DNA of 64,000 bases from Planctomycetaceae bacterium (GTDB lineage: Bacteria; Planctomycetota; Planctomycetia; Planctomycetales; Planctomycetaceae), in NCBI GenBank assembly GCA_002726205.1, contig PBSL01000003.1:5522-69521 (forward strand), in the 5' to 3' direction. A model generated the notes under the pieces. The model was not told the origin of the DNA and searched no databases. It was given only the letters and a program-made list of their open reading frames with translations. Of the stretch, positions 1 to 64,000 are shown one piece after another. Every line of letters starts with the position of its first letter. The stretch's first letter is position 1. The translations under genes were made by a program, and so were the position numbers.

Positions 1-396
1 TCGGGCACCGCCACCACCGTCGACGCCCTCGATGCCGGGGGTGCCTTTCTGGGCGGGGCAATCCTGCCCGGCTTCGGCCTGCTCGCCCGGTCACTGCACC
101 GCTACACCGCGCTGTTGCCACTGCTCACTCTCGAGCAACTCGGCGACGGTCCACCTTCCCCGCTGGGCAAGGACACCCCCGCTGCAATCCGGAGTGGCCT
201 GTTTTACGGTCAGCTGGGAGCCGTCCGGGAACTGGCGGATTCCCTGGAACGCGAACTGGGTAGCGGACCCGCCACGATGTTCCTGACAGGTGGAGGAGGA
301 CCGCTGCTGGCAACCGCACTTCCCGAGGCCCGGCTGGTACCTCATCTCGGCCTGCACGGCCTGGCTCGTGTCGCCTTCGAGGGGACCGGGTCGTGA
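1..396 (+). CDS. coaX: Type III pantothenate kinase, C-terminal part (5' end off the window)
   Basis: Frame 1 is open from the first base and encodes the last 131 residues of a CoaX-type pantothenate kinase, which phosphorylates pantothenate in the first step of coenzyme A synthesis. Visible family features are the SGTATTVD segment at the edge (phosphate/substrate-binding part of the ASKHA fold), GGAILPG shortly after, a TPAAIRSGLFYG segment, and the FLTGGGG glycine-rich turn near the C-terminus. The start codon lies outside the window. Its TGA overlaps the GTG start of the next gene by four bases (GTGA), which suggests translational coupling. Family assignment is firm; only the missing N-terminus limits it. 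Confidence 0.9.
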   Translation, partial: SGTATTVDALDAGGAFLGGAILPGFGLLARSLHRYTALLPLLTLEQLGDGPPSPLGKDTPAAIRSGLFYGQLGAVRELADSLERELGSGPATMFLTGGGGPLLATALPEARLVPHLGLHGLARVAFEGTGS

Positions 397-1541
397 CGGC
401 CGGCCGGGCCGCCCTGCTGACACCGGCCGGACGAGGTGCCATTGCCAGCCTGCTGGTGGAGCACGCGGTCAATCTGATCGACCAACAACAGCTCTTCACG
501 GCCGTCAACAATCAACCGCTGGCCCAGCAACCGTTGAACCGGATCTGCCCGGGACTCTGGGGCCGCAAGGACGGGCGACACTCGACCGAGCAGATCGTGG
601 CCTGCCGAACCTCGGAGACACGTGTTGAGTTGCATTGCCACGGCGGTCCGGCAGCAACCCGACGGATTCTCGAGGACCTGGCCGAGGTGGGCATCGATCG
701 GTGCGAATGGACCGAACTGGTTGGCCTGGCCGAAGAACCCTCGCATTCACAGCTCGGTGTCGAACTCGATCAGGCCCTGGCAGCAACAACCACCTGGCAG
801 GCAGCCGCCGTTCTGCTGGATCAACGATCGGGGCTGCTGGTCGGAGCTCTCCAACGACTGGCGACAGTCGACTGGGAAGCTCGCCACCAGGTCGCCGGCG
901 AGTTGGCCGGATTGCTCGAGTGGACCGACCTGGGACTGCACCTGGCCCGACCCTGGTCGGTGGTCCTGGCCGGTCCACCCAACGTCGGGAAATCGAGTCT
1001 CCTCAATGCCCTGCTGGGGTACGGTCGGGCGATTGTCTGGGACCAGCCCGGCACCACACGCGACGTCGTCACCGGTTCAACGGCGCTGGACGGTTGGGCC
1101 ATCCAGCTGTCGGATACGGCAGGACTGAGAACAACCCGGGACCAGCTGGAAGCCGCCGGTGTTGATCACGCCAGGCAACGGTTGGCGACTGCCGATCTGG
1201 TCGTGCTGGTTGTGGATCGCAGCAACCGTCTCGACGACCAGGCACGAGCCCTGCTGGCCGAGCATCCCTCGGCGCTGGTTGTCGCCAACAAGAGCGATCT
1301 TGACGACGCCGTGGACCAGTTCATCCCGGAAACGGCATTGCCCGTCTCGGCACTGACCGGCGAGGGTGTCGCTGAGCTGGCCGATGCGATCCTCGAGCGA
1401 TTGCTGCCTCGACGTCCCGAACCGGGTACGGCCGTCCCGATTTCCGCACGGCTGGTCAAACACCTGCAGCAGGCCGAAGAGGCGATTCATGAAGACGATG
1501 AACCCGCCTACCGGGCAGCCACCGATGCCTGCCTGCGGTGA
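393..1541 (+). CDS. MnmE/TrmE-like tRNA-modification GTPase, short form lacking the C-terminal CIGK motif
   Basis: This 382-aa protein has an MnmE-like N-terminal part (TPAGRGAI at 10-17, VELHCHGG at 78-85). A full G domain follows: P-loop GPPNVGKSS 194-202, TTRD 221-224, DTAG 241-244, NKSD 299-302. Canonical MnmE is about 450 aa, works with MnmG to install the 5-carboxymethylaminomethyl group on wobble uridine, and ends in Cys-Ile-Gly-Lys. Here the protein stops about 36 residues after the G-domain region with ACLR, so the last helix and CIGK motif are absent; the +1/+2 frames do not restore them. The N-terminal TrmE domain is also compact. The GTG start overlaps the coaX stop. It may be a lineage-specific MnmE or a paralogue with another role. 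Confidence 0.85.
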   Translation: MTAGRAALLTPAGRGAIASLLVEHAVNLIDQQQLFTAVNNQPLAQQPLNRICPGLWGRKDGRHSTEQIVACRTSETRVELHCHGGPAATRRILEDLAEVGIDRCEWTELVGLAEEPSHSQLGVELDQALAATTTWQAAAVLLDQRSGLLVGALQRLATVDWEARHQVAGELAGLLEWTDLGLHLARPWSVVLAGPPNVGKSSLLNALLGYGRAIVWDQPGTTRDVVTGSTALDGWAIQLSDTAGLRTTRDQLEAAGVDHARQRLATADLVVLVVDRSNRLDDQARALLAEHPSALVVANKSDLDDAVDQFIPETALPVSALTGEGVAELADAILERLLPRRPEPGTAVPISARLVKHLQQAEEAIHEDDEPAYRAATDACLR

Positions 1542-1585
1542 ACCGACAGAAATCCGAGAATTCGGCCCGGGCACTTCACTATTGA

Positions 1586-1591
1586 TATAAT
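1586..1591 (+). promoter_or_regulatory. Candidate sigma-70-type -10 box (TATAAT)
   Basis: A perfect TATAAT lies in the 68-base gap after the MnmE-like gene, about 40 bases before the ATG at 1631. No good -35 box stands 16-18 bases upstream (the region reads TTCGGCCCGG), so this is only a candidate promoter for the heme-binding membrane protein. Confidence 0.35.
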
Positions 1592-1630
1592 GCTGCGAGA
1601 AGACCCTCGTTGCCTTTCACGAATCAGCCG

Positions 1631-2890
1631 ATGGACTTATTCAGTTACTGGAAAACCAACAGCTGGAGAATGTTCGAGGCCAACCTGATCATCTCCACGG
1701 TGGTCCTCGTCCTGGCCTGGTGGATGTACTCCTCCAGGCGACGGGCCCTGGTTGGTGATCCCGAAAGCAGGCCTCGCCACGGTTTGCGAAATGCTGCGAT
1801 CGTGCTTCTTCCGACCGTGATCCTGTTTGTGTTCGGACTGCTGGGTCGCCTGCAGCTGGTCCAACTCCTGGCGCTCCTGTTGCTGTCGGTCGCCTGCGGC
1901 AGCCGAAACTGGCCATCTCGCCGTTTTGCGGCAGTGGGCCTGGTTGCCACCTTGTTCCTGGCCACCGTGGTGGGGGTACAGGGTGTCCTCCAGGCGGCCC
2001 GGGCAGGGAAACAGCATCCGATGAAATCGCTGGCCCAGCGACTGGAATCCAAGGTCCGGACTCCCAGGACTCCCGCGCCGCTGAGCTCCGCTGCTGTTGC
2101 GTCACTGGAAACAATCGAAAAACAACTCTCCAATAAAATGGAGCGTCAGATTTTCGGTCGCTACCAGAAGCGGCGAGCGGCGCTGGAGATGATCCACGCA
2201 TCACAGGTCATGCAGTTCATCAGCAGCGAGGGTTTCGGGATCGGCCGGAGCCTGACGCCGACGATTTCCGATGTCGAGTTGCCCGGGAACCTGGCCCTGT
2301 CTCAACCGGCGGTTCTTGCGACAGCCTCGCGTTCTACCGGCGATCGGCCGACGCCCTGGTTGCCTGTTCCGAGGACGGGCGCAACGTATCCGGCACTGAA
2401 CACGCTGCATTTCGAGGCGTCGGTTCAATTCCTGGATCCTGTCCGTTTCGGCTTCGTCCGCGACGTCGAGCATGTCGCGGGTTTCCAGCCCCACGCGTTG
2501 CGCGACATCGTTCCACTCAGGCGGCAATTCCAACGGGACCAGCAGACCTCGCTTTCCGATCACCGCCGGTGGGTCCTGGAACGTGTCGAACTGGTCAGCC
2601 TGCTGTTGCACGACGAACCGGGCGTGTACGTCTCGGAGAACCTACCGCGAATGGACGAACTGGCCGGGACCAGGCTGAGGTCGTTGAATCGGTTCGAAGT
2701 CCTGGCGATGAACGACTTGCGGAACGGCGAATCGTTGGTCGTCCGCGGGCAGGGCGACCAACTGAAAATGCTCGGTTCACTGCGAGCCGCCAGGCAGTGC
2801 GCGGCCTGTCACCGGGTTCCTCGCGGCACGTTGCTCGGCGCGTTCAGCTACGGATTTCGCGACCAGACCTCGCAACGTTCATCGCGGTAG
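1631..2890 (+). CDS. Membrane protein with a C-terminal single CxxCH heme-c site
   Basis: About 419 aa from the ATG. An in-frame TTG at 1610 preceded by a weak GAGAAG is an alternative start. Two hydrophobic segments (around residues 15-32 and 55-120) precede a long soluble region that should be periplasmic. Near the C-terminus, QCAACH is a CxxCH covalent heme c site followed by RVPRGTLLGAFSY. This layout of one heme plus a G-LLGAFSY tail recurs in planctomycete membrane proteins of unknown function. I do not recognise a catalytic domain. A redox-sensing or electron-transfer role is inferred from the heme site alone. Its last 43 bases overlap the 3' end of the convergent gene. Confidence 0.75.
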   Translation: MDLFSYWKTNSWRMFEANLIISTVVLVLAWWMYSSRRRALVGDPESRPRHGLRNAAIVLLPTVILFVFGLLGRLQLVQLLALLLLSVACGSRNWPSRRFAAVGLVATLFLATVVGVQGVLQAARAGKQHPMKSLAQRLESKVRTPRTPAPLSSAAVASLETIEKQLSNKMERQIFGRYQKRRAALEMIHASQVMQFISSEGFGIGRSLTPTISDVELPGNLALSQPAVLATASRSTGDRPTPWLPVPRTGATYPALNTLHFEASVQFLDPVRFGFVRDVEHVAGFQPHALRDIVPLRRQFQRDQQTSLSDHRRWVLERVELVSLLLHDEPGVYVSENLPRMDELAGTRLRSLNRFEVLAMNDLRNGESLVVRGQGDQLKMLGSLRAARQCAACHRVPRGTLLGAFSYGFRDQTSQRSSR

Positions 2891-4374
2891 TCCCGCCGCC
2901 AATCCTCTTCCTCGGCCAACATTTCCAGCAGGCCGGCCTGTCGCTGGCGGTCGAGCACAACCGTCTTCACGTCGTACTTCGACAGTCGCTCCCGCCAACC
3001 GGTCTCGAGGCGGATCATGGCCATGTAGTCCTGCCAGACCGCCGCAGGGATCAGGTGAGCGTGCGAGGCGACCAGGACCCGCAGGTCGACTGGACCCTGC
3101 CACAGCAGAAAATCGCCCCACTCGTAAGCGGCCAAGACCATTCCCGGCGGCGGATGCTCGACCAGCCACCGGGCAACTTCGACCGGCGTTGCTGCCGACA
3201 CGGCCGGTCGTCGGGCCACCAGCGGCTCGGCAGAGTCAAGGGCCGACCAGGTGGCCGGAGCGGTCCCCACCGCCAACCCCCAGACCACAAGCCCCGTGAT
3301 TGCCGGACGAAAACGCCCCGGCCGAATCGATGAATGCCGGCGACGGCAGCCCATGCCGGCGGCATGAAACGCCACGACACCACCGGCCACCGCGGCCCAC
3401 CAGGCCAACATCCGCGAGGTCCACAGCGAGGAGACGCCGAGACCGATCAGCAGCAGCCAGTCGGCCGATCGACCGCGACGGCGACTGACGACGGCCAGCA
3501 GCCCGATCAGGACCGACGCAACCAGCATGGCCCGGGCCTGTGGCTGGTCGAATTGCAGCGGTTGCCATTCGATCACGTCCCGCAGATTGGGATGGCGACT
3601 GATCTCCCAGACTGCGACCGGCAGGCGGAGTCCATGGGGAGTCAACAGCGTGGCCGAAACGCCCAGGACCAGGTGGCGGCACCGCCGCCAGACGACCCGG
3701 TCACGTCGAACCGAGCTCCAGCAACCGGTGCGTCGCCAGCGGTCGCAGATGCGACCGGCGGCCTGGGCGGCCAGCAACAGCCAACCGACGACGAAAGACC
3801 CATGCAGGTTGGCCCAACTGACCATCAACACGATCACCGCCGTGGTTCGCCAGCGCGACTTTCCGGGCCGAGCGACAACCGCCGCCAGGGCGGTGAAACA
3901 GACCAGTCCGGCCAACTGGGGCCGGATGATCTCCAGCTGCTGCCAGCCCGCGGCAAGGAAAACAGCGGCACCAGCCAGGGCAGCCCGCGGATGCGCGGCG
4001 GCACGACCATCGCCAACCCGGCTTGGCCAACACACCGGGACCATCGTCAGCACAGCACAGGCTGTCACCAGGGTGGCAAACAGCAGTTGCAGCCCGGCGA
4101 CACCCGACCAGCGAATCACGACAAAGCCGATCACCTGGCTCAGCCAGGCCGAGTCCACCAGGGGAGTATCAACCGAGTGCTCCAGGAATGGTTCCAGCGC
4201 CGGCAGACCACGGTTCTCGACGATCAGACGCCCATACGCCAGGTGCCCCCACAGGTCGGTGTGCCACAGTGGTTGCCGCACCAACCAGGCCCACAGGACC
4301 GCGATGGCCAGCCCGACCATCGTGGCGGTGGATGCGCTGATGCCCGAAGGCAAAGGGGACGGCCGTGCAGTCAC
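2848..4374 (-). CDS. Polytopic membrane protein, glycosyltransferase-like (DLWGHLAYG type), function unknown
   Basis: 508 aa with about ten hydrophobic segments. An N-terminal extracytoplasmic loop carries HTDLWGHLAYGR at about residues 38-49, followed by a proline-rich VENRGLPALEPF stretch. That arrangement resembles GT-C-like or PMT-related membrane proteins, where an acidic residue after the first helix binds a lipid-linked sugar, but no named family is certain. The C-terminal 100 residues are soluble (ARWLVEHPPPGM, then AAYEWGDFLLW), as in other multi-spanning envelope proteins of this phylum. GTG start with GAGG about eight bases upstream. It converges on the heme protein and overlaps it by 43 bases, so each 3' end is antisense to the other. 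Confidence 0.7.
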   Translation of the reverse strand: MTARPSPLPSGISASTATMVGLAIAVLWAWLVRQPLWHTDLWGHLAYGRLIVENRGLPALEPFLEHSVDTPLVDSAWLSQVIGFVVIRWSGVAGLQLLFATLVTACAVLTMVPVCWPSRVGDGRAAAHPRAALAGAAVFLAAGWQQLEIIRPQLAGLVCFTALAAVVARPGKSRWRTTAVIVLMVSWANLHGSFVVGWLLLAAQAAGRICDRWRRTGCWSSVRRDRVVWRRCRHLVLGVSATLLTPHGLRLPVAVWEISRHPNLRDVIEWQPLQFDQPQARAMLVASVLIGLLAVVSRRRGRSADWLLLIGLGVSSLWTSRMLAWWAAVAGGVVAFHAAGMGCRRRHSSIRPGRFRPAITGLVVWGLAVGTAPATWSALDSAEPLVARRPAVSAATPVEVARWLVEHPPPGMVLAAYEWGDFLLWQGPVDLRVLVASHAHLIPAAVWQDYMAMIRLETGWRERLSKYDVKTVVLDRQRQAGLLEMLAEEEDWRRDYRDERCEVWSRNP

Positions 4375-4465
4375 CTGCAGTTCCTCAACTCAGGACAATC
4401 GACTACAACCTCGCGCCCGACGGTAGTCGGTTGCCAAAGCAACGGTCAAACGGGAGACGAGCGCG

Positions 4466-5602
4466 GTGCAGCTCGGCGAGGGTCTGAAACGAGTGCCGTG
4501 GACCGTGATCGCGTCCGCGGTGTTCCTGGTCACGGTGGGGCTCTCGGGAATCGCCCGTGGTGATCAACTGGCCGGATCGGGACACTACTTCACCCGGCAG
4601 CTGATCTGGATCGGCCTGGCAGTCCCCGCGCTGGTCACCGCGGCATGGATTCCCTACCGCTCGCTCAAGCCCGCCGCCTATCTGCTGTTTGCCGGGAGCC
4701 TGCTGCTGTTGCTGGTGGTTTTCCTGATGCCGGCCCACCACGGTGCACGGCGCTGGATTCCGCTGGGCGTGTTCGACGTGCAACCTTCCGAGCTGGCGAA
4801 ACTGGCATTCATCCTGGCGCTGTCCCACTACCTGATGTACCGCCGCAACTACCGACGGCTATTGGGCCTGATCACCCCGTTCGTACTGACCCTGGTTCCT
4901 CTGGTTCTGGTTCTGCGGGAACCGGACCTCGGCACCTCGCTGCTGTTTCTGCCCGTTCTGTTCGCAATGCTGTTTGCCGCCGGCGCCCGGCCACGCCACC
5001 TGGCACTTCTCGGCGTGTTGGGAATGGCGGTGACACCAGTCCTGTGGATGGGGATGAACGTGGAACAGCAGTCGCGGATCGTGTCACTGTTCACCCAGTC
5101 GGATCACGGTCCCGCTCCGCGCGGCGACGGCTACCATCTTTTCCAGTCCAAGCGGATGCTCGCCCTGGGCGGAACCTGGGGCAGCGAGCTGGCGGGCATG
5201 TCCAGCGACGATCCCGCCGCCTACCACCTGCCGGCCGGACGCACCGACTTCGTGTTCTGCCTGATCGGGGAACGCTGGGGATTGGGTGGCTGCCTGCTGA
5301 CACTGGTGGTGTATGCCGTCCTGCTGATCAAGGGGCTGGCGATTGCGGCTTCAACCCGCGAGCCCTTCGGGCGGCTGCTGGCGACCGGCGTGGTGACGTT
5401 GCTGGCGGCCCAGGCAATCATCAACACCGGGATGACCGTCGGGCTGATGCCAATCACCGGCATGCCCCTGCCACTGGTCAGTTACGGGGGATCGAGCCTG
5501 GTGGCGACGGCGATCGCCCTGGGACTGCTGGTCAACGTGGCAATCCGGCCGGGATACGAGATCACCGCCGAGCCTTTCCGGTTCACAGCCGGTACGGTTT
5601 GA
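4466..5602 (+). CDS. rodA: RodA/FtsW/SpoVE (SEDS) family peptidoglycan polymerase
   Basis: 378 aa with ten or so membrane segments. Diagnostic SEDS motifs are ARRWIPLG followed by QPSELAKLA, LREPDLGTSLLFLP (the conserved catalytic Asp region), a TDFVFCLIGERWG segment, and the C-terminal INTGMTVGLMPITGMPLPLVSYGGSS. SEDS proteins are lipid II glycosyltransferases working with a class B PBP in elongation (RodA) or division (FtsW). The QPSELAKLA and GMPLPLVSYGGSS wording and the absence of division neighbours favour RodA, but the split is not certain. GTG start with GGGAG nine bases upstream. Its presence implies that peptidoglycan synthesis functions are retained in this lineage. Confidence 0.88.
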   Translation: MQLGEGLKRVPWTVIASAVFLVTVGLSGIARGDQLAGSGHYFTRQLIWIGLAVPALVTAAWIPYRSLKPAAYLLFAGSLLLLLVVFLMPAHHGARRWIPLGVFDVQPSELAKLAFILALSHYLMYRRNYRRLLGLITPFVLTLVPLVLVLREPDLGTSLLFLPVLFAMLFAAGARPRHLALLGVLGMAVTPVLWMGMNVEQQSRIVSLFTQSDHGPAPRGDGYHLFQSKRMLALGGTWGSELAGMSSDDPAAYHLPAGRTDFVFCLIGERWGLGGCLLTLVVYAVLLIKGLAIAASTREPFGRLLATGVVTLLAAQAIINTGMTVGLMPITGMPLPLVSYGGSSLVATAIALGLLVNVAIRPGYEITAEPFRFTAGTV

Positions 5603-5610
5603 AACGGGCA

Positions 5611-5626
5611 TCGCCGAAATCGGCGA
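5611..5626. terminator. Hairpin between convergent rodA and the small lipoprotein gene
   Basis: TCGCCG-AAAT-CGGCGA forms a perfect six-base-pair stem with a four-base loop, placed in the 25-base gap between two convergent stop codons. A short T-containing tail (CCTATTTC) follows on the plus strand. It is a likely bidirectional terminator. Confidence 0.5.
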
Positions 5627-5627
5627 C

Positions 5628-5939
5628 CTATTTCAAGAAGAAGTCCGTGGGACCACGCAGCGTGTAGTAGGGATACTGCGTGACAGGTGGCGGCTGATTG
5701 GGATCGGGGTACCGCAGATCCTGGGGGGCCTTGTATTCGAAGGTGTGGTAGTGACCACCGTGAAAGGCGCCGCGAGGCTGATCTTCGGACCAGTACGTCC
5801 GGTCTTGCTGGGAGTTGGCAGGCGGCTCGTAAGCCGCAGACGGGGTCTGCCCACGCACGATTCCTCGAGTGTTTTGGCACCCGGCAGCCAGCGAGACAAC
5901 AAGGCAGGCGGCCAGACCGATAACAACACGAACCTTCAT
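5628..5939 (-). CDS. Small lipoprotein, function unknown
   Basis: 103 aa from the ATG at 5939 (a TTG two codons upstream is possible). The N-terminus is a lipoprotein signal: MKVRVVIGLAACLVV, then LAAGC with the lipidated Cys at residue 21. The mature part is hydrophilic, with many Pro, Tyr and His (FHGGHYHTF, QPPPVTQYPYYTL), and has no recognised domain. A G-rich run (GGGGGG) about 10-16 bases before the ATG may serve as ribosome binding site. The preceding region on its strand holds inverted repeats at 5955-5970 and 5992-6004. Confidence 0.7.
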   Translation of the reverse strand: MKVRVVIGLAACLVVSLAAGCQNTRGIVRGQTPSAAYEPPANSQQDRTYWSEDQPRGAFHGGHYHTFEYKAPQDLRYPDPNQPPPVTQYPYYTLRGPTDFFLK

Positions 5940-5991
5940 GATCAAATGACCCCCCCGGTCGGTGGACCGGTTGTAGAACTACGCTCGACAG

Positions 5992-6004
5992 GGACAATAT
6001 GTCC
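5992..6004. promoter_or_regulatory. Palindromic operator-like site GGACA-ATA-TGTCC
   Basis: A perfect 5+5 inverted repeat around ATA lies in the 221-base gap between two divergent genes (lipoprotein leftward, TIM-barrel protein rightward). A second inverted repeat, CCGGTC-GGTG-GACCGG, is at 5955-5970, just upstream of the lipoprotein start. Spacing and symmetry fit a dimeric repressor site, but no regulator is adjacent. Confidence 0.25.
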
Positions 6005-6160
6005 TGGTCCTGTTATCGGTCGCCAGCGGAGGAAAAGGCCACAGAATGCGGACAATCCGGAAGATTTACTTACCCGGAAAATTCCTTCGATCTTGCGGCG
6101 TTTCCGTGATCGGGATAGATTACCGCGCGCCGAACCGGTCCCTCAGCGGCAGGGCCGGAG

Positions 6161-6943
6161 GTGGTTTCGCTGCCGGACCTACAGAGAACTTTCAGCGTGT
6201 ATGTTTCCGCAACCTCCCGCTGCCTGGGTGACCTGGATTTCCAGGAAGCCTGCGGCTTCCTGGCTGATTATGGCTACACCCGAGTCGAGCTGTGGTTCGA
6301 CGAGGAAAGTGACCATCTGAAACCATCGGTCGTGGCGGCTGATCCCGAGGCGTTTGTCACCCGTTATCGTGCTGCCAGCCGCCTGACACCGGTGGCGTTC
6401 TGCTTTGAACAGTCCGTGGAACCCTCGACATTCGTCGAGATTGCCCGGTTGGCCAAGTTGATGCGTGTCGCTCAGATCACCATCCCCTCGGCCCCGCTGG
6501 GCACGCCATTCAACGCCGAGATCGAACGGTTGCAGGATCTGCTGGCGATAACCAGCGTGCACGGGATCCAGCTCTCGATTCGCACCCGCACCGGCCACCT
6601 GACCGAGGACGCCCACACCGCCGTCGAACTCTGCCAGGCCGTCAAAGGTCTCGGCCTGTCGTTGGATCCCTCCTGCTACATCTGCGGAGCCCACAAGGGC
6701 GTGGCCTACGACCAGGTCTACCCCTACGTCTACCACGTCTTTCTCAGGGACACGACGCCCGAAGCAATCCAGGTCCAGGTGGGACTGGGCGAGGTGGACT
6801 ACAGCCGGTTGATCAGCCAGTTGCGTCGTGAGAACTACGACCGGTTGCTCTCGGTCGATTTCTTTCCCGAGCTCTTCAACGACCTCGACCGCCGCCTCGA
6901 ACTCCGCACGCTGCGGATGCTGTTGGAATCCCTGCTCATGTGA
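6161..6943 (+). CDS. Xylose isomerase-like TIM-barrel protein (sugar phosphate isomerase/epimerase family)
   Basis: 260 aa. The pattern matches the AP endonuclease 2 / sugar phosphate isomerase superfamily: early RVELWFDEES strand, later LSLDPSCYICG and VYHVFLRD (metal-binding positions in relatives), and a C-terminal LLSVDFFPEL strand. Family members use a divalent metal to isomerise or epimerise sugars or inositol derivatives, or to cleave abasic DNA. The substrate cannot be told from sequence. GTG start directly after AGGGCCGGAG. It stands alone on its strand and converges on the S1-domain gene with a 24-base gap. Confidence 0.75.
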   Translation: MVSLPDLQRTFSVYVSATSRCLGDLDFQEACGFLADYGYTRVELWFDEESDHLKPSVVAADPEAFVTRYRAASRLTPVAFCFEQSVEPSTFVEIARLAKLMRVAQITIPSAPLGTPFNAEIERLQDLLAITSVHGIQLSIRTRTGHLTEDAHTAVELCQAVKGLGLSLDPSCYICGAHKGVAYDQVYPYVYHVFLRDTTPEAIQVQVGLGEVDYSRLISQLRRENYDRLLSVDFFPELFNDLDRRLELRTLRMLLESLLM

Positions 6944-6967
6944 GCGGCGAGTCCCGGAGCGATTCGA

Positions 6968-8497
6968 CTAGAACTCGCCCGGGTCACCGAAGAGCATTCC
7001 ACCATCACCGCCGTTGCCGATGCCTCCCTTGAGAGTTGCCGGATCCACGCGTTCGACCGGCGGCCCCTCCGGTTCATCGGGATCCTCGCCCCCGGGTTTT
7101 TCCTTGAGCGCCTTCAGTGACAGCGAGATCCGCTTGCGGTCGGGGTCGACCTCGAGAATCTGCACTTCGAGATGCTGCCCCTCCTTGAGAATGTCGCCGA
7201 CGCGCCGAACGCGGGTGTGGTCGAGTTCACTGATGTGTGCAAGCCCCTCGATACCTGGCTCGAGTTCGACGAACGCGCCGAAATCCATGATCCGGGTCAC
7301 CTTGCCACTGACCCGGCGACCCACGGCGTAGGCAGCGACGACACCACTCCACGGGTCCTGGGTCAGCTGTCGCATCCCCAGGCTGACCCGGCTGCGTTCC
7401 TTGTCGATCGAGAGCACCTTGACCTCAACCGTCTGACCCTGCGTCAGCACCTCATCGGGGTGATTCAGCCGCGACCAGCTGATCTCGCCGATGTGCAGGA
7501 ATCCGTCGAGTCCGCCCAGGTCGATGAAGGCTCCATAGTCCTTGAGGGTCTTGACGGTTCCCGAGCGGGTTTCGCCGACACTGAGCTGCTCCCAGATGGC
7601 CTGTTCGACATCCTGCTGTTCTTCCTCGAGCAACGCCCGCCGGCTGACAATCAGGTTTCGTTTCCGGGAATCGACCTCCATGACCTGGACCGAGAGTTTC
7701 TGCCCGACGTACTCGTCGAGATTTTCGACGTACGATCGATCGACCTGGCCGGCCGGAAGAAAGCCTCGCAAGCTTCCGACCGACACCTCGAGCCCCCCCT
7801 TGTTTGCCTTGGTAACAACACAGTCGCAGGCCATTCCCACGGTCACGGCATTCCAATCGCCACCGACACGCCGTCGACCCCGGGGCAGGTTCAGGTGGAT
7901 CAGGCCCTCGTCGGCGTCGTAACGATCAACGCTGACGTCGATCACCTGCCCGACCTCCGGCTCGGTCTTCTCCCACTGGCGCCGCGGCACGATTCCGGTG
8001 GCTCTCAGGCCGATGTCGACAAGCACGCTCTCGACGTCGACCGACTGGATGGTCCCCTTCAGTCGAGACCCCTCCTCGAGATCTTCCTCCGACTCGACCT
8101 GTTCGGCCACGGTGCCCTCATCACCAGCCGCGTCGGTGGCCTGGGCGGCCACGTCAAGCAGCTTGGCGTCGTCCCCGGCCATCGCGGCTTCGATCTCGGC
8201 CTCCAGGTCCCCATCGAGCACGTCATCGGGAGGCAACTCGACGGGGGGGGCGGCCTCAAGTTGGGCCACCGGATCGGTTTTGGTTTCGTCTTCTTCAACG
8301 GGGGCGGCCGACTCACTGGCGACCACAACCTTTTCCACCAGTTGCTCGATCGCACCCTCGTCGGTGACCGGAACCACGGCGGGCTTGGATCGCGAGGGGA
8401 TCGGGCGAGCCGAGTCGGCTCCGCCGGGATTCAAACGCGGTCGTTTTCGCTCGGGAGTGGCTGCCGGATCTTCGGGAGGCACCGGGGTATCATTCAC
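6968..8497 (-). CDS. S1 RNA-binding protein with four S1 domains (ribosomal protein S1-like)
   Basis: 509 aa. Residues 1-140 are a disordered acidic extension rich in Glu, Asp, Ala and Pro. Four S1 OB folds follow at about 142-205, 219-288, 307-375 and 392-462. The last two are canonical (GTVKTLKDYGAFIDLGG-DGFLHIGEIS; GKVTRIMDFGAFVELEP-IEGLAHISE). The C-terminal tail is Gly-rich. The domain number fits short bacterial S1 homologues that bind mRNA on the 30S subunit or act in RNA turnover. E. coli S1 has six domains, so rpsA identity is plausible but not proven. The GTG start lacks a clear Shine-Dalgarno. Confidence 0.85.
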   Translation of the reverse strand: MNDTPVPPEDPAATPERKRPRLNPGGADSARPIPSRSKPAVVPVTDEGAIEQLVEKVVVASESAAPVEEDETKTDPVAQLEAAPPVELPPDDVLDGDLEAEIEAAMAGDDAKLLDVAAQATDAAGDEGTVAEQVESEEDLEEGSRLKGTIQSVDVESVLVDIGLRATGIVPRRQWEKTEPEVGQVIDVSVDRYDADEGLIHLNLPRGRRRVGGDWNAVTVGMACDCVVTKANKGGLEVSVGSLRGFLPAGQVDRSYVENLDEYVGQKLSVQVMEVDSRKRNLIVSRRALLEEEQQDVEQAIWEQLSVGETRSGTVKTLKDYGAFIDLGGLDGFLHIGEISWSRLNHPDEVLTQGQTVEVKVLSIDKERSRVSLGMRQLTQDPWSGVVAAYAVGRRVSGKVTRIMDFGAFVELEPGIEGLAHISELDHTRVRRVGDILKEGQHLEVQILEVDPDRKRISLSLKALKEKPGGEDPDEPEGPPVERVDPATLKGGIGNGGDGGMLFGDPGEF

Positions 8498-8561
8498 GGG
8501 AGGACACTCTGCTGGATCTGGATAGAGCCCTTCACGTCGTGGGCGGTCAACCGGTCCGATG

Positions 8562-9476
8562 CTATTTCTTGCTGGCGGGCCCGGTGGTCGCCTTGACGCA
8601 CCTCAGGCCAATGGCATCGCTCTTGGCGTGGTCGGGAATCGAAACACGAACCGCACTTCGCAGCGAGGGATGACGATCTCGCCAGGACCCACTGCGAATG
8701 ATCCGTGACACGTATTTTTCGTCAGCTTTCCAGGCACTGCCGTCTACGGGAGCTCCAACGTAGTTGGGATGCCACGCGTCGGCAACAAACTCCCAGAGAT
8801 AGCCGTGCATGTCGTAAAGACCCCAGGCGTTGGGCTTCTTGGCACCGATCGGCGGGTCGTTGCCTGCCGCGTTTCCAGTATGCCACGCGTAGGGGTCCGC
8901 CAGCGAGGCCTTGTTGCCCTTGTCGTTGGCCGATCGGGCCTTTTCACCAAAACTGTAGGCCGTCGTTGTCCCGGCGCGGCAGCAGAATTCCCACTCCGCC
9001 TCGCTGGGCAGCCGGATCTCCTCGTTTCCATCCAGCAACCCCGACTGTCTCATCAACACCGTCGCCTTACGACAGAACACGGTCGCCTCCTGCCAACTGA
9101 GCATCTCGACGGAGTTTCTCGGCCCGGTCCAGCGGCTGGGGTTCTTACCCATCACGGCTTCCCAGAGATTCTGCGGCACCTCGTAGCGAGCCATCGCAAA
9201 CGAACCGCTCATCGTCACCTGGCGTGCCGGTTGTTCACTGGCGTCGCCACCCTTGGTCCCCATCACAAACGTCCCCGGGAACTTTCCCTTGCCCGGAGTG
9301 ATCTCGACGAATTCCGCGTTGAAAGTCTTCAACAACTCCTGGCGTTCGGCCGCGGTCATTGTCTTCCCCGGGTCCTTCTTGGGCTGGCCGGCAGCCGGCA
9401 GTAGCGTGTCTGCCGAGAACAGCAACAGGCCGAGACTGGCCAACGTGATTTCGAGTGGTCGGCAGGTTCTGGTCAT
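8562..9476 (-). CDS. Exported SUMF1/FGE-fold protein lacking the FGE cysteine site
   Basis: 304 aa from ATG 9476, chosen because it opens a signal peptide (MTRTCRPLEITLASLGLLLFS to LLPAAGQ). The rest is an FGE-sulfatase domain: FVEITPGKGKFPGTFVMG, YEVPQNLWEAVMGKNPS, LPSEAEWEFCCRAGT, NAWGLYDMHGYLWEF, RSGSWRD, then IGLRCVK at the end. True formylglycine-generating enzymes carry active-site cysteines just after the GGS(W/Y) turn. Here that stretch reads RDRHPSLRSAVR, with no Cys. It is therefore probably not a sulfatase activator but one of the many SUMF1-fold secreted proteins of planctomycetes with carbohydrate- or protein-binding roles. A start 18 codons upstream is possible. Confidence 0.82.
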   Translation of the reverse strand: MTRTCRPLEITLASLGLLLFSADTLLPAAGQPKKDPGKTMTAAERQELLKTFNAEFVEITPGKGKFPGTFVMGTKGGDASEQPARQVTMSGSFAMARYEVPQNLWEAVMGKNPSRWTGPRNSVEMLSWQEATVFCRKATVLMRQSGLLDGNEEIRLPSEAEWEFCCRAGTTTAYSFGEKARSANDKGNKASLADPYAWHTGNAAGNDPPIGAKKPNAWGLYDMHGYLWEFVADAWHPNYVGAPVDGSAWKADEKYVSRIIRSGSWRDRHPSLRSAVRVSIPDHAKSDAIGLRCVKATTGPASKK

Positions 9477-9610
9477 GGCGTGGCTCGTCGTCTGAAAATA
9501 CCCCGGGCCGACATCAGCCGGACATTTCATTACTATCGAAGTTACTCCCGGGCCGCAACGATCCGGCCCTGTTTGACGGGAAGTTCGCCAGCGATCAGAG
9601 TGATGTCATC

Positions 9611-10201
9611 ATGAGTGAGTCTCAAGCGGGTCCGCCGCGGAGTTTTGAGTTGTTGTCGAGAACGGCCAGCCGGCTGGTCGTGGTCGATGTCCAGGACAAG
9701 TTGCTGGCCCACATCCCGGTATCCGAAACGCTGGTAGAAAACTGCCGGCGACTGATCCGCGGTGCCACGATCCTGGGTGTCCCGGTTTCTGCAACCGAAC
9801 AGTATCCCGGGGGACTTGGGCCGACAACGGCTGTGCTGGCTGAACTGCTGGGGGAGATTCCCGAGAAGTTGCGTTTCAGTTGTGTCGAGTCGCTCGACTG
9901 GGCCGAGGACTCCCCGGAAACAAGGCAACCCGGCCAGGTGGTCCTTTGCGGGATTGAATCGCACATTTGCGTGATGCAGACGGCGCTGGACCTCTTGTCA
10001 CGGGGTTTTCGTGTGTACATTCCCGCCGACGCGGTGGCCAGCCGTCACAAGTCGGATTGGCAAATTGCCCTGAGGAGGTTGTCTGACGCGGGTGCGGTGG
10101 TGCTGACGACCGAGAGTGTTTTGTTCGAGTGGTGCGAAGTCGCCGGAACCGACGAGTTCCGCGAAATCAGCCGATTGGTGACCGGCAAAGACGGGCCTTG
10201 A
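9611..10201 (+). CDS. Isochorismatase-family cysteine hydrolase
   Basis: 196 aa. The family triad is visible: Asp26 in VVVDVQDKLL, Lys86 in PEKLRFSC, and nucleophile Cys120 in CGIESHICVMQTALDL. A preceding cis-peptide-type GVPVSATEQYP segment is also present. Members hydrolyse isochorismate, nicotinamide or similar amides. This short form without extra domains most resembles YcaC/ISOC1-like hydrolases of unknown substrate. ATG 9611 is the first start giving the expected N-terminus. It is followed at a 69-base distance by hemB on the same strand, with no evident functional link. Confidence 0.85.
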   Translation: MSESQAGPPRSFELLSRTASRLVVVDVQDKLLAHIPVSETLVENCRRLIRGATILGVPVSATEQYPGGLGPTTAVLAELLGEIPEKLRFSCVESLDWAEDSPETRQPGQVVLCGIESHICVMQTALDLLSRGFRVYIPADAVASRHKSDWQIALRRLSDAGAVVLTTESVLFEWCEVAGTDEFREISRLVTGKDGP

Positions 10202-10270
10202 ATTGGCTATCAACGGGCCGTTACAACGGAAGGGCACCCGTTTTGATCATTCATCCCGAGATTGCCCTCG

Positions 10271-11314
10271 ATGGCCTCAACCGTTCCCGATTCCCCCGGC
10301 GTCACGCGCGTGGCAGGAGACGTGGCCGGGTCGTTTCCGACGACGCGTATGCGACGCCTGCGGACCCATCCGCGGCTGCGCGAACTGGTGCGTGAGACGC
10401 GGCTGAGCCCGTCGGATTTCATCCTGCCGTTGTTCGTACGGCACGGTGAAAACCAGCGTGTGCCGATCGTCTCGATGCCCGGCCACAGCCAACTGACAGT
10501 CGACCTGCTCGCCGACGAAGTGGCCGAGATTGCCAACCTGGGAATCCCGGCCGTGATTCTCTTCGGAATCCCCGCCCACAAGGACGCCACCGGCAGCGAC
10601 GCCTGCGACGACCAGGGAATCGTGGCGCAGGCGGTGCGGGCGATCAAGGAGGCCGGCAGCGACCTGCTGGTGATCACCGACGTCTGTTTCTGCGAATTCA
10701 CCGACCACGGCCATTGCGGGATCATCAACGACCGTCATGGCGCCCTGGATGTCGACAACGACGCGACGCTGGAAATCCTGGCTGCACAGGCAGTGACCCA
10801 TGCCCGGGCCGGAGCCGACATGCTGGCCCCGTCGGGAATGATGGACGGCATGGTGGCCGCAATCCGCCAGGGCCTGGACACCGCCGGGTTCACTCAGCTG
10901 CCGATCATGAGCTATTCGGTCAAGTACTCGTCATCGTTTTATGGTCCGTTCCGCGACGCGGCCGAGAGTGCCCCGCAGTTCGGCGACCGTCGGAGTTACC
11001 AGATGGACCCGGCCAACGCCGGTGAAGCGCTGCGGGAGGCGGCGTTGGACGTTGCCGAGGGGGCCGACCTGCTGATGGTCAAGCCCGCGCTGGCCTATCT
11101 CGACATCATCCACCGTGTCAAGCAGGCGCACCCGGGCATCCCGTTGGCGGCCTACAACGTCAGTGGGGAATTCGCGATGGTGAAAGCCGCGGCCGCAGCC
11201 GGCTGGATCGACGAGCAGGGTGTGGCGATGGAGAGCCTGCTGGCGATCAAGCGGGCCGGGGCCGACATGATCCTGACCTACTTCGCCAAGGACGCCTGCG
11301 GCTGGCTGGATTAG
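10271..11314 (+). CDS. hemB: Delta-aminolevulinic acid dehydratase (porphobilinogen synthase)
   Basis: 347 aa, normal length. It condenses two 5-aminolevulinate molecules to porphobilinogen in heme synthesis. The zinc-cysteine cluster [14 protein letters not shown] is at 137-150 (Cys139, Cys141, Cys149), marking a zinc-type enzyme. The two active-site lysines are Lys218 ([17 protein letters not shown]) and Lys271 ([12 protein letters not shown]). The C-terminus [14 protein letters not shown] is conserved. ATG 10271 is preferred over a TTG three codons upstream. The stop shares four bases (TTAG) with the convergent uvrA stop. Heme demand fits the c-type cytochromes encoded elsewhere in the window. 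Confidence 0.96.
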
Positions 11315-14300
11315 TCGGCCAGGCAGGCCTGCCGGTGCTCGGCCAGGAACCGGCCCAGGTCGGAATCGCGGGCCTGCGCCAGTGTCTTGATCCTGAGCTT
11401 GATCACGTCACGGCCGTCGCGGTGCGAGGTGATCTCGCGAAGATCACCCAGCCCGGCAATTCGACCCAGTGGCACCGCACCGGGCGGACCGTACAGCACC
11501 AGATCAATGTGCCCGGGACGCTTTGTCCACAATGTCGCCCAGACCGGACCGCTCTTGCCGTCGCGAAATGACACCGACTGCCGTCCCGTCCAGTCGACGA
11601 TCGGATCCGGGACCGAGGCTTCCAGCCATTCCGCCAACACATCCACCAGATCGGCCGGCCAGGCCACCCGTCGCCGTCCGGTAAATCCCTTTCTCATCTG
11701 ATGCCACTTTCGCCCCAGCACCTTCCAGGGCATCAGGTCCTCGGGATTCTGCTGACCCTGGCCGATCCTCTCCAGGAAGGAATCCCGGGCCGTTTCCAGG
11801 AACTGTTCGAAACCGGGTGTGTCGACTTCCTTCAGCCAGTGCACCTTCAGGCTCACTTCCTGCCAGGGCCCCTTCAGATTCTTCACGCGGACCCTCGGAC
11901 CACGACCATAGATCGGCAACTCGTCGATATCATCGAGCGGCTTCAGGTCGAGTTGAGCCTGCAGGGTGTCCTGCTGGAACGTGTTGCGTCCCATCCGGAA
12001 CTTCAGCGTCAGCAACCACTCGTCCCCGGTCAGCGCGTGCAGGAGCCACTCCTTGCGGCCCGAACCGGCAATCTCGACAACACTGCGATGGTTGAAGTCG
12101 GCCGGCCTGAGATCGGGACACGCGGCGAGTCGGTCGAGGACTCGATCCAGCACCCGGCCTTCCCAACGGGCGGGCTGTCCGTTGTGAGCGATGCGGTCGA
12201 TCGTGTGCCAGCGACGGCCATCCTGCTGCCACGGCATCCGGGTCTCGCGGCCGATCTGCCGAAAATCCAGGTCGCCAGCCTTTTTCTCGGCGACGGCGCG
12301 GGCGTCAAACACATCCCGCTCGGCCCGCTCACCCTCTCTCAGCACCGGACCCAGCAACTCGCCCGTCCACGACCTCAGACCGCCAGCCTCTTTCCGGGCC
12401 GCACGCGCCTGTTCGACGATGTCTTCAGGTGTCCCGCAGGCGACGATCTGTCCCCCGCCGGCCCCGGCTTCCGGACCGAGATCGACGATCCAGTCAGCGG
12501 TCTTGATCACGTCGAGGTTGTGCTCGATCACGATCACCGTGTTTCCCGCTTCGACCAGGCTGCCAAGCACTTTCAACAACTTGTCGATGTCGTCGAAGTG
12601 CAGGCCCGTCGTTGGTTCGTCCAGCAGGTAGAGCGTGCGACCGGTCTGTGGCCGGGCCAGCTCGGCCGCCAGCTTGACCCGCTGCGCCTCGCCGCCGGAA
12701 AGTGTGGGCGCGGACTGCCCGAGCGTGAGATAATCCAGCCCGATGGCACAGAGCGTCGCCAGGGGAGCACGAATTCTCGGGATATTCTCGAACAGCTTCA
12801 GTGCCTCACCGATCGGCATCTCCAACACATCGGCAATCGTGTGGCCATGGTAGGCCACCGACAGCGTCTCGGTGTTGTAACGCCGCCCCCGGCATTCGTC
12901 ACACTCGATCCACACGTCCGGCAGAAAGTGCATCTCGATACACTTCTGACCGTTTCCCTCGCAGGCTTCACAACGGCCACCGGCGCGGTTGAAGCTAAAG
13001 CGTCCCGGTCGGTATCCCCGCACCTTGGCCTCGGGCAATCGACTGAACAACTCGCGGATCTCGTTGAAGACACCGGTGTAAGTGCCGGGATTGGATTTCG
13101 GGGTGTTCCCCAGTGGCTGCTGATCAACGACGATCACCTTGTTGAGCTGCTCGGCCCCCCTCAGTGCATCGAAAGGTCCCGGCACGTCTCCCGTGCGATG
13201 CAACTGCCGTGTCACCGCCCGGGCCAGGGTCTCTTCGACCAGCGAACTTTTCCCCGACCCGCTGACACCAGTCAGGCATGTCAGGGTGCCCAGCGGGATA
13301 CGGAGATCGACCTGGTCGAGGTTGTTCTGCCGGGCGCCGTCGAGTTCGAGCCACGCTCCTCCGGGAGCATCGCTGTCGACGGTCTTGATCGACTTCATCC
13401 TGCGGGTGACGGGGATGGAGATCTTGCGTCGTCCGGAGAGAAAACGGCCTGTCAGAGACCGAGGTTTCTCGGCCACTTCCTGCGGTGGTCCCTGTCCGAC
13501 GACCTGCCCGCCGTGCCGACCGGCACCCGGCCCAAAGTCGACCAACCGATCGGCTGTCTCGAGCACCTCGCGGTCGTGCTCGACCACGACCAGCGTGTTC
13601 CCGAGATCCCGCAAACGCTCCAGCGCCCCCAGCAGTCGACGGTTGTCACGGGGATGCAGCCCGATGGTGGGTTCGTCGAGTACGTACAACACGCCGGTCA
13701 GGGCCCGTCCAATCTGTCCCGCAAGCCGGATCCGCTGGCTTTCGCCACCCGAGAGTGTCGGCAGGGGCCGGGCCAGCGTCAGGTAATCCAGGCCAACATC
13801 GACCAGGAACTTCAGGCGACTGGTCGCTTCGCGCATCAGGTCCGCGGCGATTCTCTTCCCGTCGCGGTCCAGGCGGACGCTCTTCAGCACCCGCAACGCT
13901 TCATCCAGCGGCAGCGAACACAACGAGCCGATCGTGTGACCAGCAAATCGAACCGCGGCAACATCGGGTCTTAGCCGGTTGCCCCCACACGACGAACAAT
14001 CGACCTCGCCGACCAGGTCCAGCAACCGCCGCCGATACGACCGCGAGACCCTCGACGCCTCCTCGATGGCCGGATACAGCCCCTTGTACTGCATCTGCAG
14101 TGTCTGCCCCGACGGTATCGTCACGTTGAACCAGCGGTCTCCGGAACCGTAGAGCACCAGTCGCCGCGCGGCTGGTGGCAGAGCATCGAAGGCGAGGTCC
14201 AGCGGCAGCGAGAACTCGCGGTGCAGTCCCTCCAGAATCGCAGCGAACACGGGGGCGGTGGCCGGATCGGGCCAGGCGGCGATCGCTCCCTGGGCCAGGC

Positions 14301-17300
14301 TGCGGGACCCGTCAGACACCAGGGTTGCCAGGTTGGTTCCCTGCTCGGTCCCGATCCCCTCGCAGGCCGGGCACCAGCCGAGATGACTGTTGAAGGAAAA
14401 ATTGTTCGGTGTCAGTTCCTCGTAGCTCTGCCCGCATTTCTCACACGCCGCGTGCAGGCTGAAGGGCTCGACCACCCAGTCGGTTTCGTCTCGCTCAGCG
14501 TCCTCGTGCGCAATACGCATTTCCCCGAGACCAAGCCCCAGTGCCATCTCGACACTGTCGGCCACGCGGGTCCGTGACGTCTTGCCGATCGTGATTCGAT
14601 CGACGACGACTTCCACGTCATGACGCCGACGGCGATCGAGATCGGGCACATCGTCGAGGCGGCAGGTCATGCCGTCGATCCGGACACGACGGAAGCCATC
14701 CTCTTTCAACGACTCCCACAACTTCGAGTATTCTTGTCCAACCCTGACTTGCCGGGGTGCCAGGATCAGCACGTGGCTGCCGCCAGGCAGTGTGCGGACG
14801 CGTGCAATCACCTCGTCGGTCGTCTGCCGGCGGATAGGGATCTCGCATCCCGGGCAATAACGGGTGCCGAGTCGAGTGAAGAGTACACGAAGGTAATCGT
14901 AAATCTCGGTCACCGTTCCGACCGTCGACCTCGGCGTCGTCCCGGTGGTCTTCTGCTCGATAGCAATCGCCGGTGAGAGGCCCTGGACCTGTTCGACGCG
15001 AGGCTTGGGCATCTGGCCGAGAAACTGCCGGGCATAGGCCGAAAGCGATTCGACGTACCGCCTCTGGCCTTCGGCGTACAGCGTGTCCATCGCCAGGGAA
15101 CTCTTGCCACTGCCGCTGGGACCGCAGAAAACATTCAACCGGTTACGGGGCACACGAAGGTTGACGTCCTTGAGGTTGTGCTGCGACGCCCCCTTGATGA
15201 CGATCTCGGTCGATTCACGCTGCCGACGCTTCCTCGGCCTTCCCCGTTTCGGTCGTCGCGGTCGGCCGTTGGTCCGCTTCGACGGGGATCCGGCCAGCAG
15301 CGGTTGCAGGGCCTGTCCGGTGTAGGATTCCTTGCAATCGGCAATCGCCTCGGGTTCACCGGCGACCACAACCCGGCCCCCGCCGGCTCCTCCCTCCGGG
15401 CCGAGATCGATCACCCAGTCGGCTGTCTTGACCACCTCGAGGTTGTGCTCGACCACGAGCACGGTGTTGCCCGCGTCAACAAAGCCATGGAGAACATCGA
15501 GCAGCTTGCTGATATCGGCAAAGTGCAAACCGGTCGTGGGTTCGTCGAGCAGGTAGATCGTTTGGCCGGTGGAGCGTTTGCCGAGTTCCCGGGCAAGCTT
15601 GATCCGCTGTGCTTCACCGCCGGAAAGTGTCGGCGAGGGCTGGCCGAGCTTGAGGTAATCGAGACCGACGTCACGCAGCGTGCCCAGCAGCCGGGCCACC
15701 CGGGGATGGTTGCTGAAGTGTTCGAGTGCCTCTTGCACGTCCATCTCCAGCACCTCGGCAATACTCCTGCCGCGGAACTTCACCTCGAGCGTCTCGTGGT
15801 GAAACCGCCGGCCCTCGCAAACCGGACACGTCACCCAGATGTCGGCCAGGAAATCCATCTCCAGGCGATTCGATCCGTAGCCTTCGCACGCCTCGCATCG
15901 GCCTCCGGCCACGTTGAAGCTGAAGCGGCCGGGCTTGTATCCCCGCACCCTCGCATCGGGCAACCGGCTGTACAGGTCGCGGATTGCATCGAGCAACTTG
16001 ACGTAGGTGGCGGGATTCGAACGGGGGGTGCGACCGATCGGGGCCTGGTCGATGTTGATCGCGCGATCGACGAACTCCAGCCCGGTCACCTCGCGGTGCC
16101 TGCCCGGGGTGCCCTTGCCGCGGTTCAGATCCCGGTTGAGTACCTGCCAGAGGATGTCATTGACCAGCGAACTCTTGCCCGAACCACTGACGCCGGTCAC
16201 GCACACGAACGCGCCGACTGGAATCGGGACGTTGATGCCCCGCAGGTTGTTGTGACGAGCCGCGCGGACGGTCAGCCGGTCCTTGCCGATCGGGCGTCGC
16301 CGTTGCGGAACCGCGATCGATTCGCGTCCGCTGAGAAACCGGCCCGTCACGCTTTTCGAGTTCGCCTCGATGTCTTTGACCGTCCCCGTCGCCACAACCC
16401 GCCCACCGCGAACACCCGGCCCGGGTCCGAAATCCACGACGTGATCGGCCTCCCGGATCGTCTCCTCGTCGTGCTCAACAACGATCACCGTGTTGCCCTG
16501 GTCGCGGAGGTCGCAAAGGCTCTCCAGCAACAGCGTGTTGTCACGGGGATGCAGGCCGATCGAGGGTTCATCGAGGACGTAAACGACACCGACCAGGCCG
16601 CTGCCAATCTGTCCGGCCAGCCTGATGCGTTGGGTCTCTCCACCCGAGAGCGTGGGAGCGGCGCGGTCGAGCGCAAGGTAGTCGAGTCCACAACGGAGCA
16701 GGAATCCCAGCCGTCCACGAATTTCCTTGAGGGCTTCGCCGGCAACCAGTCGCGCGGTGTCATCGAGTTGGAGGTCTTCAAAGAACGCCGCAGCCTCGGC
16801 AATCGACAGCCCACACACCTCCGGCAGGCTTCGCCGTCGCTTGCCGTCGGATCGCCCGAATTGCCGATTGGTGGTCGTCACGGTCACCGCACGCGCCTGT
16901 CCGTTCAGACGCGTGCCGCCACAGGCCGAGCAGTCGGTGAACTGCATCGCCTTCTCCAGTTGTCGGCGCCGCATCGGGTTGTTCGTCTTGCGATACGATT
17001 CAAGCAGCCTGGGAATCACACCGGCAAACGTGCCCCCGTGCTTCCAGACCCCCCCGCGATAACGCCAGGCGAACGTGATGTGGCGATCACCGGTTCCGTG
17101 GAGAAACAGCCGGCGAGCCTCCTCGGGCAGATCACACCACGGCATCTTCAGCAGGCTCTCGTCCTCCATTCCCAGGTCCTTTTCGATCGCCGCCGCCACA
17201 CCCTGGTAGATGTGTCGCCGCCAACGACCGATCCGTCCCACGGGACCCAGCAGACCGATCGCACCCCTCCAGAGCGACTTGCCGGTCTCGCTGATCATCT

Positions 17301-18252
17301 TCTCGGGCAGGAACTCGTGCCGCTGGCCCAGTCCGTTGCATTCCAGACACATCCCCAGCGGGCTGTTGAAGCTGAACAATTGCGGCGTTGGAGGTTCATA
17401 GCTGATGCCGCAGCGGGTGCAGGCATAACGTGAACTGTGGAGCGTGTCGCAGCCCGCTTGCCGATCGTCGACTTCGCTCTGCGTCGGCCGTGACACGTCG
17501 TCGGCAACGGCAACCAGCAGGGTTCCTCCCGAGAGCCGCAATGCGATCTCGACCGCCTCGGCCAGTCGCTGCCGCCCGGTTCTCCCGGTCACCAGTCGAT
17601 CGACAACCACCTCGATCGTGTGCCGCATCTGGCGATCCAGTCGCAGGTCATCAACCAGCGAAACCACCTCACCATCCACACGGGCCCGGACAAAGCCCTG
17701 CTTCAACAGGTCGTCGAACAGGTCTCGATACTCGCCTTTTTGTTGCTGGATCAACGGTGACAGCACGCTGAAGCGCGTGCCCCGCGGCAGACCGGCAATC
17801 GACTCGATGATCTGCTCGGAGGTCTGCGCCGAGATGGACCGTCCACAACGGGCACAGGCGGGATGTCCGACACGAGCGAACAGGACCCTCAGGTAGTCCT
17901 GGATCTCGGTGATCGTACCGACCGTGCTGCGGGGATTCCGGCTGGCGGATTTCTGCTGGATCGAAATCGACGGAGAGAGTCCGCTGACAAGATCGACATC
18001 GGGCTTGGGCAACTGACCGAGAAACTGTCTCGCGTAACTTGAAAGCGATTCGACGTAACGTCGCTGCCCCTCGGCGTAGAGCGTGTCAAACGCCAGGGAA
18101 CTCTTACCGGAACCACTGACGCCGGTCATCACGATCAACTGGTTTCGCGGCAGCGTCAGGCTGACATCCCGCAGGTTGTGCTCGCGGGCACCCCGAATGA
18201 CGATGTCTGTCGCCTCAATCGCCAGGCTATTTGCCGCCCTGGACCGCCCCAC
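11311..18252 (-). CDS. uvrA: Tandem-duplicated UvrA (excinuclease ABC subunit A, double length) with extra C-terminal domain
   Basis: 2313 aa, about 2.4 times a normal UvrA (~950). Copy 1 spans about 1-990, a basic Arg/Lys/Pro linker about 995-1012, copy 2 about 1013-1950, and a tail of about 360 residues follows. Each copy has two ABC ATPase heads, giving four Walker A motifs ([54 protein letters not shown]) and four LSGGE signatures. Both copies keep the UvrB/DNA-binding insertion and the GGRCEACEG...C-x-x-C zinc hook. UvrA dimers scan DNA for lesions in nucleotide excision repair; a fused protein could act as a covalent dimer. The tail (from about [12 protein letters not shown]) resembles no UvrA part I know. 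GTG start lies one base after the stop of the upstream zinc-ribbon gene. Confidence 0.93.
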
Positions 18253-18253
18253 G

Positions 18254-18703
18254 TCACTGGCTCACTGGCGCAGCATCTCCCGAAGTCGTCTCGTCGTCGC
18301 CGTTTCCGGTCGATTCAGACGCTGGCTGCTCATCGGGGGTACTGGTTGATTCGGCCTTGGGATCGCGCCCCCGTCCGCGACGCCGGCGCTTCTGTTTACG
18401 GGACTGCTTGCGGGGACGATCGTCATCGGCCGCGACCGTTTCGTCAGCAGCAGAGTCTGTTTCAGGGATCGTCAGCGGAAACGGGTGGCCGAACCGGTGG
18501 TCCTTGTCGTCGATTTCCATCCACGAATCGTCGGTGGGACAGCGGCGACTGACGACGTGACCGGAGGTCTTCAACATGCGTTGACACGTTCGGCATCGCC
18601 ACACGCGACGCACGTCCAGGTCGAGTCGAATCCCGGGGCCCTTGATGACCAGGTCCTCCTGTCGCTCCTCTTCGCGCCCCACGGCACGGACACTACGATG
18701 CAC
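18254..18703 (-). CDS. Zinc-ribbon-like protein with Arg/Lys-rich tail, coupled to uvrA
   Basis: About 149 aa from GTG 18703, placed so that it does not run into the divergent DUF368 gene; an ATG at 18799 is the upstream alternative. Residues of the folded part include [21 protein letters not shown], then RTCQRML and SRRCP, giving a CxxC plus one further Cys as in small zinc ribbons. The C-terminal half is low complexity, with a basic block ([18 protein letters not shown]) followed by an acidic/Ser/Thr tail. Its TGA is one base from the uvrA GTG, so both should be on one transcript and translationally coupled. Function is unknown. The basic tail suggests nucleic-acid or ribosome contact, which is inference. 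Confidence 0.65.
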
Positions 18704-18764
18704 GCCCTTTGATGCTGAAACCGTCGGGGTCCACCCCGGGTTGTATTCTCCGATGTCGTCGCCG

Positions 18765-18780
18765 GTCGGACAAGTCCGAC
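18765..18780. promoter_or_regulatory. Inverted repeat GTCGGAC-AA-GTCCGAC in a divergent intergenic region
   Basis: A perfect 7+7 repeat with a two-base spacer sits between the divergent zinc-ribbon/uvrA operon and the DUF368 gene. It ends immediately before the AGGA ribosome binding site of the latter. It could be an operator or a short stem controlling DUF368 translation. Confidence 0.3.
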
Positions 18781-18790
18781 AGGAATGTCG

Positions 18791-19738
18791 ATGGACCAAC
18801 CATCCACTTCACTGAAAACCGATCTGTCCCATGCCGGCCGCGGCATGTTGATAGGGGGGTTCGATGTCATCCCGGGCGTTTCGGGGGGGACGGTGGCGCT
18901 GGTGCTGGGCATCTACGAGCGATTGGTCTCGGCCATCAGTCACGTCGATGTGACGCTGCTGAAGCTGCTGTTCTCCCGGCGGTGGAAAGACGCGGCTGAA
19001 CGAATCGACCTCAGGTTCCTGCTGGCACTGGGGACGGGAATTGCCACCGGCGTGATCGGCCTGGCTTCGACGATGGCCTGGTTACTCGAACACCGACCCC
19101 AGCTGACATCGGCGGCGTTTTTCGGGTTGATCATCGGGTCGACCTGGCTGGTCGCCCGCTCGCTGGAGGGATGGACGTGGCCACATGCCGGCCTGGCGGC
19201 CCTGGGTGCGCTGCTGGCCTACTGGCTGGTCGGCCAGCCGGCACTGGCCCAACCTCCCCGAGAGAGCTGGTACCTGTTTCTGTGCGGCAGTATTGGGATC
19301 TGCGCGATGATTCTGCCCGGTGTCAGCGGGGCCTTTCTGCTGGTCGTGCTGGGCCGCTACCGCGACGTGGTGGGTCTGGTCCCGAGGCTGTTGCGGGGAG
19401 AGGAATTCAGCCAGACGCTGTCAACGATGGCCATCTTCCTGGCCGGATGCCTGGCCGGGCTGATCGGCTTCAGCAAGCTGTTGAAAGTCCTGCTGCGGAA
19501 TTGGCCCAGGGCAACGCTGGCGATCCTTTGCGGGGTGATGGCCGGTTCCTTGCGGAAACTCTGGCCCTTCAAGAAAGACCTCACCCCCGACGAGGTCGAC
19601 CGGGTGCTGAAACGTCTTGCCAACACGTGGCCCGACCAGTGGGATACCCAGGCCTGGTTGACGGTCGCCGTGGCGATCGGGGGACTGTTGCTGGTCCTCG
19701 GGCTGGGAGCGATCGGGACCAGGACCAACGATGGCTGA
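18791..19738 (+). CDS. DUF368 membrane protein (PopT-type polyprenyl-phosphate transporter family)
   Basis: 315 aa with 8-9 membrane segments. The family hallmark is a repeated motif: GFDVIPGVSGGTVALVLGIYERL near the N-terminus and, in the second half, MILPGVSGAFLLVVLGRY. DUF368 proteins have been identified as undecaprenyl-phosphate translocases recycling the lipid carrier for cell wall and polysaccharide synthesis. That role fits rodA and the membrane cluster in this window. ATG 18791 is chosen because AGGA at 18781-18784 is six bases upstream; ATG 18785 in the same frame is too close to it. The gene ends at a palindrome shared with the convergent M28 gene. Confidence 0.88.
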   Translation: MDQPSTSLKTDLSHAGRGMLIGGFDVIPGVSGGTVALVLGIYERLVSAISHVDVTLLKLLFSRRWKDAAERIDLRFLLALGTGIATGVIGLASTMAWLLEHRPQLTSAAFFGLIIGSTWLVARSLEGWTWPHAGLAALGALLAYWLVGQPALAQPPRESWYLFLCGSIGICAMILPGVSGAFLLVVLGRYRDVVGLVPRLLRGEEFSQTLSTMAIFLAGCLAGLIGFSKLLKVLLRNWPRATLAILCGVMAGSLRKLWPFKKDLTPDEVDRVLKRLANTWPDQWDTQAWLTVAVAIGGLLLVLGLGAIGTRTNDG

Positions 19739-19741
19739 TGA

Positions 19742-19759
19742 CGGTGTTCTAGAACACCG
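19742..19759. terminator. 18-bp perfect palindrome between two convergent genes
   Basis: CGGTGTTCTAGAACACCG is fully self-complementary and spans the stop codon of the M28 peptidase (CTA at 19749-19751), three bases after the DUF368 stop. In RNA it would form a hairpin with a small central loop in either direction. Bidirectional termination is the simplest reading; no T-run follows. Confidence 0.45.
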
Positions 19760-20930
19760 AGAACAGCAGCAACTGGGTGGCACGGACCAACCACTTGCGA
19801 TCCGAGACGGTCATGGTCCCGGCGTCGAGGATCTGGCGCGCCTTGTTGCGGGTTCCGCTGATCAGCAACTTCTGCAGGTCCGTCAGCCCTTTCTGGCGCT
19901 CCTCCTCGAGCATCAGTGACGTGATGCGGAAGAGGGCCCGGGGTTCATCCAGCCCGCCATCGATGGAGTCGGTCCAGGTCGGGTCGGCGCGACCATCGGC
20001 CACCTCGGTGGCGACGGCCAGCACGAGGTTGGCAACGCGAGAGAGTTTCTTGAAATCGATCTTCCCGGGCTGATCCCTCGGCGTGTGGTAGTCGGGATGC
20101 TCTCCGGTGGAGAAGAACAGGAAGGGGACCTTGCGGTCACGAAACGGCCCGTAATCACTGCGGGTTCCAATCAGATCGACTCCCAGCCTGGCAACCTCCA
20201 GGCCCCCGGGCGTACCAACGCGATCCAGCACCGTCCGCAAGACCGGCGCGTGCTCGCTGCCCAGGCAGAACACCGTGGGCAACGGCAGGTTGCCCAGCGA
20301 ACGGCCGATCATGTCGGCGGTGATGAACAACCGGACCTGCTTGAGCGGCCAGGGAGCGTGGGCCGCGAACCATCGGGATCCCCACAACAGTCGTTCCTCG
20401 AGATCAAACCCGACGAACACCACGCTGCGTTCGAGACGTTTCTTGCGCGAGGTCAACTGGCGTGCCACTTCAAGCATCATCGCCACACCGCTGGCATTGT
20501 CGTCGGCCCCGGGAAACACGATCTTGTTGCGGACCCCGAGGTGATCAAAATGGGCACTGATGATCACGAACTCGTTGGCCCGACGTCCCGGTAACCAGGC
20601 CCCGACATTCCGCCCGATCGTGCGCGAGTTTCCCTGGTCATCCGGGCGACCCGGGATTGGCTGGAAGAAGTCCTTGCCGAAGAGGGGCTGCAATTTCAGT
20701 CGTCGAAAATGATCGCGGATGTACTCGGCCGACCGCAAAGACGACTCGCCCGATCGACCCTGCCGACGGGGATCGGCAAGCCAATGGACATGCGGCCGAA
20801 CTGCCTCGACGCTGATCGGCGTCGGTGTCCGCGGTTTTTCGGCCGTCAGGCCCGTCGACGCCATGCCGACGGCGGCTGAAAAGAGTGCCGCACAAGTCCT
20901 CAGCCGTCGGAAAAATGGCCGTCGTGGCAT
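19749..20930 (-). CDS. Secreted M28-family zinc metallopeptidase
   Basis: 393 aa from ATG 20930, which opens a signal-like N-terminus (basic PRRPFFRRLRT, then AALFSAAVGMAS). The M28 di-zinc site is complete: His127 in IISAHFDHLG, Asp144 in PGADDNASGVA, the Glu178/Glu179 pair in FDLEER, the later ITADMIGRS Asp, and a C-terminal His in PDYHTPRDQPGKI. Enzymes of this type are aminopeptidases or carboxypeptidases, usually exported. The last 60 residues are an extra helical tail. The gene converges on DUF368 with a 10-base gap holding a palindrome. Confidence 0.88.
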   Translation of the reverse strand: MPRRPFFRRLRTCAALFSAAVGMASTGLTAEKPRTPTPISVEAVRPHVHWLADPRRQGRSGESSLRSAEYIRDHFRRLKLQPLFGKDFFQPIPGRPDDQGNSRTIGRNVGAWLPGRRANEFVIISAHFDHLGVRNKIVFPGADDNASGVAMMLEVARQLTSRKKRLERSVVFVGFDLEERLLWGSRWFAAHAPWPLKQVRLFITADMIGRSLGNLPLPTVFCLGSEHAPVLRTVLDRVGTPGGLEVARLGVDLIGTRSDYGPFRDRKVPFLFFSTGEHPDYHTPRDQPGKIDFKKLSRVANLVLAVATEVADGRADPTWTDSIDGGLDEPRALFRITSLMLEEERQKGLTDLQKLLISGTRNKARQILDAGTMTVSDRKWLVRATQLLLFSVF

Positions 20931-21105
20931 CAATATCGCTCCGGGAATCCGGCGGCAGCCTAGTCCGCTTCGGCGGGTGCAACAAGCCTGAAGTCGGGTT
21001 TGGACGATTGTGACGAAGTTTCCTGTTGTACCGGTCCTGCCGTGGTCGATACAGCAGAAGAACGCCGGTGTGGCGTGCAGAACTCGCAATGATGGGAGCC
21101 AGACC

Positions 21106-21411
21106 ATGCGTCGAGGATCGATTCTGTCCGCATTCGTGGTAGCGGCCGTCGTGGCCCTGACCACCTCACTGGACTGTTCACCGGCCCGGGCCGCCGGTCC
21201 CGGCCAGCCGACCGACTGGAAGCGATTCTTCTACTACCCCTACATCTACTATCCCCACAACTTCCAGCGGTCCCAGGGCAGTTACAACCACCTGTACTAC
21301 CGCTATCCCCAGGTGCGGCGGATCCCCGTCTACAACCAGGGCTGGCATAACTTCTATCCGAGCAAGCGGCCGTATCACCGCGGCCACCACTTCATCCTCG
21401 ACGTCTTTTGA
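21106..21411 (+). CDS. Small exported Tyr/His-rich protein, function unknown
   Basis: 101 aa from ATG 21106, with GGGAG about nine bases upstream. A signal peptide (MRRGSILSAFVVAAVVALTT, cleavage near PARAA) precedes a mature part extremely rich in Tyr, His, Asn and Pro: FFYYPYIYYPHNFQ, NHLYYRYPQ, HNFYPSKRPYHRGHHF. The FYYPY-YYP-NF pattern is one I associate with small secreted planctomycete proteins, but I cannot attach a function. A strong terminator follows 60 bases downstream. Confidence 0.7.
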   Translation: MRRGSILSAFVVAAVVALTTSLDCSPARAAGPGQPTDWKRFFYYPYIYYPHNFQRSQGSYNHLYYRYPQVRRIPVYNQGWHNFYPSKRPYHRGHHFILDVF

Positions 21412-21471
21412 GAATCCGTTCATCAATCGTGGTGGCTCTCATTCAAGCCACTGCGAAGCCGGAGTGCGCCG

Positions 21472-21497
21472 GGCCCGTCCAGATTTCTGGACGGGCC
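21472..21497. terminator. Strong intrinsic terminator
   Basis: GGCCCGTCC-AGATTTCT-GGACGGGCC forms a perfect nine-pair GC-rich stem with an eight-base loop, followed on the plus strand by TTGTGCGTTTT. It ends the Tyr-rich protein transcript and lies ten bases before the stop of the convergent methylase, so it may work in both directions. Confidence 0.8.
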
Positions 21498-21507
21498 TTG
21501 TGCGTTT

Positions 21508-23379
21508 TCACGCGTCGGTGGAACTCAGCACGGTGGCAATCGCCGCATCGTCGAGCCCGTAGATCGTGAACACACACTGGTCAATCCGGCGCTCAATCTC
21601 CTCGACGGCAGCCTCTTCCCGCCGTCGTTCCCCCGATCGCGCTGGGTCGGACACCGCCAACAGAATTTCCACGTCATCGACGATCGACGCGTAGGACTGG
21701 CGGTGGAGCGAAAGTCCAAGGTCCGGCCAGAGAATCGGCAGGGACCGCAGTGAACCAATCTTGACCTGCGGAAACGTCGCCTGGCCGGATTCCCTGACTG
21801 CTGACGTATAGAGATGGCGGATCAGCCGGGAATTCAGCAGGCCGACCAGGTAGCGAGCATCGACTCCATTGGTCGGGTCGTAGAGAGCCAGCAGCGAGTT
21901 ACGGAAATAATCGGCGCCGCGCCGGGGTCCGACAACCGGAAAACGCGCCGTCTGACGAATCAGGAACCGGGCCCGCTGGTACGTGGCACGTGGTCGAACC
22001 GTGAAATATTCTCCTTCACCGGCCTGGTAATCCAGCTGCAGACACTTCGTTGGAGGAGCACATCGATAGCGGTGGACCTGCTTGCCTTCAAGCACGGGAG
22101 CGGTTCCTGGTGAACTGACAGCCGGCTCGACGATCAACCGGTTGGCACAATTCCCCGTGTGAACTCCCGGGTCGGCCACCAGCGAACCGAGGCTCTCGGC
22201 CCGCTCACGAAGGGCCGTGATCCAGGCGGCTTCGGTTTCCGTTGACCAACCCGCGCGGCCGCGCTGATCGCGGCGGGCGATCAGCGTGATCACCGGCGCC
22301 ACCGCCTCCGACCCAAACACCGCTTCCCCCCAATCGGTCACATCGTGCAAAGACATCTGCGAACCGACATCAGCGCGAAGATTTGCGTAACCGTCGAGAT
22401 GACTGACCTGGGTGGGCAAGACCATCGCAAGCGTGTGTCGGCACCGGTCCAGGCCGCGCCGGAGAAACATCCCGTGCAGCGTATCCCATCCACCACCGCC
22501 CCATCGCCTGAGATATTCCTGTTTTCGCACGGCATCGATTGAAATCGCCTGTCGGCCTGAAAACGAACCGAAGGGCGGGTTGCCCAGGACCACGTCAAAA
22601 CGATCGGACTCTTCCTGGAACTCGTCAAGCAATCCGTCACCGGGAGCCAGATGAGAGAAAATCGCAGCCGGCGGCAGCGAGTCGAGTCCAGCAGCCAACC
22701 AGACCCCGACCCGGGCCAGGTGCACGACCAGCGGATCGATGTCGACCCCGAACAGACACTCGTTGATTACCGCCTGTCGGAGCAGGGGATCGGGACCATC
22801 CTCTCCCTCGAGTCGATCCCAGATCCAACGTGCGGCGGCGACCAGAAATCGTCCGTCACCACAGGCCGGATCCAGGATCTTCAGCCGCAGCAATCCCTCC
22901 GGATCATCCGCCCAGGGTTGCAGTGCCCCGGCCACCAGCGTGTCGACAAGTTCCGGAGGTGTGAAGTAGGCTCCCAGGGTCCGTCGCCGCTTGGCCCGAC
23001 GGCACAGGACCAGCCTCTCGACATCATCACAGCAGGAGAGCTCGATCTCCTGCGGCGATCCGCTCGCCCGGCCCAACTCCCATCCCAGCAAAGCCTGGGA
23101 CAGGTCACCGAGATCCCAGCCGGCAAGGGCGTTAACGCAACTCTCGACCAGTTCCCCGGGCAACGCGGTCGCTCCCTCGAGTTCCGGAGACCGCAGGTCC
23201 GGACAGCGGGCGGCCGAAAGGATGGTGATCAACACCCGGCGAACTTCACCCGGGACGGCCGCGACGGCGACTCCCGAATCAACCAACGGGTCGGCCAGCC
23301 GCGCCACGGCCCGGGCCAGCCCGTCGTCAGCAGAATTCGCAGCAGACATCCGTCGGGGGTGGTCACTGGCGAGACTCAT
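21508..23379 (-). CDS. Solitary N6-adenine DNA methyltransferase (Eco57I/TaqI-like class)
   Basis: 623 aa. Motif X is GAYFTPPELVDTL at 136-148, SAM-binding motif I is ILDPACGDGRFLVAA at 168-182, and catalytic motif IV is NPPF at 267-270. The C-terminal 250 residues have the look of a TaqI-like specificity domain (VLEGKQVHRY, then RARFLIRQTARFPV and YLVGLLNSRLIRHLY). The first 130 residues show no PD-(D/E)xK nuclease motif. The protein is also much shorter than Type IIG fused enzymes, so it should methylate adenine without cutting. No restriction, specificity or defence gene is adjacent; recO and an M28 gene flank it. ATG 23379 used; ATG 23349 is an alternative. Confidence 0.85.
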   Translation of the reverse strand: MSLASDHPRRMSAANSADDGLARAVARLADPLVDSGVAVAAVPGEVRRVLITILSAARCPDLRSPELEGATALPGELVESCVNALAGWDLGDLSQALLGWELGRASGSPQEIELSCCDDVERLVLCRRAKRRRTLGAYFTPPELVDTLVAGALQPWADDPEGLLRLKILDPACGDGRFLVAAARWIWDRLEGEDGPDPLLRQAVINECLFGVDIDPLVVHLARVGVWLAAGLDSLPPAAIFSHLAPGDGLLDEFQEESDRFDVVLGNPPFGSFSGRQAISIDAVRKQEYLRRWGGGGWDTLHGMFLRRGLDRCRHTLAMVLPTQVSHLDGYANLRADVGSQMSLHDVTDWGEAVFGSEAVAPVITLIARRDQRGRAGWSTETEAAWITALRERAESLGSLVADPGVHTGNCANRLIVEPAVSSPGTAPVLEGKQVHRYRCAPPTKCLQLDYQAGEGEYFTVRPRATYQRARFLIRQTARFPVVGPRRGADYFRNSLLALYDPTNGVDARYLVGLLNSRLIRHLYTSAVRESGQATFPQVKIGSLRSLPILWPDLGLSLHRQSYASIVDDVEILLAVSDPARSGERRREEAAVEEIERRIDQCVFTIYGLDDAAIATVLSSTDA

Positions 23380-23541
23380 CGCGCATCCTGCATCGTCTGG
23401 GCCGGCGGCAGTGTATCACGGAATCCGGCGAAGTTCTCTTTCTGCCAGGCCGGGCATCGGCTATGGATGACTCGACAACGAACGCTCCCGGTCGCTGGAA
23501 CCGGGAAACCAGCCCCGGTGCCAGGAAGCGGAAGACGTCTG

Positions 23542-24273
23542 ATGGAGAAAACCGAGGCAGTGGTGATCCGGGTCGCGGACTTCAGCGAAACCAGTCGCGT
23601 GGTGACGTTGTTTTCCCGCGATTTCGGCAAGATCGCCGGCCTGGCAAAAGGAGGCAGACGGCTGAAGGGTCCGTTCGAGGCTGCTCTTGACCTGCTTGCG
23701 ACGTGTCAGATAGTCTTCCTCCGCAAATCCTCGGCCAGTCTCGATCTCCTCACCGAAGCCAAGCTGATTTCCCGGTTCCGGCCGTACGGCCGCAGCCTTC
23801 ATAGCCTCTACGGCGGCTACTACGTTGCCGAATTGCTCTCAGGTCTTACCGAAGACTACGATCCTCACCCGGTGCTGTATGACCAGGCCATTCTCGCACT
23901 CCAACGACTTGCCGGTGACGCCGACTTTCGCTCGGTGCTGCTGCGATTCGAGATGGCCTTGCTACGCGAGATCGGACAGCTGCCGGCCCTCGATTTCTGT
24001 ATCACCTGCAACACGCCCGTTGGCGACGATCGTCGCTTTGCTTTTTGGGTCTCCGCAGGAGGCCTGATCTGTTCCCATTGCCAGAGACCGGAGTACGGTT
24101 CCCCCACGATCACCGCCGACGCCGCAACACTGTTGTCGCGGTTTTCTGACCCGAACAGCCCGATTCCGGATATCCCGCCCGACCGGCTCCCGGAACTGCG
24201 GCGAGTGGTCACACCGGCCATCTGTCACGTGTTGGAGCATCGACCCAAGATGCTGCGTTTCCTTCCCTTTTGA
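23542..24273 (+). CDS. recO: Recombination mediator protein RecO
   Basis: 243 aa, normal length. The N-terminal OB fold begins MEKTEAVVIRVADFSETSRVV with FSRDFGKIAGLAKGGRR, and an all-helical domain follows. The zinc finger is complete: Cys153 and Cys156 (CITC) and Cys177 and Cys180 (CSHC). RecO anneals DNA and, with RecR, loads RecA onto SSB-coated single strands. The ATG is the first start giving a RecO N-terminus. It begins 162 bases from the divergent methylase start and is followed at a 63-base distance by the BamD-like lipoprotein. Confidence 0.93.
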   Translation: MEKTEAVVIRVADFSETSRVVTLFSRDFGKIAGLAKGGRRLKGPFEAALDLLATCQIVFLRKSSASLDLLTEAKLISRFRPYGRSLHSLYGGYYVAELLSGLTEDYDPHPVLYDQAILALQRLAGDADFRSVLLRFEMALLREIGQLPALDFCITCNTPVGDDRRFAFWVSAGGLICSHCQRPEYGSPTITADAATLLSRFSDPNSPIPDIPPDRLPELRRVVTPAICHVLEHRPKMLRFLPF

Positions 24274-24336
24274 GCCCATCACCTGGCCGGTTTCCCCGCC
24301 CCGGCCCCCAAAGACTTTCCTTCGTCAGGGATGACC

Positions 24337-25698
24337 ATGGAATCCAAGGTCGAACGCACCGCGATACTGCTCGCCGCCTGTTTGCTGGGATGTACTCCGG
24401 GCTGCCGCTCGCTGGAGGTCGGTGGCCTCGATCTCGTCACCGCCCCCGTCAACCGTTCACTGGCAGTGATGAAATCGGCGGTGTCCACCGACACCAGCCA
24501 GCACCCCGAGGCCGAATCGGGACCAACCGCCGTCGAGTTGGCCCGTTTCGAACAGGCCACCCGTCTTACCGAGGAAGGGAAACACGGCGAGGCCGAGACG
24601 TTGCTCGTCGATTTGAAGAACAAGGGCTACGCTCGTTTCTTTGACTTCTCCAGTCGCCGCCGCAAGTCCTTCGTCAAGAAGATCGACAAGGATCCTCGTC
24701 TGGGCGACACCCTGAACCCGCACCTGCTGGACCCCGGCGCCGCGCTCAGGGAAGACGCTCTTTTCCTGCTCGCCGAAAACCAGTTTCAGCTGAAGAAATT
24801 CGCACCGGCCCAGGACAACTTCACCGCGTTGATGACCGAGTTCCCCTCGACGCGGCACATCGATCGTGCGACCCAACGCCTCTTCGAAATTGGTCGCTAC
24901 TGGCTTGATTCTCAACATTTCTCGGCGGCCAGCACGATCCGACCCGCCGGCGCCATTGTTCCCGCGGCCGGCTCCGATCCTTCCACCACGCAGGGCTGGC
25001 TAATGACCATGCCGATCCTGCCCAACGTCACCGATCCAACCCGGCCGCTCTTCGACACGAAAGGGCGAGCCCTGCAGGCGTTGAAGTCGATCTGGTTGAA
25101 CGATCCCACCGGACACCTGGCCGATGATGCGTTGATGCTCAGTGCCGCGATCCACCTCGAGCAAAAGAACCGCCGCGAGGCCGACCGCATCCTGACCAAC
25201 CTCCGCAAGCTTTACCCGGACAGCCCCTACCTGGAACCGGCCTTTCTGCTGGGATCGCATGTCCGGTTGCTCTCCTACCAGGGCTCGGAATATGACCAGA
25301 CCCCGCTGGAAGAATCGGCGCAGCTGAAACGTAGCACGCTGGGGTTGTATCCGGGCATCAAGGAAAAGTCCCGCCTGGAAACGGAGCTCAAGGACATCGA
25401 AAATGCCCGGGCGGATCGAGAATGGCAGCGGGTCGAGTTCTACCGTAAGAAGAACCTGCCCAATGCCATGGCCATCCATCTCACCCAGATCCTCGCCCGT
25501 TTTCCCGGTACCGGGCATGCGAAACGCGCCCAGGCGATGCTGCGACAACTCGGTCCCGGCTACGCCAATGGCAAGTGGTTGGCCCAGGAAGTGCAATCGG
25601 TGGGCAACCCCCTGGCCAAGCCGGTTTCGACCAAGACTCCTTCCGGCTCTCTCAACGAGCCGGTAGACGCAAAAGCCCCCTTCCCGCCGAAGAGCTGA
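24337..25698 (+). CDS. TPR-type lipoprotein, BamD-like, function not proven
   Basis: 453 aa from ATG 24337, which has AGGG six bases upstream; ATG 24331 is also in frame. The N-terminus is a lipoprotein signal (AILLAACLLGC, then TPGC). The mature part has repeated helical hairpins of TPR type: AENQFQLKKFAPAQDNFTALMTEFPSTRHIDRATQRL, a block around LNDPTGHLADDALMLSAAIHLEQKNRREADRIL, and HLTQILARFPGTGHAKRA. The pattern of tetratricopeptides ending in aromatic-Pro plus a lipid anchor resembles BamD/YfiO, which helps insert outer membrane beta-barrels. It is twice the usual BamD length. The LptE-like lipoprotein follows on the same strand, supporting an outer-membrane assembly role, by inference. 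Confidence 0.7.
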   Translation: MESKVERTAILLAACLLGCTPGCRSLEVGGLDLVTAPVNRSLAVMKSAVSTDTSQHPEAESGPTAVELARFEQATRLTEEGKHGEAETLLVDLKNKGYARFFDFSSRRRKSFVKKIDKDPRLGDTLNPHLLDPGAALREDALFLLAENQFQLKKFAPAQDNFTALMTEFPSTRHIDRATQRLFEIGRYWLDSQHFSAASTIRPAGAIVPAAGSDPSTTQGWLMTMPILPNVTDPTRPLFDTKGRALQALKSIWLNDPTGHLADDALMLSAAIHLEQKNRREADRILTNLRKLYPDSPYLEPAFLLGSHVRLLSYQGSEYDQTPLEESAQLKRSTLGLYPGIKEKSRLETELKDIENARADREWQRVEFYRKKNLPNAMAIHLTQILARFPGTGHAKRAQAMLRQLGPGYANGKWLAQEVQSVGNPLAKPVSTKTPSGSLNEPVDAKAPFPPKS

Positions 25699-25758
25699 CC
25701 CGAAGCCAGCGACTACAACGTCCCTCGTCACGCCCCGCCACCTGGACGCACCAATCAC

Positions 25759-26298
25759 ATGTCCGCCCGAGACGAGAGAAGGCGAACGTCTTCCGTCAGA
25801 TCGCTTGCCGTGCTCGCGACACTGGCAATCTCGGGTTGCGGGTACATGGTCGGGCCGGCCCACCGCCAGCAGATCCGGACAATCTCGGTGCCGGTGTTCT
25901 CGTGCGATGACGACCGCCGGGGGCTGGGACTGCAGTTGACCCGGGCAGTCCACAAGGAAATCCAGCGGCGGTTGCCCTACCGGATCGTGACCGGGCCCGG
26001 CGCCGACTCGAGACTCACCGGGCGGGTCCTGGCGGCGTACAAGGATGTCCTCGGTGAAACCAGAAACGACGACCCTCGTGCGCTGCAGTTGCAGCTTGCT
26101 GTCGAAGTGACCTGGACCGATCTCCGGACGCAGCAAGTGCTTGCCCGCCGGAAGGTCTCTGACGACAGTCCCTCGGTCACGTTGTTGACACACACCGAAC
26201 TCGTCCCCGAAACCGGGCAGTCGATGGCCACCGCCTCGCAACAGGTCATGGATCGGATGGCTCGACAGATTGTCGACCTGCTCGAGGCGCCCTGGTAG
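25759..26298 (+). CDS. LptE-like LPS-assembly lipoprotein
   Basis: 179 aa with a lipobox: LAVLATLAISGCGY, Cys at residue 27. The following GYMVGPAHRQQIRTISVPVF and then LGLQLTRAVHKEIQRRLPYRIV match the LptE/RlpB pattern (GCGY, a short beta-strand with VPVF, then a helix before a 'sRLTG' strand, here SRLTGRVLAAYKD). LptE plugs the LptD barrel in outer-membrane LPS export. Together with lpxB and the FabZ-like gene it supports lipid A-type outer membrane biogenesis. The sulfatase starts 18 bases after its stop, which suggests cotranscription though not shared function. Confidence 0.75.
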   Translation: MSARDERRRTSSVRSLAVLATLAISGCGYMVGPAHRQQIRTISVPVFSCDDDRRGLGLQLTRAVHKEIQRRLPYRIVTGPGADSRLTGRVLAAYKDVLGETRNDDPRALQLQLAVEVTWTDLRTQQVLARRKVSDDSPSVTLLTHTELVPETGQSMATASQQVMDRMARQIVDLLEAPW

Positions 26299-26316
26299 AC
26301 ACTCCACGGACGACCG

Positions 26317-27765
26317 GTGACCACACCTCCCAATATCCTCTGGTACTGCACCGACCAGCAGCGATTCGACACGATCGCGGCACTCGGGAACCCCCACGTC
26401 AGAACCCCGACGATCGATGCGCTCGTCGCCGAAGGCACGGCGTTGACTCACTGCTATTGCCAGAGCCCCATTTGCACTCCCAGCCGGGCGAGCTTCCTGA
26501 CGGGGCTGTATCCGGGCCGGGCGCGGAACTGCCGTAACGGAAACCAGGACTACCCGAACCACCCCAAGCTCGTCTCGAAGCGACTGGCCGAAGCGGGTTA
26601 CGACTGCGGGCTGATCGGAAAATTCCACCTGCAAAGTGCTGGCCGTCGCACCGAACCTCGGCTCGACGACGGTTACCGCTACTGGAAATTTAGCCACGCA
26701 CCACGCGATGACTGGCCCGACGGTCACGATTATGCCGAGTGGGTTCGTTCCCTCGGGGGCGATCTCGACGAACTCCGCAACCGTGACGAACGTGTCCCGC
26801 CGGATCTGCACCAGACGGCCTGGGCGACCGAACGAGCAATGGAATTCGTCAGCCAGGAACGCTCGTCACCCTGGATGCTCAGCGTCAATATCTACGACCC
26901 GCATCCGCCCTTCATTCCACCCCGGATCTATGCCGAGCAGTTCGGGGCCGACGCGATGCCGGGACCGCACTTCCAGGAAAGTGACCTCGCAACCCAGGCC
27001 TCGCTGGCCGGTATCGACTTCCAGACGCTGGCCGCCCATCCCGACACCTTCAACGGGCGAAAGATCCAGGCCCTGTACTACGCGATGATCGCCCAGGTCG
27101 ATGAACAACTGGCCCGACTGCTGAATTGCCTGGACGCGACCCAACAGCGGGACAACACGCTGGTCATCTTCACCAGCGACCACGGCGAATCGCTGGGTGA
27201 CCATGGACTGCTGTTCAAGGGCTGCCGCTTCTACGAGGGCCTGGTCCGCGTTCCGCTGATTTTTCGTTGGCCTGGACATGTCCAGGCCGGACAGGTCAGC
27301 GACGCGCTGGTCGAACTGCTCGACAAGTCCTCGACAATCGTCGATGTCGCCGGTGCCCCGGGTCTCGACGAGTTGCAGGGACAAAGCCTCTGGCCAATGC
27401 TGTCCGGTCAAGCTCCTCTCGATCACCACCGCGATTTCGTCCGCAGCGAGTACTACGACGCGCTCGACGCGGCCTTTATCGGCACCGGTTCTCCCGACAC
27501 GCCGGTCGACGACACCGCAACCGACGACGACCCCGTTGCGGGGACCTTTGGCACCATGTACCGGGACCATCGCCACAAGCTCTCGGTCTACCACGGACAC
27601 GCGGTCGGCGAATTGTACGACCTGGTCGAGGATCCGTGGGAATTCCACAACCTCTGGGACGACCCCGGCAGCAGCGCGATCAAGTCCGAACTGCTCAAGT
27701 CCAGCTTCGACGCCACGGTCCTGACCGGCGTCGATGTCGGCACCCGTCGAATCGCACCGATGTGA
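26317..27765 (+). CDS. Sulfatase (alkaline-phosphatase superfamily) with CTPSR site
   Basis: 482 aa. The formylglycine consensus C-x-P-S-R is present at Cys53 (ICTPSRASFLTGLYPGR). Metal-site elements are TDQQRFDTI near the N-terminus and FTSDHGESLGDHGLLFKG in the middle, with FNVYDPHPPF-type sequence (SVNIYDPHPPF) between. The DQQRFDT opening and SDHGE-LGDHG block resemble the choline-sulfatase/phosphonate monoester hydrolase branch. The substrate is unknown; planctomycete sulfatases commonly act on marine sulfated polysaccharides. No signal peptide is visible from the GTG start, so it may be cytoplasmic or use another start. Activation would need an FGE elsewhere; the FGE-like protein here lacks its cysteines. 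Confidence 0.88.
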   Translation: MTTPPNILWYCTDQQRFDTIAALGNPHVRTPTIDALVAEGTALTHCYCQSPICTPSRASFLTGLYPGRARNCRNGNQDYPNHPKLVSKRLAEAGYDCGLIGKFHLQSAGRRTEPRLDDGYRYWKFSHAPRDDWPDGHDYAEWVRSLGGDLDELRNRDERVPPDLHQTAWATERAMEFVSQERSSPWMLSVNIYDPHPPFIPPRIYAEQFGADAMPGPHFQESDLATQASLAGIDFQTLAAHPDTFNGRKIQALYYAMIAQVDEQLARLLNCLDATQQRDNTLVIFTSDHGESLGDHGLLFKGCRFYEGLVRVPLIFRWPGHVQAGQVSDALVELLDKSSTIVDVAGAPGLDELQGQSLWPMLSGQAPLDHHRDFVRSEYYDALDAAFIGTGSPDTPVDDTATDDDPVAGTFGTMYRDHRHKLSVYHGHAVGELYDLVEDPWEFHNLWDDPGSSAIKSELLKSSFDATVLTGVDVGTRRIAPM

Positions 27766-27772
27766 ACCGGAA

Positions 27773-27792
27773 GAATCGCCGGTTGGCGATTC
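27773..27792. terminator. Hairpin between convergent sulfatase and ftsY
   Basis: GAATCGCC-GGTT-GGCGATTC is a perfect eight-pair stem with a four-base loop in the 25-base gap between convergent stops, touching the ftsY stop codon. It is likely a shared bidirectional terminator without a T-tract. Confidence 0.55.
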
Positions 27793-28744
27793 ACGGCCCG
27801 TCGTCGAAAAGCACGTCAACGAACCAGTTCGCGTCGAATGGCTCGAGGTCATCGACGCCCTCGCCGACGCCCACGTACTTGACCGGCAGGTTCATCTGCT
27901 GGCGGATCGGAACGACGATGCCCCCGCGGGCGGTCCCATCGAGCTTGGCCAGCACGATCCCGGTGCACTCGACAACCTCGGAGAAGTTCTTCGCCTGGCT
28001 GATGCCGTTTTGCCCGGTTGTCGCATCGAGAACCAGCAGGCTCTCGTGGGGCGCTCCTGGCACCTTCTCGCCGATTACCCGATGAATCTTCTGCAGTTCT
28101 CGCATCAGGTTGTGATCGGTCTGCAAACGCCCCGCGGTGTCGATGATCACGCAATCCACCCCTGCCTCCAGTGCGCGATCACACCCGGCATAAGCCACGC
28201 TGGCCGGATCGGTGCCGGAGGGTCGGGTCACGATCTCGCAGCCGAGCCGCTGGCTCCACATCGTCAATTGCTCGACCGCCGCCGCCCGGAACGTGTCGCC
28301 GGCAACCAGGACCAGGCTCCGTCCCGAGGAAATCAGCAGCCGGGCAAGCTTGGCGATCGAGGTGGTCTTGCCCACGCCGTTGACTCCGGCGACGAGTATC
28401 ACGGTGAGGCCCGCCGGTGAGAGGTTCAGGGGTGAGAGTGGATCGTTGACATCCGAGTGCTCCTGCTCATCGTTCCTGGCGGCAAGCTGCTCCTTGAGAG
28501 TGTCCTTGACGGTCTCGAGGACCGTGTCGACATCGACCGTGCGGCCGCCGTATTCCTCGCGGAGCTTCCCGACGATCGCCGAAGTGGCCACGACCCCCAT
28601 GTCGGTCTTCAGCAGCCGGCCTTCGAGCTGACGGAGTTGATCCTCGTCAAGGATCTGGCCTTCCTGGAAGAGGTCACGGAGATCGGTCCGTAACACGTCC
28701 TTGGTCTTCTGGAGTCCCTGCTTGAGGCGATCGAAGAGTCCCAT
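27791..28744 (-). CDS. ftsY: Signal recognition particle receptor FtsY
   Basis: 317 aa from ATG 28744 (MGLFDRLKQGLQKT), the usual short FtsY beginning. The NG domain is complete: P-loop GVNGVGKTTSIAKLA from 120, DTFRAAAVEQL, the DTAGRLQTD switch, TGQNG, and LDGTARGG near the C-terminus. There is no long acidic A domain, as in many non-proteobacterial FtsY proteins. It docks SRP-bound ribosomes at the membrane for cotranslational insertion. Upstream in-frame sequence beyond the ATG is not FtsY-like. It is followed upstream by the rhamnulokinase on the same strand with a 46-base gap. Confidence 0.95.
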   Translation of the reverse strand: MGLFDRLKQGLQKTKDVLRTDLRDLFQEGQILDEDQLRQLEGRLLKTDMGVVATSAIVGKLREEYGGRTVDVDTVLETVKDTLKEQLAARNDEQEHSDVNDPLSPLNLSPAGLTVILVAGVNGVGKTTSIAKLARLLISSGRSLVLVAGDTFRAAAVEQLTMWSQRLGCEIVTRPSGTDPASVAYAGCDRALEAGVDCVIIDTAGRLQTDHNLMRELQKIHRVIGEKVPGAPHESLLVLDATTGQNGISQAKNFSEVVECTGIVLAKLDGTARGGIVVPIRQQMNLPVKYVGVGEGVDDLEPFDANWFVDVLFDDGP

Positions 28745-28790
28745 CGTTTCGTCGCGCTCCCCTGGATGGTCTGGTGGTTTCCGGCCGGGA

Positions 28791-30284
28791 TCAACCGGCC
28801 AACTCGGCAAATCGTCCGCGGGCATCGTCCCAGGCGGCTGCCGCCGTCGGGTTGTAGGTTTCGGGTTGCGTCGAGTTCGCCACGACCTCGCGGATGTCGG
28901 CCAACGACGCCAGTTCACCGGCTGAACGGGCCTGCACCAGCACGTTGCCCAGCGCGGTGGCCTCGACCGGCCCCGCGACCACCGCCCGACCACAGGCGTC
29001 GGCGGTCAGTTGATTCAGCAGCCGGTTCTGGCAGCCACCACCGACAACGTGAATCACCTGGCTGGGTACGCCCGAGAGGGACTCGATGCCATCAAGGACC
29101 ATGCGATACTTCAGTGCCAGGCTCTCCAGAGCACAACGCACCAGTGCCCCGTCGCTGTCGGGCTCGGGCTGTCCACTCGCGCGACACGCCTCGCGAATCG
29201 CCGTCGGCATGCAGGCGGGACTCAGGAACCGTGGATCGTCGGGATCGATCAGCGAGACGAACGCCGGCGCCGCTTCAGCCTGCCGGGTCAGCACGTCGTA
29301 GTCGCCGTCGCGCCCGTCACGCACGAAGGCCCGGCGGCATTCCTGCACGAGCCACAGTCCCATGATGTTCTTCAACAATCGAAACGTCCCGTCGATTCCA
29401 CCCTCGTTGGTCGCGTTCAGTGCCAATGTCTCGGGACCGGTCACCGCATTGGACACCTCGGCTCCCATCAGTGACCACGTCCCGGAGCTGATGTACGTCC
29501 AGTCCGAATGGCCGGTCCGACTCGTCGGAACCGCCGCCACCGCTGAACCGGTGTCATGAGTCGCGGGGGCGACCACGTCGATCCGTTCGAGTCCCGCCGC
29601 CCGGGCCACGTCGTCCCTGAGCCGCCCGAGCGTGGTGCCCGGAGCCACGACCTCGGGAAAAATCTCCGCCGGCAGCTCGAGCCGGCCAAGCAGATCCGTC
29701 GCCCAACCGTTGCGGGCGGGATCAAAGCACTGGGTCGTCGTGGCGTTGGTGAACTCGATCACGCGACTGCCGCACAACAGCCAGTGGAAGTAGTCGGGAA
29801 TCAGCAACAGCCGAGCCGCCTGGCCGAGCAGTTGGGGGTCACTCTGCCGCATGGCCAACAACTGGTAGAGCGTGTTCAGTTCCATGAACTGCAGACCGGT
29901 CGCCGCAAAGATCTCCTCGCGGGGAACACGGTCGAACGCCAGATCGAACATGCCGGCGGTGCGGCTGTCACGATAATGCCAGGGCAAGCCGAGCAGTTCG
30001 TCACGGGCCGACAGCAACACGTAATCAACGCCCCACGTGTCAACCCCCACGCTGCAGATCGACTCGCCGTGAACCGATGCCGCCCGGGCCAGGCCCTCCC
30101 GGATACCGTTCCACAGGCCCAGCACATTCCATCGCAGCGTGTCGCCAACGGGAACTGGCCCGTTGGTGAAGCGATGCTGTTCCTCGAGTCGTACCGTCCG
30201 CCCGTCGAAGAGACCGGCCACCACGCGACCGCTTTCCGCCCCAAGATCGACACCAAGAAAACATCGCTCGGCCATGGTTTCCAT
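28791..30284 (-). CDS. rhaB: Rhamnulokinase (FGGY family carbohydrate kinase)
   Basis: 497 aa from ATG 30284 (METMAERCF); ATG 30275 is equally possible. FGGY features include FLGVDLGAESGRVVAG at the N-terminus and VDTWGVDYVLL, both close to RhaB. PATHDTGSAVAAVP contains the catalytic Asp, followed by ISSGTWSLMGAE and the C-terminal HVVGGGCQNRLLNQLTADACGR. RhaB phosphorylates L-rhamnulose in rhamnose catabolism. No rhaA or rhaD is beside it, so the pathway genes must be dispersed. The TWGVD and GTWSL motifs favour RhaB over xylulo- or glycerol kinase. Confidence 0.88.
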   Translation of the reverse strand: METMAERCFLGVDLGAESGRVVAGLFDGRTVRLEEQHRFTNGPVPVGDTLRWNVLGLWNGIREGLARAASVHGESICSVGVDTWGVDYVLLSARDELLGLPWHYRDSRTAGMFDLAFDRVPREEIFAATGLQFMELNTLYQLLAMRQSDPQLLGQAARLLLIPDYFHWLLCGSRVIEFTNATTTQCFDPARNGWATDLLGRLELPAEIFPEVVAPGTTLGRLRDDVARAAGLERIDVVAPATHDTGSAVAAVPTSRTGHSDWTYISSGTWSLMGAEVSNAVTGPETLALNATNEGGIDGTFRLLKNIMGLWLVQECRRAFVRDGRDGDYDVLTRQAEAAPAFVSLIDPDDPRFLSPACMPTAIREACRASGQPEPDSDGALVRCALESLALKYRMVLDGIESLSGVPSQVIHVVGGGCQNRLLNQLTADACGRAVVAGPVEATALGNVLVQARSAGELASLADIREVVANSTQPETYNPTAAAAWDDARGRFAELAG

Positions 30285-30321
30285 GATAGTTGCTGACCAC
30301 CACGAAAAACACGTGGCCGGA

Positions 30322-31617
30322 TCACGACGACGAGCGAACCACAACCGTCGTGCCCGCGGATCCAATCTGCTCGGCAAATCGCCTCGGAATCCGATACACC
30401 AGTCGCATCCGCTGCTCGTCGTACTCGCTGTCAGTCAACGTGCCGTGTTCGTTGAGGAATGCCAGCAGCCGGCCGTTGCCGATGTCGGTCTCGATTTCTG
30501 CCTCGACCTCCCCCTCACCCAACAACTCGCTGACCGCCACCGAAAGCCGGTCGATCCCAGAACCGGTGGCAGCACTGACAGTCACACAATGCTCGGTCCG
30601 GGCGCGGAGGATGTCGATGTCGGTACGATCCTCGACCGTGTCGACCTTGTTGAGCACCAGGATCTGTTCGAGTTCGTCGGCACCAATGTCTCCGAGAACC
30701 TTGTTGACCGTGGCAATCTGCTCCTCGACACGCGGATGCCCGGCATCGGCGACGTGCAACAACAAGTCGGCGTTGCGGGTTTCTTCCAGGGTCGAGCGGA
30801 AGGAGGCCACCAGGTGATGTGGCAGGTCGCGAACAAAACCAACCGTGTCGCTGAGCAGTACCTCGCCCCAGCCGGAGATCTCCCAGCGACGAGTCCTCGT
30901 GTCGAGTGTCGCGAAGAGCTTGTCGGCCACCAGCACATCCGCACCACACAGCGCCCGCATCAACGTGCTCTTGCCGGCATTGGTGTAGCCGACCAGCGAC
31001 ACCGTCATGTGGTTGGCCCGACGAGCCACCTCGCGGCGGCGGCGGCCCTCGACGGTCTTCAACCGCCGACGCAACTCGGCAACCCGCTTGTCGATCAAGC
31101 GACGGTCGGTCTCGATCTGCCGTTCACCCGGGCCGCGACCGGTGCCGATTCCCCCCTCGATCCGCTCCAGGTGAGTCCACAGTTTCTTCAACCGCGGGCG
31201 GAAGTAGAGCAACTGGGCTAACTCGACCTGCAACTTCGCCTCGTAGGTCTGCGCCCTCGTGGCAAAGATGTCCAGAATCACCTCGCTGCGATCAACGATG
31301 ATCGTCTGCAACGCCTCCTCGAGATTGCGACTCTGTGCAGGCGTCAGGTTGTTGTCGAAGACAACCAGCTGCGCCTCGTGCACTTCGACGAGGTGTTGAA
31401 TTTCTTCCAGCTTCCCGCTGCCAACACAGGTGGCCGGGTGAGGCCGCGGCCGAACCTGGACTACCTCGTCGACAATCCGCACCCCCGCGGTCGCCGCCAG
31501 ACCGCGGATCTCCTCCAATGCCCTCTCGCGTTCGCCCCGCTGGGCATGAGCAAGCACGCGGACCAGGATGCCCCGCTTCTTCTCGACCTTGAGTTCTTCA
31601 CGCTTCGGTTCAGCCAA
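30322..31617 (-). CDS. hflX: Ribosome-associated GTPase HflX
   Basis: 431 aa. The N-terminal HflX domain has VGSGKLEEI and VVFDNNLTPAQSRNLE, then an IVDRSEVILDIFATRAQTYEAKLQVELAQL helix and the Gly-rich GGIGTGRGPGERQIETDRR. The G domain has GYTNAGKSTLM, the SDTVGFVRDLPHHLVASF switch and NKVD. HflX splits or rescues stalled 70S ribosomes. The TTG start at 31617 is used because no ATG or GTG gives a full N-terminus; CAGGT upstream is a weak binding site. Its upstream region on this strand contains the hairpin-rich non-coding stretch and its terminator, so hflX should have its own promoter below 31725. Confidence 0.94.
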   Translation of the reverse strand: MAEPKREELKVEKKRGILVRVLAHAQRGERERALEEIRGLAATAGVRIVDEVVQVRPRPHPATCVGSGKLEEIQHLVEVHEAQLVVFDNNLTPAQSRNLEEALQTIIVDRSEVILDIFATRAQTYEAKLQVELAQLLYFRPRLKKLWTHLERIEGGIGTGRGPGERQIETDRRLIDKRVAELRRRLKTVEGRRRREVARRANHMTVSLVGYTNAGKSTLMRALCGADVLVADKLFATLDTRTRRWEISGWGEVLLSDTVGFVRDLPHHLVASFRSTLEETRNADLLLHVADAGHPRVEEQIATVNKVLGDIGADELEQILVLNKVDTVEDRTDIDILRARTEHCVTVSAATGSGIDRLSVAVSELLGEGEVEAEIETDIGNGRLLAFLNEHGTLTDSEYDEQRMRLVYRIPRRFAEQIGSAGTTVVVRSSS

Positions 31618-31724
31618 CTGTGACCTGCCAGCACGGTGTCGATCAATCTCACCGACAGTTTATGCTGTTGCGATCACGCCATCCAACCCATCACAGCGGC
31701 CTTCTGCAAATCCCGTCGCGGAAT

Positions 31725-32062
31725 TAAACGAACAAACCGAAAGGACGCTTCTCACACGTCCTTTCGGCCCGTCCAGGTGTGATGAGGTGAGGTGGGGTAT
31801 CAGGTGGGAAAAAGGCCCCTCTCCAAGGGCCGGTGGGAGCCGGTCTCTCACAACCGGCGTCTCTCTCACTCGACGTAACCTGTAAGCACCCCGCGTGCCA
31901 TGGCTGGCAAGTTTCCCTTGAATTCCCATCACACGTATCGCGTAAGTCACGTTCACAAAGTGACTTATGCACCATTTACCGGTTTCGATGGACCGGAAAA
32001 GTTGCCGGGGTGCGCAGCCGATTCGTTGCAGTTGTTACAAGTGCCGATCACTCAAAATTGTA
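31725..32062 (-). ncRNA. Candidate structured non-coding RNA in a 620-base gene-free stretch
   Basis: The gap 31618-32237 has no credible gene but carries six consecutive stem-loops: 31737-31767 (11 pairs), 31814-31831 (5), 31839-31858 (6), 31896-31909 (5), 31941-31969 (10 with one G-U) and 31979-31996 (5). Five of the six have 8-9-base loops; the loops of 31737-31767 and 31839-31858 share CTCACA (plus-strand reading). Read on the minus strand, the first-listed stem is followed by TTTGTTCGTTTAATT, a textbook terminator with no gene upstream for it to end. A TACAAT box at 32062-32057 could start an RNA of about 325 bases. I found no tmRNA, RNase P, SRP or 6S hallmarks. It could instead be an interspersed repeat or a long leader. 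Confidence 0.4.
31737..31767 (-). terminator. Intrinsic terminator with no upstream gene on its strand
   Basis: CCGAAAGGACG and CGTCCTTTCGG form a perfect 11-pair stem with a nine-base loop. On the minus strand it is followed by a T-rich tail (TTTGTTCGTTT). The nearest minus-strand gene upstream is more than 1.1 kb away, at 32953. Confidence 0.65.
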
Positions 32063-32237
32063 GAAAACACTCCGAAAGAACGGCTTTCTTGACTGCGGTT
32101 CCGGTTGGGATCGCTCCCGGTGCCAAAACGCGTGCTAGAGTTTTCTGCAGACACTGAGAGCAACACCACAGCCGACCACGAATTCTTTTCGCACCAGGTA
32201 ACGGTGACGAGGGAAGCTGGTTGGGGAGCGAGAACCG

Positions 32238-32921
32238 ATGGACTTCCTGAAGAAATTCATATCGGCCAGGACCCGTGAACCGAGTCCGGAACGTCCGGCG
32301 AGCAGTTTCGCCGATCTTTCCGATGACCAGCTCGAAACACACCTGAAAATCACAAGGTACGGGAGTTTCGTGCTCACCGACGCTGTTCGTCCGTCCTACG
32401 ACCTGCAGGTCGTCCCCCGAACCGGTTTTCGGCACGACACCTACAATGACACGGAAACCGCGATTGCGATTCCCGTGCTGATGGTTTCGGTTTCACGCGA
32501 CGAGGTACTTGACCTGTTCGTCGATCTGCTTGATCCGCTTGGTGGCGAGGTCGACGTGGTTCTGGAGACGAGTCATCACAGCCAGGGCAACGGTCACGAC
32601 GACTACTACCGCGAGAGCATCGAGTTGCCGATCCTCAAGAGCGTGCTGTACGACTTCGAGGAGATGCTGGTCAATGATGGCTGCACGGGAATCGCCGTGC
32701 TGAATCCGAAGCTGCCAATGGAAGTGCAGTTCGATGAGCACAAGATCTTCACGCTGTACGGGCAGGAGTTGCATGAGTTCGAGCAGGTACTCGAGACGCA
32801 CAGCGTTCCCTGCTGCGAGGACATCAAGTTCATCACCGAGGCCGAGCACGTCCACAGTTCGACCGACACGTTCGCCGAGCTGTTCGAACAATTGCGGTTT
32901 CGGCTGGGGATCGACAACTAG
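32238..32921 (+). CDS. Orphan acidic protein, function unknown
   Basis: 227 aa. The ATG is preceded by GGGGAGCGAG about six bases upstream, so the start is well supported. The protein is soluble and acidic, without signal or membrane segments. It has alternating beta and helix patterns (ETAIAIPVLMVSVSRDEVLDLFVDLLDPLGGEVDVVLE), a His-rich turn (SHHSQGNGHDD), and a later GIAVLNPKLPMEVQFDEHKIFTLYG strand pair. I do not recognise a family. It is monocistronic and lies directly after the hairpin-rich stretch, which could also be its regulatory region. It converges on the PH-domain gene. Confidence 0.7.
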   Translation: MDFLKKFISARTREPSPERPASSFADLSDDQLETHLKITRYGSFVLTDAVRPSYDLQVVPRTGFRHDTYNDTETAIAIPVLMVSVSRDEVLDLFVDLLDPLGGEVDVVLETSHHSQGNGHDDYYRESIELPILKSVLYDFEEMLVNDGCTGIAVLNPKLPMEVQFDEHKIFTLYGQELHEFEQVLETHSVPCCEDIKFITEAEHVHSSTDTFAELFEQLRFRLGIDN

Positions 32922-32952
32922 ACGCCGCCGTTTCAACGCGCCGTCGCCGCGA

Positions 32953-33480
32953 TCATCCGTCTTCGCTTCGCGACTCGATTGTCGCCAGGGCCTCACGGAC
33001 GAGTAGCAGGGCGTCCCGACACTCGAAGATGTTCTGCCGAAACACCTCGGGTCGCACGACACCTTCAAGCCGGGCGAGTTCGTTGTCCGAATCGTCCAGC
33101 AGCACCAGGTCGGCGGCGTTGTAGAAGTTCTGCCCCTCCCGGGCCGCCAGCGCGATCTCCTTGATCCCCTCCAGGGGGACCTCGCCCAGCAGTTTTTCTC
33201 CGAGTGCCGACTGGATCTTGATCCGCCTGTTGGTCAGGGCGAATCGCTGCCCCAACAGTTTCAACCGCACGTAGGTCAACGCGGCCAGCGGGGCCAGCAT
33301 CAGCGCCGGGGCGTAAGTCAGTCGAACACCGAGTAGCCGCCAGTCGGGAGCCGATTCCAGGAACCGGCCAATTCCCCGCCCGATGACCGTCGAGGCGACC
33401 GACGGCCAGCGCGTCAGCACGGCACGCTCGGTCTGCGTTTCCGCACCGGGAATCGCCTGGGGAAGAACTGCGGTGCTCAT
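32953..33480 (-). CDS. Bacterial PH-domain membrane protein (YdbS/DUF304-like)
   Basis: 175 aa. Hydrophobic segments at about 50-75 (LTYAPALMLAPLAALTYVRLKLL) are followed by the bacterial PH signature QRFALTNRRIKIQSALGEK and then EVPLEGIKEIALAAREGQNFYNAADLVLLDD. Members of this group are inner-membrane proteins of unknown function. The domain call rests on the 'Y/F-ALTNRRI' core, strand order and length. It stands in the middle of minus-strand genes, with 65 bases to the HD-domain gene upstream. Confidence 0.7.
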   Translation of the reverse strand: MSTAVLPQAIPGAETQTERAVLTRWPSVASTVIGRGIGRFLESAPDWRLLGVRLTYAPALMLAPLAALTYVRLKLLGQRFALTNRRIKIQSALGEKLLGEVPLEGIKEIALAAREGQNFYNAADLVLLDDSDNELARLEGVVRPEVFRQNIFECRDALLLVREALATIESRSEDG

Positions 33481-33545
33481 CGCTGATTTTTCCGGAACCC
33501 CACGGGAGACTGCGCACGATAGCAGACGAAAACCGGCAGTACCAG

Positions 33546-34910
33546 CTACGCCTCATCCTCCTCGTCAATCGGTTCACCTATTCGTTCCAGTGCCCGGTCC
33601 AGGCAACCGACGAAGCGGTCGGAATCGGAGAGTGTCTCGGCGAGTCGCGGATGAGCGAACAGGCGAACCCGTTTGACGTAATCATCGAACTGGGTGCGGG
33701 CCAGTGCATCAACGACCGGTGACACCTGCTGCAGCGGACGATAGAGATTGTCCTTGGGGAAGAAGATCTCGACGTCGAATTCGACCTCGCGGTGAGGTGG
33801 TGGGGCATCAATCAGCAGGTCCGTCGATGCCACTGTCTCGGAAAACTCAACTTCCACTTCCGCGGCCAGCACTTCTCCGAGCTGGACCAGCCAACCGTAG
33901 GACCGGCGTGCCAGTTGCCGGTAGAGTCGCGGCGACTGGTAAAAACTGAACTCGCCGACCCGCTTGTACAGTTTCCGGGTCACGCCGAAGACTCCCTCGA
34001 GCAGTCCGCTGCACGGTCCCCCGGCCGCCAGCCGACACAATTCGTCGATCGTCTCGGCCTCGCTCTTGCAGAAAAACGACTCGAGTTCGATCTGCTCGTG
34101 CAGGTGGAAGAACGCCCGCGCGAACATGCTGGTGGCCGAGCGAACCGCGTGGTGCCAGTAGACCTCGCTGAACATCACGTAACGTGCAAACACCATCAAC
34201 TCGGCCGCCGTCCTTCCCTTGGACGAAATCGCCAGTCCGTCTCCAGAGGCGTTTGTCACCAGCGACGACACGAGCCGGTTCTTGTCGAAATGCCGACCAT
34301 AGGGCACCCCGCAGTGCAGGCTGTCACGGCCCAGGTAGTCCATCTTGTCGATGTCGATCGGTCCCGACAGAATCGAACGCAGCAGGCGGCGGTCCGGGGA
34401 ATCGGTGCGGGCCACCAGAACGTCTAACACTTCCTCGGCTGCCACACCCCATTGCGTTTCCAGCACCCCGGCGAGCGTGCCGCTGTCGGCCAGGAACTGG
34501 GCCGCAAAAACCTCGTGGGGCGGCAGGCCGGGCAGCTTCATGTCCTCGATCGGATGGCAATACGGCCAGTGACCCAGGTCGTGTAACAACGCGGACACCA
34601 GCAACACCTCGACACTGTGCCGATCCACGATCTCGCAGAATCGCGGATCGCGTCCCAGCTGCCAGACGTACTTCAGTGCGTTGTGGTACACGCCCAGGGC
34701 GTGTTCAAACCGCGTGTGCGTCGCACCGGGATAGACTCTCGAAACAAGCCCCAGTTGCGTGATCTGCCTGAGCCGCTGAAACTCGGGCGTGTCCACCAGC
34801 GCCCGGACCCGGGGCGTGAACGGCACGTCCTGCTCGACCGGAATCCGCACGATTCCCCGGCCGCCTTCCAGGTTGGTCAACTCGGGAATGTCACCGTAGG
34901 GATGCTGCAT
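33546..34910 (-). CDS. HD-domain phosphohydrolase, SAMHD1/dGTPase-like
   Basis: 454 aa. Metal-binding residues of the HD superfamily are in order: His70 (HTRFEHALGVYH), His110-Asp111 (LLHDLGHWPYCHP) and Asp191 (IDIDKMDYLGRDSLHCG). The 'TPEFQRLRQITQLG' opening and DKMDYL-RD block are typical of the SAMHD1/YdhJ branch of dNTP triphosphohydrolases, which hydrolyse dNTPs to nucleosides and triphosphate. The substrate is not established here. The C-terminal 150 residues are less conserved and acidic at the very end. A TATAAT on the minus strand ends seven bases before the ATG, pointing to a leaderless or near-leaderless message. Confidence 0.85.
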   Translation of the reverse strand: MQHPYGDIPELTNLEGGRGIVRIPVEQDVPFTPRVRALVDTPEFQRLRQITQLGLVSRVYPGATHTRFEHALGVYHNALKYVWQLGRDPRFCEIVDRHSVEVLLVSALLHDLGHWPYCHPIEDMKLPGLPPHEVFAAQFLADSGTLAGVLETQWGVAAEEVLDVLVARTDSPDRRLLRSILSGPIDIDKMDYLGRDSLHCGVPYGRHFDKNRLVSSLVTNASGDGLAISSKGRTAAELMVFARYVMFSEVYWHHAVRSATSMFARAFFHLHEQIELESFFCKSEAETIDELCRLAAGGPCSGLLEGVFGVTRKLYKRVGEFSFYQSPRLYRQLARRSYGWLVQLGEVLAAEVEVEFSETVASTDLLIDAPPPHREVEFDVEIFFPKDNLYRPLQQVSPVVDALARTQFDDYVKRVRLFAHPRLAETLSDSDRFVGCLDRALERIGEPIDEEDEA

Positions 34911-34917
34911 CCACGAA

Positions 34918-34923
34918 ATTATA
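34918..34923 (-). promoter_or_regulatory. TATAAT -10 box seven bases from a start codon
   Basis: On the minus strand TATAAT is followed by TTCGTGG and then the ATG of the HD-domain gene. With the usual six to seven bases between -10 and transcription start, the message would begin at or next to the A of ATG. No good -35 is seen at 17 bases. The rest of the 195-base divergent gap holds nothing else I can name. Confidence 0.4.
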
Positions 34924-35105
34924 CCGGGAAATCACGCCCGGCTCCCGGTCGAGTCAACAACGTCGGCACCGACGACGTAGAAAACCTGGTGGGTTTGACC
35001 CGTCCCGAAGTTCCCGGCGACTCCTGGCCGACAAACAGCCATAGCCGAGCCAGGCTGAAGGACTTACTATCCCGCTGTTTCCTCTCCGTCTTCCCAATCA
35101 TCCCC

Positions 35106-37217
35106 ATGCCCGCGACGTCGATCCGGCGTTATTCGCCGCTGCCGCTGTTGATCGTCGGTGGTGGGATCTGCCTGCAGGCGATGTTCCTGCAATCGGTCCT
35201 CGGCGACCCGACCCTGGCCACACAGTGGTTCAGCCCCGAGACGTGGCAGGCCATCGTCGAGGTACTGGGCGGCCAGGTCGATGTCGAGACCGGTGAGGTT
35301 CGGCACCATGCCAGTTACCCGGGCTTACTGCTGTTGCTGGCCTCGGTCACCGCAGTTCTCCTGCCGCTGGGAGCGGTGATGATTCGCCGGGCCATACCCT
35401 GGTACCGCTGGAGACTCTTGCAACGGCACCCCCTTGAATCCGGTCTGAAGTTCGCTGCCATTGTGTGGGCCCGCTCGGGATGGGCCTGGTGGTGGTTGCC
35501 CGGCGGGTGGGAACTGGTCCGGGTGCTCTCGGTCTTGACCGAATGGGCGGTGATCGAAGAACTGATGATTCGTACCGTCTCGCTGGTCGAGGCCCTGGCC
35601 CTGGCCGGTTGGCTGGCCGCACTGTTGGCCAACGCCTGGCCCCTCGATTCGACCATTCTCCCGGACAGCGGTTCGTCCCCGGCCCGACGCACGTGGCTGT
35701 TGGCCCTGGCGGCCGTGGTGGCCTACACGCTGATTGCCACGGCCATCAACTGGGCCCGTTACCACAACCTGCTGGTGCCGCATGGCGATTCGGCGATGTA
35801 CGAGGAACACCTGTGGAACACCTGGCACGGCAAGGGATTTCGCAGCTACCTCGACGACGGCCGGTTGTTTCTCGGCGAGCACCCCCAGGTCGTGCACCTG
35901 CTGCTGAGCCCCCTGTACTGGCTCTGGTCGTCACACCTGTTACTGGAACTGTGCGAGTCGGCGGCATTGGCGGTCGGGGCCCTGGCCGTTTTGCGGATGA
36001 CGAGACGCGAAACCGGGTCCGACCACCTGGCGCTGGCACTGGCGATCGCCTACCTGCTGGCCTTTCCCGTGCACTTTCTCGACATCGCCATCGACGGCAA
36101 GACTTTCCGGCCGATCAGCCTGGGCGTGCCGCTGCTTCTCTGGGCGATCGAGCGCTGGGAGTCGGGAAACCGTCGCTCGGCACTGGTCCTGCTGCTGCTG
36201 ACCCTGACTGCCAAGGAGGATTACTGCCTGGTCGTTGCGCCGCTGGGTGCCTGGTGGGCGTGGACGGCCCGGTCATCCCAGCAGCCGGGCAACCGCAACT
36301 GGGGGATCCTGATCGCGGCAGCAACGACGACCTGGCTGCTGCTGGTCCTGTTGCTGGTGATTCCCGCCTTCCGCGGCGACGAGCCGCATTACGCTCGGTA
36401 CTTCGGCGAACTTGGCGGAACACCGGGCGAGATTCTGCAGGCGGCGGTCACCCGGCCGGGCCTGCTGTTGTCGAAGTGGTTCAGCCCGCGGGCTGTCTTC
36501 TACGCCCTGGCGCTGTTGCTGCCGGTCGGCTTTCTGCCGCTGATGGCCCGCGGCCGCCTGGCCGTCGGGTTGCCGATCTTCGCGATGCTCTGCCTGCTGG
36601 AGTTCTCCACCGGCCAGGCCTCGGGCCAGGCCGTCGTGCCGTTCCATCATTTCCATGCCCCACTGGTGCCGGTGCTCTACTGGGCCGCAGCCAGCGGGCT
36701 GGGCGAACTGGCCCGCCATCATTCGCAGACGCAAACACCGGGAAGGGCGGCGACGCGGGGAGGATACCTGGCCCTGGCGGCAGCGGCCTGTTCGGGCCTG
36801 TTTTTCAGTGCCGGCCCCCTGGGAATCGCCTTCTGGGATCCTCACTCCGAACATCACGGGACCACGCTGATGAGCACCGGTCGCCGCGCGGCGATGTTCG
36901 AACAGGTCGAGCAACTCATCCCCACCTCCGCCCGCGTCTTCTCCACCGATTTTATCCATCCGCGGTTTACCCACCACGCCCGTTCGTATGATTACAGCGA
37001 CTACCAGCGGACATCCGACCGGGAATTGACCCGGCCTGCCCCCGGCCAGGACTACTACATCGTGATCGACACCCGGCATCCCTACAGCAAGCTGAAGACG
37101 GTCGACGAGGTCCACGAGTTGAAGGCCTTTCCCGGGGAATGGGACACCCACCGGTTGATCACCGACGACGACGGCACGCTCTACTACATCGTGCTCAAGC
37201 GGAAACCCACACCATGA
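35106..37217 (+). CDS. DUF2079 polytopic membrane protein
   Basis: 703 aa from ATG 35106; the open frame extends upstream but the hydrophobic protein begins here. About 12-14 membrane segments are visible. After the fifth or so, HGDSAMYEEHLWNTWHGKGF with a FLGEHPQVVHLLLSPLYWL block is the DUF2079 signature; relatives are GT-C-fold-like membrane proteins. The C-terminal 130 residues are soluble and extracytoplasmic (RVFSTDFIHPRFTHH, then DYYIVIDTRHPYSK). The substrate is unknown; lipid-linked sugar transfer is a structural inference. The stop overlaps the start of the DUF3604 gene as ATGA, so the two are translationally coupled. It is the first gene of a four-gene same-strand run. Confidence 0.82.
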   Translation: MPATSIRRYSPLPLLIVGGGICLQAMFLQSVLGDPTLATQWFSPETWQAIVEVLGGQVDVETGEVRHHASYPGLLLLLASVTAVLLPLGAVMIRRAIPWYRWRLLQRHPLESGLKFAAIVWARSGWAWWWLPGGWELVRVLSVLTEWAVIEELMIRTVSLVEALALAGWLAALLANAWPLDSTILPDSGSSPARRTWLLALAAVVAYTLIATAINWARYHNLLVPHGDSAMYEEHLWNTWHGKGFRSYLDDGRLFLGEHPQVVHLLLSPLYWLWSSHLLLELCESAALAVGALAVLRMTRRETGSDHLALALAIAYLLAFPVHFLDIAIDGKTFRPISLGVPLLLWAIERWESGNRRSALVLLLLTLTAKEDYCLVVAPLGAWWAWTARSSQQPGNRNWGILIAAATTTWLLLVLLLVIPAFRGDEPHYARYFGELGGTPGEILQAAVTRPGLLLSKWFSPRAVFYALALLLPVGFLPLMARGRLAVGLPIFAMLCLLEFSTGQASGQAVVPFHHFHAPLVPVLYWAAASGLGELARHHSQTQTPGRAATRGGYLALAAAACSGLFFSAGPLGIAFWDPHSEHHGTTLMSTGRRAAMFEQVEQLIPTSARVFSTDFIHPRFTHHARSYDYSDYQRTSDRELTRPAPGQDYYIVIDTRHPYSKLKTVDEVHELKAFPGEWDTHRLITDDDGTLYYIVLKRKPTP

Positions 37218-39307
37218 CCGGTTCCGACGATCTCGGCCGTATCCGCTGCCGGCCGGCGGGTAGCATCGCCGCCGGCAGTTGGCAGACCTGCCGGTTGGTC
37301 TACACGGCCGGTTTTTCCGGCATCGACGATACCGGTTCGCTGAAGATCGTCATGCGGTACGCCACCGACAGCGGCACACCGCAATTCACCGATCCGGCCG
37401 CGGCAAACTACACCACCGCGGTCGCTTCCAACGGTGCCCACCTGGCTCTCCGCTGGGATCCCAAGGACAACGTCCGCCCCTGGGGCAAGACACTGCACGT
37501 GAAAGTCCTGCAGGGATTTCTTCGCCAGGGGGACACGATCACGATCACGCTCGGGGATCAGTCCGGCGGCAGCCGTGGCTGGCGAATGCAGACTTTTGCC
37601 GAGAAGACCCTGGAACTGCGGGTCCTGGTCGATCGCTACGCCACCTATGTCTACGAGCCGCTGCCCCGGCAGCCTGTCCTGCAGATCGTTGCCGCCGACC
37701 CGGTCCGCCTGGTGGCAGTCGCCCCGACACTGGTCAGACCGGGTCGCCGCTTTACGGTTCGCTGGCGACTCGAGGACGCCTGGGGCAACCCGGTCGGTCG
37801 GTCACGGCGATTCGACCATCCCGGCTTCGAGACGGCCGGTCGCCACACCGTCGATATCGTCGACGACCACACCGGCCTGGCCGCAGAATCCAACCCGGTG
37901 ATCGCCCGCGATGACGATCGGTATGGCCGCTTCTGGGCCGACCTGCACGGACAAAGTGAGGAGACCATCGGAACGGGCACGATCGAGGAGTACTTTCGGT
38001 TTGCCCGCGATCGCGCCTTCCTGGACATCGCCTCGCACCAGGGAAACGACTTCCAGATCACCGACGACTTCTGGCAGCATCTGCAGGAAACCACGCGGGC
38101 GATGAACCGGCCGGGACGTTTCGTGACCTTCCCGGGCTGGGAGTGGAGCGGCAATACGGGCCTGGGAGGCGACCGCAACGTGGTGTTCCGGGACGAGGGC
38201 GGAAAGATCTTTCGCAGCAGCCGGGCACTGGTCGATCCGAACGAATCCGTCACGGCGGTTGCCGACACGGTCGAGGACCTGTTCGAGAAACTGGAGAATT
38301 CGGATCCCGAAGCGATGCTGATCGCTCACGTCGGTGGCCGCTACGCCGATCTCGATCGTCACCGCGAGGAACTCGAGCGGGCCGTCGAGGTCCATTCGGC
38401 GTGGGGGACTTTTGAATGGATGCTCGAAGACGCCTTCCGGCGGGGATACCGGGTGGCCATCGTCGCCAATTCCGACGGACACAAGGGGCGTCCCGGGGCC
38501 AGTTCCCCGGGAGCCAGCACATTCGGCAGCTACGGTGGCCTGACCTGTGTACTCGCCGAGCGGCTCGACCGTGAGAGTGTCTGGGAGGCCTACCGGCAGC
38601 GACGGGTCTTTGCAACGACGGGCGCCCGGATCCTGCTGGAGGTGACAACCGATTCTGGCCTGGCGATGGGGTCGGTCGTCACTGCCGGGACCACGATCCC
38701 GCAGTTCCAGGTCGGTGTCCACGGCACGGCACCGATCGAACGGGTCGAATTTCGCAACGGCACCGACGTGATCGCCGTGCTGCGACCCTGGAAAACCGCC
38801 GACCTGGGCAACCGGGTCAAGTTACTCTGGCAGGGAGCGACCGTCCGCGGACGGGGACGTCAGGTAACCTGGAACGGCGGTGTCACGCTCCGGGACAATC
38901 GCATCAGCGACTTCCAGCCAATCAACTTCCACAACTTCGAGAAGCCCTGCCAACGCATCGGACCCCGTGAACTCGCCTGGGAGTCCATCACGACCGGGGG
39001 CGTGGCCGGCGTGATCACCTCGCTCCAGCACCCCTCGCGGGGCACGATGGCGATCGAGACCCCGCTGGGTCGCTTCGCCGTTGACCTGCAGCGGCTGGGT
39101 CCACGCGGACGACGCTGGAAACTCGGAGGGCTGGGCCGTCAACTGAGTGTCTATCGGTTGCCGGCCGCCGACGGCCCGAGAGACTTTTCCTTCCTGTTCC
39201 GACCCCGCCCCGAACAACTCCACGCGGGTGACAACCCCCTGTCGATCCACGTTGTCCAGGAGGATGGACACATGGCGTGGTCGAGTCCCATCTACGTCGT
39301 CAAGTAA
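37214..39307 (+). CDS. DUF3604/PHP-like metallohydrolase, probably acting on a sugar or phosphate ester
   Basis: 697 aa from the ATG in the ATGA overlap. The N-terminal 230 residues are beta-rich, with an immunoglobulin-like look (APTLVRPGRRFTVRWRLEDAWGNP). A DUF3604 domain follows, with PHP-type metal ligands: FWADLHGQSEETIGTG, DIASHQGNDFQ, LIAHVGG and NSDGHKGRPG. The C-terminus returns to beta-sandwich sequence. No signal peptide is visible, so it seems cytoplasmic despite its membrane neighbours. DUF3604 proteins have no settled reaction. Coupling to a DUF2079 gene suggests that it processes the donor or product of that membrane enzyme, which is inference. Confidence 0.8.
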   Translation: MTGSDDLGRIRCRPAGSIAAGSWQTCRLVYTAGFSGIDDTGSLKIVMRYATDSGTPQFTDPAAANYTTAVASNGAHLALRWDPKDNVRPWGKTLHVKVLQGFLRQGDTITITLGDQSGGSRGWRMQTFAEKTLELRVLVDRYATYVYEPLPRQPVLQIVAADPVRLVAVAPTLVRPGRRFTVRWRLEDAWGNPVGRSRRFDHPGFETAGRHTVDIVDDHTGLAAESNPVIARDDDRYGRFWADLHGQSEETIGTGTIEEYFRFARDRAFLDIASHQGNDFQITDDFWQHLQETTRAMNRPGRFVTFPGWEWSGNTGLGGDRNVVFRDEGGKIFRSSRALVDPNESVTAVADTVEDLFEKLENSDPEAMLIAHVGGRYADLDRHREELERAVEVHSAWGTFEWMLEDAFRRGYRVAIVANSDGHKGRPGASSPGASTFGSYGGLTCVLAERLDRESVWEAYRQRRVFATTGARILLEVTTDSGLAMGSVVTAGTTIPQFQVGVHGTAPIERVEFRNGTDVIAVLRPWKTADLGNRVKLLWQGATVRGRGRQVTWNGGVTLRDNRISDFQPINFHNFEKPCQRIGPRELAWESITTGGVAGVITSLQHPSRGTMAIETPLGRFAVDLQRLGPRGRRWKLGGLGRQLSVYRLPAADGPRDFSFLFRPRPEQLHAGDNPLSIHVVQEDGHMAWSSPIYVVK

Positions 39308-39325
39308 TCGGGAGTTCCCCGGCAC

Positions 39326-41464
39326 GTGATCGACCAACCGACAAGCCCTGGTTGCCCCCCGACCGGTGACGACAAGAGCACCGCCGTTTCGTGGCGGAGC
39401 TGGCTGATTGTCGCCGCGGTGGCCACCGGCCTGTCGATCCTCTTCTGGGCCCCGCTGTACCAGGGCGGCGGGTTGATCGGGGGTGACATCTATACTTACT
39501 TCTTCCCCCAGAAGGCCTTCCTGGCCGACCAGCTTGCCGCAGGCGAGTTGCCGCTGTGGAACAACCGTGTGGGCCACGGCTACCCGCTGGTGGGCGAGAG
39601 CCAGACCGGGCTGTTCTACCCGTTCCACCTGCTCTACGCGGTCCTCGACGTCAACACCGCCTACAACGCGGTGCAGCTGCTCCACTACATCCTCGCATTC
39701 CTGTTCACCTGGCGGTACGTGCGGCAACTGGGTCCCGGCGACACGGCGGGGGTACTGGCGGCGATCGTGTATGTTTACGGATGGTTCCCGCCGAGAATCT
39801 GCCTGGAGTGGGCTATCCTGGGCGGCACCTGGTTGCCACTGGCACTGTGGATGGCCGAGCAATTTCTGACCGATCGACGACGACGTGACCTGGCCATACT
39901 GGCCGTAACCCTGGCCCTGCAACTGCTGGCCGGTCACTTCCACCTGGCCTTCATCACGCAGCTTGTACTGGCCGCCTACGTCCCGGGACGCTTGTGGTTG
40001 GCACGGCAGGGTCTGCCCGAGACATCGGTGGCATCGCGATTTCGACTGCTGACAGCCACCGCGCTGACACTGGTCCTGGCATTCGGTCTGGCGGCCGTGC
40101 AACTGGTCCCGACCTGGGAGCTGAAACAGGCGAGCCAGCGAGACAACGTGAGCGGACGCAAGTACGATCCCGGCTATGGTCATCTTCCGTTCGCGTACTG
40201 GACACAGGTGGTGGCGCCCTGGAAATGGTACGACGCGGGTTTCGACCACGTCTCGCAGATCGACGCGGGTCCGGCCGACACGAACCAGATCGAAGCTCAC
40301 CTGTATTTCGGATTGCCGACGATCGGACTGCTGCTCGTCGCCGGACTGGCCTGGTTGCGGCAGCGCCGGATCGATTCGCGGTTGATGCTGTGGTGTGGGC
40401 TGGGGGCGCTGGCGTTGGCCTACACGCCGGCCTGGCATTTGCCGATCACTCGCCACCTGCCGGGTTTCGGGTTCTTCACCGGTCCCGGTCGTTACAGCAT
40501 CGTCACCACACTGTCAGTCGCCGTCCTGGCCGCCGCTGCCTGGCAGTGGCTGACGACGCGGTCGCTGCTGATTCGTCGAGGCGGCATCGCGCTGCTGGTC
40601 AGCGCCTCGTTCTTTCCGCTGCTAACCTGGGACCTGTGGGACGTCAGCCGGAAACAGACCTACGCGGTGTTCATGCAGCGGTCGTTGATCGATCGTGTTG
40701 ATGCGAGTCCGGTGACGGCCCGCCTGCGCAGCATCAGCGAGCAACCGGTCCGGCTGTTCTGTGATTACCAGAACCTGCCCACGCTACTGGGTGTCGCCTC
40801 GACACCGGTCTATCTCGGACTGGGTCCGGCCGAGTATTTCGATGAATCCCTGGCGATGCCCGAACCTCTTCCGTTCGAGCGGACGGCCACGCCTGAACAG
40901 ATCGACTGGTTGCAGCGTGCCGGTGTCACGCACATCCTGTCCCGCCACCCACTCGACACGGCGGCCTGGCCGGTGAAGTTGATCGAACGAACATTCGACC
41001 CGGCCTTCCTGCAGGTGGCCTACCACGGCGGCGACGTGCCGCTGGAATTCCATCTCTACGAACTGCTCGGTTCGCGCGGGCGACTGGCATGGCTCGCTCC
41101 CGCAAAGTCCACCGACACGGACCGGCAACCCGCAGTCCTTCCTCGAACAGCCCGGCTCACCAGCTACACGGCCAATCGAATCACGGCGCGTGTCGAGTCG
41201 GCTGCCGGGGGCCGGCTCGTGCTGACCGACCTCGTGTACCCGGGCTGGAAAGTCAGCATCGATGGCAAGCCGGCCGAGACAATTCGTGTCGACGGCATGT
41301 ACCGCGGTGTCGATGTCACCGCGGGCGGCCACGATCTTGTCTGGACCTATGCCCCCAGTTCGATCCGGATCGGGGCGGTGATCAGCCTGGTTTCACTCGT
41401 CCTGTTCGTCACGCTGTCTCTTGTCCGTCGCGGACGGTTCGGACTAGTTTGTGACCAGTCCTGA
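39326..41464 (+). CDS. YfhO-like polytopic membrane protein (GT-C-like)
   Basis: 712 aa, about 12 membrane segments and an extracytoplasmic C-terminal domain. YfhO-family signs are GGDIYTYFFPQKAFLADQLAAGELPLWNNRVGHGYPLVGESQTGLFYPFHLLY in the first loop (the acidic residue and 'plWnp-g-G-p' pattern). Later come AGHFHLAFITQLVLAAY and the terminal VLTDLVYPGWKVSIDGKPAETIRVDGMYRGVDV module, which is conserved in YfhO C-termini. Some YfhO relatives glycosylate lipoteichoic acid. GTG start, with GGGAG about 12 bases upstream and 18 bases after the DUF3604 stop. Confidence 0.82.
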   Translation: MIDQPTSPGCPPTGDDKSTAVSWRSWLIVAAVATGLSILFWAPLYQGGGLIGGDIYTYFFPQKAFLADQLAAGELPLWNNRVGHGYPLVGESQTGLFYPFHLLYAVLDVNTAYNAVQLLHYILAFLFTWRYVRQLGPGDTAGVLAAIVYVYGWFPPRICLEWAILGGTWLPLALWMAEQFLTDRRRRDLAILAVTLALQLLAGHFHLAFITQLVLAAYVPGRLWLARQGLPETSVASRFRLLTATALTLVLAFGLAAVQLVPTWELKQASQRDNVSGRKYDPGYGHLPFAYWTQVVAPWKWYDAGFDHVSQIDAGPADTNQIEAHLYFGLPTIGLLLVAGLAWLRQRRIDSRLMLWCGLGALALAYTPAWHLPITRHLPGFGFFTGPGRYSIVTTLSVAVLAAAAWQWLTTRSLLIRRGGIALLVSASFFPLLTWDLWDVSRKQTYAVFMQRSLIDRVDASPVTARLRSISEQPVRLFCDYQNLPTLLGVASTPVYLGLGPAEYFDESLAMPEPLPFERTATPEQIDWLQRAGVTHILSRHPLDTAAWPVKLIERTFDPAFLQVAYHGGDVPLEFHLYELLGSRGRLAWLAPAKSTDTDRQPAVLPRTARLTSYTANRITARVESAAGGRLVLTDLVYPGWKVSIDGKPAETIRVDGMYRGVDVTAGGHDLVWTYAPSSIRIGAVISLVSLVLFVTLSLVRRGRFGLVCDQS

Positions 41465-41496
41465 CGTCAAAGCTCCTTGCCAACCTGGACCCTCCC

Positions 41497-42579
41497 TTGC
41501 AGTCGATCCTGTTTCTCTCTGACAACTACTTCTGGGGCATGCTGGCCTGGCTGGCCGCCGGAGCCTGTTCGCTGGTGATCCTGGTCCGTCGCCGACGACG
41601 AGTCTCGTCGCGAGCAAGGCGCTGGGTCCACGCCGGGCTTTCGGCCTGGATGGTGCTGTCCGGGCTGACCGGTGTCGAACTGTACTACGCGTTGCTGTAC
41701 GACACGACCGACAGTTTCAGCATGACCAACGTCTCGAAGAAGTGGTTCGCGATGCACGTGAAACCCGGTGAACGAGAATTGCGGTTCAACACCAGGTCCG
41801 GAATTCTCTATCGCGAAGACCACGACCTGCCGGCGACCCGCGGCGACGAAGACCAGCGGCACGTGGTCTTCGTGGGAGACAGTTTCACTTACGGACACGG
41901 CGTGAAACGAACTGGCGACCGGTTCACCAATCGCCTGGCCATGTCGCTGGAGGCCACGCGACCCGGCAGGTACACGATCACCAATCTCTCCAACGCCGGA
42001 CGCGACCTCTACTGGGTGCACCGGTTGCTTGAAGAGCTGTTTGCCGGGAAGTACCCGGTTGATCGCGTCATCTACGTCGTGTGCCTGAACGACATCGAAA
42101 CGTTTCATCCGCGTCACAAGACCTACTACACCGACCTGGCCCGTCACGCGCCGAAATTTTTCCTGTGGCGCGACACGTACTTCTTCAACCTGATGTACTT
42201 TCGGCTTCGGCAATTCGCAATTCCCGACATCCGCGACTACTACCGTTTTGTCCGCGAGTATTACGATGGTCAACCTTGGCAGGACATGCAGGATCGCCTC
42301 GATGACGTCCTGGCGTTGTGCCAGCGACACGAGGCGAGACTCGAGGTGATCGTCTTTCCGTTCCTGCACAACCTGGGACCGGACTACCCCTTTCGCGATG
42401 TCCACGATCAGTTCGCCGAATGGGGCAAGGACCGCGAGGTCCGACTGCTCGACCTGATCAAAACCCTGCAGCCTCACGTCTCCAGCGGATTGACCGTCAA
42501 CGCCTACGACGCCCACCCCAACGAACGCGCCCACGCTCTGGTGGCGGAGACGATCGAGCGGGCGTTGTTTGCCGACTAG
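41497..42579 (+). CDS. Membrane-anchored SGNH/GDSL-like hydrolase or acyltransferase
   Basis: 360 aa. Two N-terminal hydrophobic helices (to about residue 65) anchor an SGNH domain. Block I is VFVGDSFTYGHGV (nucleophile Ser in GDS), block II is the Gly in NLSNAGRD, block III is the Asn in CLNDIE, and block V is DAHPNERAH with the Asp-x-x-His pair. Enzymes of this fold add or remove acyl groups on sugars. The TTG start at 41497 is weakly supported; ATG 41536 would delete the first helix. It closes the DUF2079-DUF3604-YfhO run, fitting a decorating role on the same surface glycan. Its stop overlaps the convergent oxidoreductase stop (CTAG). Confidence 0.8.
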   Translation: MQSILFLSDNYFWGMLAWLAAGACSLVILVRRRRRVSSRARRWVHAGLSAWMVLSGLTGVELYYALLYDTTDSFSMTNVSKKWFAMHVKPGERELRFNTRSGILYREDHDLPATRGDEDQRHVVFVGDSFTYGHGVKRTGDRFTNRLAMSLEATRPGRYTITNLSNAGRDLYWVHRLLEELFAGKYPVDRVIYVVCLNDIETFHPRHKTYYTDLARHAPKFFLWRDTYFFNLMYFRLRQFAIPDIRDYYRFVREYYDGQPWQDMQDRLDDVLALCQRHEARLEVIVFPFLHNLGPDYPFRDVHDQFAEWGKDREVRLLDLIKTLQPHVSSGLTVNAYDAHPNERAHALVAETIERALFAD

Positions 42580-43607
42580 CCGCCCAGTGGCAGGTCAACG
42601 GGTTGACCCGTTTCGGCGCTACGAGCCACCGCCTCGGTGAACTCCATGTATTTCACACCGGTCTCGAAGTCGGTCAGGCGAATCGACTCCTCGCCGCGAA
42701 TCGCCCCGATGAACTCTTCCTCGACCCGCCAGCCACCTCGTTGCTCTTGAGGAATTTCCGGTTCGTGCAGGGACTGGTCACCAGAGCGGCCGATCATCAA
42801 CTGCTCGGCGCCGAGATCGACCCGGATCGTGCCATCGCTGCCATACAGGTGGAGATGAAATCCTGGTCCGTGCAGGGCGATGCCGCTGAGGTGATACAGC
42901 CCGCGACCACCGCCCTCCAGTTCGGTCACCACCTGCACACTGTCGGGGATCGTCGCCGGTCCGTCGGGTCGCTCGGGTCCGAAGGTGGCCACCTGGGCAA
43001 ACACGCGGCGAGGCTCCGGGGCCCATCGCAGCGCGGCCTCGTGCAGAATTCCCATCGCCAACACGTTCAACCCGCTGATTTCACGATCCTGCCGCCAGTG
43101 CAGGGGAGTCGTGACGTCGTGGAACTGGTCATTGGCTCCGATCACGACCAGTTCACGGAACTCTCCCAGGAACCCGTCATCGACCAGCCCGCGGACGTGA
43201 TCCAGGCAGAAGAAGGCAAACGGGCTGGGGACAATCTGTGTCACCAGGTCCGGCCGCGCCCTGGAAGCCGCCAGCATCTGCTGCGCCTCGGCAGCCGTCC
43301 GCGCCATCCGGGCCTCGACCATCACGTGCTTGCCGGCCTCGAGTGCCGCACAGGTGATCTCGCAGTGCACGTTCGGCCAGGTACCGATCATGACCGCATC
43401 GAGGCCATCATCGGCCACCAGCTCTTGCCAGTTCTCGTACACCCGGGGAATCCCGAATTCCTCGGCCGCCCGTGCCGAGGATTCCGGCGAGCGATTGACC
43501 ACGCCGACCAGTTCGACCCCCTCGATGGCCCGGAATCCGGGGACGTGGCGAAGACGCGTGTTGGCACCGGCACCAACGATGCCGATTCGAATGGTGTCCG
43601 TCGACAT
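42576..43607 (-). CDS. Gfo/Idh/MocA family oxidoreductase
   Basis: 343 aa. An NAD(P)-binding Rossmann domain opens IRIGIVGAGANTRLRHVPGF and a C-terminal alpha/beta domain follows. The usual catalytic EKP motif after the Rossmann fold reads VEARMAR here, so the conserved Lys-Pro is replaced by Ala-Arg and dehydrogenase chemistry is doubtful or altered. A His near HLHLYGSDGTIRVDLG is in the normal place for the family. The substrate (sugar or cyclitol) is unknown. ATG 43607 has GAGG about seven bases upstream. It lies downstream of lpxB on the same strand with a 126-base gap. Confidence 0.85.
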   Translation of the reverse strand: MSTDTIRIGIVGAGANTRLRHVPGFRAIEGVELVGVVNRSPESSARAAEEFGIPRVYENWQELVADDGLDAVMIGTWPNVHCEITCAALEAGKHVMVEARMARTAAEAQQMLAASRARPDLVTQIVPSPFAFFCLDHVRGLVDDGFLGEFRELVVIGANDQFHDVTTPLHWRQDREISGLNVLAMGILHEAALRWAPEPRRVFAQVATFGPERPDGPATIPDSVQVVTELEGGGRGLYHLSGIALHGPGFHLHLYGSDGTIRVDLGAEQLMIGRSGDQSLHEPEIPQEQRGGWRVEEEFIGAIRGEESIRLTDFETGVKYMEFTEAVARSAETGQPVDLPLGG

Positions 43608-43733
43608 GCGAAACCTCAGCGGCGGGGACTCGAAACCGAAACCGGGATCTTACCGGGAGAGAAGCCCCGAGACCAACGACGGGTCTTCGCCACGTCGAAT
43701 ACCGGGACGGGTGAGCAATCGAACCGGTGAGTC

Positions 43734-44921
43734 TCAGGCGGCCCGGGCCAGGCGACGGGCGGGCAGTCGGTCGAGAATCGCGGTCGCGGTCCGTTCGCTG
43801 GCCCCGAGCAGAACAACGTCCTCGTACACCGCGGCCATTCGACCGGCGATCGTCGCCAGCGTTTCCGGATCACGGAGCCAGCCGTCAAGGATCGTTGTGA
43901 TCGGTCCGATCTTGGGTGCGATCGGGCCGGCAAACGGAAACTCCGGAATCAACTCGTCGTCGAGAAACAGGTTCGGCAGCGACATGTACCGGCAGGTCAC
44001 CAGTCGCCGGGCCAGGAACCTCATCAATCGCGTCGATCGGTAGATTGCTACTGCGGGAGTTCCACGGGCGAGAACCTCGAGACTGACCGACCCGGAGACC
44101 ATCAGGCAACAATCGGCCGCTTCCAGGATCTCCGAGGTCCGACCGACATGGAACTCGACACGCCCTTCTCCGGTCGCAACGCGTTCCCCGGCCAGGAACT
44201 GGGATTCGCAGTGACGGCGATCGGCGGCGCGGTAATTGGCCACCAGGAATCGAACCGACGGGTGCTGCTGTTGCAGCCGCAGGATCACCTCCTGCATCAC
44301 CGGCCAGTTCATCGCGACCTCCAGGGACCGCGATCCTGGCAACACGGCGACGACCGCAGACGAACCGGAACGGCAACCTGCAAGGAAGTCCTCGTCGAGC
44401 ACCCGTTCGGCCACCTCGTCGAAAAACGGATGACCCACGTACTCGACCGCGACACCGCGGTGGGCATACCAGTCCTTCTCGAAAGGCAAACCGCAAAGGA
44501 CGTGGTCGACAAACCGACGGATTCTCTTGATCCGCCAGGAGGCCCAGGCCCACAACTGCGGTGGCAGAAAATAGAACACGGGGATCCCGGCCGCACGGGC
44601 CTTGCGGGCAATCCACCAGTTGAACCCGGGAAAGTCCACGAGGACGACGGCGGCGGGCGGATCGGTCCGGAAGATCTGTTCGGCACGCCTGACCAGTCGG
44701 TAGAACTTGCCGAGCATCGGCACGACCCGGGTAAAGCCCATCACGGCCAGGTCGGTCAGTGGGTACACGAAGTCACCGCCGGCCTCTTCGATCAGCGGTT
44801 GCATCAGTGGTCCGCCGAATCCGGTCGGGATGATCTCGGGTCGGCGACGACGCAGTTCCCGGATCAACTCGGCGGCGTGCTGGTCGCCGCTGGGTTCACC
44901 AACCGAAAAAAAGATCCGCAT
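43734..44921 (-). CDS. lpxB: Lipid-A-disaccharide synthase
   Basis: 395 aa, normal length. Starts MRIFFSVGEPSGDQHAAELI, where GEPSGD is the LpxB hallmark. GFGGPLM, LVDFPGFNW, YFLPPQLWAWASWR, YVGHPFFDEV, LPGSRSLEV and VSGSVSLEVLARGTPAVAIYR are all typical. It joins UDP-2,3-diacylglucosamine and lipid X to make the lipid A disaccharide. The ATG has GGGGAGCGA immediately upstream, an excellent site. Its presence is direct evidence for lipid A capacity in this organism. The trkH gene precedes it on the same strand. Confidence 0.95.
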   Translation of the reverse strand: MRIFFSVGEPSGDQHAAELIRELRRRRPEIIPTGFGGPLMQPLIEEAGGDFVYPLTDLAVMGFTRVVPMLGKFYRLVRRAEQIFRTDPPAAVVLVDFPGFNWWIARKARAAGIPVFYFLPPQLWAWASWRIKRIRRFVDHVLCGLPFEKDWYAHRGVAVEYVGHPFFDEVAERVLDEDFLAGCRSGSSAVVAVLPGSRSLEVAMNWPVMQEVILRLQQQHPSVRFLVANYRAADRRHCESQFLAGERVATGEGRVEFHVGRTSEILEAADCCLMVSGSVSLEVLARGTPAVAIYRSTRLMRFLARRLVTCRYMSLPNLFLDDELIPEFPFAGPIAPKIGPITTILDGWLRDPETLATIAGRMAAVYEDVVLLGASERTATAILDRLPARRLARAA

Positions 44922-45012
44922 TCGCTCCCCTTGCCGACAGGTCTCCGAAATCGTCGGCAAGGTAAGCCGCAAGACGGGCAACGTCAAGACGTAGTCCCGC
45001 TGGTCGCTTTCA

Positions 45013-46587
45013 CTAGCGAGACCGCCAGAACGATGGAACGAAAAGGACCAGGATGGCAAACAGTTCCAGCCGACCCAGCAACATCAAGACTGTCAGCAGC
45101 AGCTTCGACTGTGCCGCCAGCATCGCGTAATTCCGCTCGGGACCAAACACCCCCAGGCCCGGGCCAATGTTGTTGAGCGTGGCGGCCACGGCACTGGCCG
45201 TGTCGAGCAGCCGATTCGATTCTTCGCCGTGCCAAGCGTCCCCCGGTTCGATCACCAGCAGAAGCATCCAGCTGATCACGCAGATCAACAACACCAGGCA
45301 GAAGTAAACGACAACCTGGTGTCGCTGGGCCTTGTCGATCGGTGTCCCGGCCAACCGCAATGGCCTGACCACGTTCGGACGGAATGCCTGTTCAACCTCC
45401 AGCCGCACGATCTTTGCGAACAGGATGAAGCGAATGACCTTCAGGCCGCCACCCGTCGAGCCGGCGCAGCCGCCGACGAACATCAGCAACAGCAACAGGC
45501 CCTGCGAAAAATCGGACCACTGGCCGAAATCGGCCGTCGCAAACCCGGTGGTGGTCATGATCGACGTCGTCTGAAAGAGCGAGATCCGGACCGCCTCGAA
45601 CAGGTCATCGACCTGCTGATCGAGAAAAATTGAGAGCCCCAGGAAGACCGATGCCGAGAGCAGCAGGAAAAGGTAGACACAGAACTCGGGGTCCTGACGA
45701 AACGTCTTCAGCGGTTGGCGGTCGGAAACCGCCAGGTGGAAAAGGGAAAAGTTCGTGCCGGCCACGATCATGAAGATCACGATCGTCGATTCGATCACCA
45801 CGCTCCCGAACCCGCCGACGCTGGCGTTGTGAGTGCTGAAACCGCCGGTGGCCATCGTGCCGAAGGTGTGACACAGCGCATCGAAGACACTCATCCCCTC
45901 CATGGCCAGCAACAGTGCCAGCAATCCGCTGATGGCAACATAGATCGCCCACATCACCATCGCCGCTTCCTGGACACGTGGCCTGACAGTCGAGGACATC
46001 GGTCCGGGCACCTCGCGTCGCAGCAGCGCCTTGCCGCCGGCACCGAGTTGCCCAAGGATCGCAACGAACAGGACGATGATCCCCATCCCGCCCAGCCAGT
46101 GAGTGAAGCTCCGCCAGAAAAGAATGCAGCGGGGCACAAGCGGCCTCATGCCCGTGGCTCCGGCTTCAAGATCGGTCAACACGCTGGCGCCGGTCGTGGT
46201 GAAACCCGACACCGACTCGAACAGCGCGTCGGCTACCCCCACGGTGACAATGATCTCGTGGCCGTCGGACGCAATGGCGGCCCGCTGAACACCGGAAAAC
46301 AGGAACGGCAATGACCCCAGGCATCCGGCCAGCAACCAGCCCAGCCCAACGATCGCCAGGGCTTCCTTGCGGAGGATCGTGCCGCTGTCGTGACGGCCGA
46401 TGTAGGACAGGCCGCCCCCGACCGCCAGGCTGCAGCCTATCGCCGTGAGCAGGCCCCAGAACCCGGCGGCCTCGAAGGTCTCGGCCTCACCGCACGCGGG
46501 GAACGCCCACGGCAGGCTGAAGACCATCGAGCCACCAACCAAAACTCCCAGCATGCCGAGCATCCGGCACAGCAGAAACCAATTCAT
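45013..46587 (-). CDS. trkH: TrkH/KtrB-family potassium transporter subunit
   Basis: 524 aa from ATG 46587 (MNWFLLCRM). About ten membrane segments carry four M1-P-M2 pore repeats with the filter glycines visible: [36 protein letters not shown] and [24 protein letters not shown] is another family signature. TrkH works with an NAD-binding TrkA to import K+; no trkA is adjacent. It is on the same strand as lpxB, 91 bases upstream, without obvious functional tie. An upstream extension to 46635 would only add a basic unlikely leader. Confidence 0.93.
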
Positions 46588-46700
46588 GCGACGTGATCGC
46601 CGAGGGAACCTGGATCGAGACAGACGGTTTGGCAACCGTCAATTCTATCGACCCGACCATGGCCGACTCAATCACCACCCGGTTCCTGGACACCCGGTTC

Positions 46701-47189
46701 CTAGACAGCCGGGGAAAATGCCAGCCTGGTGGAATCGGGGGCAAGATCGCACCACTCGATCCGGCTGCGGGGGGAGGAAGCGATCCTGAATGACAGCAGG
46801 TCGGTCCCGCCGCACGACCACAATCGACAGGCTCCGGGAAATGCGGTCAGTGCACCCGGTTCCCGACAACCGATCATCACCAGCGAACCGCCCGGCCGCA
46901 GCGATGCCAGCCACCCGGCCAGCATCTTCCCGGAGGCACGCCCCGGCCCCGGGCGGGCCACGACCAGGTGGTGCGAAGTTCCCGAGACCGAGAAATCCCG
47001 GCTCGCCTCGGCGTCGAAGCCCAGGAACTCAAGATACTCGACCAACTCACCGGTTCCGGTCGCATCCAGGACACGATCGCCGGGTCCGACCCCGTGCCTG
47101 AGCAGCAATTCACGAAATATCACCCGCGGCAACGGCATCGCGGGAACAACTGAGGCCGCGGTGCGACGCGGTCCTTGAAACCAACGCAA
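46701..47189 (-). CDS. Small SAM-methyltransferase-like protein
   Basis: 162 aa. It has the first part of a class I methyltransferase Rossmann fold: DRVLDATGTGELVEYLEFLG resembles motif I, with VLDATGTG in place of VLDxGxGxG and FDAEAS as motif II. A later SLRPGGSLVMIG segment is like the post-motif strand. The protein is too short for a full fold with substrate domain and may be a degenerate or regulatory relative. The TTG at 47189 is clearly the start: a perfect GGAGG lies seven bases upstream, stronger than the ATG at 47138. It stands between trkH and the DUF1080 gene. Confidence 0.6.
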   Translation of the reverse strand: MRWFQGPRRTAASVVPAMPLPRVIFRELLLRHGVGPGDRVLDATGTGELVEYLEFLGFDAEASRDFSVSGTSHHLVVARPGPGRASGKMLAGWLASLRPGGSLVMIGCREPGALTAFPGACRLWSCGGTDLLSFRIASSPRSRIEWCDLAPDSTRLAFSPAV

Positions 47190-47284
47190 GAAAAAACCTC
47201 CGGGAACCCGGGCCGAGCGAACGCTCGAAGAGGCGGTACTCTATGCGCGGTCCCGAAACCGGTCAACACGGGTTCGCAACACCC

Positions 47285-48349
47285 TTACTTGACCGGTGCC
47301 GCCGGAGACGAGTTCGCTGAGGCCGCGGTCGGTTTCACGGAACGGTCCACCAGCCAGATGTTGCGGAAACGGATGGGGTTGCTGTGGTTCTGCAGTTTCG
47401 TGGGCAAGGCCAACGGACCCTCCGGCTTGCCCGCCCCCGTCTTCCGCTCGACCTCAAAATCGTCGTGGATCACCACCCCGTTGTGACGCACCGTCAGCCG
47501 GGCGTTGCCGGTCTTCTTACCAGACGAATCGAACCTGGCCGCCGTCAGGTCAATGTCGTACGTCTGCCATGACAGTGGCGGCAGACACATGTTTGTCGCC
47601 GGCTCCCGGTAGCGGTAAAGACCACCACACTCGTTGCTCTTTCCGGCCAGGCCAAAGGAATCCAGAATCTGCACCTCGTATCGACTCTGCAGATAAACCC
47701 CACTGTTGCCACGACCCTGGCCGCGCGCATTCGGCATGAACGGCAATCGAAACTCCAGGTGCAGATGAAAACTCGCGTAGGCCGCCTTCGTTTCGGTTCC
47801 CTCGATCAACAGGCCGGTGCCGGTCACCTTCCCACCCTTGAAATGATCCGCCGATGTTCCGTCAAACAGCACCACGGCACCACCGGGTGGTTTCGCCCCC
47901 ATCGTCGCACTGACCCGATCGACCTTCTGCAACTCGGCAATCACTCCGTCGATCGACTCGAGATACAGCACCGCCCGATCATCGGCGACATGGATCCTCA
48001 GTGGACCGGAAACAAAACGAGCCGCCACTCCTCGACGTGAACCCTTGATCCGCAACCGGGCCTTCCCCTCGGCTCCCGCCCCCGGAAGACCACCGGCATA
48101 CTCGACCGCCTCAAAACGACCACCGCCCAACGCAATGACCTGCAGCCCGATCGGCCTGTACTCCTGGGACCCCGTCAGCACCCAGCCGACATACTCGCCC
48201 TGCAATCGAAAATCCTCGCCCGCCGACGCCGCATCGGTGAACGTCAACCGCTTGGGGTCCGCGTCCTGGGCGATCACCCGGCCATCGGAACCGCCCATCC
48301 CACCCGCGACGACACACAACGCAACCAGAATTCGATGCCAACCAGCCAT
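47285..48349 (-). CDS. Secreted DUF1080 (3-keto-disaccharide hydrolase fold) protein
   Basis: 354 aa from ATG 48349 with GGGAGA upstream. The signal peptide is WHRILVALCVVAGGMGGSDG. An N-terminal beta module (about 30-150, with VEYAGGLPGAG) is followed by the DUF1080 jelly-roll. In that fold VVLFDGTSADHFKGG opens the domain, HLHLEFRLPFMPNARGQGRGNSGVYLQSRYEVQILDSFG is the conserved core, and IRFRNIWLVD closes it. The concanavalin-like fold is abundant in planctomycetes; some members hydrolyse 3-keto glycosides and others only bind glycans. The activity here is not shown. It has no partner genes beside it; the 134-base gap to trmB upstream holds nothing evident. Confidence 0.85.
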   Translation of the reverse strand: MAGWHRILVALCVVAGGMGGSDGRVIAQDADPKRLTFTDAASAGEDFRLQGEYVGWVLTGSQEYRPIGLQVIALGGGRFEAVEYAGGLPGAGAEGKARLRIKGSRRGVAARFVSGPLRIHVADDRAVLYLESIDGVIAELQKVDRVSATMGAKPPGGAVVLFDGTSADHFKGGKVTGTGLLIEGTETKAAYASFHLHLEFRLPFMPNARGQGRGNSGVYLQSRYEVQILDSFGLAGKSNECGGLYRYREPATNMCLPPLSWQTYDIDLTAARFDSSGKKTGNARLTVRHNGVVIHDDFEVERKTGAGKPEGPLALPTKLQNHSNPIRFRNIWLVDRSVKPTAASANSSPAAPVK

Positions 48350-48483
48350 TGATTCTCTCCCGAGACAACTCAACTCAAGACAACACTGCACCCTCCCTGA
48401 ATTACCCAGTTTGACATCCAGGACAGGGCACCCGCAAGGCGTAGAGATTCACCCGAATGCTGAAAGGGGAAGAACCGCGACGG

Positions 48484-49113
48484 TCATTCACCAGTATATC
48501 GCCAGTGGCCACAGTGGATTTCTGACCCTGCCTTACGGCCCTTTCGCTCGTAGCTTGTCAGGTAATCCATATCGTGTTCGGGGTGGTGCAATTCCGGCGT
48601 CGACAGTTCCTGGAACTTTTCGTGGTGAGAAACGAGGACACGGATGGTCTCGAAGTACTCACCAACATCAGACCTCGAGAACAGTTCTCCCCCGGTGACC
48701 AGCACCCGGGTCACGAGTCCGAGAAACTCATCGGTGAAGATCCGCCGGTGCCGATGCTTGCGTTTCCACCAGGGATCGGGGAAGTAGACATGGATGGCCG
48801 AAACGGAACTGGGAGCGATCAGCTGGTCCAGCGCGGTCCGGGCGTCACCACCGAGGACCCGGGCATTGGCCATCGCCCGTTTCTTGAGTCGTCGCGCGGT
48901 GCGCCGTCCCTCGCGGTAGTCGATCTCCAGGCCGCAGAAATTCGTCCGAGGATCGGCAACGGCCGCGTTGACCAGGAACAGGCCCCGGCCACAGCCGACA
49001 TCAAGTTCGACCGGTTGATCGTTGCCGAAGAACGTGGGCCAGTCGAGAGAATCATCCAGGTCCGGCAGCGTGAGGAACCAGGGGGCAAGATCCTCGGTCG
49101 GCGGCTGTCTCAT
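48484..49113 (-). CDS. trmB: tRNA (guanine-N7-)-methyltransferase
   Basis: 209 aa from ATG 49113 with GGGGGG a few bases upstream. Class I SAM fold with VELDVGCGRGLFLVNAA (motif I), FCGLEIDYREGRR (motif II) and the TrmB-specific VYFPDPWWKRKHRHRRIF, which contains the PDPW-K-H-RR substrate/catalytic block. It also has FSRSDVGEYFE and a C-terminal TSYERKG. It makes m7G46 in tRNA. It is the third gene of an operon with the HAD-like and FabZ-like genes, 21 bases after the latter. Confidence 0.94.
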   Translation of the reverse strand: MRQPPTEDLAPWFLTLPDLDDSLDWPTFFGNDQPVELDVGCGRGLFLVNAAVADPRTNFCGLEIDYREGRRTARRLKKRAMANARVLGGDARTALDQLIAPSSVSAIHVYFPDPWWKRKHRHRRIFTDEFLGLVTRVLVTGGELFSRSDVGEYFETIRVLVSHHEKFQELSTPELHHPEHDMDYLTSYERKGRKAGSEIHCGHWRYTGE

Positions 49114-49134
49114 CGGCACCCCCCGACAGACCGG

Positions 49135-49635
49135 TCAGTCAATTTTCTGGTCACGAGAGATCGGCACGCCAACCATGGTGCCGCAAAAGACCATCCGATC
49201 CTTGACGAACCCCTGGAAGGCGAACTCGGCACGCCGATTCGGCCGAACCTTGGTGACCTGTGCCATCAGCACGAGCCGCTCACCGGGAAAGACGGGGAAG
49301 CGGAATTTCACGTCGCTCATGCCCCCGAAGCCGAGGTAATCACCGCCGAGTATGTCGTATTTTCGTGCGAAGAACCCGGCCAATTGTGCGGCACATTCAC
49401 ACATGACCACGCCGGGCATCAACGGGAAGCCGGGCATGTGTCCGGTGATCCAGAATTCCGTCTGGCTGATGTCCTTGTAGCCGACCAGGCCCCGGGTTTC
49501 GAGATCGACCCGCAGCACGGCCGTCAGCTGTTCCATCTCGTGACGCTGGGGGTTGACCCGGCGAATCGCCTCGAGATCGAACTGCGGATTGTCGAAATCG
49601 AGGTTCTCCAGGGAATACAGCGGGGGAGGAGGCAT
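49135..49635 (-). CDS. FabZ-like 3-hydroxyacyl-ACP dehydratase (hotdog fold)
   Basis: 166 aa. The dehydratase signature GHMPGFPLMPGVVMCECAAQ gives catalytic His66 and Glu80, as in FabZ (GHFPGxPVMPG...E..AQ). C-terminal DVKFRFPVFPGERLVLMAQV is the usual hotdog second half. FabZ removes water from 3-hydroxyacyl-ACP in fatty acid and lipid A acyl supply. The Phe-to-Met change in GHM and the longer N-terminus (30 residues) set it apart from the housekeeping FabZ, so it may be a paralogue for a special lipid. It lies eight bases after the HAD-like gene. Confidence 0.8.
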   Translation of the reverse strand: MPPPPLYSLENLDFDNPQFDLEAIRRVNPQRHEMEQLTAVLRVDLETRGLVGYKDISQTEFWITGHMPGFPLMPGVVMCECAAQLAGFFARKYDILGGDYLGFGGMSDVKFRFPVFPGERLVLMAQVTKVRPNRRAEFAFQGFVKDRMVFCGTMVGVPISRDQKID

Positions 49636-49643
49636 GGCGCGAT

Positions 49644-50603
49644 CTACTCGATTCCGAGCACCTGGAGAACCTGGTTGAGTTCGGTCAGCAGGCGATCGGG
49701 ACGGAGCTGCGGATCACGCACCTCGTCCTTGCTCGCCTCGAGGCTTTCCTTGTCTCCAGCATACAAAGCGGTTTTCATTCCCAGTTGCCTGGCGACGACA
49801 AGATCGTTCCGCAGTCGGCTTCCGATATGGAGAACCTCACCCGGCTCGATCCCGTCCTGGGCCAGTTGTTCCAGGCAGGCCCGAAACAGCAACGGTGAAG
49901 GTTTGCGGAGGCCGATCTGGCACGAGAGTGTCATGGCATCGGCGTCGAGCAGTTCACCGAGGGGCGGTAGTGTACCTTGGGATCCCAGAGCCCGCAATAA
50001 CTGTACGAGCGTGAACGGCTGGGCATCGGCCAGCAGGGTTTGTCGCATGGGTGATTGGCCAATCGCCGACAGGGTTTCCAGCGCCCCGTCGGAGGCTTCG
50101 ACTCCCTGGAGTCCCTGGTGGAAGAAAAACGCCACCTTTTCGGCAAACTGGTCTTCGTCCCCGTAGAACTCCCGGTCGTACTCGTACTCGTTCTGGGCCA
50201 ACCGCCCCAGCAACGTCGACCAGACGGTGGCCGCGTTGACCTGGGGAAAGTTCCCGGTCTTTCCGGTCGCGGCCATCTGCCGCAATTCCAGGCAATCGCA
50301 GTACTGTTGATAGAGATACTCCCAGGGCGCACCCGGCTTCCGGCTCATGCTCTGCCACATGTTGAACGCCTTGATCGTCTTCTCCATCGCCACCCGCATT
50401 CTCAGCTGTTGTGGATGGTCCAGGTGCAGTTGACCATCGCTGATTCGCAGCAGCGTGCCGTACACCGACCAGGTCACCGCACAAATGCCCTCCAGCGGCT
50501 TCACGAACGGTGTCGCCGTGACCGACTCGATCGGCGGCGGTACCGGCCAGGTATAATCCTGGCCGTCCAGCCACTCGGCGTACTCCGTCAATGACTTGGG
50601 CAT
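49644..50603 (-). CDS. HAD-like protein without the catalytic aspartate
   Basis: 319 aa, first gene of the HAD/FabZ/trmB operon. The C-terminal half resembles haloacid dehalogenase-like phosphatases: GLRKPSPLLFRACLE (motif III Lys) and VLHIGSRLRNDLVVARQLGMKTAL (motif IV region). The N-terminal motif I, normally FDVYGTL with Asp nucleophile, reads WSVYGTLL, so Ser46 replaces Asp. In motif IV the first Asp of GDS is also Ser. Phosphatase activity is therefore unlikely, and a binding or scaffolding role is more plausible (inference). A large helical cap lies between about 70 and 210. Confidence 0.75.
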   Translation of the reverse strand: MPKSLTEYAEWLDGQDYTWPVPPPIESVTATPFVKPLEGICAVTWSVYGTLLRISDGQLHLDHPQQLRMRVAMEKTIKAFNMWQSMSRKPGAPWEYLYQQYCDCLELRQMAATGKTGNFPQVNAATVWSTLLGRLAQNEYEYDREFYGDEDQFAEKVAFFFHQGLQGVEASDGALETLSAIGQSPMRQTLLADAQPFTLVQLLRALGSQGTLPPLGELLDADAMTLSCQIGLRKPSPLLFRACLEQLAQDGIEPGEVLHIGSRLRNDLVVARQLGMKTALYAGDKESLEASKDEVRDPQLRPDRLLTELNQVLQVLGIE

Positions 50604-50747
50604 CGCTTCGATTATTCACAGAAAAGGAACCGTCCGGGAACGTTCATTATAGGAATGCTCTACCGGCAACGGCAGTTCGCACCCGAACTCGCCCCAACGC
50701 CCCCTGGTTTCTCGTGCTAAACTGGTGTGTCTGCTCCGGGAGATTTC

Positions 50748-51917
50748 ATGCGAACTGCACCAGCGATGATCGCGGCCTGTTGCTTGCTGGCTTGCCCGAT
50801 CACGTCCGCCATGTCGGCCGAAGACGCCGCGATGGTCGAGACGGTCAGTTTCGACGACGGTGGCCGAACCCGGACGATTTCCGGCCGGGTACTGGTCACC
50901 GCCACCGATGGTGGTCTGCTTGTCCAGGAACGGGACGGACGGTTGTGGACGGTAACGATCGAAACCCTCAAGACCCGCGATCCCAGCCGGATTCCGTTTC
51001 AGCCCTACACGACCCGTGAACTGGGTTCCCACCTGGCCACTGAACTCAAACAGTCGGTCGGCCCGGATCTCCTCATCACCACGACCCGTCACTACACGAT
51101 CGTCTCTTCGGCCGACCCCCGCTACGCTCGCTGGTGTGGTTTGCTGTTCGAACGGTTGCGAACGGCCTTCGTCACCTACTGGAAGGGCCGCGGCCTGGCA
51201 CTCGCCGAGCCCGAGTTCCCGATGGTGGCGATCGTGCTGAAGAACCGGGACGAGTTCAATCGTTTCGCAAAGCGCGACGCCGGCCTCGATTCGACCCAGG
51301 CGGTCGGCTACTACTCGATGCTCACCAACCGCATCGTGCTCTACGATCTCGCCGCCGTTCCCGGCCGGCCACCAGCCGGTACCGCGGCGGAAATTCAGCG
51401 TCGCCTGGCGACAGCACCCCGGGCAATCGCAACGGTGGTCCACGAGGCGGCTCACCAGGTGGCCTTCAACAGCGGACTGCATCGTCGACTGGCCGACAAC
51501 CCGCTGTGGCTGGCCGAGGGCATGGCGGTCTTCTTCGAAACCCCCGACCTCCGCAGCCGCACCGGATGGCGAACCGTCGGCCAGGTCAATCGTCCCCGGC
51601 TGGCCAGGTTCGTGGAGTTCGTCAGGCAGAGACGCCGGCCGGGATCATTAAAATCGCTGGTCACCGTCGATCGCCGTTTTCGCGACGCACCTTCCGAAAT
51701 CGACGCCTACGCCGAGGCCTGGGCGCTGAGCTACTACCTGATGCGAGCCCGCAGGAAGCAGTACCTCGCCTACCTGAAGACAATTGCCGCCAAACCGCTG
51801 CTCCGCTGGGACACGCCCGAGGTACGGCAGGCCGACTTCGAGGCAGCTTTCGGCAACGACTGGCAGAAACTCGACCGGCAATTCCTGAAATACATGTCCC
51901 GTGTCAAGCCGCGTTAG
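50748..51917 (+). CDS. Exported DUF1570 gluzincin-like metalloprotease
   Basis: 389 aa from ATG 50748, with GGGAG about seven bases upstream. The signal peptide is RTAPAMIAACCLLACPITSAMSA. The middle holds the zinc site HEAAH at 232-236 with the third ligand region WLAEGMAVFFE (Glu257), the gluzincin arrangement seen in DUF1570. An N-terminal SH3-like stretch (GRVLVTATDGGLLVQERDGRLWTV) comes first. DUF1570 proteins are common in planctomycetes and unstudied; a secreted peptidase is the reasonable guess. The 144-base gap to the divergent HAD-like gene has no clear operator. Confidence 0.83.
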   Translation: MRTAPAMIAACCLLACPITSAMSAEDAAMVETVSFDDGGRTRTISGRVLVTATDGGLLVQERDGRLWTVTIETLKTRDPSRIPFQPYTTRELGSHLATELKQSVGPDLLITTTRHYTIVSSADPRYARWCGLLFERLRTAFVTYWKGRGLALAEPEFPMVAIVLKNRDEFNRFAKRDAGLDSTQAVGYYSMLTNRIVLYDLAAVPGRPPAGTAAEIQRRLATAPRAIATVVHEAAHQVAFNSGLHRRLADNPLWLAEGMAVFFETPDLRSRTGWRTVGQVNRPRLARFVEFVRQRRRPGSLKSLVTVDRRFRDAPSEIDAYAEAWALSYYLMRARRKQYLAYLKTIAAKPLLRWDTPEVRQADFEAAFGNDWQKLDRQFLKYMSRVKPR

Positions 51918-52040
51918 CCCCTCGCCGGAGAACGCTCCTGCCTTCCCACGGTCGGTCCTCCTGTCCTACAATTGTCCTCCCCGGTCGACCGGGACAGCAG
52001 CGATCAACAACCAGTCAATCGGCACCACGAGAGCTCGATC

Positions 52041-52139
52041 ATGGCCAAGACCACTCGCAAGCTGAAGAAGGCCAACCACGGGCGTCGTCCCGCCAGTGCC
52101 AAGGCCCGCAAGGCCAAGCGGAAGAAGTTCCGGACCTAG
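52041..52139 (+). CDS. 32-residue very basic protein, candidate ribosome-associated
   Basis: ATG 52041 with GAGAG seven bases upstream encodes 32 residues beginning MAKTTRKLKKANHGRR and ending KARKAKRKKFRT. Fifteen of 32 residues are Lys or Arg; there are no acidic residues. Codons are GC-rich at third positions (AAG, CGC, GCC), as expected for a real gene here. It stands in the 218-base space after the DUF1570 gene and its stop shares CTAG with the convergent ccs gene. Composition recalls small ribosomal proteins such as bTHX or bS22, but it matches neither by eye. I do not recognise the family. Confidence 0.6.
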   Translation: MAKTTRKLKKANHGRRPASAKARKAKRKKFRT

Positions 52140-55100
52140 GCCGGGCCAACCGGACTGGTTTCCGCGCTCGCCTGCTTGTCGGCATTGGCGCGTTCGCTCC
52201 ACCACGACTGCCGCGGCAGGCAGCCCATCGCGGCGATCGCCAGCTGGCTGGCACAGAAGGCTCCCAGCGCCAGCATCACGCCCTCGGTGAACCCGTAGCT
52301 GTGCAGGCCCACGCCCAGCTCGTTGACACCGAACCAGCTCCAGCTGACGACGATATTGCCCAGCACGGCCAGTGCCGCCAATCCACGATCCTTGACCAGA
52401 CCATCCCAGCGGGCATGAAGAACCAGGGCATTGAAGAGCACGATGATCAAGGCCCCGTTTTCCTTGGGGTCCCAGCCCCAGAATCGACCCCAGCTGTCAT
52501 CGGCCCACAGGCCCCCCAGCACGGTGCCGACAAAACTGAAGAACATCGCCGCACAGGTGGTCCCGTAGACAGCCCGTGCGAGGTTGCGACCGACCCGTTG
52601 CGAGAGTGACGGGGTCAGCACGCCTCGCAGAATGTACAGGGCGCCCAGCAGGCCAGCGACGTAGGTGCCCGTGTACCCCAGGGTGATGCAGACCACGTGT
52701 GTCGCCAGCCAGAACTGCGTGTCGAGCACGGCGGCCAGGACGGTGAACGTGTCGCCGTCGCCGGCAAGGTTCTGGGCGATGATCAGCGTGGCAAAACCCG
52801 AGATCGCGGCAATCACGTTACCGATCCCCATCTTGTACATCCGCTCGATGATGATCCCCGCCACCACGGCACCCCAGCCAATGAACACGGCCGAGGAATA
52901 CAGGTTGGTGACCGGCGGTTTTCCGGAAATGTAGACCCGTGACACCAGCCCGTAGGTGTGCAACACGAAGATCAGCAACACCAGCCATCCGGCGGTCCGA
53001 TTCAACAGCGTGGTCCAGCCCAGCCAGCTGCCGGCCACCAGCAGGAAGACGAAGCCGTAGAGAATGATCGACAGGTAGAAGGGCTCGAAACCGTTGAAAT
53101 GGTGTTCGAAACCAGCACGGGTGGCGTTGTATTCTTCCGGTGGGGCCTGGCTGTAAGCCTTCCGCAGGCTTTCGGTCTCGGCCGCAAAGGTCCCCGCGTC
53201 ACCAGCCTTCCAGGCCTGAAAGATGTTCTCCAGCGCCCGGCAACCGACAGGTGTCTCTTCCGAGAATCCCGTTTCGCCCAGCAGGACCAGGAACACGCTG
53301 CCGACCTGCTGCGTGAGCCGTTCGAGAACCGGACCACGTGTCCGCGACAACAACTCCTCGCGCTCGGCCGCGGTCACCTGCTCGAGCTGTTTCTTGACCA
53401 TCTCCAGCATCTCGGCCGGCGATGCCTTCATGCCCTGTTGACGGGCACTCTGAATGATCGAATCGATGGCCTGGTCCCGCACGATCCGTTCGAAATCCGG
53501 ATCGCGTAATTCCCCGAATCGCCGGACCAGCTCGGTCGCCACCGCCGCCGGAGAATCGACTTTCCATTCTCGGGCCGCATCGCGAATCCAGGCCCGCAGC
53601 GACTCCAGCGCCAGGGCCTGCCACTTCCGCTGCTTCGAGGGAACCGACAAGGGCAGATTCGCCCGCTGGTCGGTAAGTTCCCGCGAACGCAGGATCGAAA
53701 GAATACGATCAAAACTGGTGTCGAAACCGGGTTCGACCAGCTTGTGGGCGGCTCGCAGAGCCTGGTACTGCTGGATCCTGTTGTGCAGTTCACGCAGTTT
53801 TCTCTGGTACACCGTCATCTGTTCGCTCGGTGTCTCGATCGCCTTGGCGACCTGCTTGCGATACTCGCTTTGCCCCTGGGCCTCGCGGCCGGGAACGACA
53901 TGTTCCTGGAACTCGCGGTACGAGTAGCGGAACCCCTTTCGCCGCGACAGGCCGAGCGTATCGAGCACGTCGAAATTCTCGATACGGAACACCTTGTGTG
54001 TTCCCGCTTCTGTCGAATTGGCCATCTCGTCAAGCAACCAGTGGATGGCCGGCTGGCTGTTGCCGGCGGCATCCCGATAGGTATTGCGTCCCGAGATCAC
54101 CCGCAGGCTGTTGCGGGCCAGCGTGTCGAACGGTTTGACACGACCCTGGTAGACGACGGGCAATCGCCCCAGTGCATGCACGTTCGGCTCACCGGTAGCC
54201 ACCTTCGGTGGCCTCATCCGGCTGCCCAGCCATAGCACCGTCACCACCACGACGATCAGCGGAAAGAGGAACTGACCCTGGCGGTACCAGGGAACCGTTC
54301 CCATCGACAACCCGTCGTTGTCGTCAACCACCGGTGTTCCGTCGAAGTTGAGCATCTGCTCAGTCTCCTCCGCGGGTCGCGGTTGCCGGTCGTCGTCGGT
54401 TTCTTCCACGTCGAACATCCCTCGGCTCCGTCGCCGCTGGAAACGGATCAAGACCAACATGAACTGGTAGGCCATCCCGATGGCCACGACCATGCAGGCG
54501 ACATAGGGAATCATCCAGCCGGTGTTGGTGACAACCTGCAACCCGGTGACCTGGGCCTGTGGATCAACCGAGGACTGGTAGAAGGTCTTGCCGGCAAACC
54601 GCAACGGATTGTTCATCCAGATGTGGACCATCCGGTCGGTGGTCCCGCTGTCGTCGAGCAGTCGCACGTCCGATGAGTAGTTCCGGGCCGTCTGCGTCCC
54701 GATGTACTTGTCGTCTCGCACGTCGACCAGGTGCAGTGAATACGGAACGTAGCTCCGCTTGAACCGCAGATCGATCTCGTACGTCTTACCGTCGACGGTG
54801 ATATCCTGGGCCTTGAGGTGCTGGCTGAACAACCAACGGCCCAGCGACCCGCTCGGTTTTCCCTTGAGAGTCACCACGATCGAGGCCACGTCGACCGAGC
54901 CACTCGTGTCGGTACCCGTTCCGGGTCGAGCCTCCTCGACATCCAGGAACCGGCCCGAGCCTTCGAACGTCTTGTCCGCTTGTGGCCGGTTCTTCGGAGG
55001 CTGGGAATTCCTCAGAAACCGATCAACCTCGATGTCAAACGGCAGGTCCTCATGCGAGATCGTCTCGCCGTCAAGGAACCGGGTCGCCACACCCTCTTCG

Positions 55101-55927
55101 GTCAACGGCACAACCGTCACCCGGTCGGTCGCGGTATCGGACTGGTCGATGATCGCCAGTTCGACAGCCCGCACATCCTGTTCGAAGTTGACGGTCTCTC
55201 CCTCGCGGATGCTCATCTGCCCTTCGATGGCCGTCAACCCGACCAGCAGTTCACTGAACATCAACAGCAGCACGCCGGCATGCAGCAGCACGATTCCGGC
55301 GCGCCGGCGGAAGACCATGATGCACCCGGCCAGCAGCACACCCCCGGCCAGGCCACCCTGGAACAACTGGAACAGGATCCGTAACGACGGCCATTCCTGG
55401 AACAGCGGGTTCTCCTGCCCGCTCTGCATCGACCCCCACAGAATCACGACGGTGGTCAGGGCACAACCGGCGGCCAATGTCAGTATCCCGTACACCAGGC
55501 GTTGACCCCGGACCTGGACCTTGAAGCGGATCGCGTGTGCGGCCAACAGGTTGATGGCCATCGCCCCACCGATCATCCAGCCACCGGGAAACGGAAGCCC
55601 GAGTCCCTCGGGGATGTCGGTCAGCGGTTCCAGGAAGCTCCCCATGAAAAATGACTTGGGAAAGAAGACCCGGAATTCGATCCATGCGAAATCTGTTCGA
55701 AAATAATCCCGGACCACCTCCCAGATGTCCTTGTGGACCTGGGCCAGCGTGCCTGCCAGGACAATGAAGATCGCCATCGCGAACAGAACCACCGTGATCT
55801 TCAACGAGGCCAGCAGGCGAAGCAGCCCCGGGATCTTCGGACCTGACGTCGCCGACAGCTCGTCTTCCCGGTCGGACACCGGTGTGTCGATCGCCGCGAT
55901 CTCGTCAGACAGGTTTTCAGCCGTCAT
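52136..55927 (-). CDS. ResB-CcsA fusion, cytochrome c biogenesis (System II) protein
   Basis: About 1263 aa from ATG 55927, chosen for GGAGA eight bases upstream; ATG 55942 and 55948 are alternatives. The N-terminal ResB part (about 25-520) has LLASLKITVVLFAMAIFIVLAGTLAQ and a large extracytoplasmic domain. A helical, charged periplasmic region of about 400 residues follows. The C-terminal CcsA part (about 970-1240) contains the heme-handling WWD motif WADDSWGRFWGWDPKENG near 1141-1158 and conserved His (ATHVVCITLGYTG). System II ccsBA exports heme and attaches it to CxxCH proteins. Clients in this window include the 1631 membrane protein and the PSD1 protein. It follows the repeat lipoprotein with an 11-base overlap. 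Confidence 0.92.
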   Translation of the reverse strand: MTAENLSDEIAAIDTPVSDREDELSATSGPKIPGLLRLLASLKITVVLFAMAIFIVLAGTLAQVHKDIWEVVRDYFRTDFAWIEFRVFFPKSFFMGSFLEPLTDIPEGLGLPFPGGWMIGGAMAINLLAAHAIRFKVQVRGQRLVYGILTLAAGCALTTVVILWGSMQSGQENPLFQEWPSLRILFQLFQGGLAGGVLLAGCIMVFRRRAGIVLLHAGVLLLMFSELLVGLTAIEGQMSIREGETVNFEQDVRAVELAIIDQSDTATDRVTVVPLTEEGVATRFLDGETISHEDLPFDIEVDRFLRNSQPPKNRPQADKTFEGSGRFLDVEEARPGTGTDTSGSVDVASIVVTLKGKPSGSLGRWLFSQHLKAQDITVDGKTYEIDLRFKRSYVPYSLHLVDVRDDKYIGTQTARNYSSDVRLLDDSGTTDRMVHIWMNNPLRFAGKTFYQSSVDPQAQVTGLQVVTNTGWMIPYVACMVVAIGMAYQFMLVLIRFQRRRSRGMFDVEETDDDRQPRPAEETEQMLNFDGTPVVDDNDGLSMGTVPWYRQGQFLFPLIVVVVTVLWLGSRMRPPKVATGEPNVHALGRLPVVYQGRVKPFDTLARNSLRVISGRNTYRDAAGNSQPAIHWLLDEMANSTEAGTHKVFRIENFDVLDTLGLSRRKGFRYSYREFQEHVVPGREAQGQSEYRKQVAKAIETPSEQMTVYQRKLRELHNRIQQYQALRAAHKLVEPGFDTSFDRILSILRSRELTDQRANLPLSVPSKQRKWQALALESLRAWIRDAAREWKVDSPAAVATELVRRFGELRDPDFERIVRDQAIDSIIQSARQQGMKASPAEMLEMVKKQLEQVTAAEREELLSRTRGPVLERLTQQVGSVFLVLLGETGFSEETPVGCRALENIFQAWKAGDAGTFAAETESLRKAYSQAPPEEYNATRAGFEHHFNGFEPFYLSIILYGFVFLLVAGSWLGWTTLLNRTAGWLVLLIFVLHTYGLVSRVYISGKPPVTNLYSSAVFIGWGAVVAGIIIERMYKMGIGNVIAAISGFATLIIAQNLAGDGDTFTVLAAVLDTQFWLATHVVCITLGYTGTYVAGLLGALYILRGVLTPSLSQRVGRNLARAVYGTTCAAMFFSFVGTVLGGLWADDSWGRFWGWDPKENGALIIVLFNALVLHARWDGLVKDRGLAALAVLGNIVVSWSWFGVNELGVGLHSYGFTEGVMLALGAFCASQLAIAAMGCLPRQSWWSERANADKQASAETSPVGPA

Positions 55928-57077
55928 CGGGCTGTTCTCCATTGCCATCCGCTTCGGCTCCGAATCGGGCCGAGTTTACAAACGCCTTGAACTCGGTTCG
56001 GCTGCGGTCGGCCAGCCGGTTGGGAGCCGTCAGCTTGAAGAACCATGTCAGCCCGCCGGTTTCAACGATCGCGCCCAGGATCGTATCGCGAGGCCCGGCA
56101 AACTCGAGATACTGGCCGACCGCCGGGCCCAACTTGATCGGTTCCAGGACGGCCTTCAGCCCATCCGACTCGATGGCGTCCAGGGCCACCTGTCTTCGCC
56201 AGCGGTTGACGTTGATCAACAGGCTGCGGCGTCCCACCGGCATCGCCGTCACGGTCACTTCGCCCGACTCGCCGTCGGCCTTCAACCCGAACGCCGCCTG
56301 GCGACGGATGGTGATTCCGCCACGGCTGACGACCTTTTGGCCCGGAGACCAGGTCGGCGGCGCCTGGTAGCGCAACCGGGGTTCAGCAGCCGACGGTCCC
56401 GGTCGGCTCGGAGCGGACCGGGGACGATCCGAACCGCCGGCAGCCAGCGGTCCCATCATCGGACCGCTGGGCTTCATGTGTCCGACCAGGTTCAGCACGA
56501 TCGTGGCCTGATCCTTGCCGATTGACAGCGTTTCGGTTTCGGCAGCCAGCTGTCCGGGCAGCAACGGCGGCAACCGCATTTGACCCCTCCAGCGGTTGAC
56601 GTTCTGCAACAGGTAGGCGTCGTAATCTCCCGCGGGCATGGGAAGTCGTGTGACCGAGAGTTCCGCTGACTTGTCACCCTCGCCCAACGACAACGTGGCG
56701 AACCGCATCCCCCCGGGCTCGCCATCGCCTTTCCGGGTCCACCTCTCCGGCAACGTCCAACGGGGATTGCCACTGGTCTCGTCGAAACTGATCGATTCAA
56801 GAAACCTGCGAAAGGCGTCGGACTGTTCGGCGACGATTTCTTTCAACCCCGAGGCCTTGAAAAACCAGGCCTGCCCCGCCCGCGGTACCAGGGCCGCCAG
56901 CATACGGTCGGGTCCCTCAACATGGTTGCGGGCATAAACCGCCTTGGGCTTGGGAATCGAGTATGTCGAGATTTCGGCGTCTCGACAGCCGGCCACCAGC
57001 AACAAGCCAGGGCACAGCAACAGGACAACACCGCCACGTGGAAGAACGGATCGAGCCATCCGGGTGGTTCTCTGCAT
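55917..57077 (-). CDS. Lipoprotein with A-B-B-A internal repeats, coupled to ccsBA
   Basis: 386 aa from ATG 57077 (ATG 57059 also possible). The signal is VVLLLCPGLLLVAGC with lipidated Cys around residue 31. Two repeat types alternate. Type A is LVPRAGQAWFFKASG...F-F--S--F near the N-terminus and IVETGGLTWFFKLTAP...F--FV-SARF at the C-terminus. Type B is W...P--W...VTRLPM...NVNRWRGQ and W-P...VTAMPV...NVNRWRRQ in the middle. No known domain is recognised. Its stop lies inside the start region of the ResB-CcsA gene (11-base overlap), implying coupled translation and a possible role in cytochrome c maturation or apocytochrome handling (inference). Confidence 0.72.
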   Translation of the reverse strand: MQRTTRMARSVLPRGGVVLLLCPGLLLVAGCRDAEISTYSIPKPKAVYARNHVEGPDRMLAALVPRAGQAWFFKASGLKEIVAEQSDAFRRFLESISFDETSGNPRWTLPERWTRKGDGEPGGMRFATLSLGEGDKSAELSVTRLPMPAGDYDAYLLQNVNRWRGQMRLPPLLPGQLAAETETLSIGKDQATIVLNLVGHMKPSGPMMGPLAAGGSDRPRSAPSRPGPSAAEPRLRYQAPPTWSPGQKVVSRGGITIRRQAAFGLKADGESGEVTVTAMPVGRRSLLINVNRWRRQVALDAIESDGLKAVLEPIKLGPAVGQYLEFAGPRDTILGAIVETGGLTWFFKLTAPNRLADRSRTEFKAFVNSARFGAEADGNGEQPDDG

Positions 57078-57221
57078 ACGCGAGGGAGGGGACGAGTCCG
57101 GGGAGGGACCGGCGGTGACCGGCGTGGAATCGAACCCGGCCATTATAGTCCACCATCCCACCAGCGCGAAGGATCGCCCTTGTAGTGGAAAACTGCCAAC
57201 TGGAACGAGTAGAAACAGGGT

Positions 57222-58310
57222 ATGAATGAAACCGCGATCCCACTGGTGGAACTTTCCGGATCTCCGTCGGACATCGGCGAGGCACATGGCGAGTCGTTTC
57301 GTGAACTGGTCGGCGAACACATTGCCTGTCATCGCGAGTGGATTTTCGAGAACTCGGCCATCCCGCTCGACGACGAGTCGCTGGATGCAACCTGGCAACC
57401 CTGGATTGCCGCCAACGAAGCGGTTGCGCCGGCGTTGATCGAGGAAATGCGGGGGATTGCCCGCGGAGCCGGTGTGCCGTTTGAACACGTCTTCCAGGTC
57501 AACTCGCTGCTGGACATCGGCAACTTCCGCTGGATCGACTGCGTGCGACAGCTTGTCGGTTGCACGAGTTTCGTGGTTCCTCACGAGGCGGGTACCAACC
57601 AGACGTTGATCGGCCAGACTTACGACCTGGCCTTTTTTCGCCGCCGGTTCAACATCGTGTTGCGGATCCGCCCCGAGGACGGTCCCTCTCAACTGGTCTA
57701 CTCGCTGGCCGGCATCGTTGGCCTGGCGGGACTCAATCAACACGGCCTGGGTATCAACATCAACTACCTCTCGAGCAACGACTGCCAGCCGGGCAAGCTG
57801 CACGCGGTGATCGTCCGCCAGGTGTTGGCCGCAACGAACCTGGCCGATGCCGTCGCGGCTCCGACGGCCGGAACCCGCGCCGGAGGGTCTCACTACCTGG
57901 TCGCCGACGACGCCGGGCACGTGGTCAGTGTCGAAACCACCGCCGGGGCGTTCGCGTTGTTTTATCCCGACGGGAAACCTTACGGCCACACCAATCACTA
58001 CCTTGCCGAGTGGCTTCAGCCACGCCAGGTGATCCGATCGACGGCCATCGGCAGTTCGATCGCCCGCTACACGGCCCTGCGGCGGTTCCTGCAGCGAGAC
58101 GACCTGGATCGCGAGTCGCTCAAGGCGATGACGGCCGACCACAGCTCCTATCCCCGTTCGATCTGTGCTCACGGTGGCCCTGACGAACCCGACCATCTCC
58201 GCGGCAGCACGATCGCGGCGATGGTGCAGGTGCTGGGCGAGCGGAGCATGCACATCTGCGCCGGCTGCGCGTGCGAGGGCGAGTACCAGGCAATTGCGCT
58301 GGAGGGCTGA
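57222..58310 (+). CDS. Peptidase C45 / acyl-CoA:6-APA acyltransferase-like Ntn hydrolase
   Basis: 362 aa. Early GSPSDIGEAHGESFRELV is the C45 N-terminal pattern. GCTSFVVP at 113-120 carries the Cys114 that becomes the N-terminal nucleophile after autocatalytic Gly-Cys cleavage. LIGQTYDLAF and LNQHGLGININYLSSND, then SHYLVADDAGHVVSVETT and YGHTNHYL, match the family body. Relatives hydrolyse or transfer acyl groups on amides. The substrate is unknown. No signal peptide is seen. It diverges from the lipoprotein/ccsBA operon (144-base gap) and ends three bases from the convergent DUF1501 stop. Confidence 0.85.
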   Translation: MNETAIPLVELSGSPSDIGEAHGESFRELVGEHIACHREWIFENSAIPLDDESLDATWQPWIAANEAVAPALIEEMRGIARGAGVPFEHVFQVNSLLDIGNFRWIDCVRQLVGCTSFVVPHEAGTNQTLIGQTYDLAFFRRRFNIVLRIRPEDGPSQLVYSLAGIVGLAGLNQHGLGININYLSSNDCQPGKLHAVIVRQVLAATNLADAVAAPTAGTRAGGSHYLVADDAGHVVSVETTAGAFALFYPDGKPYGHTNHYLAEWLQPRQVIRSTAIGSSIARYTALRRFLQRDDLDRESLKAMTADHSSYPRSICAHGGPDEPDHLRGSTIAAMVQVLGERSMHICAGCACEGEYQAIALEG

Positions 58311-58313
58311 GGG

Positions 58314-59672
58314 CTACTCGAGCAGTTCGTGGACCACGTTGCCGTGGACATCGGTCAGCCGGAAATCGCGACCGGCATAGCGGTAGGTCAACCGCTCGTG
58401 ATCCAGTCCCATCAGGTGCAGGATCGTGGCATGCAGGTCATGCACGTGGACCTTGTCGGTGACGGCCTGGAACCCGAAGTCGTCGGTGGCCCCGTAGGCC
58501 TGGCCTCCCCTGGCACCACCCCCGGCCAACCACATGGTGAATCCATAGTGGTTGTGATCGCGGCCGTCGGTCCCCTTGCCTTCCGAGAGATCGGTGGTGG
58601 GTGTGCGGCCGAACTCACCCCCCCAGACAACCAGGGTGTCCTCGAGCAGTCCTGAACCGGCCAGGTCATCGAGCAAAGCGGCGATCGGACGGTCGATGTC
58701 ACGACAGAGACTGGCAGCCCGCGCGTTGTGACTGTGGTGCGTGTCCCAGGGCTGGCCGTTGCCGTAATAGACCTGCACGAAGCGGACGCCCCGTTCAACC
58801 AGCCGTCGAGCCAGCAGGCAGCCGTTGCCGAATTCCCGGGTGCCGTAGGCCTCGCGAACCTGTTTCGATTCGCGAGAGAGGTCGAAAGCGTCGGTCGCGG
58901 CGAACTGCATCCGGAAGGCGGTCTCCATCGATTTCAGCCGCGCCGCCAGCAATGGATCGCCTCCACGGCGGTCCAGGTGACGTCGATTGACCGCTTGCAT
59001 CAACTTCAGCTGCCGCGCCTGGGTGGGCCGGTCGAGGTGGGCGTTGCGGAGGTAGGGGATCATCTGTTTCGGATCGAGCGACTTGTGGTTGATGTAGGTA
59101 CCCTGGTGCTCGGCCGGCAGGAAGGCACTGGTCCACAGCACCGAGAACCTCACCGGACGTCCCGGGCACAGCACCACGTATCCGGGCAGGTTCTCGTTCT
59201 CGGTCCCCAGCCCGTAGCTCAACCAGCTGCCCATGCTCGGAGCCGTCGGCGAGATCGTGCCGTTGTTGATCTGCAGCAGCGCGGGGCCGTGGTTGGGATT
59301 GTCGGTGTGCAGGCTGCGGATCACGCACAGCCGGTCGGAGTGCCGGGACAGGTTCGGCATCAAGTCGCTGATCTCCAGACCGCTCTCACCGTGTCGACGG
59401 TACCGGAAGGGTGAGGGCATCAGTCCGGCGGTTTGCCGCTCGGTCCGTAACTTCACCGCTTCGGGTCGCTGGCCCGCGTACTTGTGCAGCAGCGGCTTGG
59501 GATCGAACAGGTCGGCCTGGTACGGGCCGCCGTTCATGAACAACTGGATCACGCGACGAGCCCGGGGCTGGAAATGAGGCCCCTGGGCCGATTGCACGGC
59601 ACCGGCCAGGGCCACGGCACCCAGGCCGCCCCCCATCCGCGCGATCATCTGTCGTCTCGAGATTGAAATCAT
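58314..59672 (-). CDS. DUF1501 secreted protein with Tat-like signal
   Basis: 452 aa. N-terminus SISRRQMIARMGGGLGAVALAGAV contains a twin-arginine-like SRR-x-M followed by a hydrophobic stretch, so Tat export is likely. DUF1501 body: RRVIQLFMNGGPYQADLFDPKP, HGPALLQINNG, PSMGSWLSYGLGTENENLPGYVV, DTHHSHNARAASL, VWGGEFGRTP and GRDHNHYGFTMWLAGGG. The fold belongs to the alkaline phosphatase/sulfatase superfamily. In planctomycetes it almost always pairs with a PSD1-domain cytochrome, as here (six bases downstream). Function is unsettled; polysaccharide degradation has been proposed for this pair. Confidence 0.92.
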   Translation of the reverse strand: MISISRRQMIARMGGGLGAVALAGAVQSAQGPHFQPRARRVIQLFMNGGPYQADLFDPKPLLHKYAGQRPEAVKLRTERQTAGLMPSPFRYRRHGESGLEISDLMPNLSRHSDRLCVIRSLHTDNPNHGPALLQINNGTISPTAPSMGSWLSYGLGTENENLPGYVVLCPGRPVRFSVLWTSAFLPAEHQGTYINHKSLDPKQMIPYLRNAHLDRPTQARQLKLMQAVNRRHLDRRGGDPLLAARLKSMETAFRMQFAATDAFDLSRESKQVREAYGTREFGNGCLLARRLVERGVRFVQVYYGNGQPWDTHHSHNARAASLCRDIDRPIAALLDDLAGSGLLEDTLVVWGGEFGRTPTTDLSEGKGTDGRDHNHYGFTMWLAGGGARGGQAYGATDDFGFQAVTDKVHVHDLHATILHLMGLDHERLTYRYAGRDFRLTDVHGNVVHELLE

Positions 59673-59678
59673 GGCGTA

Positions 59679-62018
59679 TCAGTCAACAAACACGAACTCG
59701 TTGCTGCCCAGCAGTACCTGGATGTATTGAGGCCACCCCCGCGGTCCGGCCGCCGCCAGGAACTCGACCGCCGTCTGTATCTCGCCCGGCCCGGCGGTCC
59801 GATCGAACAGCAGTCGGTGCAGTCGATCGACGGCGATCCGCGGTCGCGGTCCGCCGGGGATGCGCGAGGCGATCAGGGCCGATTGCCGGATGATGAACGG
59901 GCTGTTGAGAACGAACAGCTGTTGCAGTGGCGTGATGGTGCGAACTCGCTTGGGACTGTGACCGGTCGGAGACGGAAAATCGTAGAGCCGCAACATGGTG
60001 TCCAACTCGCGGCGATTGATCGTCGAGTACAGCGTGCGACGTCGGTGTTTGGGGTTGTCGACTGTCCGGGCCGGACCACCCAGGGCCATGTCGAGTTCTC
60101 CGCTGGCCGTCAGCATCGCGTCGCGCCACGCTTCGATCGACAGCCGACGGCGATTCATCCTCCCCAGCCAGCGATTGTCCGGATCGATTGTCCGGCCCGG
60201 GCCAGCGGATCGACTGGCCTGGCGGTAGGTGGCCGAGAGTACCAGTTCGCGGTGCAGCCACTTCAATGACCAGCCGTTGTCGATGAACCTGCCGGCGAGA
60301 TCCTCGAGCAGTTCCGGGTGCGAGGGCCGTTCGCCCTGGAAACCAAAGTTCGACGGCGTGGTGACCAGCCCGTGGCCAAAGTGCTCACGCCAGATGCGGT
60401 TGACGATGACGCGAGCCGTCAGCGATCCTCCCTGCCGGGAGTCAACCAGAGCGTTGGCCAGTTCCAGCCGGCCGCTGCCGTTCCGGAAGGGACGGATCTT
60501 GCCCTGCGACAGCACTTCCAGGAACCGTCGCGGAACAACCGGCCCGAGGCTGGACGGGTTGCCCCGTTGATGAATCGCCAGGTCACGAACTTCCCCGAGG
60601 CGGTATTCCAGCCGCGTCATGTCCTGCCCGTCGGCAAGCACGAACAGGCTGGCATCTTCCAGCGAGTGAGTTCGCGGAGCGTCGAAGTCGGGGGTCGACT
60701 TCTTGATCTGTTCGATCCGTGCCTTGAGCCGTGCGATCTGCTGCTGCTTGTCGCCGGGAGCGGGGATGCGGAGGCTGACCTGTGTGACGGCTCGTTCCAG
60801 CTTGTCGATCCGTCGGTCGGCATCACGGACCACGTTGGCCCGGTCGGCCGGCAACAGCGGTTGGTCGAACAGTCGCGTACTGGCCAGCACGCCGGCCAGG
60901 GCGTAGTAGTCAGCCTGGTTGACCGGGTCGAACTTGTGGTCATGACATCTTGCACACGCCAGCGTGAGTCCCAGGAAAGTGCGACCGATGGTGTCGATCC
61001 GCTCCTCCCACTCCTCGGCCACCACGACCTTGATCAGGCCCGGAGCCAGCCGGGGCTCTTTCCAGTAAGTGGGCGAGAGACCCAGAAACCCCAACGCGCG
61101 GCGTTGTTCGATGGGCAGGCCGGGGACCTGATCGGCGGCCAGTTGCCGACGGACGAACTCGTCGAATGGCAGATCCGAGTTGATCGCTTCAACAACCCAG
61201 TCACGATAACGCCAGGCCCCGGCGGTGCTCTTGAGCCAGGACGCGGTGGTGTCTGAATAGCGGGCCAGGTCCAACCAGCCACGAGCCCAGTGTTCGCCGT
61301 GATGCGGGCTGGCCAGGAACACGTCGACGAGGTGTTCGTAGGCATCGGGCCGGGTGTCGGTGATGAACCGATCGACCTGCCCGCTGGTCGGCGGCAGACC
61401 CAGCAGATCGAAACTCAGCCGCCGGACCAGGGTCCTTCGATCCGCCTCGGCAGACGGGGCCAGGTCGTGCTGCTTTAGACCCGCGTGGATGAAGTGGTCG
61501 ATCCTCCCTCGTGCCCAGGAATCGGCCCGGGTCGAACGGGGTGCAGTGACCGGCTGCAGGGGCTGAAACGACCAGAATTCGCGAGCCGTCTTCATGTCGC
61601 GAACCGACTGGGGCTTATCGCCTGCCCGGTCCCTGGGCAGAGCCGCCCCCAGCCGAACCCACTCAACCAGGATCGCAATCTCAGCCGGGGGCAGCTTGCT
61701 CCTGGGTGGCATCTGCAGCTTGGCATTGGTGTACCGAACGGCTTCGATCAACCGGCTGGCATTGGGCCGACCCTCGACAATCGCCGGCCCCGAGTCACCT
61801 CCCCGCCGGATCGCTGTGGACCGATCCAGTCGCAGGCCACCCTCGATCGGCTTGGATTTTTTCGAGTGGCACTTGTAGCAGCGACGGACCAGCAGTGGTC
61901 GCCCCCGCCGTTCGAAGAACTCGAGGTTCTTCGCAGACGGGGGCTTGGCAGCCGCCGAAAGCGGCGCCCAGGTCGTCGCCGCGATGACCACGGCTGAAAC
62001 GATGCGTGCCCGGCTCAT
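59679..62018 (-). CDS. PSD1 cytochrome c protein (DUF1549-DUF1553)
   Basis: 779 aa. Signal peptide RARIVSAVVIAATTWAPLSAAA. The N-terminal planctomycete cytochrome c domain has RRCYKCHSKK (heme site at 47-51) and MPPRSKLP as possible distal Met. DUF1549 follows (VRRLSFDLLGLPPTSGQVDRF, HWARGWLDLARYSD), then a second CxxCH in LACARCHDHKFDP near residue 356. DUF1553 ends the protein (ARVIVNRIWREHFGHGLVTTPSNFG, then LQQLFVLNSPF). Heme attachment would depend on a System II complex such as the one encoded at 52-56 kb. It is the middle gene of a three-gene operon. Confidence 0.93.
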   Translation of the reverse strand: MSRARIVSAVVIAATTWAPLSAAAKPPSAKNLEFFERRGRPLLVRRCYKCHSKKSKPIEGGLRLDRSTAIRRGGDSGPAIVEGRPNASRLIEAVRYTNAKLQMPPRSKLPPAEIAILVEWVRLGAALPRDRAGDKPQSVRDMKTAREFWSFQPLQPVTAPRSTRADSWARGRIDHFIHAGLKQHDLAPSAEADRRTLVRRLSFDLLGLPPTSGQVDRFITDTRPDAYEHLVDVFLASPHHGEHWARGWLDLARYSDTTASWLKSTAGAWRYRDWVVEAINSDLPFDEFVRRQLAADQVPGLPIEQRRALGFLGLSPTYWKEPRLAPGLIKVVVAEEWEERIDTIGRTFLGLTLACARCHDHKFDPVNQADYYALAGVLASTRLFDQPLLPADRANVVRDADRRIDKLERAVTQVSLRIPAPGDKQQQIARLKARIEQIKKSTPDFDAPRTHSLEDASLFVLADGQDMTRLEYRLGEVRDLAIHQRGNPSSLGPVVPRRFLEVLSQGKIRPFRNGSGRLELANALVDSRQGGSLTARVIVNRIWREHFGHGLVTTPSNFGFQGERPSHPELLEDLAGRFIDNGWSLKWLHRELVLSATYRQASRSAGPGRTIDPDNRWLGRMNRRRLSIEAWRDAMLTASGELDMALGGPARTVDNPKHRRRTLYSTINRRELDTMLRLYDFPSPTGHSPKRVRTITPLQQLFVLNSPFIIRQSALIASRIPGGPRPRIAVDRLHRLLFDRTAGPGEIQTAVEFLAAAGPRGWPQYIQVLLGSNEFVFVD

Positions 62019-62046
62019 CGTGTCCTACTGTCACCGAACCCGGAAA

Positions 62047-64000
62047 TCAGGAGCCGCCGGTTACCTCGGCAACCTCGATACCACTGAGCATCGGTTGGTG
62101 GTCAGCAGTCGGTTGGGGATGCTTGGGAACCAGTTCAATCTTGAGCTGGCCAGTCACGATCACGCCGGGAATCTCGCGGACCGCCGTGCCGTTCCGATTG
62201 GCCTTGGCCACGTCAAAGTCCTTCAGCACAACCTTGCCCTGGACCTGTACGTCAAAGACCCGCTGGCCCGGCTTCTCCTTGTTGGCCGCAAAGTACAGCC
62301 GGACCGTGTAGCGGGCCGGCTTGTCGCCGGTGCCCCGCAGCGGCAAGGAACACTTCGTGATGCCCTGGGCCGACGAAGAAAAGACCCACGCTTCGGGACG
62401 CGAACTCTCTTCGCTGGCATCACCGTCGCGGCTGACGAACTTCCCGCCCTTGGCAAACATCTCGCCCAGGTCCAGGTTCAGTTCCAGCCCGGTCGTCTTG
62501 TTCGATTTCGGCCGTGGATAGCTCAACCACAGTTTCCCGGTCGCATCCCGCCGATCGCCGGGAGCTCCCAGGTTCAACGCCAGCTGCTTGACCGGTGTGG
62601 CGGTGCCAACACCGCTGTAGATTCCCCACGGCCGACGTGGCTTGCGAGGTTCCATGACAACAGTCGAGGCGATCGAGAACAGGCAGACACAACCGGCACT
62701 CGCCTCGGGAATCATCACCAGCCCGTTGGCCGGAATCGCGTTGATCCAGCAGCCCAGCCGGTGTCCGGCGAAGTGCCGGGTTCCACTGTCGGATTGCAGA
62801 TCGTAGAACGCGGTGAACCCCGAGCGGAAAAACAACATGTTTGGCGCTGCCGTGTTCATCCCGCAGTGGTGCCCCGGCCGCATGAAACTCCACGGCACCT
62901 CCTTGCCGGTCAACGGGTGGATCCGGGTGGTCTGCTTTCCCGATTTCAGGTCGAACGACCACGGTTCGGCGATGATCTTGTTGCCGACGACGATCGGCCG
63001 GTGCCGGTAGTTGGCATCCTTGGACCACAGCTTGTAGCCGTTGACAGCCGACAGCGCGACCAGTCGTCGCTGTTTGAACTCCCCGGCGATGAACTGCGTC
63101 CAGTAGTGCCCGTTGGCGTTGGCGCCGCCCATCAGCAGCACTCCGTCCTTGTAGACCATCGACAAGCGGCCGCCGCCGATCCCGATCTCGCTGGTGTCGG
63201 TCACATCAACCGCCTGGGCCCACAACTGCTTGCCGGTCCTGGCATCGAGTGCAATCGCCGTCCGGCCATCGATCCGCTTCAACCGCGCCTCGGCCCGCTT
63301 CGCCGCCTCGCCCTTGAGGCTCTTCAACTCGGTCTTGTCCTCGCGGAGCAGTGCCTGCCGTTGCTCGGCGGTGATCGTACTGTTGATGAAATGGACGCGT
63401 TCCGGACCCAGGGCGATCGTTCGAAAATCGATGCTCTTGCCCTGGTAGCTCCACAGGTGCTTGCCCGTCTTCAGGTCGATCGCAAAGATCGCGTCCGTGG
63501 CATCCTCGGTCTGCTTTCCACGTCGAGACCGCACCAGCTCCAGCCGCTTGCGACGCGTGGAGGTACCAAACAGTATTCCCTCCGAGAGTGCGATGTAGCC
63601 CCACTCTTGCTCGGCCGCGTTCTTTCCGGCGGGCAGGCTGTGCGTCTTCTGCAGTTTTCCGGTTGCCGCATCCAGTTGCAGACAACGCGCGTCGAGCATC
63701 ATGAAGACGCTCTCGTCGCTGGCCACCAGGTTGCCCGGCGCGTGGTTCTGGAACACGCCGGTGCGTACCGCCTTCTCGTTCTTGAACTCCCAGAGGAACT
63801 GCCCGTTGTAGGCGTCGTAGGCCAACAGACTGTCGGTTCCCTGGATGAACAGCCTGCCAAAAGTCGAAACCGGACCAACGGCACCGTCGTGGCGGTTGAC
63901 CATCTTGCCGGGACCGGGATCGCCGTACCACAACACACCCAGCCCGCCCCGAACCAGCTGGTCGTCTGAACAGGCCGTGTTGCCCGGATCGCCGTACTGG
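62047..64000 (-). CDS. PQQ-like beta-propeller repeat protein, 5' end off the window
   Basis: About 651 residues of the C-terminal part; the frame stays open to the right edge, so the start is outside. Propeller blades are recognisable by repeated strand patterns such as DSLLAYDAYNGQFLWEFKN, IFAIDLKTGKHLWSYQG, AIALDARTGKQLWAQAVD and LVALSAVNGYKLWSKD, the 'D-x-x-T/N-G-x-x-L/F-W' rule of PQQ-enzyme-like repeats. The last 180 residues are a different beta domain (LNLDLGEMFAKGGKFVSRDG, then YTVRLYFAANKEKPGQRVFDVQVQGKVVLKDFD, malectin-like). It is probably exported and glycan-binding. It leads the PSD1/DUF1501 operon with a 28-base gap. Confidence 0.88.
   Translation of the reverse strand, partial: QYGDPGNTACSDDQLVRGGLGVLWYGDPGPGKMVNRHDGAVGPVSTFGRLFIQGTDSLLAYDAYNGQFLWEFKNEKAVRTGVFQNHAPGNLVASDESVFMMLDARCLQLDAATGKLQKTHSLPAGKNAAEQEWGYIALSEGILFGTSTRRKRLELVRSRRGKQTEDATDAIFAIDLKTGKHLWSYQGKSIDFRTIALGPERVHFINSTITAEQRQALLREDKTELKSLKGEAAKRAEARLKRIDGRTAIALDARTGKQLWAQAVDVTDTSEIGIGGGRLSMVYKDGVLLMGGANANGHYWTQFIAGEFKQRRLVALSAVNGYKLWSKDANYRHRPIVVGNKIIAEPWSFDLKSGKQTTRIHPLTGKEVPWSFMRPGHHCGMNTAAPNMLFFRSGFTAFYDLQSDSGTRHFAGHRLGCWINAIPANGLVMIPEASAGCVCLFSIASTVVMEPRKPRRPWGIYSGVGTATPVKQLALNLGAPGDRRDATGKLWLSYPRPKSNKTTGLELNLDLGEMFAKGGKFVSRDGDASEESSRPEAWVFSSSAQGITKCSLPLRGTGDKPARYTVRLYFAANKEKPGQRVFDVQVQGKVVLKDFDVAKANRNGTAVREIPGVIVTGQLKIELVPKHPQPTADHQPMLSGIEVAEVTGGS

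Follow-up and report, generated by a model that had tools for sequence, protein, structure and literature searches.

The CsrB/CsrC and RsmY/RsmZ RNAs contain many hairpins with one repeated loop motif, GGA, which is the core motif of CsrA, and their activator is GacA/UvrY. Qrr is a small RNA with an intrinsic terminator which acts with Hfq. In the excerpt of the Qrr source used here (PMC10162802), the LuxO sites read TTGCAWWWTGCAA, with a 3-base spacer. For CrcZ, the corresponding excerpt (PMC4063720) describes an RNA of 407 nt whose promoter depends on RpoN and is activated by an enhancer-binding protein (CbrB), and in which repeated motifs, six A-rich stretches, titrate an RNA-binding protein, Hfq. 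The stem-loops analysed here appear, judging from sequence comparison, to mark an undescribed planctomycete small RNA gene switched on by sigma factor 54, for which CrcZ, as that excerpt describes it, is the nearest known system in logic.

As in CrcZ/CrcY of Pseudomonas, so far as the excerpt covers them, a sigma-54 promoter is combined with an upstream enhancer site, both recognised here by sequence; the locus differs in its UGAGA-type hairpin loops, in its length of about 140-330 nt and with respect to the Hfq family, which was found in 0 of 59 genomes searched (the same search was positive in 5 of 14 control genomes). Many hairpins with a repeated loop, and hosts that encode CsrA, are features shared with CsrB/RsmZ, but the loop here is UGAGA in a long form and mixed UGAGA/UGGAGA in a short form, and the promoter is of the sigma-54 type. 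The likeness to Qrr of Vibrio lies in the sigma-54 promoter (here predicted) and in palindromic enhancer sites with TTGCA-like halves, while the spacer is 5 bases rather than the 3 of the LuxO sites in the excerpt, Rfam gives no match and Hfq was again found in none of the 59 genomes.

The RNA lies in a gap between genes at positions 31618-32237 of the window (the whole stretch of DNA analysed, 64,000 nucleotides), which confirms the gene-free gap described in the original prediction. One flank is formed by a gene for an HflX-type GTPase (30322-31617, minus strand) and the other by a plus-strand gene (32238-32921) for a conserved planctomycete protein of 227 amino acids without a Pfam match, for which 94 stretches encoding relatives were found. 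Going upstream on the minus strand, the first plausible gene has its end at 32953, in agreement with the claim that none is near. ARAGORN found nothing in the window, and a protein-coding reading was rejected (an overlapping 98-amino-acid ORF at 31660-31956 has no Pfam match, and the block in relatives shows a one-base length change). The minus strand of 31715-32075 was found to fold better than its shuffles (z -3.6), and the plus strand less well than the minus (z -2.5). A terminator scan of 31400-32500 gave four terminator-like sites against 1.4 expected, and the predicted minus-strand terminator with its T-rich tail is present at 31775-31729.

A contig scan using the plus-strand neighbour identified three close relatives (L003-L005) with the same gene order and protein identities of 81-86%. 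With gaps counted as mismatches, positions 31724-31874 were 90.7% identical to these relatives (411/453 cells), compared to 34.6% for 31901-32025 (110/318 cells), 36.8% for 31618-31723 and 47% for 32042-32237; two further stretches, 32026-32041 and 31875-31900, which hold the enhancer-type dyad and the promoter described below, were 79% and 59% identical, respectively. Because 31901-32025 is so much less conserved than 31724-31874, the upstream hairpins are not part of the conserved RNA. Thus, of the six consecutive hairpins originally proposed as one RNA extending to 32062, the folding beyond shuffles stands, whereas the single RNA of six does not: the conserved part covers only about 31874-31724, and conservation does not extend to the hairpins upstream of 31900. 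One of these is an inverted repeat, AAGTCAC-N9-GTGACTT (31941-31970, minus strand), which lies between dyad and promoter, is loosely similar in relatives and is possibly a regulator site, although it had been counted as an RNA hairpin. More distant relatives (L026, L009 and L011) carry an analogous RNA upstream of hflX. When the gap DNA was searched in 59 relatives, only the own genome, with its single copy of the RNA, and one 25-base terminator-like match in G043 (L002), judged to be due to chance, were recovered.

The predicted small RNA (minus strand, 31724-31874, supported by the relatives and by a core covariance model) is about 150 nt long, with its start placed 12 nt past the -12 element. 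It would begin with a hairpin found by folding, GCCGGTTGTGAGAGACCGGC (31839-31858), with GUGAGA in the loop, followed by a core hairpin, GGCCCTTGGAGAGGGGCC (31814-31831), with UGGAGA in or at the loop, in which 4 of 6 pairs changed on both sides among homologues and in which weak inner pairs are also formed in the predicted fold. A G-poor, C/A-rich linker (31776-31813), seen in the alignment and containing CCCACCTGA and CCCCACCTCA, leads to the intrinsic terminator (31724-31775), which has a GUGAGAA loop, an 11-pair core stem and a T-rich tail, and in which 10 of 12 pairs changed on both sides. The loops of the window RNA are therefore GUGAGA, UGGAGA and GUGAGAA; the CTCACA noted in two loops was indeed common to both and reads TGTGAG on the minus strand.

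Directly upstream of the RNA block, in the window and in L003-L005, L026, L009 and L011, the sequence TGGCACR-N5-TGC was observed, the sigma-54 -24/-12 consensus; in the window this predicted promoter is TGGCACGCGGGGTGC (31886-31900, minus strand). The own genome (4.86 Mb) contains 22 instances of the pattern TGGCACGNNNNNTGC compared to 18 of the reversed pattern, without a genome-wide excess, but the pattern is rare enough that chance is unlikely to have placed one exactly here in every relative. The TACAAT box originally put forward as promoter adjoins the enhancer dyad, and a scan of 31400-32500 gave no sigma-70 promoter; the conserved promoter is instead the sigma-54-type one at 31900-31886.

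A covariance model of the core hairpin, linker and terminator (R1, seven sequences, with the promoter kept out of the model) was searched against 170 genomes of the family and matched 72 of them at E <=0.01 (30 of 58 genera as tallied), the E-values being rough as they come from short calibrations. There was one match each in 69 of the 72 genomes; G179 has two real-looking copies, while the second match in G115 looks false, as does that in G124 by its weak score. Three weak matches without a box (G060, G091 and G081; L256-L258) also look false. Among 27 aligned matches 97.5% of cells pair and both partners changed in 14 of 18 pairs, giving a covariation score of 0.486 compared to 0.202 for shuffles (0/500) and a best slid-partner value of 0.131, in an alignment which was fitted to the model and so leans towards structure. 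The proposed check for covariation in homologues thus gave a clear result. In that against Rfam, neither the window nor any of 19 short-form loci was matched; at a low threshold the eukaryotic families U6atac and Six3os1_3 appeared, far below the cut-off, and were rejected.

Sigma-54 boxes were scored (maximum 16.5) upstream of the R1 matches. Of the first 32 loci, 31 had a box of at least 14.5 and one a box of 13.5. Within 260 nt upstream, a box of at least 14.5 was found for 45 of 48 strong hits, many of them close relatives, compared to 5 of 330 control windows (17/330 at 13.5 or above). As 12 of the 48 had been inspected before model building, some of them because of the box, the fresh test comprises the other 36, of which 34 had a box of at least 14.5; nine further hits (L205-L213) all had one. 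The exceptions among the 48 were L125 (13.5), L246 (12.5) and L239 (10.5, with 14.5 at -286). Left out of the 48 were 24 of the 72 loci (L219-L236, L251-L253 and L256-L258), which are other families, second places or weak in E-value; among these the box was absent from the same-family hits L227 and L235, from the second places L251-L253 (genus g56) and from L256-L258, of which L258 overlaps a tRNA-like stretch. Two loci upstream of hflX, L099 and L145, have a sigma-54 box and terminator-like hairpins; the RNA model gave no match to L145 (G007) and only partial terminator matches to L099, and both are possible diverged members of the RNA family.

Of the 24 hits of model R2 listed outside the family, 16 were fetched. 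Ten of these lack a sigma-54 box and resemble ordinary terminators, and the other six (L223, L226, L228, L231, L232 and L233) have a box but a different RNA, so that none was counted as a member. In five of the latter (L223, L226, L231, L232 and L233, family f5) a sigma-54 box of 14.5-15.5 is followed by an RNA with CCTCCAA / GTCCGTCTCCTGA and then a terminator; perhaps these represent a second sigma-54-driven RNA family.

Upstream of the box, recurrent words such as TTACAA and TTGCAA were observed. Motifs were counted in 32 non-redundant short forms, to which 46 loci with boxes of at least 13.5 had been reduced, and the dyad was scored in 30 of these: TTGYA-N5-TRCAA scored 9 or 10 (of 10) in 24 of the 30 upstream regions and 10 in 11 of them. 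No other spacing between 0 and 12 brought more than 8 of the 30 regions to a score of 9 or more, so that spacing 5 alone is enriched; the LuxO-type spacer of 3 was near null (2/30). In most loci the dyad is found at -115 to -180 relative to the -24 box, and in several it is doubled, 25 nt apart, although in one of the 24 high scorers (L242) it is misplaced, too close at -17. In the window the putative enhancer-type dyad (upstream activating sequence) is TTGTAACAACTGCAA (32026-32040, minus strand), a 10/10 match. As the dyad was defined on the regions in which it was counted, cleaner tests are provided by a search for promoter and dyad as a single pattern and by the long-form loci. The single pattern gave 36 matches in 34 of the 170 genomes compared to 2 for a reversed-pattern control. 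By coordinates, 20 of the 36 are short-form loci and 7 are the long-form seeds; at 7 (L261, L263, L264, L265, L272, L276 and L279) no such RNA was recognised, and 2 (G171:C90 and G004) fall outside the inspection.

The seven long-form seeds, promoter and dyad loci in two genera without an R1 match, have predicted RNAs of 178-218 nt with hairpins sharing one loop, for example GACTCG-CCTGAGAAA-CGAGTC. Among the 170 genomes, a model built from them (R3) hit 31, which belong to seven genera, with a single match in 30 of the 31. Of the 25 non-seed places 23 were examined: all had a box of at least 13.5 shortly before the hit (20/23 at least 14.5), compared to best antisense scores of 9.5-12.5, and the dyad was perfect in 21 and had one mismatch in 2. 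R1 and R3 coincide in one genome, G073, at the same locus between a transglutaminase-like gene and hflX, where both hits are weak (4.7e-7 for R1, 1.1e-4 for R3), against an expectation of 13 shared genomes (P(<=1) 1.2e-7 under independence of the genomes, an assumption that does not hold). In G156 an R3 hit is accompanied by an R2 hit that has E 0.003 and lacks a box. Read most simply, the short and the long RNA would be two, possibly homologous, forms of a single gene. At L274 the long-form RNA adjoins a gene which, by eye from its translation, reads like glycogen synthase.

The 23 non-seed long forms contain 67 UGAGA-loop hairpins (1-4 per RNA) compared to 2.5 expected, the commonest loop, CCUGAGAAA, occurring 26 times on stems of differing sequence. 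In the seven seeds UGAGA was found in 24 of 38 predicted loops (1.5 expected) and GGA, the repeated loop motif of CsrB/RsmZ, in 0 of 38 (5.6 expected). In the 32 short forms UGAGA or GGAGA was present in 34 of 147 loops (2.6 expected) and GGA in 35 of 147 (15.6 expected), a repetition seen in only part of this form, while total GGA is depleted (112 compared to 138.7 expected). GAGAG occurs 79 times (21.2 expected) in 20 of the 32 and is absent from 12, so that not every short form carries the repeated loop. One loop recurring on stems that differ has the look of a protein-binding decoy. A search for this loop across the window gave 11 [TG]GAGA hairpins, of which one outside this locus, at 25643, is antisense within a plus-strand ORF, compared to 6 for the reversed motif; TGAGA alone gave 4 compared to 4. 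The short-form linker is enriched in CCCACC (36 compared to 6.9 expected, in 20/32 RNAs) and CCACCTCA (10 compared to 0.2 expected, in 8/32), and looks like a seed that could pair with G-rich ribosome-binding sites; of the 23 long forms none has CCACCTCA and two have CCCACC.

RpoN is encoded in 56 of 59 relatives, and CsrA in all 59 including the own genome, with 2-16 copies each (5 in the own genome). In the excerpt of PMC12316311 used here, sigma-54-dependent promoters are stated for csrA in Pirellula, with enrichment in Planctomycetia. Membership of csrA genes in the present promoter group was not supported, as among the matches listed, which gave 20 csrA upstream regions (3 of the 5 own copies included), one region reached 14.5 and two 13.5. 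The first is in the own genome (L289), where a sigma-54-like site, GGGCACGCATTCTGCA (14.5), lies 150 nt short of the end of the fetched sequence. In G017 (L292), the region upstream of a csrA gene contains a perfect dyad, TTGTAGAAAATACAA, and no sigma-54 box (highest score 11.5).

The explanation towards which we lean, with modest confidence, is a sigma-54-driven minus-strand RNA with an enhancer dyad and a repeated loop, acting as a decoy for an RNA-binding protein. On comparative evidence the minus-strand small RNA is real and is presumably transcribed: conservation, covariation, the conserved promoter and terminator and the single copy in the own genome all support the unannotated small RNA originally proposed, and sequence evidence likewise shows the dyad, the terminator, a promoter-like site, the repetition of the loop and the low number of copies. 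An enhancer-binding protein would activate the sigma-54 promoter through one or two TTGYA-N5-TRCAA dyads some 115-185 nt ahead of the -24 element, and the transcript would end at the intrinsic terminator and display a repeated hairpin loop of the UGAGA or UGGAGA type. Most likely such a decoy would capture an RNA-binding protein whose mRNA targets present the same loop, a CsrA paralogue being the first to consider; when the enhancer-binding protein senses its signal, the captured protein's regulation of those mRNAs would be relieved. Against a decoy stand the conserved C-rich linker of the short form, which a pure decoy would not need, the 12 of 32 short forms without GAGAG, and GGA, which is depleted in the short form and absent from the 38 long-form loops.

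A dispersed repeat (MITE/REP) or chance folding has next to no probability and was counted as refuted: stems which beat shuffles can arise by chance, but the RNA covaries, has a conserved promoter and is present as a single match in 69/72 (R1) and 30/31 (R3) genomes, and it is not a repeat because the own genome holds one copy, which disposes of the interspersed element offered as an alternative. The other alternative offered, a regulatory leader, would make the RNA a 5' leader or attenuator of hflX, which is on the same strand with the RNA about 107 nt upstream. Among 39 short-form loci (L175-L213) with flanks of up to 1.5 kb, however, hflX was near only 11, lying downstream, and 28 had no hflX match; a transglutaminase-like gene (named by eye) was near 23, both near 3 and neither near 8. 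Because of this scarcity of hflX a leader is unlikely, and we consider it very improbable, as the stretch between terminator and hflX is also only 37% identical among close relatives and varies in length, and contains a promoter-like TTGGNT-N18-TAAACT. In the window the latter is TTGGAT-N18-TAAACT (31657-31686, minus strand), similar in three relatives by alignment and possibly hflX's own promoter, although it matches the sigma-70 consensus at 7 of 12 positions and was not reported by the promoter scan.

A strict CsrB/RsmZ-type sponge, whose loops bind CsrA via GGA, is one version of the decoy and not exclusive of it, and is possible though rather unlikely. CsrA with its multiple copies in every genome, the excess of GGA in short-form loops, the sigma-54-like site at one csrA gene of the own genome and several UUGGAGAG hairpins in L241 and L250 are consistent with it; the seven long-form RNAs, with UGAGA and not GGA in their loops, the overall depletion of GGA in the short form and the single csrA upstream region of 20 that reached 14.5 argue against it. 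In L241 and L250, short forms in which the 5' part is enlarged to several hairpins with the loop UUGGAGAG, a CsrA-type sponge could best be tested. It is doubtful that the RNA is instead a sigma-54-driven base-pairing RNA resembling Qrr, in which the G-poor linker (CCCACCUCA) would pair with G-rich ribosome-binding sites, or the purine loops with UCUC-rich targets, and the hairpins would merely stabilise. The main support for pairing is the enrichment of CCCACC and CCACCTCA in a linker that is almost G-free, along with a promoter logic like that of Qrr with its LuxO sites in the excerpt of PMC10162802. The linker motifs, however, occur in only part of the short forms and are nearly missing from the long form, though promoter, dyad and loops are common to both, and Hfq was found in none of the 59 genomes.

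It is plausible, though short of probable, that in planctomycetes without recognisable Hfq the RNA is a sigma-54-switched decoy whose repeated UGAGA loop is the recognition code of an undescribed post-transcriptional regulator, or of a CsrA paralogue shifted away from GGA. Such a small RNA was not found in Rfam (window and 19 short-form loci) or in searches of open-licence PMC papers. Planctomycetes, without recognisable Hfq in 59 genomes, thereby gain a conserved riboregulator candidate with a defined promoter, an enhancer site and a putative protein-binding loop, and the enhancer-binding protein and its signal, the reader of the UGAGA loop and the role of the 2-16 CsrA copies per genome are now directly testable.
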